Origin: a virus
Reading direction: 5' to 3' (one strand)
Virus record (IMG/VR): IMGVR_UViG_3300022858_000824
Span: 1-27,000 of that record
Length of the DNA stretch: 27,000 nucleotides
This document shows positions 1 to 27,000 of this stretch, piece by piece. The notes beneath the pieces were generated by a model that saw only the letters and a program-made list of their open reading frames with translations, made no database searches and was not told the DNA's origin. The position numbers and the translations under genes are program-made. Within the stretch, counting starts at the first letter, position 1. Each line of letters begins with the position of its first letter.

Positions 1-1
1 C

Positions 2-1384
2 TTTTATCTAACTGAAAAGCCAGCAGTACGCCAACTAAATCAACTATCAGAAGATACCTTATGGAAGATGTTCACGAAAGACTGTGATTTATACAGCACA
101 AACTTCGATGTATTCCTGAATGAAGCGCAAAAAATGGCAGCGATATATGGGGCTGTTGGTGTACTAATCGACAAGCCATACTCAGAAAATAAAATAGTCA
201 AAGATGATATTGCTCAGGGAATATACCCATACTGTGCTCTGTTCACACTACCAAATATCCTTGATTGGAATCATGAAAGAGATCCAATCACTAATAGACC
301 AACGCTGACTTACTTAAAACTCCTGGATTTCGATAATAGGTATATCTTATGGTGGCGTGACAGATGGGAAATATGGAAACTTCCAGAAGGTAATCCATCA
401 CCAATGCGTGTACACAAGCACAAGGACACCACGGATTATGAACAAAGACCTGGTGATAACAAATGGGCAGATGAGCCAGGACAAACATATAAAACGCAGG
501 TCGGACAGGAAGAGCCAATCTTACTGGATTCTGGCGAGAATCCATTGGGGGAAATACCATTTGTATGGTTCCAAAATATTAAAAGTATCATGAATCCGTA
601 TATCGGTGCATCTGATATTAAAGAGATTTCAAGGATTACAGCAAGTGTTGTTAGGAACATATCTTATGGCGAAGAGGTTCTCAAATTTGCTGGTTTCCCA
701 CAAGCACGACGACCAATGGAGAAGGAAGGCCAGCCGACAAGTAACGAGTCTGGTGTTAAAGCAATACTTGAATTTGATCCAGAATTAGGTGAAGCTGGTA
801 AGCCTGACTGGCTCGAAGCAAAGGTGAAAGAACCAGTAGATGCCATCCTTGCATGGATTAGTAAAAAGATAAATGAGATATTTCAACTCGCTCATCTATC
901 AGGTATTCATGCTAGTGAGGCAAGCGACCAAGTACGGTCTGGTGTAGCACTACGATACGAGTATCAACAGCTTAGTCTTGTGCTCACCAAAAAGAGTGAA
1001 AATGTCACAGAAACAGAATTGGGTATTATCAAATATTGGCTGAAGTGGCAACAGAGATCTAACTGGTTTGACAGTATGTTGATTTCAAGAAGTAAAGACT
1101 TTAGTATTGATGATCTATCTCAAAATCTTGAAAATGCTATAATGGCAAACAAAATAGTACCAGAGCTGACTTTTAAGAAAGAGCTTATGAAAGTTGTGGC
1201 AAAACGAGTCCTCCCAGATATCGCTGATGTTAAACTAACTGAGATATACGATAGAATAGAAGAACTGACAGAGGCTGACCTTGTAGAGAGAGATGCAGGC
1301 GCAACAGAGGATCGTTCGACAAAAGATATACGACAAAATATGCAGGAGAAATGGAAAAGAGATGGGGATACGCAGAACACCTGA
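2..1384 (+). CDS. Phage portal-like protein, 5' end cut by window edge
   Basis: The frame is open to the first bases of the window, so the true start lies outside; the first internal ATG is at 68. About 460 residues are visible. The protein looks like a phage portal (DUF4055/SPP1 gp6-like type): an early helix-rich segment around NEAQKMAAIYGAVGVLID, a central block with GEIPFVWF, then NPYIGASDIKEISR and a long helical C-terminal half with a charged tail. Portals form the dodecameric ring at the capsid vertex through which DNA passes. No catalytic residues are expected, so the call rests on overall pattern and not on a motif. It is the only structural gene seen and is on the opposite strand to nearly everything else. 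The next gene starts inside its last 34 bases. I am confident it is a phage structural protein, less so of the exact family. Confidence 0.66.
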   Translation, partial: FYLTEKPAVRQLNQLSEDTLWKMFTKDCDLYSTNFDVFLNEAQKMAAIYGAVGVLIDKPYSENKIVKDDIAQGIYPYCALFTLPNILDWNHERDPITNRPTLTYLKLLDFDNRYILWWRDRWEIWKLPEGNPSPMRVHKHKDTTDYEQRPGDNKWADEPGQTYKTQVGQEEPILLDSGENPLGEIPFVWFQNIKSIMNPYIGASDIKEISRITASVVRNISYGEEVLKFAGFPQARRPMEKEGQPTSNESGVKAILEFDPELGEAGKPDWLEAKVKEPVDAILAWISKKINEIFQLAHLSGIHASEASDQVRSGVALRYEYQQLSLVLTKKSENVTETELGIIKYWLKWQQRSNWFDSMLISRSKDFSIDDLSQNLENAIMANKIVPELTFKKELMKVVAKRVLPDIADVKLTEIYDRIEELTEADLVERDAGATEDRSTKDIRQNMQEKWKRDGDTQNT

Positions 1385-2013
1385 GTAGAGATATAATTGT
1401 GAAATTAACGATAACACTTCCGCTGTATGCTCCTATTGCTGAAAATAATAGTGGGAGCATACAGCATATAATAAATGCGCTAGTAATGCGGACTCATAAT
1501 AACTTCATGGTGAATGCGTCAAATAAAATAGCAACGGTTATAGACACCAAAACCGCTGATAATCTGCAACTAGGAAATATCCCAGAGAATCCAATACTGC
1601 TATGGGTGTATTGTGCAATATATCCATTGGATTTTTGTAATAAAATAATGCGGCAACTGCCAGAAAATACACCCCAGTTACATGCGGCAGCGCTTAACAG
1701 TACACTACAATGCATAACCCCTAATATCAGTATGCTTGTTGATAGTGCATGCAAAGATAAATTTGAATTGAGCATACTAGAAACACTTTATAAACGCTAT
1801 ACAACTATAGAACGAGCGGTATCTTCAAGAAATGAGTCGTATAGAAACAGCTGTGGGACAATAAAACTATTCAAAGAGTACATTCTGTATTACATATGCA
1901 GTATTATGTATCAAAGCAAGCTCCTCGATGCTATCCTGATAAAGACCGATAGTATCTGCAAAGAATTAAACACACTCCCAGACGACAATGGAATAACCAT
2001 CTATAAACAATGA
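1351..2013 (+). CDS. Unknown protein downstream of portal
   Basis: A 220-residue protein of no family I recognise. The ATG lies inside the portal reading frame, 34 bases before the portal stop, and AGGAG at 1344-1348 sits only two bases upstream of it, a short spacing that still suggests coupled translation. The sequence is mixed alpha/beta with a Cys-containing C-terminal half (SACKDK, SCGTIKLFKEYILYYICSIMYQ) and no signal peptide. Its last 48 bases overlap the 3' end of the minus-strand methyltransferase gene, so the two transcripts converge with no room for a separate terminator. Its place after the portal suggests a head-module or accessory role, but that is only context. A later start inside the frame is possible. 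Confidence 0.55.
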   Translation: MEKRWGYAEHLSRDIIVKLTITLPLYAPIAENNSGSIQHIINALVMRTHNNFMVNASNKIATVIDTKTADNLQLGNIPENPILLWVYCAIYPLDFCNKIMRQLPENTPQLHAAALNSTLQCITPNISMLVDSACKDKFELSILETLYKRYTTIERAVSSRNESYRNSCGTIKLFKEYILYYICSIMYQSKLLDAILIKTDSICKELNTLPDDNGITIYKQ

Positions 2014-2835
2014 ACCTACGTAGGATCTCATTGCACAAATGACATTCAGTAGACCTCTACCTTCCATAGTTCTCAGAAAATCAAGATACCCATCCAAATA
2101 ATTGCGTTTCTTAGCATAATTAACTGACAAATAATCCAACAAATTAGACTCTGGATTGAGTAGTTCGTTGATAGGTTCTATATGAATAACATATCTTGGC
2201 CTATTAGCTAACAGGTAGTCAAAAAATTTCTGGAAATCAGTACCAAGCTGTTCCATTGATGCTACTGTACACACAACGCTGTCAGCATTTAATTTATAGG
2301 AATAATCTGGCTCAAACATATTAAACTTTCTACCAGATACATTATCTAAGAATTTACTGATACCACTAATGTTGTCCAATGATGAATCTACCCAATCAAG
2401 TCCAACTATGGATTCCAATTTTGTATTAGCAGCACTAATACGTAATAGATTATGTCCAGTACCACAACCAAACTCATAGGCATATGATACTTTGGAAATG
2501 TACTTTGGAAATATGTAGCGCTGTATAGCCGTAAATGTGCAATATTCTAATGCTAGAAATTTACTTTCTGTGGATGTTACAAATTCATTACCCATGCGGA
2601 CAACTGGATATTTCCCAAAATATCTTGGGATAAATATGTCATTAATACTGTTATTCTTCCAACCATCTTGCCACTCATGAATCCTCTTTCTTCCAGCCAT
2701 GTTAGTAGCATCCAAACCTTTGATATGTTCTAGTACAAACAGAATCCATTTATCACGCTCTTCTACTGTAAGAGTTCTATAACCCAATTGCATTTTAGTA
2801 AATTCAGCTTGTACATAATCGTAAATATCATTCAT
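1966..2835 (-). CDS. Class I SAM-dependent methyltransferase
   Basis: About 289 residues. The AdoMet-binding motif I is YEFGCGTGHN near residue 120, followed by the acidic strand end GLDWVD that would hold the ribose hydroxyls; this is the class I Rossmann arrangement. Residues 1-110 are helical and would be a substrate-specific cap. The substrate cannot be read from the sequence; neighbours in sugar metabolism suggest a sugar or small metabolite. I place the start at the ATG at 2835, with GGGAG about 11 bases upstream; an in-frame TTG three codons earlier lies too close to that site. It is the last gene of the minus-strand cluster, and its 3' end overlaps the plus-strand gene at 1351-2013 by 48 bases. 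Confidence 0.75.
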   Translation of the reverse strand: MNDIYDYVQAEFTKMQLGYRTLTVEERDKWILFVLEHIKGLDATNMAGRKRIHEWQDGWKNNSINDIFIPRYFGKYPVVRMGNEFVTSTESKFLALEYCTFTAIQRYIFPKYISKVSYAYEFGCGTGHNLLRISAANTKLESIVGLDWVDSSLDNISGISKFLDNVSGRKFNMFEPDYSYKLNADSVVCTVASMEQLGTDFQKFFDYLLANRPRYVIHIEPINELLNPESNLLDYLSVNYAKKRNYLDGYLDFLRTMEGRGLLNVICAMRSYVGSLFIDGYSIVVWECV

Positions 2836-2874
2836 CGCAATCAACGCTCCCGTAGTTATTGATCAAAAACATAT

Positions 2875-3411
2875 TTATAGTAATCTCTCGATGACACATT
2901 CCCAAAACAGTTTTGCATTATATCTTTCAACTGTCTTATCGTGTCCATGTTTAGCTATAGCTAAACGTTCTTCATCATGTTCCAAATAATACTTGACCTT
3001 ATCAACTAGGTCGGAAAAAGGGCAAAATGGAACGTAATCCTCAAATGGATCATAGAAACAGTGTATCTCTTGACCGTTTTGTTCTAACAACATAGCTCCA
3101 CAGAGCATAGTTTCAAATACTCGTGCATTTACTACATTCATTCCTGAACTACCGCTGTAAGAAAAGCTTAGATTTATCTTAGTTCTGTTCAGCATAGTTG
3201 CATATTCAGATGTTATAATATGCGCATCACGCTCACCACCAGTACATAGTATGTCAATATCTGCATTTTTAATACTCGTTATAGCACTTGTTCGTTCAGG
3301 ACGAGTTGACCCCATATAGAGAATAGGAATGTTTCTTTCTATTTTGTAATCATAAAACGTTCGCTCATCTTTAGGAACCCAAGAGTAGTAAAACGTTTTG
3401 CTATTAGACAT
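2875..3411 (-). CDS. Glycosyltransferase, C-terminal half (split gene)
   Basis: 178 residues that look like the C-terminal nucleotide-sugar-binding half of a CgeB/GT-B type glycosyltransferase: FYYSWVPKDERTFYD at the start, SGSSGMNVVNARVFETMLCGAM in the middle, then YYLEHDEERLAIAKHGHDKTVERY. The same ending (YYLEHNEERTAIAQAGYQRTV) closes the 749-residue glycosyltransferase at 12544-14793. The partner half is the next gene upstream in another frame, and the two overlap by 73 bases. This half has its own start: ATG at 3411 preceded eight bases upstream by AGGAG. The frame stays open a few codons upstream (ADRM), which continues the family pattern, so an ancestral single gene probably split by a one-base shift. 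It could still act as a separate subunit. Confidence 0.68.
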   Translation of the reverse strand: MSNSKTFYYSWVPKDERTFYDYKIERNIPILYMGSTRPERTSAITSIKNADIDILCTGGERDAHIITSEYATMLNRTKINLSFSYSGSSGMNVVNARVFETMLCGAMLLEQNGQEIHCFYDPFEDYVPFCPFSDLVDKVKYYLEHDEERLAIAKHGHDKTVERYNAKLFWECVIERLL

Positions 3412-3827
3412 TCTATCTGCTCCTGAATATTGTGCTGTGTATATATTAAGCTTTGTGTATGGGAGTAGTGCTTCAACATTTTTTGTAGGTCCTTGGATAT
3501 CCCCCAGATGGCCATTATTGGAATATTCATTCTACGTGCTAGTGTAGAAAGAGTGTTATAGGTTGGTACTGTATTACGTGATCCTGGCAATCTGTATAAT
3601 ATAATACAAATGAAATCAGGCTTATCTCTTGTACATAGAGCTATTAACTCAGAATCGACAGGCGTTCTCGCTCCTATTACGCGATCATCAAAATGGAAAG
3701 TGGTCACTTCCGCTAAATCAGTACACTCTAACGATTTCCAGATATTGGTTTCCCATTCGGAAATACCATAGGTCTTGTTTCCAAAGCACCACTTATCAAG
3801 AATAAATAATGCTTTTGGCTTGCTCAT
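3339..3827 (-). CDS. Glycosyltransferase, N-terminal half (split gene)
   Basis: 162 residues. The N-terminal Rossmann half of a GT-B glycosyltransferase is recognisable: KALFILDKWCFG at the start, then DKPDFICIILYRLPGS and NIPIMAIWGISKD. Homology-like sequence ends at about YTQHNIQEQIE; the last 23 residues are out-of-frame translation of the partner gene and are probably not functional. The start ATG overlaps the stop of the upstream GDP-fucose synthase-like gene (ATGA), with GGAG inside that gene, so translation is coupled. Together with 2875-3411 it would make a transferase of about 330 residues, a normal size. Either a recent frameshift, a programmed shift or a two-subunit enzyme would explain the arrangement. 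Confidence 0.66.
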   Translation of the reverse strand: MSKPKALFILDKWCFGNKTYGISEWETNIWKSLECTDLAEVTTFHFDDRVIGARTPVDSELIALCTRDKPDFICIILYRLPGSRNTVPTYNTLSTLARRMNIPIMAIWGISKDLQKMLKHYSHTQSLIYTQHNIQEQIECLIAKRFTTLGFLKMSERFMITK

Positions 3828-4816
3828 AGTAGCTCCGATTCATAATCAAAAACACCTCTTAATTTACATTCATTATCCTCAAATCCAGAACGAAAATGAT
3901 CTATAGTCTTATTCAATCCAGTGGCTATAGACGTAAATTTAAATGTTGAGAATAACTTCTTAAATTTAGAATTATCAGACGGTTTAGAATATTGTCCATC
4001 CGGTTTATCCGTGAGAAATTTATATCCTTTAGGTACACCAACGTATTCTGCGATCAGTTTTACAACGTCTTCGATGGACACCTCTTCATCTGGTGAAATA
4101 ATAATTGGATCAGGTTCATTGTAGAAGGCCAGCATTTCTAGAGATATTTTAGCCATGTCTTCGATGTATATAAATTCCCTTAATGGATTACCTGTGCCCC
4201 ACACATAGAGAGGTTCATTCATCTTTTTTGCGAGAAATGCTTTATGAACAAGGGATGGAATGACATGCCCATTCTCTAAATCATAATTATCTCTAGGGCC
4301 GTAAAGATTACAGGGTATCAAAGTTATAAAATTACATCCATACTCACTTCGGTATGCCCTACTTTGGACATCTAGCATCCTCTTGGCGTGCGCATAAGCA
4401 GCATTAGATGGGTGTGGTGGACCTGCATGAATGTCTTCTACCTTCAATGGGTGTGGCGCATCATCTGGAAATACGCAAGTCGAAAGGTAAGAGACTAACT
4501 TTTCAACCCCCGCCAATCTAGCCGCCTCCAATACATTATTATTGATATTGATATTAGTATTAAAAAACCTGCCAGGATGATTCATATTGCTCCCAATACC
4601 ACCAACAACAGCAGCAGTATGGATCACATAATCAGGCTTAATATAATCGAACACAGCTTTGGTGGCGTGAAAATCAACTAGATCACAAGTACTATGTACC
4701 AGTGGGTATGCTTCTATATTCGCTATCTTATCACTCATGAAACTAGCAATATCAACTTGATCACAAATTGCTCTGCCTAAAAGCCCACCTGCCCCTGTCA
4801 CTAATAATTTTTTCAT
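3824..4816 (-). CDS. fcl: GDP-L-fucose synthase-like NAD(P)-dependent epimerase/reductase
   Basis: 330 residues of the extended short-chain dehydrogenase family. Visible motifs: nucleotide-binding TGAGGLLG at residues 7-14, HTAAVVGGIGSN at 66-77, the catalytic serine in STCVFPD at 112-118, the YxxxK pair Y141/K145 in YAHAK, then CNLYGPRDNYDLENGHVIPS, which is typical of GDP-L-fucose synthase (WcaG/Fcl). That enzyme makes GDP-L-fucose, or a related GDP-6-deoxysugar, from GDP-4-keto-6-deoxymannose. No GDP-mannose dehydratase was found in the window, so the precursor may come from the host. RBS GGGGGA lies three bases before the ATG. The gene ends in an ATGA overlap with the split glycosyltransferase, which may use its product. 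Confidence 0.87.
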   Translation of the reverse strand: MKKLLVTGAGGLLGRAICDQVDIASFMSDKIANIEAYPLVHSTCDLVDFHATKAVFDYIKPDYVIHTAAVVGGIGSNMNHPGRFFNTNININNNVLEAARLAGVEKLVSYLSTCVFPDDAPHPLKVEDIHAGPPHPSNAAYAHAKRMLDVQSRAYRSEYGCNFITLIPCNLYGPRDNYDLENGHVIPSLVHKAFLAKKMNEPLYVWGTGNPLREFIYIEDMAKISLEMLAFYNEPDPIIISPDEEVSIEDVVKLIAEYVGVPKGYKFLTDKPDGQYSKPSDNSKFKKLFSTFKFTSIATGLNKTIDHFRSGFEDNECKLRGVFDYESELL

Positions 4817-4966
4817 AAATCCCCCATTGAATGTTCACCCTATAGATAACCACTTACTAATAACCAATAAGTAAAAAATAAGCATGACATATGTACGCTC
4901 CGGTCAAATCCAATTACTGTAAAAAATTGGCAGTACTTTTCTCTCTCATAATATCTTTTTGTGAGT
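4817..4966. other. Intergenic gap inside the sugar cluster
   Basis: 150 bases, one of the few gaps in this block. It holds a weak inverted repeat (CCAATT at 4910-4915 with AATTGG at 4925-4930) and, on the minus strand, a TTGACC box at 4902-4907 with no good -10 box at normal distance. A break in transcription or a new start for the fcl-like gene is possible but not shown. No gene seen. Confidence 0.3.
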
Positions 4967-5938
4967 TTAGAAGATCCAACTCCTCCTTAAATATTTCCAC
5001 CATTCAATAGTTCTTTCTAAGCCAATATCAAAATTTGTAAACTTCATATCAGGAAATTCATTGTGATATTTATCTGTACACATGTGAACAAATGTTGGCG
5101 CTCCCTCTGTATTATCAGAATTGGGGAATTTTATCTTCGCAGCGGTTTTATAGGCAACATTGTAAAGTAATTCCCTTAAAGTCATGGAATTTTCCCCACC
5201 AACGTTATAGACGGTACTTTTTCCGTTCAAGAGAATATTAAAAAGCATCTCCACAGTATCACCCACAAAGCAATAGGTTCTGACGGCGCTCAATCCACCT
5301 CTGGGTTTAATAACACCATCTTCCAAAGCCATTCTAATAAAATCAGAAAGAACTCTGGTATCATCATATTTTACACCTGGCCCGTATGATAATGCTATTC
5401 TTGCTATCTTTCCATTGCAATGTATCTGGTTATTGAGAGAATGTATAAGGGATTCGCCACACTTTTTCCCTTCAATATAACAAGACCGCAAATGACTAGG
5501 AGTAGTTGTACCTACCATATCTTCTGCAGCTTCAATCGTTAATCCACTATAAACCTCAGAGGTGGATGCAAATAGAATACTACCATTAAAATCCAAACGA
5601 GTAATAGTCTTATACAAATATTCTGTGTTTAAAAGTGTTGTAGCAAACCTATTATTCATGAACTTTTGTGGTTGTCCATACCCAGCTAGATAGAATATAT
5701 AATCAAAATGAACTGGACTTTTTAACAGGTCTTTCCAACTGTCATGAACAATAGCATCAGTAATTACAAAGGGCGTATTCGCATTTACCAATACAGAAAT
5801 GCGACAACCAACTTCTTTCAACGTAGCTAAAATGTGATTCCCTATTAATCCACTAGCACCAACAACCAGTACATTCCTACCTTCTAGCTGTTCAATATTA
5901 GGAACTCTGTCGGCAATACTTGGGAAAAAATCTATCAT
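4967..5938 (-). CDS. NAD-dependent sugar epimerase/dehydratase
   Basis: 323 residues, extended short-chain dehydrogenase fold. Motifs: VVGASGLIG near residues 25-33 for NAD binding, FYLAGYGQP, the serine strand FASTSEVYSG, the YxxxK pair in YIEGK, SYGPG, and the late sugar-nucleotide strand VYNVGG. It resembles UDP-glucuronate decarboxylase and dTDP-glucose dehydratase relatives, but substrate cannot be fixed from sequence. I chose the ATG at 5938 and not the upstream in-frame ATG at 5974, because AAGGAG at 5945-5950 is six bases before it and itself overlaps the stop of the FkbM gene. Likely role: making or converting a nucleotide sugar for the glycosyltransferases in the same cluster. Confidence 0.82.
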   Translation of the reverse strand: MIDFFPSIADRVPNIEQLEGRNVLVVGASGLIGNHILATLKEVGCRISVLVNANTPFVITDAIVHDSWKDLLKSPVHFDYIFYLAGYGQPQKFMNNRFATTLLNTEYLYKTITRLDFNGSILFASTSEVYSGLTIEAAEDMVGTTTPSHLRSCYIEGKKCGESLIHSLNNQIHCNGKIARIALSYGPGVKYDDTRVLSDFIRMALEDGVIKPRGGLSAVRTYCFVGDTVEMLFNILLNGKSTVYNVGGENSMTLRELLYNVAYKTAAKIKFPNSDNTEGAPTFVHMCTDKYHNEFPDMKFTNFDIGLERTIEWWKYLRRSWIF

Positions 5939-5948
5939 TGTATACTCC

Positions 5949-6671
5949 TTATTCAAATTGTGCATAAATATCACCCCAGAATAACGGGTCTTCTGAATTG
6001 ATTAAATAATCTATCACCTTTTGTGAGGTTGTCCATTTAGGAAATAGTAACGCTGGATTTTCACCTATTGCAATATTGAATCCAGAATAACCCAATTTCA
6101 GCAAGTATGTTATACAATCAAACGCGGCTTCCTTCGTCTCAGTTGTAAACTCAAATGATAAATATGGTATTGGTTTTGATAATCCTTTTATAACTTGATA
6201 TTCGAAACCTTCTACATCAATTTTACAGTATGTTGGTATTCCATATTTATCAATCAAGGCATCTAAAGTTGTGACATTAACCGAAATAATCTTATCCCAA
6301 GAATATGCGCTGAATCTGCCAGTTTTCCATTTTTCAGAAAAAGTGGAGATCGTATTTGCTTGACTACAAATTTGCATATCCAACATACCTTGTTTATCTG
6401 ATAGACCGACCGCTTCGATTATCACATGCATACTTCCGGCAAACCTACGCTCCAATTGAGTGACGCAATCTGGCTGAGGTTCGATACATATAACATTGGC
6501 ACCACAGGCCAGAAAAAGTTTGGTCTTCTCTCCGATATTAGCGCCGACATCAAAAACGAGTTTACCTGGCTGACAGAATTGTTTTACAAAATCCATTATA
6601 GCGTCTGGGATTCCTTGAGCACGTCTCATACTCTTCTCAAGAGCTTCGATGACGCCGTTGCTCATCACCAT
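5949..6671 (-). CDS. FkbM-family methyltransferase
   Basis: 240 residues. The family signature is clear: VFDVGANIGEKTKLF (AdoMet motif I, about residues 39-53), IEPQPD shortly after, and CKIDVEGFEYQVIKGL further on. FkbM-type enzymes usually O-methylate sugars or polyketides and are common in polysaccharide clusters. The start is the ATG at 6671, with AAGGAG six bases upstream inside the transketolase C-subunit gene; a second ATG two codons later fits the RBS less well. The start overlaps the upstream stop by seven bases, and the downstream gene's RBS covers this gene's stop, so the run is one translationally coupled operon. Probable role: methylation of a sugar on the glycan built by the cluster. 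Confidence 0.85.
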   Translation of the reverse strand: MVMSNGVIEALEKSMRRAQGIPDAIMDFVKQFCQPGKLVFDVGANIGEKTKLFLACGANVICIEPQPDCVTQLERRFAGSMHVIIEAVGLSDKQGMLDMQICSQANTISTFSEKWKTGRFSAYSWDKIISVNVTTLDALIDKYGIPTYCKIDVEGFEYQVIKGLSKPIPYLSFEFTTETKEAAFDCITYLLKLGYSGFNIAIGENPALLFPKWTTSQKVIDYLINSEDPLFWGDIYAQFE

Positions 6672-7528
6672 CTTAGACTCCTTACCCTATTTAAGATTTT
6701 AGCAATCATAACTTTTTCAAGATCGAATCCCACATTTACAAACACTCTGGCTGGTGCGATGGAGACTACAAATAAACCTGGAAAAGTATTTATAATCTTC
6801 TCTGTAATACCAGAAGAGTAATATGGTTCTACAACTAAAAGTTTGTTACTCTCAATATGTGTACCTATATCATGCGCGGAGAACGGTTTAACCGTATTGC
6901 AATACAGAACTTTAATATTAGGATCGTAAAGTAAACCAGATCTTTCTACATAAGATAACGCTGGACCAACGACAAGCACTGTAAACCTTGAACCATTCCC
7001 GTAAATTGGCAGCACATCGCCAAAGTTAACATCTAATGAATTATCGTTCACATGCTCAGACAAACGATAGTAGGTGGGTTGCTGATTATCATAACTCTGC
7101 TTAAACAACGAATCAAATTCTTTTGCCGTTCCCGGTACTGCTATCTGCATATTTGGTATCTGACTTAAAATAGAAACATCAGCCGGGCAGTGATGGGTAG
7201 AGCCAAGTGCGCTGTAGTCAAAACTGGCTCCAACAGAAACGAAATTGCCACATAACTGTTGGTAACCAAAATCTATCTTTAACTGCTCATACGCCCGCTC
7301 TACCAGAAAAGGCGCAATGGAGTGGACTACAGGAACGAAACCTGTCATTGCTAACCCTGACGCTAGACTTACCATTGCCTGCTCGCATATGCCTAAGTTA
7401 AGGGCTCTGAGCGGGTATTCCTTTAATGCCTCTTGAAATCCAAACACGCCGATATCGCCCAATAAAAGAAATAGGTCTTCATCTTCCTCCATGAGGTTAT
7501 TTATTGTTTTTACAAACTGTTTCCGCAT
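6665..7528 (-). CDS. Transketolase, C-terminal (pyrimidine-binding) subunit
   Basis: 287 residues, the second half of a split transketolase. It starts MRKQFVKTINNLMEE, has LLLGDIG early, and carries NLGICEQAMVSLASGLAMTG, where the glutamate is the one that activates thiamine diphosphate in this superfamily; GSTHHCPADVSILSQIPNMQI follows, also typical. The ATG at 7528 is preceded by GGAGGAG at 7534-7540; a longer in-frame extension upstream lies in the N-subunit gene and is not supported. It overlaps the N-subunit gene by 19 bases. With that gene it should form a thiamine-diphosphate enzyme moving a two-carbon ketol unit. In polysaccharide clusters such split transketolases can build branched sugars; that role here is inferred. 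Confidence 0.87.
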   Translation of the reverse strand: MRKQFVKTINNLMEEDEDLFLLLGDIGVFGFQEALKEYPLRALNLGICEQAMVSLASGLAMTGFVPVVHSIAPFLVERAYEQLKIDFGYQQLCGNFVSVGASFDYSALGSTHHCPADVSILSQIPNMQIAVPGTAKEFDSLFKQSYDNQQPTYYRLSEHVNDNSLDVNFGDVLPIYGNGSRFTVLVVGPALSYVERSGLLYDPNIKVLYCNTVKPFSAHDIGTHIESNKLLVVEPYYSSGITEKIINTFPGLFVVSIAPARVFVNVGFDLEKVMIAKILNRVRSLRW

Positions 7529-8277
7529 TTCAGCTCCTCCATAGCCTGTAAATATTGTTCTTTTGAGAGGGCCTTGTGGTGCCATTCATGAGGAGATCCC
7601 TCTATGAAACTAACGCCACATCCCTTTATGGTTATTGCTACAACGCACTTTGGTGCTCCAGTTAAGACATTACCCATTTGCGCGGCACGCTGAACGTCAA
7701 ATGGATTATGACCACTGACTTCATCTACCATCCAACCAAAAGCGTGAAACACTCTAGGAAGGTGTGTAGTTAAAGCTCTATCCGCAGAGCCATTGCAATC
7801 GACGATACAACAAAGATTGTCTAACTTATGATACGCAGCAAGGTTTACAGCCTCCAATATACTCCCTTCATTCATTTCGCCATCGCCTACCAGAACGTAG
7901 ACATTCCCTTTCTTACAAGAAGCTTTCAGGCCCATTGCAATACCAACCCCAATGGGTAGGCCATGACCAAGCGAACCTGTTGAAGCACAAACGCATGGTA
8001 ATTTAATCCTATCCGGATGTCCTGGTAGTAATGTGCAGTCTTTGCAAAATGTTTTTAGTTCTTCGTCTGTAATATACCCGAAATGGTTCAAGGTCGAGTA
8101 CAATCCCAACGATGCGTGACCCTTCGAAAGTATAAAATAGTCATCGCCGGTCAGAATATTATTGTACAAAACATACAATAATTCCACTATGGAAAGAGAT
8201 GAAGCAATGTGACCCTCTCCAGAATTATATGCTGTTTCGACGATCTTTCTTCTTATTTTATTATAGTCTTCGTTCAT
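7510..8277 (-). CDS. Transketolase, N-terminal (thiamine diphosphate) subunit
   Basis: 255 residues, the first half of a split transketolase. Visible: GEGHIASSLSIVELLYVLY, LSKGHASLGLY, TGSLGHGLPIGVGIAMG and the thiamine diphosphate/metal motif GDGEMNEGSILEA followed about 20 residues later by DCNG. Subunit length is normal for the two-gene form. The ATG at 8277 overlaps the stop of the upstream methyltransferase (ATGA), with AAGGA inside that gene; a longer in-frame start upstream would sit deep in it and is unlikely. Its partner follows with a 19-base overlap. Nothing in the Calvin or pentose-phosphate pathway is nearby; all neighbours are sugar-nucleotide and glycosyl genes, so a dedicated sugar-building role is more likely than central metabolism. 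Confidence 0.88.
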   Translation of the reverse strand: MNEDYNKIRRKIVETAYNSGEGHIASSLSIVELLYVLYNNILTGDDYFILSKGHASLGLYSTLNHFGYITDEELKTFCKDCTLLPGHPDRIKLPCVCASTGSLGHGLPIGVGIAMGLKASCKKGNVYVLVGDGEMNEGSILEAVNLAAYHKLDNLCCIVDCNGSADRALTTHLPRVFHAFGWMVDEVSGHNPFDVQRAAQMGNVLTGAPKCVVAITIKGCGVSFIEGSPHEWHHKALSKEQYLQAMEELKCGNSL

Positions 8278-8972
8278 TTCAGGTATCCTTCCAAATGCCC
8301 TACCAATTGTTTCTTCCATTCTTCAAATGTTTTTATCTCCCTTTCCGATACCATACTATCTTTCAATAACACACAACAGGAGTCAAATTGTTCCTGGACT
8401 GGAATTTCTTGTAATTTGATAGCAGAAACCTTTATATTACGCAAGTGAGGCCAACGATCCCACTCTGAATATTCAAGATCCGTAACATGGAAACCCAGTT
8501 TAGAAAAAGTAGTTTCAAATCTCTCCCCAAACCACATGTCCTTATGATACCCCCAGCTCGCGGCCTGGTCGCCGACCAAATGCCTCACAATAGCCATCTT
8601 CTGCTGATAGTCAGTCGCTTCATCTGCTAATTGAACCACACTACCAATGGCATCTGGTGTTTCAATGATCAAAGTACCGTCTATCTTCACCCAATGGTAC
8701 CACTTGACCAACTGAGCTAAGGCTATAACCCTTGAAAAATGTTCAAACACATGATGAGACCGTATTTCATCCACTGAACTTTCTGGGAATACCAAATCCT
8801 TAACGATATCAGCCTCTGCATCAGCAACTGTTTTAAAAACGTTGTGTTCTTCCTGGGGATAGTCAATATCAATGTAGCCATCCAGCTTTGTAGCTCCACA
8901 ACCAAGATGGAGCTTAATGGGACTATCTCTAGTACACAAACCAGATTCTATAAGCTTATCTAAGGAATTCAT
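8274..8972 (-). CDS. Class I SAM-dependent methyltransferase-like protein
   Basis: 232 residues. KLHLGCGATKLDGYIDIDY near residues 21-39 is the motif I and acidic strand seen in methyltransferases of polysaccharide clusters. HHVFEHFS corresponds to the usual VLEH stretch, and GTLIIETPD is the later strand. The aromatic C-terminal half (WGYHKDMWFGERF) is probably the substrate lid. The ATG at 8972 has GGAGGT upstream, and that RBS is formed by the last codons of the preceding glycosyltransferase gene. The end overlaps the transketolase N gene (ATGA). Substrate unknown; sugar is the contextual guess. Some proteins of this type have lost catalysis, which the sequence alone cannot settle. Confidence 0.75.
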   Translation of the reverse strand: MNSLDKLIESGLCTRDSPIKLHLGCGATKLDGYIDIDYPQEEHNVFKTVADAEADIVKDLVFPESSVDEIRSHHVFEHFSRVIALAQLVKWYHWVKIDGTLIIETPDAIGSVVQLADEATDYQQKMAIVRHLVGDQAASWGYHKDMWFGERFETTFSKLGFHVTDLEYSEWDRWPHLRNIKVSAIKLQEIPVQEQFDSCCVLLKDSMVSEREIKTFEEWKKQLVGHLEGYLK

Positions 8973-8973
8973 T

Positions 8974-9993
8974 TTAACCTCCAGTAAATTCTATTACCTG
9001 TTTAACCCGGTGTTCTGTGGTATGATTCTCCAAAAGATTCACTCTGGCCGCTTCAGCAATACGAAACCTTAGCTTAGAATCTACTTTCAAATTGGCCAGA
9101 CATTCAAGCAATTCTGGATCACTTTCATAGTATAAAATATCTTCACAATCTGTAAATAGATCGTCAACTGCATTGTTCATTAGAGGTGAGATTACTGGCT
9201 TACCAGCAGCCATTCCTTCAATTACCCTACTCGACAATACGCTGGTACGGTGCCTTGGATTCAGAAATCCGCACCCTGGTAGATTATATAAATGATTAAT
9301 CCATACAGAATATAGAGCCTGTCTTGTTTGATACCAATTCGTATAGAAATCATCGTAATCTAACCATTCATTCACCAGTAAGTTATTGAAAGCTTGTGGT
9401 AGATTGGTAGCATCTTCAGCGGAGGGTGGATTTATATTCAAAGCGTATTCAAGATTCTTTATTTGATTTCCACGATCACCATACAGAGTGCCATAGAATA
9501 TGGCGTCATCCGCTGTTCCACTAGGTGTTCTAATGAGTCTTTGTGGGACAGACGCGATTCCTAACATCGTTGGAATATTACAAGCCGCTAAGTCTCTTTC
9601 ATCGGTAACAACGCAGTGCGTTAAATATGGTAATTTCTGATTAGAATTATCAATTCTTCTTTGTGCACCTACTGGGCTGCTAATGAACTCATCTGGATGC
9701 ATTGTCAAACTTTCTACCATAAACCCAACTCTGATTGGAGCGAGCGTTGTAAGCCAATCCAATAGTTCATCTGAGACCTGCGAATGAACTACTTCTAACC
9801 AGATCTGATCAAATTTCGTATCACCGATGATAGTTTCAAGCGCCTCTTTTTGTAAACGCATATTGTAAAAAACCGGGATGGTTATGTGTGCAATATCTTT
9901 AAACCCTTCGATCATCCCAACTCCGAGTGGATATGGAAATTTTCGAGCTGAGAAAAATCTGTTGAACTCCAATGGTAAATGCAATATTTTCAT
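8974..9993 (-). CDS. Glycosyltransferase, GT-B fold
   Basis: 339 residues. The C-terminal half has HRTSVLSSRVIEGMAAGKPVISPLMN, the glycine/proline turn and acidic contact expected of GT-B glycosyltransferases that bind a nucleotide sugar, followed by the usual terminal helix block (LRFRIAEAARVNLLENHTTEHRVKQVIEF). The N-terminal half starts with MKILHLPLEFNRFF, a first beta strand, and has no secretion signal, so it is cytoplasmic. The ATG follows directly on the thyX stop, with GGAG five bases upstream overlapping that stop. The exact CAZy family is not assigned. It likely adds a sugar made by the epimerases in this cluster. Confidence 0.72.
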   Translation of the reverse strand: MKILHLPLEFNRFFSARKFPYPLGVGMIEGFKDIAHITIPVFYNMRLQKEALETIIGDTKFDQIWLEVVHSQVSDELLDWLTTLAPIRVGFMVESLTMHPDEFISSPVGAQRRIDNSNQKLPYLTHCVVTDERDLAACNIPTMLGIASVPQRLIRTPSGTADDAIFYGTLYGDRGNQIKNLEYALNINPPSAEDATNLPQAFNNLLVNEWLDYDDFYTNWYQTRQALYSVWINHLYNLPGCGFLNPRHRTSVLSSRVIEGMAAGKPVISPLMNNAVDDLFTDCEDILYYESDPELLECLANLKVDSKLRFRIAEAARVNLLENHTTEHRVKQVIEFTGG

Positions 9994-10599
9994 TTAGTCT
10001 CCTATATCGTCAAAAATAATCGGAACTTCTTTTTGGAATCCTTCTAAGCATGAAAGCATTAATTCCCTTATTTGTGGATGTGACGCTTTTGGAGTTCTGA
10101 GTCTAAAGACATGCCTCCATTCCCTCGCATTAGCTGTCATAACAATTTCTGTTTTGAGTGAATTTGGTAGAACCTCTCTTGCTTGTTCTGGCCTCCACTT
10201 CAATTCTAATAAAGCATTATAATGTTGTTCCGCTGCTTCCATCGCCAATATCCATTGAACCTGTGCTGGTAGATTAGCAAACCACCAAACAGGTCTGATG
10301 AAAATAATATCATTTCTACCATAATTACAGTAGCGTGTAGATTCAACTGAATAAGCTGCCAACCTATGTCTAGTGAGTTCCGCAAGCACTCCACGGTTAG
10401 TAATAAACTTAACAGAAGCAGTAACGTGCTCAATCACAGAATGATGCCCACGTTTAATAACCATTTCTACAAATTTTTTAGCTGATCCTTCTGTAATTTT
10501 ATCTTCTGATTTATAGCAAGTCCTACCAGCTTTTTCTATTAGTTCAAGTGGTAATTCTGGTTTCTGTATCCATTGCCAGGATTGCTCTATTATCTTCAT
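9994..10599 (-). CDS. thyX: FAD-dependent thymidylate synthase ThyX
   Basis: 201 residues, near the usual ThyX length. The signature RHR-x7-S is present as RHRLAAYSVES (residues 77-87), followed by TRY. GHHSVIEHV near residue 51 and the late NSLKTEIVMTANAREWRHVFRLR also fit the family. ThyX makes dTMP from dUMP using FAD, NADPH and methylenetetrahydrofolate, and is common in phages that boost thymidine supply. The ATG overlaps the stop of the upstream methyltransferase (ATGA). It is the only clear nucleotide-metabolism gene inside the sugar cluster. Confidence is high because the catalytic motif is intact. Confidence 0.95.
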   Translation of the reverse strand: MKIIEQSWQWIQKPELPLELIEKAGRTCYKSEDKITEGSAKKFVEMVIKRGHHSVIEHVTASVKFITNRGVLAELTRHRLAAYSVESTRYCNYGRNDIIFIRPVWWFANLPAQVQWILAMEAAEQHYNALLELKWRPEQAREVLPNSLKTEIVMTANAREWRHVFRLRTPKASHPQIRELMLSCLEGFQKEVPIIFDDIGD

Positions 10600-11240
10600 A
10601 TTTTCCTCATTAGCATGAAATTATCCCTAAGCCATGGGAATCCCAAAGACAGTTGGTGATTTTGCAGCATCTCCTGTTTCAAATGATAGGTGCGCTCCCA
10701 ATCAGGTTCAAATAGTCCGACATCTTCAAACACATCAACCCACCAACAGAGGCTCTGGCAGTTTATATGTCCAGTTCCGCCCTGTCCTGGAGCAGCCGCT
10801 GTCCACCAAATCAGGTTATCTGATGCGTTACAGATATTGTTCACAAATCTAGCGGCGTTCTTTTCCTCGATATGTTCTGCGACTTCAATTGTGATAGCTA
10901 AATCATACCCAATAGAATCGACCAATAAAACATCAGCTATTCCTATATGATCAATGAGTGATTCTGGAATAAAAGGACGTACTTCTTCACTACCCTCAAT
11001 CCCCAACACATCAGTTATTCCACGCATCAGTAATCTTTCTAGGATAAATCCACATCCACATCCAAAATCAATAACTGATTTTGGCTTTATGTGTTTTACT
11101 ATTAGATCCGCCAGAAAATGATAAGCAGGGCGATACTTGCGCAAGTTTTCAAAGAATTGCTGATCATACAGCGTGTCGCTAGGTGGATCTTCCTTTATAT
11201 GCCTCTCTAACGCCTCTATTAAGTTATTTTCCCAATCCAT
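10596..11240 (-). CDS. Class I SAM-dependent methyltransferase
   Basis: 214 residues. VIDFGCGCGFILERLL (about residues 55-70) is motif I, GIEGSEE the acidic strand, and IEVAEHIEEKNA the motif II region; GTGHINCQSLCWWVDVFEDVGLFEPDW resembles the C-terminal part of sugar or small-molecule methyltransferases of the Methyltransf_11/23 type. Good RBS upstream of the ATG. It overlaps thyX by ATGA, so the operon running towards 1966 effectively begins here or just upstream. Substrate is unknown. Four methyltransferases in one sugar cluster is a high number and suggests a heavily methylated glycan. Confidence 0.77.
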   Translation of the reverse strand: MDWENNLIEALERHIKEDPPSDTLYDQQFFENLRKYRPAYHFLADLIVKHIKPKSVIDFGCGCGFILERLLMRGITDVLGIEGSEEVRPFIPESLIDHIGIADVLLVDSIGYDLAITIEVAEHIEEKNAARFVNNICNASDNLIWWTAAAPGQGGTGHINCQSLCWWVDVFEDVGLFEPDWERTYHLKQEMLQNHQLSLGFPWLRDNFMLMRKI

Positions 11241-11250
11241 TTGATCTCCT

Positions 11251-11364
11251 TTAACGATTCCTGCGCCTTGATTCTTTTATTGGTTTATTTTTAAGCTTAC
11301 GATCTTTCCTGTACGCAGACAATTTACTTGTTGACGATTGTTTCTTTTCTACTTTCTTTATCAT
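11251..11364 (-). CDS. Small lysine/arginine-rich protein
   Basis: 37 residues, starting MIKKVEKKQSS and ending KESRRRNR; about half the residues are basic. I chose the ATG at 11364 because AGGAG lies seven bases upstream, inside the end of the preceding gene; a longer in-frame extension overlaps that gene and has no RBS. It overlaps the upstream gene by 41 bases in another frame. A nucleic-acid-binding role is possible from charge alone; no family is recognised. Confidence 0.5.
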   Translation of the reverse strand: MIKKVEKKQSSTSKLSAYRKDRKLKNKPIKESRRRNR

Positions 11365-11641
11365 TTCTTTTCTCCTCTCCTTCCTTGATTTCTCCAACTG
11401 GTAATTGATTTCTATCACCAGTATAACTAAATACAAAATCAGCAAAATGTTTATATTTAGTTAAAAACATAATTGCATTTTCTTTGGAGTAGGGAACCTC
11501 TTTTCCACCCTCTTCAACGCCGACCCAATCTAATATCGGCGGATTATCACGGATAAAAGGACTTAACTTCATCTTTACGCCTTCTCCAAAATCGATCCAC
11601 TCAATGTCCTGTAGTATTATCATGGCTTCTAATAGATCCAC
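11324..11641 (-). CDS. Unknown small acidic protein
   Basis: 105 residues, family not recognised. It starts with a GTG codon that overlaps the previous stop (TAGTG), with AAGGAGG seven bases upstream, so the start is well supported. The N-terminal two thirds looks globular (IEWIDFGEGVKMKLSPF, PPILDWVGVEEG, ENAIMFLTKYKHFADFVFSYTG). The tail from about residue 83 is charged, low-complexity Glu/Lys. Part of a run of four short overlapping genes (11251-12110) that are probably translated together. No clue to function. Confidence 0.6.
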   Translation of the reverse strand: MDLLEAMIILQDIEWIDFGEGVKMKLSPFIRDNPPILDWVGVEEGGKEVPYSKENAIMFLTKYKHFADFVFSYTGDRNQLPVGEIKEGEEKRNDKESRKETIVNK

Positions 11642-11883
11642 TAGCTGTCCTCCTTAAATTCAATGGCTGGGATATTTACAGTCTTGATTTCCTTTGTGTC
11701 TAAATTAATATTATACAATGATGCTAAGTAAGCTCCCATCTCTATTAGATGTGCGTGAATTCCATAATTCCATAAAACAATTGCAGCTGCTTGTTGGGAA
11801 AACACAAACTCTTTTATAAAAAGCCGCTTACTACCATCAACAGGCGAAATCGAGTAAACCACTAATAGTAAAATCTCATCCAT
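11641..11883 (-). CDS. Unknown small protein
   Basis: 80 residues. ATG at 11883 overlaps the upstream stop (TGATG), with AAGGAGG four bases before. The sequence DEILLLVVYSISPVDGSKRLFIKEFVFSQQAAAIVLWNYGIHAHLIEMGAYLASLYNI would be cytoplasmic; the hydrophobic first strand is too short for a membrane anchor and is followed by an amphipathic helix. No family recognised. Tight coupling on both sides makes it a real gene of the small-protein operon. Confidence 0.6.
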   Translation of the reverse strand: MDEILLLVVYSISPVDGSKRLFIKEFVFSQQAAAIVLWNYGIHAHLIEMGAYLASLYNINLDTKEIKTVNIPAIEFKEDS

Positions 11884-12110
11884 CAGCCCTCCTTAATTTC
11901 TTCAAGAATTACTTTATAATGCTTCTCCTCAGTCACGATATTACCATCTCTTGCCACCATCTTACCACCATCATGAATCTCATATTCACATTTGACTTTT
12001 GGAACATCATTAAAGGCTAAACGTAGTTCCAACCACATAATATGTTTGTCTCCCAAACCCAAGAGATTCAATATATCAGATTCAAAATTATGCTTTGTGT
12101 TATATTTCAT
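11883..12110 (-). CDS. Unknown small protein
   Basis: 75 residues. I take the ATG at 12110, with GGAGGA about nine bases upstream; a TTG one codon earlier is also possible. The N-terminal part has HIMWLELRLAFNDVPKVKCEYEIHDGGK, probably a beta-rich fold, and the C-terminus ends KVILEEIKEG, whose codons form the next gene's RBS. No recognisable motif. The gene overlaps the next one by one base, so translation is probably coupled. Confidence 0.58.
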   Translation of the reverse strand: MKYNTKHNFESDILNLLGLGDKHIMWLELRLAFNDVPKVKCEYEIHDGGKMVARDGNIVTEEKHYKVILEEIKEG

Positions 12111-12151
12111 CAACTGTTCTCCTCCTTTGTAATTATCTAAAACATCAATTC

Positions 12152-12370
12152 TTACGTAATCAGCGGGAACTCAATTTCAAACCTTGCTCTTGCTGCAGTC
12201 CTATTAATATCTGATTTTTCAGAATTGAGAAATGCTAGTACATTAGCACCTTCGCCAAATTGCGTAACAAGTTCTTCAAAGCACTCATCACATATATTCC
12301 CATATTTAGGTGAGTACCTTTTATTTCCATTATTGCTACAGTCCACCCTTGTGCACGTTGTTGAACTCAT
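12152..12370 (-). CDS. Small zinc-finger-like protein
   Basis: 72 residues. Four cysteines are arranged CTRVDC (C6, C11) and ICDECFEEL (C27, C30), with a basic loop between, a likely zinc knuckle. The rest is a helix plus EFPLIT. AAAGGAG about eight bases upstream of the ATG lies in the stop region of the 57-residue gene. It probably binds zinc and may contact nucleic acid or protein; no named family is claimed. Confidence 0.6.
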   Translation of the reverse strand: MSSTTCTRVDCSNNGNKRYSPKYGNICDECFEELVTQFGEGANVLAFLNSEKSDINRTAARARFEIEFPLIT

Positions 12371-12373
12371 ATT

Positions 12374-12547
12374 CTATTCTCCTTTCTTTACAATAGTATA
12401 TCCTGTTATTGTTGTTCCTTCTAATGAATGTGAATAATACCATACCACTTCTTCATCTTCCGCTAATAAAACACTTATAATACCAGTTCCATTTTGAACT
12501 ATTGGTGGATATACAATCCTTTTACCATCCGTTGTTGTCCCTTTCAT
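12374..12547 (-). CDS. 57-residue protein, beta-rich
   Basis: Starts MKGTTTDGKRIVYPP and ends GYTIVKKGE. The ATG overlaps the stop of the large glycosyltransferase (ATGA) and an AGGGG site is eight bases upstream; the downstream zinc-finger gene follows with its RBS covering this stop. These features support a real gene although it is short. The middle (GIISVLLAEDEEVVWYYSHS) predicts two beta strands. Function unknown. Confidence 0.6.
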   Translation of the reverse strand: MKGTTTDGKRIVYPPIVQNGTGIISVLLAEDEEVVWYYSHSLEGTTITGYTIVKKGE

Positions 12548-14793
12548 TTAGCACCCCTGTCTATAATCTTGAAAATAGTTTTCAGACGATTAGACCATAG
12601 GTGATCTTTTACAGTCCTCTGATAGCCCGCCTGTGCAATAGCCGTTCGTTCTTCATTATGTTCCAGATAGTATTGAATTTTCTCTTTCAGTTCTTCTCGT
12701 GTATCAAACAAAACAATCTCTTCATCAGGAACGAAATATTCTTCAATTCCTTGCATCTGTTCGCACAAACAAAGAGTACCACAAGCTGCGATCTCAAACG
12801 GGCGGAGCTTCAATTGTCGTCCAGCTACTCCCATTGATGGGGCGATACTAATTTTACTAGAAGCTATTATCTTCCCAACTTCTTTGAAATCAACAAAACC
12901 AGAGTCCCACCCACTACCGTATTTTTCTATAGGCAACCCACCTAACATATCCAATCTATTGGTGTGTCTCTGACCAACGAAACTAACATCTATTGTTTTC
13001 GCTTTCCATGTATTGCTCTGTAATAATTTTGTATCTATTATTGGTTTAAAATAGAATTGATTAGCTCCCCACTGGCTCAGAATACGTCCTTGATGTGTCA
13101 TTCTATTATAGATGTGCTCATAAGTAGTTATTGAATATTTAAAATTCCTACAGTAATCTCTAGTAAAATCATCATAACGTCTATCATCGTCAGAATTCCA
13201 TGCAATTGTATTATAAAATGCGCTAAGTTCAGCCCAAATGATCGGAAGAACGTCGGCTTTATAAGTTGGGTGAAAGACATAATCAGGTTTAATCAGATTC
13301 ACAAAAGCTCTTAATCTGTCTTGCATAGCACTTTTACCATAATGCTTCATTTCAACATCATACTGGAATACAAACACATCACCAAATTCTTCTAATGGTT
13401 TATACCAAGTCATTAATTCAAAACCGACCTTGGAATGATCCAAATAGTCCTTCCCCTGACAAACTAAAACAATTCGCTTTTTCTTACCAGTCATCAGGAT
13501 TTCATTATGATTGTCTGACAGGTGGAGCGCAAGTTCTAATTGCATGTCGTCGCGACTCCTCTCGTACCCAGAACTCATCTGATCGGCAGAGTCATCGTGA
13601 AAATAATGGAATAATGGACTTGGAAATCGCTTAATACCAAATCCGGCTTTAACGTAGTCCAGCCATAATGCCCATTCAGTTAAATGATTACGACAATCAT
13701 TCATGTGTTCAGAGAACCCTCCTATTTTTTTAAAGGATGCTGTTCGCTGCATAGCAGAATAAGCAATAAAATTATATTTAGATAATGTCTGAGCTGAAAA
13801 TTCTGGTTGATTGAATATTTTTTCATTTTTTTCATCAAAATAGACCATGTCGGGATAGACAACGGAGATTGCGTCATTTTCATCAAAAACTTTTGATAGG
13901 CTTTCAACATAATTCTCTTCTACCCAGTCATCTGCATCGAGGAACATAATGTAATCAGAGTCAACATGGTCACAGCCAATATTTCTGGATGCGAACACCC
14001 ACTGATTGCTAGTATTTTGGATGATCTGGATAGGAATTGGAGACCTCTCAGCAATACTCTGCACTATCACGGCAGTATCATCAGTAGACACATCATCTAC
14101 CACGATAATCTTTTTCAATGGCTTTGTCTGATTTTGAAGCGATTGAATTGCTCTCTTGATAGTTTTTTCTCCATTTCGCACTGCGATTACTGCGGAAACA
14201 GTACCGTTTTTCTCGATTTTCGGCTTATTTTCAACATCTTTTAATAGGTCTTCAACTATTTTGTCCAACTTTTCAAATTGCAGTTCTTGACTGTAATTTT
14301 CTTTAACAAATTTCTTGTATTTTTCTGGATCTGGAGGATTCTTTACATGACCATCCACCATTTTCACCAACCCTGGTATGTCAGTCCAGATGTACGATCT
14401 GGGATATAATCCTTCTGCTCCCACCCAATTATATACCAAAGGGGTGAGTCCTTTTTGTAGTGATTCCAATATGTTATACGGCATTCCCTCAATTGGCGAA
14501 GTTGATAGCACAAATGAGAAATGTGGAAGCAATTCTTCAACTATTTCGTGTTCCAATTTTCCATAATATTCAACGCTGTTCTGCAAACCAAGTGTGGCTA
14601 TCGAATGATCGAGGAAGATGGCAAATCTAGGATCTGCCACATCCCCGATTATATGCAGGGTAAAACTTGAATCATACTCATGAATAGCATGGAACGCATG
14701 CACCATAAGCATGGGGCCTTTTTTGTGCGAGATCGAAGCAAGCATCAGAATGCGCTTGTCTTTTTTCCCAATAATCTGTTCGGCGTCAATCAT
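12544..14793 (-). CDS. Three-module glycosyltransferase (GT4-half / GT2 / CgeB-like)
   Basis: 749 residues in three parts. Residues 1-190 match only the nucleotide-sugar half of a GT4 enzyme: ILMLASISHKKGP, HIIGDVADPRF and the EX7E motif in EGMPYNILE (E102, E110). Residues about 199-430 are a GT2 (GT-A) domain with VIAVRNGEKTI, VVDDVSTDD (232-239) and the metal-binding LDADD (285-289). Residues about 445-749 are a CgeB-like GT-B module ending YYLEHNEERTAIAQAGYQRTV. AAAGGAG sits seven bases before the ATG, so the missing GT4 N-terminal half is not an artefact of start choice. Such fused enzymes can build several linkages of one glycan. There is no membrane segment, so it acts in the cytoplasm. 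Substrates are unknown. Confidence 0.82.
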   Translation of the reverse strand: MIDAEQIIGKKDKRILMLASISHKKGPMLMVHAFHAIHEYDSSFTLHIIGDVADPRFAIFLDHSIATLGLQNSVEYYGKLEHEIVEELLPHFSFVLSTSPIEGMPYNILESLQKGLTPLVYNWVGAEGLYPRSYIWTDIPGLVKMVDGHVKNPPDPEKYKKFVKENYSQELQFEKLDKIVEDLLKDVENKPKIEKNGTVSAVIAVRNGEKTIKRAIQSLQNQTKPLKKIIVVDDVSTDDTAVIVQSIAERSPIPIQIIQNTSNQWVFASRNIGCDHVDSDYIMFLDADDWVEENYVESLSKVFDENDAISVVYPDMVYFDEKNEKIFNQPEFSAQTLSKYNFIAYSAMQRTASFKKIGGFSEHMNDCRNHLTEWALWLDYVKAGFGIKRFPSPLFHYFHDDSADQMSSGYERSRDDMQLELALHLSDNHNEILMTGKKKRIVLVCQGKDYLDHSKVGFELMTWYKPLEEFGDVFVFQYDVEMKHYGKSAMQDRLRAFVNLIKPDYVFHPTYKADVLPIIWAELSAFYNTIAWNSDDDRRYDDFTRDYCRNFKYSITTYEHIYNRMTHQGRILSQWGANQFYFKPIIDTKLLQSNTWKAKTIDVSFVGQRHTNRLDMLGGLPIEKYGSGWDSGFVDFKEVGKIIASSKISIAPSMGVAGRQLKLRPFEIAACGTLCLCEQMQGIEEYFVPDEEIVLFDTREELKEKIQYYLEHNEERTAIAQAGYQRTVKDHLWSNRLKTIFKIIDRGAK

Positions 14794-14804
14794 GATTTTC
14801 TCCT

Positions 14805-15119
14805 TTATGCAGTCTTACAAAATTTCTTTGCCATTTCCAATCCAACATTTGTTGGCATGAATCTAGCGATTAGCATTGGTTCAGAATACCTTATAAAATG
14901 AGGATCTATGCTTTCACACTGATATAGTTCCTTAGATGAACATTTAAAAACGCATATCTTGTAGCCGTTAAAGTTGGTACAATTTTCATATTTAATAGTG
15001 GCCACAACAAATGGTGAAATGTCGATTGTATCTATTATTTTAAATTTAAACGGATCTGGCGTCGATATTATTTTATATTCTGTTGTACTGCCCCCACTTA
15101 AAACTTTGCATACTCCCAT
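14805..15119 (-). CDS. Unknown small protein
   Basis: 104 residues, family not recognised. AAAGGAG six bases before the ATG is a strong RBS. The sequence is beta-rich (EYKIISTPDPFKFKIIDTIDI, FVVATIKYENC) with five or six cysteines spread along it, including FKCSSKELYQC, and ends in a lysine-rich helix. It precedes the three-module glycosyltransferase by 11 bases and probably shares its transcript. It could be a regulator or partner, but nothing in the sequence says so. Confidence 0.58.
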   Translation of the reverse strand: MGVCKVLSGGSTTEYKIISTPDPFKFKIIDTIDISPFVVATIKYENCTNFNGYKICVFKCSSKELYQCESIDPHFIRYSEPMLIARFMPTNVGLEMAKKFCKTA

Positions 15120-15173
15120 TTATTTCTCCTTTTCAATAAAATGCACACAACCAAATTCTGGTGCAGTATTCAT
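15120..15173 (-). CDS. Possible 17-residue peptide
   Basis: ATG at 15173, sequence MNTAPEFGCVHFIEKEK, stop directly before the next ATG. The phrase APEFGCVHF looks like the end of small Cys-containing phage proteins, so this may be the remains of a longer gene whose 5' part is lost. Only an AGGG-like site precedes it. Weak call. Confidence 0.25.
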   Translation of the reverse strand: MNTAPEFGCVHFIEKEK

Positions 15174-15186
15174 ACCCCAGCCCTCA

Positions 15187-15396
15187 TCATTTTCCTCCTC
15201 CTTTCAGATATTGATCTCTACACCTCTTTCCAGCTGCGCAAGCATTAATACCCACTTTTCCCAAAGTATGGAGGAAAACTTCCTGTGCCAAAACAATGCC
15301 GATTGCTGCTGGAACGTTGTCACATCTATCATTAACTATTTCAGTAAACTTTGAAGCCAGCTCCACATCAAAATCTATATCGAGATCCACTTCCAT
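15187..15396 (-). CDS. Unknown 69-residue protein
   Basis: Starts MEVDLDIDFDVELASKF and ends LKGGGK. The RBS GGAGGT is five bases from the ATG, close to ideal. The body is helical (EIVNDRCDNVPAAIGIVLAQEVFLHTLGKVGINACAAGKRCRDQ) with three cysteines; too short and too polar to be a membrane protein. The glycine codons at its end form the RBS for what follows. No family recognised. Confidence 0.55.
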   Translation of the reverse strand: MEVDLDIDFDVELASKFTEIVNDRCDNVPAAIGIVLAQEVFLHTLGKVGINACAAGKRCRDQYLKGGGK

Positions 15397-15450
15397 AAAG
15401 TACCTCCAAAAACATAATGTTATGCTGATCAGCCACCTTTCTCCTTCCAG

Positions 15451-16029
15451 TTAAAACATCATATTATCAATGGGCATAACGCTAATTCCCATCTTTCCTG
15501 CTTTCCTGCTTTCTGTTGCTTTGAACTCTGTTTAGACGGATCAGCTACTACCAATATATTAAAATCCTTCATAACAACATCCATTATAGCATATTTTCCT
15601 TTCAATTTTTCATAATAATATGATTTCTTCTCAGGAAACTTGCCTGTCAGACATATAGTAGGAAGCGGCTCGCTTTCAGCAACGTCACTGCCTTTCAATG
15701 TTAGGAGATTGCGAAGGTTTGCAATATATTCCCCATTGTTTAATACACCATTCTTAATGTCGTGGGCTCTCTTCTCATCAATACTATCTACGTTGCATAG
15801 TACGTTGACACAATTTGCTTTGTGGCATAATTCAATTAGACCAGCGAGTCCAAATTCTTCGGATAGAATTTTACTAATTGATCTCCCGATACCAGGAATA
15901 TTGATAGCCGCTAGGATTTGCCACTCATGAATCTACTACCTCTTTACACTCACTTGGCATTTCATCATATAGCGCACTCCATCTCTCAAAAGGTATTAAG
16001 CTGCCTTCCAACCTACAAACAAGTCCCAT
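15451..16029 (-). pseudogene. Broken helix-hairpin-helix + BRCT gene, like the C-terminus of NAD-dependent DNA ligase
   Basis: The minus strand carries the end of a ligase-like protein in pieces. Piece 1 (16029-15925, 34 codons, AAGGAGG before its ATG) starts MGLVCRLEGSL and ends VVDS. Piece 2 is in the +1 frame: HEWQILAAINIPGIGRSISK is a helix-hairpin-helix, followed later by CLTGKFPEKKSYYYEKLKG, ILVVADPSKQSSKQQKAGK, a BRCT domain. Piece 2 has no normal start codon upstream of its HhH. At 15493-15512 the 8-base word GCAGGAAA is tandemly doubled on the minus strand; with one copy the frame runs on as AGKMGISVMPIDNMMF and stops at 15451, the expected BRCT ending. So at least two frameshifts exist. 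The nucleotidyltransferase and OB domains are absent from the window. A split ligase subunit is the likely ancestor. Confidence 0.7.
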
Positions 16030-16055
16030 CTTATCCTCCTTTCAATAATACTATT

Positions 16056-16400
16056 TCATTTCCGATTCCTAAGTCTCTCATTCAACTCTTTAAGTAATTT
16101 GCGTTCCTCCTGTTCCTTCCATTTCTGGTTCCTTGATTCTTCCAATTTCTCTTTCTCAATCAGTTTCAATTTCTTCTCTTGAATAACAGGAGTAATACTC
16201 AACTTACTTATTTCTTTGAATTCGAATTCACATAGGAAGCAATCTCTGTAAACATCTTCATTTTCACATTGTATTATTCGTGTAATGTGGGACTTAAGGA
16301 ATCGCATCTCTTTCCATTCTTTACCTTTTTTGCTAAAATAGGCATTCTCTCCACCGTCCGAGAAAAGACCATCTTTATTCATAATTTTATAAAATACCAT
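16056..16400 (-). CDS. Unknown phage protein with coiled-coil tail
   Basis: 114 residues. The N-terminal part (MVFYKIMNKDGLFSDGG, FSKKGKEWKEMRFLKSHI, DCFLCEFEF) matches a small protein type that I have seen repeatedly in phage genomes and whose function is unknown. From about residue 75 the sequence is highly charged Lys/Glu/Arg and should form a long helix or coiled coil (KKLKLIEKEKLEES). Its RBS GAGGAGGG lies within the end of the upstream 59-residue gene, which it overlaps by 14 bases. Confidence 0.65.
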   Translation of the reverse strand: MVFYKIMNKDGLFSDGGENAYFSKKGKEWKEMRFLKSHITRIIQCENEDVYRDCFLCEFEFKEISKLSITPVIQEKKLKLIEKEKLEESRNQKWKEQEERKLLKELNERLRNRK

Positions 16401-16566
16401 TTTTTTGTCCCTCCTCGTAACAGAACCGCATTACCCTTGCCAGCATGACCATTGGATGTTCCGATTCATTCAAGTTATTAATGAATTCTTCTGCGTACTT
16501 CTGTTTTCTCCATTCATTATATTCAATTGTAAATGCCAAATCCTTTTTAGAATCTATTACTTGCAT
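16387..16566 (-). CDS. 59-residue protein
   Basis: ATG at 16566, starting MQVIDSKKDLAFTIEYNEWR and ending FCYEEGQKNGIL. No strong RBS precedes the ATG (only AGAAGA), and the frame remains open upstream without a start, so the 5' end is uncertain; a 22-codon frame starting near 16622 may be a displaced first part. It overlaps the next gene by 14 bases and supplies its RBS. Predicted helical and cytoplasmic. No family recognised. Confidence 0.45.
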   Translation of the reverse strand: MQVIDSKKDLAFTIEYNEWRKQKYAEEFINNLNESEHPMVMLARVMRFCYEEGQKNGIL

Positions 16567-16636
16567 GTCTTCTGTTCTCTTTTCATCTCTGCTATTTTCA
16601 AAGCAGTCCCGATTTTAATCATCTAGGACATCAAAA

Positions 16637-16837
16637 TTAATTTCTATGTTTGATCTGCGCCTCCAGCTCCGCAATGAAAAAGTCACGGTCCGCCGCATCT
16701 CTTGTTTCGTAGACCTGTTTACCATTAAGGAGTACCTTATAAATAGGTTCGCCCTGGAAAAAGCTGAAAATGTTTGTATCAGGCCGAATCTCTTTAGCAG
16801 ATATGTCAGTATGTTCTTCCCATATTACCATATTCAT
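16637..16837 (-). CDS. Unknown 66-residue protein
   Basis: I start it at the ATG at 16837, which overlaps the stop of the interrupted deaminase gene (TGATG); a longer in-frame reading begins inside that gene without an RBS. Sequence begins MNMVIWEEHTDI, has IFSFFQGEPIYKVLLNGKQVYETRDAADRDF and ends in a helix. The middle predicts a short beta hairpin with a small ligand-binding look, but no family is claimed. Confidence 0.5.
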   Translation of the reverse strand: MNMVIWEEHTDISAKEIRPDTNIFSFFQGEPIYKVLLNGKQVYETRDAADRDFFIAELEAQIKHRN

Positions 16838-16992
16838 CACTGTTTCCCCAATGTTCCTTCTAAATAACATATTTTCCCAAAATCATCTGAAAAATACACA
16901 TTGGATATTCCAACATCATTAATCAGCCCTCTACACAAACTACATGGTTTTAAATTTAGTAGTTTCCCAGCTTTATTGATTCTGACGACCAG

Positions 16993-17027
16993 ATTTCAAT
17001 CAGCGCACCCGCGCAAGGTGCGATCGC
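16993..17027 (-). repeat. Repeat R1, copy B, with HIP1 octamer
   Basis: 35 bases. On the plus strand it starts ATTTCAATCAGCGCACCCG and ends with GCGATCGC at 17020-17027; CGCACC and GGTGCG can pair around a 7-base loop. It lies between the HAE and PCxxC parts of the deaminase gene and shifts the frame by two. Confidence 0.75.
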
Positions 17028-17082
17028 CTTTTGTTCAGCATGTAAACTATCTACCCATCTTTTGTACTTTTTATCTAGCTTC

Positions 17083-17110
17083 ATTTCAATCAGCGCACCC
17101 GTGCGATCGC
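17083..17110 (-). repeat. Repeat R1, copy A, with HIP1 octamer
   Basis: 28 bases. It shares the first 19 plus-strand bases with copy B and also ends in GCGATCGC (17103-17110), but lacks the 7 bases between. CGCAC and GTGCG flank only two bases. It lies in the deaminase gene and shifts the frame by one. Confidence 0.75.
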
Positions 17111-17142
17111 GATATACACAAACATTTGATATTGTAATTTAT

Positions 17143-17166
17143 TTGGAAAGTTTTAATGAGCCACCC
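17143..17166 (-). repeat. Repeat R2, copy 1
   Basis: 24 bases, plus strand starting TTGGAAAGTTTT and ending ATGAGCCACCC. It differs at one base from the copy at 18866-18889. In the deaminase frame it equals eight codons (GWLIKTFQ). Its GGGTG..GCT.ATT.AAA core (minus strand) resembles R1, so R1 and R2 may be one family. Confidence 0.68.
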
Positions 17167-17228
17167 GTGCCTATGCTTAAAATTAGACTTCTCAGCCTCT
17201 TTTATTTCTGCCTTTAGGATATTATCAA

Positions 17229-18359
17229 TCATCTTAATAATACAGTGCCTACTTTTTTCATTTCTTCTTTTTTAAAATATTTACTCAAAAATCTAAATGT
17301 TTCCGCTTTATCTTTACTCAAATCAAACCCATTTTCTTTTGCAATCACATATGCATCGTTTATCCTTTTTGTATCTTGCATATGCTTCAATACATCTCTA
17401 AATATATTTTTGATTCTTGGTTTGGATGTAAAGATCATCTTATCTGAATATTCTTCTTTTAATAATTCTAATATATACTCCAAATCTGGTTCAATATCTT
17501 CAAATGCGTTAATTATCGTGTTCCAAATAGCTCGTTTTTGAATTACGCCAGAAGCAGCCCAATGTATCTTTTCAATTTCTTCCGGTTTGCATTTAAACAT
17601 TTTCCAAGAACGTTCCCCAATATCAGCGTAGAACACAACTCCTTCTTGTATCAACCCATTGCAATTGCTCTTAGACATCTCTGTCCGTACAAACTGATAT
17701 AATTCAGTTACATCATCGACAGTAAAATTGTACCTCTTTGGTATACAAGTATCTATTAAACAATTTATATTTAACCTATTTGGAGGTACGATACTATAAT
17801 CAAATCTATCTACACCAAAAAGTAATTTTGTTGCTAATGAGATATCATAATAAATTGTTATTGGATTCCTCGTACCATATAATTCAAAAGATAAATTAAA
17901 TACAAGATTATTATCTATTACGTCTTCAATCCATTTATTTTCTGTTAATAATTCTTTCCACATACTTAAAAAAGGACCATAAACAGTATCAGATAACACT
18001 GGACCTAACCTTGTTTTATATGTTAAAAATCTTGTTCCTTCTTTATTCCAATAGTGATATGCCAAAATGTTAGTACCATCTAGCTTGTCCCATAGTTGAA
18101 CTTGTTTAATCTTAGGCCAATGAAAGACGCCTTTCTTATCAAAAGGGTAATGTAATTTTGGAGTTCCATAAATAATTTGTGGAGTAATTATTTCGTTATC
18201 TACTTCAAATAATACCATTGAGCCATATCTATAATCAGAACGTCTACAAATAACACCTTTTAATTCAATATTATTAAATGTATCTAATACTTCAAATTCT
18301 TTCAAATTATCTTCGGGAACTTCAAGATATTCGGCAGCCTTCATGATATTGCTTAACAT
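17229..18359 (-). CDS. RNA ligase-like nucleotidyltransferase
   Basis: 376 residues. The covalent nucleotidyltransferase motifs are in order: motif I DKLDGTN with lysine 92 as the adenylated residue, motif III-like SFELYG at 157-162, motif IV EGVVFY at 239-244, and motif V KMFKCKP at 253-259. A helical C-terminal domain follows. This is the ATP-dependent RNA ligase plan (T4 Rnl1/Rnl2 relatives), joining 5'-phosphate to 3'-hydroxyl RNA ends, in phages often to repair tRNAs cut by host defences. No polynucleotide kinase was seen nearby. AAAGGAG six bases before the ATG supports the start. The end overlaps the deaminase-like gene by ATGA. DNA ligase is less likely because the OB-domain signature is missing. 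Confidence 0.82.
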   Translation of the reverse strand: MLSNIMKAAEYLEVPEDNLKEFEVLDTFNNIELKGVICRRSDYRYGSMVLFEVDNEIITPQIIYGTPKLHYPFDKKGVFHWPKIKQVQLWDKLDGTNILAYHYWNKEGTRFLTYKTRLGPVLSDTVYGPFLSMWKELLTENKWIEDVIDNNLVFNLSFELYGTRNPITIYYDISLATKLLFGVDRFDYSIVPPNRLNINCLIDTCIPKRYNFTVDDVTELYQFVRTEMSKSNCNGLIQEGVVFYADIGERSWKMFKCKPEEIEKIHWAASGVIQKRAIWNTIINAFEDIEPDLEYILELLKEEYSDKMIFTSKPRIKNIFRDVLKHMQDTKRINDAYVIAKENGFDLSKDKAETFRFLSKYFKKEEMKKVGTVLLR

Positions 18360-18371
18360 CTAGTCTCCTTT

Positions 18372-18815
18372 CTAAATAAAATCAATGTAGTATTCTCGCA
18401 TTCTCTTATCATTAGCTTTACTTTTCAATCCAGTAGGCCACCAATAAGGAGCGTCGGTGTCAATACCATTCCAAGGGTAATACTTCATATCCTTTCTTTG
18501 TAGATTTGCTCTGTGCGAGAATGTAAGTTTACTATCCACCCAATCTGGTACTGTAGCATCTTGTTTCAATTCATTCAAAGGAATGGTGTTTTTGAAACCC
18601 CTATCGATCCATTCGATAATCATACAGTTCATGTAATATTTTAAGGAATCTTCGTGTCCTTTCCACATTTTTACAGCTGGGTGATTACTCCATCCGCCAC
18701 CATTTTCCAATGAATCTAATATTTGCATGCATTCAAGTCTCTGTTTTCCAAGTCTTTTGTTATCCAATACTTTTGCGCATTCCTCAAAATCTGTGTAAGG
18801 CAAAAATGTCTGCAT
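18372..18815 (-). CDS. Small protein of the pyrimidine-dimer-glycosylase-like (MSMEG_6728-type) family
   Basis: 147 residues. The opening MQTFLPYTDFEECAKVLDNK and RLGKQRLECMQIL, then GGGWSNHPAVKMWKGHEDSLKYYMN, matches a widespread small-protein family annotated as putative pyrimidine dimer DNA glycosylase (remotely related to T4 DenV). If that assignment holds, it would excise UV photoproducts; the activity of this branch is not well proven. RBS GGGGGA precedes the ATG. It lies directly upstream of the RNA ligase gene, 12 bases away, in a nucleic-acid-repair neighbourhood. Confidence 0.7.
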   Translation of the reverse strand: MQTFLPYTDFEECAKVLDNKRLGKQRLECMQILDSLENGGGWSNHPAVKMWKGHEDSLKYYMNCMIIEWIDRGFKNTIPLNELKQDATVPDWVDSKLTFSHRANLQRKDMKYYPWNGIDTDAPYWWPTGLKSKANDKRMREYYIDFI

Positions 18816-19023
18816 GAATCCCCCTAATTAATAATAGTTGGAAATCTACGTTAAATTTTAATTTGTTGGAAAGTTTTGATGAGCCACCCTTTTCTCCGTT
18901 GCGTTCTGGATGGTCCATGACAGGATTTATCAAAAATATGAAAGGAGTGTACTGCTATTTTGCTGGCGGAAAATAAAGGAAAACGCCAGCGATGGTACGG
19001 AGAATTAGAACACGCCACAACGC
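18816..19023 (-). other. Open frame without a start, hairpin and R2 copy 2
   Basis: Between two genes, the minus strand stays open for 57 codons right after the zinc-protein stop (GVVACSNSPYHRWRF to GWLIKTFQQIKI) but has no ATG, GTG or TTG with an RBS near its beginning. It contains inverted repeats: GCTGGCG/CGCCAGC (18962-18990) and, outside these, TTCTCCGT/ACGGAGAA. The last codons are the R2 repeat. This may be a gene remnant or a structured spacer. Confidence 0.4.
18866..18889 (-). repeat. Repeat R2, copy 2
   Basis: 24 bases with one mismatch to 17143-17166. It is read in the same codon phase (GWLIKTFQ) as copy 1, which may be chance or may show that the element carries a frame. Confidence 0.68.
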
Positions 19024-19179
19024 CTACTCTTTTACTTCAGTTGGAGGTAATCCTTTAAAGCAACGATAGCATGTAGTAATATTTGGATGTTCCAACGCTA
19101 TGCGTTTTTTAAGAGGCTTACCACATTTCATGCATTTCTTTTCGCTTAACTCATTGTAGCTATACGACTTCTTACTCAT
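19024..19179 (-). CDS. 51-residue Cys4 zinc-ribbon protein
   Basis: Starts MSKKSYSYNELSEKK, with CMKCGKPLKKR and, 18 residues later, CYRCFKG: two CxxC pairs that form a classic zinc ribbon. The basic linker suggests nucleic-acid contact. GAGG lies about eight bases before the ATG. The gene is the first after the promoter at 19263-19292, about 80 bases downstream, with repeat R1 copy C in the leader. No exact family can be named. Confidence 0.68.
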   Translation of the reverse strand: MSKKSYSYNELSEKKCMKCGKPLKKRIALEHPNITTCYRCFKGLPPTEVKE

Positions 19180-19208
19180 CTAATACCTCGTTTAGTGTGA
19201 TTTATGGT

Positions 19209-19225
19209 CATTTCAATCAGCACAC
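19209..19225 (-). repeat. Repeat R1, copy C (degenerate)
   Basis: Plus strand CATTTCAATCAGCACAC; identical to the start of copies A and B except for one missing G, and without the HIP1 octamer. It sits in the leader of the zinc-ribbon gene. Confidence 0.5.
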
Positions 19226-19262
19226 TCTCGATGAATGCACCCAATACGCTTTCTTTTCCTTT

Positions 19263-19292
19263 ATTATAGCACAGAATCAAATTATTATACAA
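19263..19292 (-). promoter_or_regulatory. Sigma70-type promoter with extended -10
   Basis: Minus strand: TTGTAT (-35), 18-base spacer ending TGTGC, then TATAAT (-10); the TG gives an extended -10. It starts just after the C5-methyltransferase stop and faces the zinc-ribbon gene and repair genes down to about 16387. Confidence 0.6.
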
Positions 19293-19300
19293 ATTATTTT

Positions 19301-20263
19301 TTAGAAAGTAGGAAAAAGACCTAGATCACGCCTTCTTTTAGGTATAGGACCGTTTTTAATCTTTCTGAGAATATGCGATATAACATCAACAGTCCATCCA
19401 TTCCCTATTAATTTACACCTATTCCCAACTTGTAATCCGCCAGTATATCCAACTGGTACCGTTTGTAGGCGCTCCCATTCTGTAACAGTGAGTCTACGCC
19501 ACATGAGAGTAGTAGGCTCATTATCTTTATCAAAAACAATATAACCATATTTTATCCAATTACTTCCAGAGGCAGTAAGTGCATGACTCTTTTTGGACAA
19601 ATTACTCAAAACCCTACCACTCATACCGGTATTACTATTATTAATATTCAGTAATATCTGTTTTTTACTATCTGGGATATGAAGCCTTCTCGCAATTTCA
19701 CCATCAACAGGCACAGCGTTATAGAAAGAATCGTCAATATCTTCTAGCACATCTTGTAAATAAATGCATCTATCTATTGGTTTCTTTACATTCGGAATAT
19801 TTGTCCAATAGAGCCTTTCTCTGTTTTGTGCGGATACCAACGCACTATTTATTCTAATTGGGCGTGTTTTCAGATATTCAGATATTTTATTTTCCCATTC
19901 TTTCTTCATCTTTACATTTTCCAACAGGAAATATTTTGGCTTACATTCATCAAGTAAACGCACAAACTCGAAAAATAGCTTGCTCTGAGGATCTTCAAAA
20001 TTTAAACCTTTACCAGATGTCGAGAATCCAACGCACGGACTTCCACCAAGGAGCAACTTAATTTTTGGAAGATCAACGCCTTTAACTTTGGTGACATCGC
20101 CCAACTGAATCGTATTTGTAAAACGCTTCTGTGTAATAGTAATTGCATCTTTATCTACTTCTGACGCATAGTAATTATCGTATTTGATTCCAGCTCGACG
20201 CAATGCCAGCTGACCGCAACTCATTCCATCAAAAAGTGAAAGGATGTTGAATTCTTGTTTCAT
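19301..20263 (-). CDS. C5-cytosine DNA methyltransferase (copy 1 of tandem pair)
   Basis: 320 residues. Motif I is LSLFDGMSCGQLAL, motif IV GGSPCVGFS with catalytic Cys77, motif VI LLENVKMKK, motif VIII QNRERLYW, motif IX RRLTVTEWERLQTVP, and motif X GNGWTVDVISHIL. All catalytic parts are present, so the enzyme should be active. It differs from the usual PCQGFS by valine after the cysteine. The variable target-recognition segment (about residues 185-245) is shorter than in the neighbour and unlike it. It follows that neighbour with an ATGA overlap and RBS AAAGGAG. No restriction enzyme is evident, so host-restriction avoidance is the likely role. Confidence 0.92.
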   Translation of the reverse strand: MKQEFNILSLFDGMSCGQLALRRAGIKYDNYYASEVDKDAITITQKRFTNTIQLGDVTKVKGVDLPKIKLLLGGSPCVGFSTSGKGLNFEDPQSKLFFEFVRLLDECKPKYFLLENVKMKKEWENKISEYLKTRPIRINSALVSAQNRERLYWTNIPNVKKPIDRCIYLQDVLEDIDDSFYNAVPVDGEIARRLHIPDSKKQILLNINNSNTGMSGRVLSNLSKKSHALTASGSNWIKYGYIVFDKDNEPTTLMWRRLTVTEWERLQTVPVGYTGGLQVGNRCKLIGNGWTVDVISHILRKIKNGPIPKRRRDLGLFPTF

Positions 20264-21381
20264 ACGCTCTCCTTTATCGTTAAACTATTGCTTTCGCTAT
20301 TCACTTCTAAAATCTCGTGCAGAGGGAAAAGACCGACTGGTTGTTTATCCCTCGGCTTTTTATAAAGATTTTTGAGGATATGTGCAATCACATCAACAGT
20401 CCAACCATTGCCCAACATCTTGTAACGTTGGGCGTTGCTTACATGATTAGTATAATTATCAGGCACAGTCTGTAGTCTTTCACACTCAATTGGTATTAGC
20501 TTCCGCCAATTGGATTTATCTTGATTATAAACTCCGATACCTCTTGTTATTCCACCAGCATTGCTCCTGATTGTACTTGCTTTTTCATTTAACCTGGAAG
20601 GTTCATCACTCTTATACTTCCATATATTATCTAATATTGCATAATTACCACTTGTGCATTCTCGCAAACTACCAAATTTATCCTTCCCAGTAATTCCACC
20701 AGTATTCCATCCGTGCGGCTTTTCAAAAACCATCAATCTTAATTCCAATTGTTTAAAATCATTAGACCCTTTTTCTAACTTTTCTGCTTTATTCTTAAAA
20801 CTCCCACCTTTAAAATAACAAGCATCAATACAATATGATTTGTCTTGGCGGACGGACCCATGCTCAATAATATCTTTCAATAGGATTCCCTTATCTTTTG
20901 GCTGCTTGACGCCAGCTATATTCGTCCAGTACAGGCGGACTCTGTTTTGTGCAGACACCAATGCGCTATTAATTTGAATTGGACGCACATCCATATAGCT
21001 TGATATGATATCTTTGTAGACTTTCTTCATCTTTACATTTTCCAACAGGAAATATTTTGGCTTACATTCATCAAGTAGGCGCACAAATTCAAAAAACAAC
21101 TTACTTCTATCATCGCTAAAGTTTAAACCAGCACCAGCAAAGCTGAACCCTTGGCACGGCGAACCTCCCATCAACAGATCTATTTTTGGAAGATTAGCAC
21201 CTTTCACTTGCCTAACATCGCCCAACTGAATTGTGTCTGGAAAGTTCGTCTGCGTTACTTTGATGGCGTATTTATCTACTTCTGACGCATAATAGTTGTC
21301 ATATTTGATCCCAGCTCGACGCAACGCCAGCTGACCGCAACTCATTCCATCAAATAAACTCAAAACATTAAATTCAAACAT
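20260..21381 (-). CDS. C5-cytosine DNA methyltransferase (copy 2 of tandem pair)
   Basis: 373 residues from the ATG at 21381 (a TTG one codon earlier is possible). Motifs: LSLFDGMSCGQLAL, GGSPCQGFSFAGAG with catalytic Cys76, LLENVKMKK, QNRVRLYW, LIPIECERLQTVP and GNGWTVDVIAHIL. The catalytic N-terminal part is very similar to the downstream copy, and a 57-base stretch is identical in both genes (19900-19956 and 21021-21077). The target-recognition regions do not match, so the two probably methylate different sites after a recent duplication. A TATAAT box lies 21 bases upstream of the start. The first gene of a two-gene operon. Confidence 0.92.
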   Translation of the reverse strand: MFEFNVLSLFDGMSCGQLALRRAGIKYDNYYASEVDKYAIKVTQTNFPDTIQLGDVRQVKGANLPKIDLLMGGSPCQGFSFAGAGLNFSDDRSKLFFEFVRLLDECKPKYFLLENVKMKKVYKDIISSYMDVRPIQINSALVSAQNRVRLYWTNIAGVKQPKDKGILLKDIIEHGSVRQDKSYCIDACYFKGGSFKNKAEKLEKGSNDFKQLELRLMVFEKPHGWNTGGITGKDKFGSLRECTSGNYAILDNIWKYKSDEPSRLNEKASTIRSNAGGITRGIGVYNQDKSNWRKLIPIECERLQTVPDNYTNHVSNAQRYKMLGNGWTVDVIAHILKNLYKKPRDKQPVGLFPLHEILEVNSESNSLTIKESV

Positions 21382-21384
21382 CAA

Positions 21385-22061
21385 GGAAACCTCTTAGTGT
21401 AATTATATGCGATTGGCGCGTAGGAAGCTCTGAGAAGCCCGAGAATCAACAGCAAGCGTAAAAGCTATACCAATATACCTGTTTTAAGAGAACGACGATT
21501 CTCATCGCTGTATTTGAGCCCTACGCCTATCCTATACAAATAAAGCACAGCGCTTTGCTGATTTCCCAATAGTATAGCATTTTTCTGAGTGAAAACGCGT
21601 GTTATTTTCACATAACGCTCGGAGGCTGCGCTTTTGGTATCCCAATATGTATATTGAAATATCAAAATGCTTTTCCCTGTTTGGCTGTGGAGCGTAGCGA
21701 CACAACAAACAGTCAATAACAACATGCTTGATGGAGGCGTAGCCGACATTCAATGCTGTTGTTATGTAGGACGGCGTTTTGCGCTCCGCTTGTATCCCAA
21801 GATGTATGACCTTTTTAGCTGTTGTTTGAAAAACAACATAATATATGTGGAATTGGAATAACGTCTGTACCGGTTGTTTGGTACTCGTTGTTTCAATGGA
21901 ACATATATAGGGCGTGTACACAGGCGCTGTATTACGGTCGGTTAGTCGAGCCTCTATTTTTTGTCGCAGTTTCATAATAATTTCACACAGTTGGTTGATA
22001 TTTCGTTAATTTTCCAAATGTCCGTTTACTTCTTCAAGACCCGCTCTATGACTGTATTTTC
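21385..22061. repeat. Hairpin-rich repeat island, no convincing gene
   Basis: About 680 bases. Three imperfect units share a block like GCGCT..GCTT.TATCCCAA.ATGTAT (near 21535, 21635 and 21790). Perfect hairpins on the plus strand include AAAGC/GCTTT, GTGAAAA/TTTTCAC, CTGTTTG/CAAACAG, ATAACAACA/TGTTGTTAT, TGTTGTTT-GAA-AAACAACA (about 21820) and GTACC/GGTAC. Two stem tips share GGAGCGTAGCGACA and GGAGGCGTAGCCGACA. Frames on both strands stay open for 60-147 codons but have no RBS and are built from the hairpins. GGCGTAGCC-type tips recall cyanobacterial intergenic repeats; this is an impression, not a match. Confidence 0.6.
21402..21407 (-). promoter_or_regulatory. Possible -10 box for the tandem C5-methyltransferase operon
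   Basis: TATAAT on the minus strand, 21 bases before the ATG at 21381. No clear -35 box at 16-18 bases; an activator or a phage sigma factor might be needed. AGAGGT further downstream is the RBS. Confidence 0.4.
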
Positions 22062-22108
22062 AAAGTTCAACCGGCATATGTAACCGGACACATGTCCAGT
22101 TGAACTTT
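22062..22108. terminator. Strong inverted repeat after the HTH-like gene
   Basis: AAAGTTCAAC (22062-22071) pairs perfectly with GTTGAACTTT (22099-22108), and the inside can fold as CCGG/CCGG or GGAC/GTCC. It begins one base after the stop codon of 22109-22852. On the minus strand it is followed by TTTGAAAAT, a weak T-tract; on the plus strand by TTTTTAG. A terminator is likely, possibly working both ways. Confidence 0.5.
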
Positions 22109-22852
22109 TTAGTTAGCAAGCGCAAATTCACGTAATGCTCTTTTGTACTTTGTGGTTTCTTTTATGTAGGATCTATGCTGATCGCGACCATCCCACTGAG
22201 TATAATAGCCAAAGCTAAATATTCTGACATTTCCTTTATACATTTTTACAAATTCTAAGATGTCAGTTTTAAATAATGTCCATATGTATCTTCTTACTGA
22301 ACGTTCATCTATTCCAACGGCACTTGTCACATTTCCATAAAAATCCTTATTTGCGATAAAACATGATATTGGATGCCCATTGAATTTTTTATTATCTGCC
22401 AAGGCTCTCATTTCTTCTTTCATATCTCTTGTTGCTTCTTTACCCATAGTATGAAGATAACCTAATAACGGGACCAATGGTTTATGCCTATTGAGTGCCT
22501 TCTGAATTGTTGGGGTTAGCATCCATGCATATGGAAATTTGTTTTTACTAAGGTAAGTAGCCTCTGCTGGCCAATTCTTGGAAATGAAGTTGCTTCTGAT
22601 AGAGGTTTGTTTGCATACTTCTTTGATTATATTAATACGTGCGAGGAATACCCGTCTTTCTACCCCAGATTCAGACATTGTGGTCTGTATTGCAGCATCC
22701 CTAACTTCCGCCTCAGCGAGAATTAATGCATCGTTTGTAGATCTAATTATTAATTGATCAAACGACAGCCTATTTGGGATTTTACTACGACGTAAAAGTC
22801 TAGCTTTCTGCTTTTGGAAATCAACAATGTTCGTTTTATTTTTAGCACGCAT
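22109..22852 (-). CDS. Unknown protein with a C-terminal HTH-like segment
   Basis: 247 residues, family not recognised. The N-terminus is strongly basic (MRAKNKTNIVDFQKQKARLL); the middle is helical; SAVGIDERSVRRYIWTLFKTDIL near residue 190 resembles a DNA-recognition helix-turn-helix or winged helix, and the end is aromatic and basic. A DNA-binding role, for example replication initiation or regulation, is the best guess but unproven. AGGAGGT lies seven bases before the ATG. It stands alone between two strong inverted repeats: a three-way-junction leader with a small peptide frame upstream and a probable terminator downstream. Its transcript probably begins at the promoter at 23115-23142, shared with the ribbon-helix-helix gene. 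Confidence 0.6.
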   Translation of the reverse strand: MRAKNKTNIVDFQKQKARLLRRSKIPNRLSFDQLIIRSTNDALILAEAEVRDAAIQTTMSESGVERRVFLARINIIKEVCKQTSIRSNFISKNWPAEATYLSKNKFPYAWMLTPTIQKALNRHKPLVPLLGYLHTMGKEATRDMKEEMRALADNKKFNGHPISCFIANKDFYGNVTSAVGIDERSVRRYIWTLFKTDILEFVKMYKGNVRIFSFGYYTQWDGRDQHRSYIKETTKYKRALREFALAN

Positions 22853-22874
22853 TATTAAAACCTCCTATTTAGGT

Positions 22875-22951
22875 TTAAATTGCTTTAGCTTGAAGTTGGA
22901 TGAAATAGGCATCCAACTCCATTGACCTCCTGCAGAGAGGCGCTAAAGCAA
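22875..22951 (-). promoter_or_regulatory. Structured leader with 15-codon peptide frame
   Basis: The outer stem TTGCTTTAGC (22880-22889)/GCTAAAGCAA (22942-22951) is perfect over 10 bases. Inside are two hairpins: GTTGGATG/CATCCAAC (22895-22917, 7-base loop) and CCTC/GAGG (22926-22940), making a three-way junction. On the minus strand AGGAGGT (22925-22931) is directly followed by an ATG at 22922 opening MELDAYFIQLQAKAI, which stops at 22875. The RBS lies in one hairpin and the peptide codons in the other plus the outer stem, so translating the peptide would open the fold. Possible attenuation or translation control of 22109-22852. Confidence 0.5.
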
Positions 22952-22959
22952 GCTATAAT

Positions 22960-23085
22960 TTATTCTTTTAAATATGCATCTATAGATCTCCTAATCAATT
23001 CAGCAACAGATAAGCCTGTTTCCCGTGATTTACTCCGCAGTGCTTCAATTTGCTGTTCTCTCAGATGCCATGAAATTCGTTTCAT
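22960..23085 (-). CDS. Ribbon-helix-helix (CopG/Arc-like) regulator
   Basis: 41 residues. RISWHLREQQIEALR gives a short beta strand and first helix, and TGLSVAELIRRSIDAYL the second helix, the pattern of a ribbon-helix-helix DNA-binding dimer. AAGGAGG lies about 11 bases before the ATG. A good promoter (23115-23142) is directly upstream, so the protein probably represses its own transcription. The structured leader and the HTH-like gene follow in the same direction, suggesting control of that gene. RHH proteins are also toxin-antitoxin antitoxins, but no toxin partner is evident. Confidence 0.75.
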   Translation of the reverse strand: MKRISWHLREQQIEALRSKSRETGLSVAELIRRSIDAYLKE

Positions 23086-23114
23086 ATTATAAATCCCTCC
23101 TTGTGAATATAATT

Positions 23115-23142
23115 AGTATATACCTTTTGGATGTGAAGTCAA
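23115..23142 (-). promoter_or_regulatory. Strong sigma70-type promoter
   Basis: Minus strand TTGACT, 16-base spacer, TATACT; both boxes match the consensus at five of six positions. It lies 30 bases before the ATG of the ribbon-helix-helix gene and overlaps an AT-rich ATTAGTATATAC stretch that could be an operator. Confidence 0.7.
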
Positions 23143-23146
23143 GGGT

Positions 23147-23329
23147 TTATTTTGAAATTCTTTTCCATGTATTCCAAGAAGTACGTTTGACTATTTTATC
23201 ATCACACATGTCTTTGATTGGTTGATTGTAACAAGGGTATGATCCAAATAAAAATACATCCAATGGTAATCCATCTCCGCATATATTCTCTGCTGTTATC
23301 TCTTCATAAACTGCTTCTCTCTGTTGCAT
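23147..23329 (-). CDS. Unknown 60-residue protein
   Basis: Starts MQQREAVYEEITAEN and contains CGDGLPLDVFLFGSYPCYN and DMCDDKIVKR. AGAGGT six bases before the ATG is part of the R3 repeat that also precedes the DNA methyltransferase gene. Three cysteines without clear zinc spacing. Its end overlaps the start of the promoter region for the ribbon-helix-helix gene. No family recognised. Confidence 0.5.
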   Translation of the reverse strand: MQQREAVYEEITAENICGDGLPLDVFLFGSYPCYNQPIKDMCDDKIVKRTSWNTWKRISK

Positions 23330-23360
23330 ATTTAACCTCTGACGCAGTAATATTTATTTT
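23328..23360 (-). repeat. Repeat R3, copy 1, gene leader
   Basis: 33 bases on the plus strand beginning ATATTTAACCTCTG and ending GTAATATTTATTTT, one mismatch to 25514-25546. On the minus strand it places AGAGGT (an RBS) and TTAAATAT directly before a start codon, with a small CTG-CAG palindrome. It overlaps the last codons of the DUF559 gene. Confidence 0.7.
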
Positions 23361-23914
23361 GCTTTTCTAATGATGCCTGTATCCTTACGTTTTTTGGTAA
23401 GTTTCTCTTTTTTGGCAAGGCGTTTCTGTCTCCTACTGGTTTTTGAGTTCTTTTTACGTTTTACTTTCTGTTTAGTATGCTCCTCATCTGATTTTAAATA
23501 ATATTCAGTATCATGTAACGGAGTGCAACCATCTTTAATTGTTTTTAACAGCATATCTCTAAATTGTAAAGTTTCAACTTCAGCATTTTTGAAACGGACC
23601 ACTTTATTTCCAACTGATTCTAAGAACTCTGTGCGAATGGCATCGTATTTTTTTGTTTTATTGTGGCTGCTACCGTCGATTTCAATAACCAGTTGCAATT
23701 CCTCTATCCAAAAATCGACTATATACCATTTGTTTGTTAGTTTATTACAAAATATTTTTTGGTTTTTCATAGTGAGATTTTGTTGTTTACATAAGTCAGA
23801 TAGTAAATAGTTTGTGACCTGCTCATGAAAAGTAGCACCACCATTACGCATCCATCTAGCATATTTCGCCATTAATTTATCGATGGGTACTCGGTCTCTT
23901 CTGGTTTTAGCCAT
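23354..23914 (-). CDS. DUF559/Vsr-like endonuclease with basic tail
   Basis: 186 residues. The core WYIVDFWIEELQLVIEIDG followed by SSHNKTKKYDAIRTEFLESVG and KVVRF is the DUF559 pattern, a PD-(D/E)xK-like nuclease fold related to the Vsr mismatch endonuclease; the D, E-x-D and H residues are the expected metal-site group. The last 45 residues are almost all Lys/Arg (KRKKNSKTSRRQKRLAKK), likely for DNA binding. Such proteins occur as free-standing homing-type nucleases and next to C5 methyltransferases. Here a DNA methyltransferase lies four genes upstream, and a C5 pair about 2 kb downstream. Its start codon follows GGAAGG. Activity is inferred from pattern. Confidence 0.72.
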   Translation of the reverse strand: MAKTRRDRVPIDKLMAKYARWMRNGGATFHEQVTNYLLSDLCKQQNLTMKNQKIFCNKLTNKWYIVDFWIEELQLVIEIDGSSHNKTKKYDAIRTEFLESVGNKVVRFKNAEVETLQFRDMLLKTIKDGCTPLHDTEYYLKSDEEHTKQKVKRKKNSKTSRRQKRLAKKEKLTKKRKDTGIIRKAK

Positions 23915-23939
23915 TACGCACTACCTTCCAACCAAGAGT

Positions 23940-24149
23940 TTATTTTCTAGCTCCAACATAACCTGATAAAGATGTAAATCCAGCCTCGCTATCAATTTTA
24001 CCATGTTCCTCAGTTGGATGGATAATACTAAACCCGTATTTTGGGTGAAATATCTGAATATTTGTATAACCATTATCTTTTTTGATTATGGAAATAACTG
24101 AATTCCGTAGCCATCTTCTTACAATCCAGTACTGTATTTTATTTAACAT
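23940..24149 (-). CDS. Unknown 69-residue protein
   Basis: MLNKIQYWIVRRWLRNSVIS, then KDNGYTNIQIFHPKYGFSIIHPTEEHGK and a glycine-rich end. AAAGGAA upstream of the ATG. The basic aromatic first helix could bind membrane or DNA; the beta-rich middle gives no hint. Family not recognised. Confidence 0.52.
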   Translation of the reverse strand: MLNKIQYWIVRRWLRNSVISIIKKDNGYTNIQIFHPKYGFSIIHPTEEHGKIDSEAGFTSLSGYVGARK

Positions 24150-24185
24150 CGCTTATTCCTTTATCTGTCATGTTCAATATGGAAT

Positions 24186-24377
24186 TTATTTGGTATTTGG
24201 GCATTCTACACCATCTGATTGTTCCTCAAAAGCTTCGATACCACACATTCTACAACGTGGTCCTTGATTTGGAATATATTCAAGTAGAGGTAATTCACAT
24301 TTACAACCACATTTTCGCAATAGTGTTATATGCGCTATCTCTGCATCAGTCATTGGTATGTTATTTTTCCATTTCAT
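24186..24377 (-). CDS. Small zinc-binding protein
   Basis: 63 residues. Cysteines are in two groups: KCGCKCELP and CRMCGIEAF, plus CPNTK at the end, a zinc-ribbon-like pattern. GGAG is seven bases from the first ATG, favouring it over a second ATG eight codons on. The opening MTDAEIAHITLLRKCGC suggests a helix before the metal site. Probably part of the small-gene run behind the DNA methyltransferase. Function unknown. Confidence 0.58.
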   Translation of the reverse strand: MKWKNNIPMTDAEIAHITLLRKCGCKCELPLLEYIPNQGPRCRMCGIEAFEEQSDGVECPNTK

Positions 24378-24393
24378 AAAAGAACTCCAGAAG

Positions 24394-24597
24394 TTATTTA
24401 TTCAACAATTTCTTTTGTAATTCAATGACTTCTTTTCTGGCTTCATCTAACTCAGTTGCAAGATAAAAAATTAAGTTATCACCACAACAGTCACGCCATT
24501 CTTCTCCGTATCGTAATGCACGGAACTTGTTATCTCCTAGTACAACTGTGTATTTACCATCGGCTACATGAACATACGTCGTATCTTTCAGTGTCAT
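24394..24597 (-). CDS. Unknown 67-residue protein
   Basis: I start at the ATG at 24597, six bases after AAAGGAGA; the ATG five codons upstream lies before this RBS. MTLKDTTYVHVADGKYTVVLGDN predicts beta strands, then a helix (ATELDEARKEVIELQKKLL) that could form a coiled coil. Two adjacent cysteines (DCCGDN). No family recognised. Translationally close to the methyltransferase stop (16 bases). Confidence 0.55.
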   Translation of the reverse strand: MTLKDTTYVHVADGKYTVVLGDNKFRALRYGEEWRDCCGDNLIFYLATELDEARKEVIELQKKLLNK

Positions 24598-24612
24598 TAT
24601 ATCTCCTTTCAT

Positions 24613-25506
24613 CTAAGATTTTATCTCTAAATCCAATTCATCCCAAGGCAATAGACCTGGACGTTGTTCTCTTCTCCTTGGTTTTGATGGTCTGTAATTT
24701 GGATTTTCTATTCTGTTCTTTGCGATTTCAAAGTAATCTACGTCTTTTTCTATGCCGATAAATTTGCGGTTCGTTATCTTCGCCATTTTACCAGTTGTTC
24801 CAGATCCCATCATTGGATCGAGAACAGTATCGCCTTTGTTGCTCCAAGATATTATATGATCATGGGCTAGTTGCTCTGGGAATGGCGCTGGGTGAGCACC
24901 TTTCAATGTTTGTGGTGATATATCCCAGACATTAAATCTTTGTCCATATTCTGGCTGAACCCGGCCTTCATTACTCATTCTTTTCATATCGCCGTTCCGA
25001 CATCTTATGGTGCCTTTTTTTACTGCCCCGATTGTCTTGCATAACCTATCTTTTATTGGATTGAAGATTCCTATTTTATGTTTTGTCAATACAAACATAT
25101 ACTCAAATGTTGGTGCATATCTTGTTTGTAATGCGCCAACGGCTGAGAAATTCGGTTTATTATAGATCATCGTATCATGCAGATTAAATCCTACCTTTTT
25201 GAAATACAACGCCTGTCTGAACGATGTGCCTGTTTCACTTCCATCAATAGTTGCATCGCCAACAACCCAGACCACTACACCGCCATTTTTTGTCACTCTG
25301 AAAAGCTCTTGAATGATTGCTTTCCATATGTCTTCATTCCATTCGAGTGAACTATTATATGTTCTTAAGTTATCGTAAGGAGGAGATGTAATCACCAGAT
25401 CAATAGAGTCATTTAAAATGCGTTCTGTGACTCTCAGGCAATCCCCGTTGATCAATGTGTCTGGTTCGATCCACCCAATATTTGATTCTTTCTCTATCTT
25501 TAACAT
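24613..25506 (-). CDS. N4-cytosine/N6-adenine DNA methyltransferase
   Basis: 297 residues. Catalytic motif IV is SPPYDNLR (residues 41-48) and the AdoMet motif I region is VLDPMMGSGTTGKMA near residue 230, giving beta-class order, with a variable recognition region between (residues about 110-215). The closing FIGIEKDVDYFEIAKNRI is the usual acidic strand and helix. SPPY is compatible with N4-cytosine or N6-adenine methylation. No matching endonuclease was found next to it. RBS AGGAA lies just before the ATG, and repeat R3 is directly upstream. With the C5 pair, three DNA methyltransferases occur in 6 kb, likely protection against host restriction. Confidence 0.9.
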   Translation of the reverse strand: MLKIEKESNIGWIEPDTLINGDCLRVTERILNDSIDLVITSPPYDNLRTYNSSLEWNEDIWKAIIQELFRVTKNGGVVVWVVGDATIDGSETGTSFRQALYFKKVGFNLHDTMIYNKPNFSAVGALQTRYAPTFEYMFVLTKHKIGIFNPIKDRLCKTIGAVKKGTIRCRNGDMKRMSNEGRVQPEYGQRFNVWDISPQTLKGAHPAPFPEQLAHDHIISWSNKGDTVLDPMMGSGTTGKMAKITNRKFIGIEKDVDYFEIAKNRIENPNYRPSKPRRREQRPGLLPWDELDLEIKS

Positions 25507-25513
25507 ATTTCCT

Positions 25514-25546
25514 ATATTTAACCTCTGTCGCAGTAATATTTATTTT
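25514..25546 (-). repeat. Repeat R3, copy 2, gene leader
   Basis: 33 bases with one mismatch to 23328-23360. It lies seven bases from the methyltransferase start codon. On the minus strand it would be the end of the leader RNA with its AGAGGT box. Confidence 0.7.
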
Positions 25547-25633
25547 AACCATAATATCACCAGTTTGTTAAGTGCTCTGTTCAAAAAACTAACAAGGAAA
25601 AGGTTCTGATCAGAGATATTTAAAAGTAATATA

Positions 25634-25662
25634 TTGCGTAAATTGTAAAACATAGTTATAAT
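25634..25662 (+). promoter_or_regulatory. Putative plus-strand promoter
   Basis: TTGCGT, 17-base spacer, perfect TATAAT. The -35 matches only three of six. It faces the hairpin series at 25677-25807 and no plus-strand gene, which points to a non-coding transcript. Confidence 0.45.
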
Positions 25663-25669
25663 AAAATAT

Positions 25670-25860
25670 TATTATGGGAGAGTTCTTATACTGAGGTAAT
25701 CTCCGTATTTCTGAAATAGTCGTCAGCTATTTCTCCACCCCTGCTTCTGCATCACTTTACCTAATTGTTATGGTACTGAGCAGCACAGCTCCTTTATTTC
25801 TAAAGGATTTGATATTTACCAGAGTTATTATTTATATTGATACCGTAGGTAATTAAAATC
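25670..25860 (+). ncRNA. Candidate structured RNA
   Basis: There is no gene between 25547 and 25870. Within it: GGAGA (25677-25681)/TCTCC (25700-25704); a perfect hairpin GAAATAG/CTATTTC (25713-25733); GAGC/GCTC (25778-25791); TCCTTTA-TTTC-TAAAGGA (25790-25807); and a long-range pair TTACCTA (from about 25757)/TAGGTAA (from about 25846). The two late hairpins share bases and are alternatives. No tRNA or known riboswitch fits, and similarity to 6S-type RNAs is not established. The right end runs into the 3' end of the minus-strand gene at 25871. Confidence 0.35.
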
Positions 25861-25870
25861 AGATGGCACA

Positions 25871-26101
25871 TTAGTCCCATTTAACGAATTCGCCGTGTTT
25901 TACAGCATTCGTGGGTCGGCCCAGGCCCAATATTTTGTTATCGATACCATAAAAAATCCCCAAAACAGGTTTTTGACGTCTGAGTTGGGGATTTAAGTAT
26001 TGTTCGAGCTTTAATGACGCAACAGGCAGCGCTTTGGTCCTTGCGGAACCAAATGACTCTAACAATTTATTACACTTTATATTTGATTCACTGTTTTCCA
26101 T
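25871..26101 (-). CDS. Unknown 76-residue protein
   Basis: MENSESNIKCNKLLESFGS at the start, then KPVLGIFYGIDNKILGLGRP near the end. Only a weak RBS (GGAA) lies before the ATG, with a TTGACC/TACACT pair upstream whose spacing is too short for a normal promoter; expression is therefore uncertain. No motif or family. Flanked by 324 bases without a gene on one side and 159 on the other. Confidence 0.42.
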   Translation of the reverse strand: MENSESNIKCNKLLESFGSARTKALPVASLKLEQYLNPQLRRQKPVLGIFYGIDNKILGLGRPTNAVKHGEFVKWD

Positions 26102-26260
26102 ATTCCAAGTGTAGCAAGGTTTGGTAGGTCAACAATTATTTTTTGAACTTTGAATAATAATATTGCACTCGGCCACAGATAAAAGCAGTAAATTTCCATC
26201 TATGCCCGTGATGTGCAAAATCAGAATAGGTCCAACTGAATTTAATTTCCTCCTATCCAA

Positions 26261-26611
26261 TTATTTCTGTCTGTCTGGCAGTTTGTGAACCCAAGGGAAG
26301 AAGTCGGTTACTGTATCCATATTGATAAATGCTTCACCTACTGGTTCTACTTCAGACAACGACCCTTCTTTAATTGCATTCATAAATCTACCACTATCTG
26401 CAACCCACGATGCATCTACTAATTTTAAAATGTTAGTACCACTCAAACGTGAATCAACCATACCCACCAAATGATAATTAACAGCTCTAAAAAAGAATGA
26501 TTCCCCAATCAAATCATCAAGATTATTAATTTCTTTAGTAGAATCCTGTGCCAATTGATCTTTTATTTTACAATATGTTTCTTCAGATACTTCAATGGTT
26601 CGTTTTTTCAT
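26261..26611 (-). CDS. Conserved phage protein of unknown function
   Basis: 116 residues. The opening MKKRTIEVSEETYCKIKDQL, then GESFFFRAVNYHLVGMVDSRL, DASWVADSGRFMNAIKEGSL and TDFFPWVHKLPDRQK match a small protein I have met in several tailed-phage genomes; its role is unknown. The first 20 residues resemble a ribbon-helix-helix opening strand and helix. AAAGGAG precedes the ATG. It is the first gene after the hexamer array and the promoter at 26948, so the array would lie in its long leader. Confidence 0.68.
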   Translation of the reverse strand: MKKRTIEVSEETYCKIKDQLAQDSTKEINNLDDLIGESFFFRAVNYHLVGMVDSRLSGTNILKLVDASWVADSGRFMNAIKEGSLSEVEPVGEAFINMDTVTDFFPWVHKLPDRQK

Positions 26612-26670
26612 CCCGATCTCCTTTTTTTCTAGTTATAAATACAAATGCAAATACAATCTTAATCCTAATA

Positions 26671-26886
26671 TGACCCTAATCTTGACCCTGATCTTGACCC
26701 TGATCTTGACCCTGACCATGACCCTGACCATGACCCTGATCTTGACCATGACCCTGACCCTGATCTTGATCTTGACCATGATCTTGACCCTGATCTTGAC
26801 CATGATCTTGACCATGATCTTGACCATGACCCTGATCTTGATCTTGCCCCTGACCTTGCCCCTGATCTTGACCTTGACCTTGACTC
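26671..26886 (+). repeat. Hexanucleotide array, 36 units
   Basis: 216 bases, exactly 36 six-base units with no insertion or deletion: 12 TGATCT, 10 TGACCC, 7 TGACCA, and 7 variants (TGACCT, TGCCCC, TAATCT, TGACTC). Because the unit is a multiple of three, long open frames arise on both strands; on the minus strand one reads alternating Ser with Arg, Gly or Trp, another Val-Lys-Ile. These are probably by-products, though a Ser/Arg-rich peptide from an ATG at 26907 cannot be excluded. Confidence 0.9.
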
Positions 26887-26947
26887 TAATAAGTTATAAA
26901 AAATCATTAGACTAAATACCCCCTCTCCCGAATGTTTTATTTCTCTC

Positions 26948-26956
26948 ATTATAGCA
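26948..26956 (-). promoter_or_regulatory. Extended -10 promoter upstream of the hexamer array
   Basis: TGCTATAAT on the minus strand, the same extended -10 as at 19263. No good -35 is seen. Transcription would start near 26941 and pass through the array into the gene at 26261-26611, giving a leader of about 330 bases. Confidence 0.5.
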
Positions 26957-27000
26957 TAGAGATAAAGTTTTTCTTCGATTTTCTTTCATAATTCAAATTA

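Follow-up and report, generated by a model that had tools for sequence, protein, structure and literature searches.

The gene at positions 16837–17232 (minus strand) of a 27-kb virus record, referred to here as the window, is a broken dCMP-deaminase-like gene whose three pieces lie in frames 1, 2, and 1. The explanation we favor, at somewhat better than even confidence, is that a decayed deaminase gene was patched by local copying of a short GC-rich repeat, designated R1, that one copy (R1A) replaced native sequence, and that the locus no longer yields a deaminase. The starting point would have been a dCMP-deaminase-type gene of a tailed phage, now decayed, into which R1 was copied twice. The event at copy A would have been the replacement of a native stretch of similar length (~33–36 nt) rather than a clean insertion. 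Such a replacement probably arose illegitimately, for example by template switching from one short stretch to another, or else through patchy recombination with some unknown DNA. The present product would consist of short fragments at most. Comparison with relatives places R1A at coding sequence that is essential in those proteins, the frame shifts near both R1 copies, and each piece fits the deaminase family; what we infer is how the replacement came about, that function was lost, and that R1 copying caused the frame changes.

The gene is coupled to its neighbors at both ends. Its ATG at 17232 lies within the stop codon (ATGA) of an RNA-ligase-like ORF (phrog_562; 17229–18359, minus strand; E 1.7e-7), while its TGA at 16839–16837 shares bases with the start codon at 16837 (TGATG) of the next ORF downstream (16637–16837, minus strand). 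The zinc motifs HAE and PCxxC are both present in different frames: the N-terminal piece occupies frame 1, the middle piece with HAE frame 2, and the C-terminal piece with PCxxC frame 1, so that no continuous open frame spans the gene. The frame changes coincide with R1B (first) and R1A (second). Subtracting both copies from the 396 nt leaves 333 nt, a single open frame of 110 codons coupled to both neighbors. The initial annotation had described a broken deaminase-type gene with real repeats where its frame shifts and with coupling to either neighbor, all of which we see, and its arithmetic, by which removal of 28-nt and 35-nt repeats gives one coupled 110-codon frame, is right. Frame restoration is nonetheless the weaker evidence, because lengths of 1 and 2 modulo 3 arise about once in 9 cases. 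With the repeats left in, the 396-nt stretch makes 132 codons, still a whole number.

R1A (16993–17027, minus strand) is 35 nt in length, GCGATCGCACCTTGCGCGGGTGCGCTGATTGAAAT. R1B (17083–17110, minus strand; 28 nt) equals R1A without CTTGCGC, and the two copies share an identical 19-nt core plus a common GCGATCGCAC. A third, partial copy (19210–19227, minus strand), which matches the core at 16 of 18 positions (15 of 16 over 19210–19225), is located ~2 kb from the copies in the deaminase gene, upstream of a small zinc-ribbon-like ORF. R1 is a true repeat and not a product of chance, with 3 matches in the window against 0.01 in shuffles. The GC content of R1A (60%) and R1B (57%) compares with 33% in the rest of the gene. 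A second repeat, R2, has one copy (R2a; 17131–17166, minus strand) in frame in the N-terminal piece, where it encodes GWLIKTFQ..., and another (18855–18889, minus strand) in the short gap before a pyrimidine-dimer glycosylase gene. The 24 nt at 17143–17166 agree with 18866–18889 at 23 of 24 positions, bearing out the earlier report of a 24-nt in-frame R2, and allowing one gap lengthens the match to 36 nt (E 7e-7 within the window). R2 and a 33-nt leader are other short near-identical duplications in the same contig that we count toward local duplication. The 33-nt sequence occurs at 23328–23360 and 25514–25546 with one mismatch between copies, each of which, on the minus strand, directly precedes a start codon (ATG 23329; ATG 25506). 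The latter ATG opens an N6/N4 DNA methylase gene, and the pair resembles a copied ribosome-binding leader.

Assignment to the deaminase family rests mostly on the C-terminal piece, and HAE stands in the expected order. A profile of 26 phage relatives (L021–L055) gave 38.6 bits for the C-terminal piece, 6 for the middle one, and 1.4 for the N-terminal one. The joined protein, translated with both repeats deleted, matched a protein of Desulfovibrio phage 7757 (E 3e-4; 34% identity over the aligned region), the nearest found among phage dCMP deaminases (PF00383; phrog_174). The gene resembles these enzymes in HAE, PCxxC, an LVVRI strand, an N-terminal helix, and gene size; it differs from them in its three frames and in that its R1-deleted form is at least 11 residues short between the motifs.

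The spacing between HAE and PCxxC argues against the proposal that removing both repeats restores the gene. Deletion of both leaves 17 residues, whereas HAE (or HSE) and PCxxC are separated by 28–34 residues in all phage relatives examined (one larger value, due to a second HAE upstream, was set aside) and by 24 or 26 residues in 30 cellular PF00383 deaminases. Counting in the 35 nt of R1A gives 28–29 residues. The R1-deleted protein therefore falls outside the range of ~24–34 residues, which is reached solely with R1A kept; R1A stands where relatives have at least 11 essential residues. Profile scores gave the same answer. At 39.1 bits, the joined protein did no better than the C-terminal piece by itself, since the profile finds no place for HAE. 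When R1A was kept and one frame change allowed, the score rose to as much as 56.0 bits, with 48–56 bits at most switch points inside R1A, and the PF00383 score rose from 19.7 bits in the joined protein, below the Pfam cut-off of 25 bits, to 25.2 bits. Of the similarity to deaminases attributed to the joined protein, the match of its C-terminal piece to the family stands; joining the pieces adds nothing to it. Since score and spacing both recover when R1A is kept, R1A appears to occupy native coding length and is probably not a clean insert.

The recovered score reflects length more than content. Random filler of R1A length averaged 46–47 bits at a fixed position and 50.7 bits with the best switch point chosen; the gain is therefore mainly an effect of length. 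With a late frame switch, 16 of 400 shuffles reached the score of R1A (p ~0.04), and with its first six bases (GCGATC) fixed, 69 of 400 did so (p 0.17). The edge of R1A over shuffles comes mostly from residues K-A-I, and part of R1A may be native. In an AlphaFold model of one phage relative, L038 (mean pLDDT 86), the missing stretch corresponds to the end of the HAE helix (65–72), a turn, and the start of the strand 79–85. As this stretch belongs to the core of the model, the R1-deleted protein would probably fail to adopt a deaminase fold.

The main rival to patching by R1 holds that the R1 bases are ordinary codons, that the gene is intact at ~131 codons, and that the compensating frame changes are contig indel errors or recent mutations in GC-rich, hairpin-prone spots. 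We regard this as a real but minor possibility. The 132 codons obtained with the repeats in compare with ~124–135 residues in relatives, and the best score of 56 bits is reached by keeping R1A and shifting -1 where it ends, which yields a strand-like ALIEI-LVVRIN. Moreover, a PF13524 glycosyltransferase gene in the same contig (2875–3827) also seems frame-broken, split into two overlapping ORFs by a shift at an AAAA run near 3377. On the other hand, a near-identical contig from another sample (L057) matches window positions 1–2809 ungapped at 99.86%, and the assembly is therefore good over that stretch. The rival must also treat as coincidence that two copies of one foreign-looking repeat stand exactly at both frame changes, and R1A only barely beats its shuffles. 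R1B does not beat them at all (72 of 400 reach its score).

R1B is less constrained than R1A. From the beta-1 glycine to HAE there are 32 residues without R1B and 41 with it, compared with 26–44 in relatives and 34 in the closest of these (L021). Likewise, the profile score was 55.8 bits with R1B deleted and ~56–58 bits with it kept. R1B may thus have been inserted cleanly, may have replaced other bases, or may be native. The plausible spacing left by its deletion is one point in favor of a second alternative, in which very small mobile repeats, comparable to the small dispersed repeats of cyanobacteria, inserted cleanly into an intact phage gene. Two near-identical copies of different lengths at both frame changes also favor it, as does the GC-rich composition of R1, which bears an uninterrupted HIP1 octamer, GCGATCGC. 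We nevertheless consider clean insertion improbable. At R1A it is contradicted by the spacing, since deletion leaves the catalytic core too short; we saw no target-site duplication and no donor for R1, and found no relative with an empty site. What survives of the earlier suggestion that small mobile repeats were inserted is that the repeats are real and that the spacing is plausible at R1B.

Searches for R1 elsewhere also bear against its being a mobile element. A search with its 18-nt core returned 16 single matches among 84,980 genomes and a further two among viral contigs; every one stood in an unrelated context and lacked the GCGATCGCAC part. A gapped R1 pattern matched seven stretches in all, none of which continued as R1; contigs of 57–69% GC accounted for six. 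Plasmid and phage records contained nothing credible. R2 gave nothing in viral contigs, and R2 searches that left out genome_contigs and phages gave nothing beyond chance. A host-derived dispersed repeat was rejected as a candidate on the outcome of these R1 and R2 searches (for R1: genomes, plasmids, phages, and viral contigs). As judged from these collections, R1 does not appear to be among known repeats.

According to PMC4390886, GCGATCGC is the cyanobacterial HIP1 octamer, and SDR5 enters HIP1 after its third base. SDR5 as described there splits the octamer, whereas the octamer in R1 stays whole. Like R1, the small dispersed repeats of cyanobacteria (Elhai et al. 2008, via PMC4390886) are reported to be very short, GC-rich, HIP1-bearing, and present in several copies. 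Unlike those repeats, R1 is known from one contig only, would replace codons at copy A, and has no multicopy family in a host: its exact core does not occur in many copies in any of the 84,980 genomes. We found no link between the phage and a cyanobacterial host despite the octamer.

A third alternative places the damage at R2a and R1A as displaced patches, with R1B native in frame 2 and its RTGALIEMKLDKKYKRW aligned to KTHPLQAKFAERV of relatives. The best profile score of all, 62.8 bits, was obtained when the first switch of frame was put inside R2a or immediately ahead of it, as opposed to ~57 bits with that switch at R1B. The gain amounts to only ~5 bits where conservation is weak, frame 2 runs into a stop directly behind R2a, and R1B is GC-rich like R1A and unlike the native codons here. 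We think this alternative very unlikely.

Could the repeats be read through, so that a working joined enzyme results from translational bypass, splicing, or programmed frameshifting? Bypass gaps, as in T4 gene 60 and the mitochondrial byps, are non-coding gaps of ~30–50 nt, found for instance in a phage gene, and R1 is of that size. Coupling at both ends, open frames on either side, and the folding of R1A into a hairpin (-11.8 kcal/mol) are in line with such a mechanism. Unlike bypass gaps, however, R1 has no identical take-off and landing codons at its boundaries, and the joined product is not of family length and lacks core residues. The R1 hairpins are no more stable than those of shuffles (z -0.1 and -1.0), and an Rfam search returned no family match. 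Frameshifting would have to run in opposite directions at two copies of one repeat, +1 at one and -1 at the other. Splicing and bypass presuppose the joined protein as their product, and both therefore fall with it. The earlier suggestion of splicing or bypass through the repeats thus appears unlikely, and we give a functional joined deaminase made by any of these routes hardly any credence. Just as far-fetched is the idea that R1 represents a new family of tiny phage repeats that replace equal lengths in genes, with the deaminase still made by shifting frame at both copies.

Searches for the ancestral form of the gene gave no intact close relative. Among related phages, 14 contigs (4.7–10.3 kb) carry a relative of the portal gene, and the six that were searched contain no deaminase; RNA-ligase and glycosylase queries returned no relatives. 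In three contigs (L058, L059, and L060), a span of 7–8 kb takes in both the portal gene and genes resembling those at ~8.5–11.4 kb of the window. Most of the intervening sugar-gene cluster is therefore absent there. Elsewhere in the window, two neighboring cytosine-methylase-like genes (19301–21384) share 75% DNA identity over 437 nt and look like a tandem duplication, and an array of ~18 copies of a 12-nt unit occupies 26671–26884.

An exactly restored frame is weak evidence of removable inserts, and the spacing of motifs in relatives provides a sharper test. If the local short duplications of R1, R2, and the 33-nt leader are real, they would mean that phage genes are patched by tiny copied segments.
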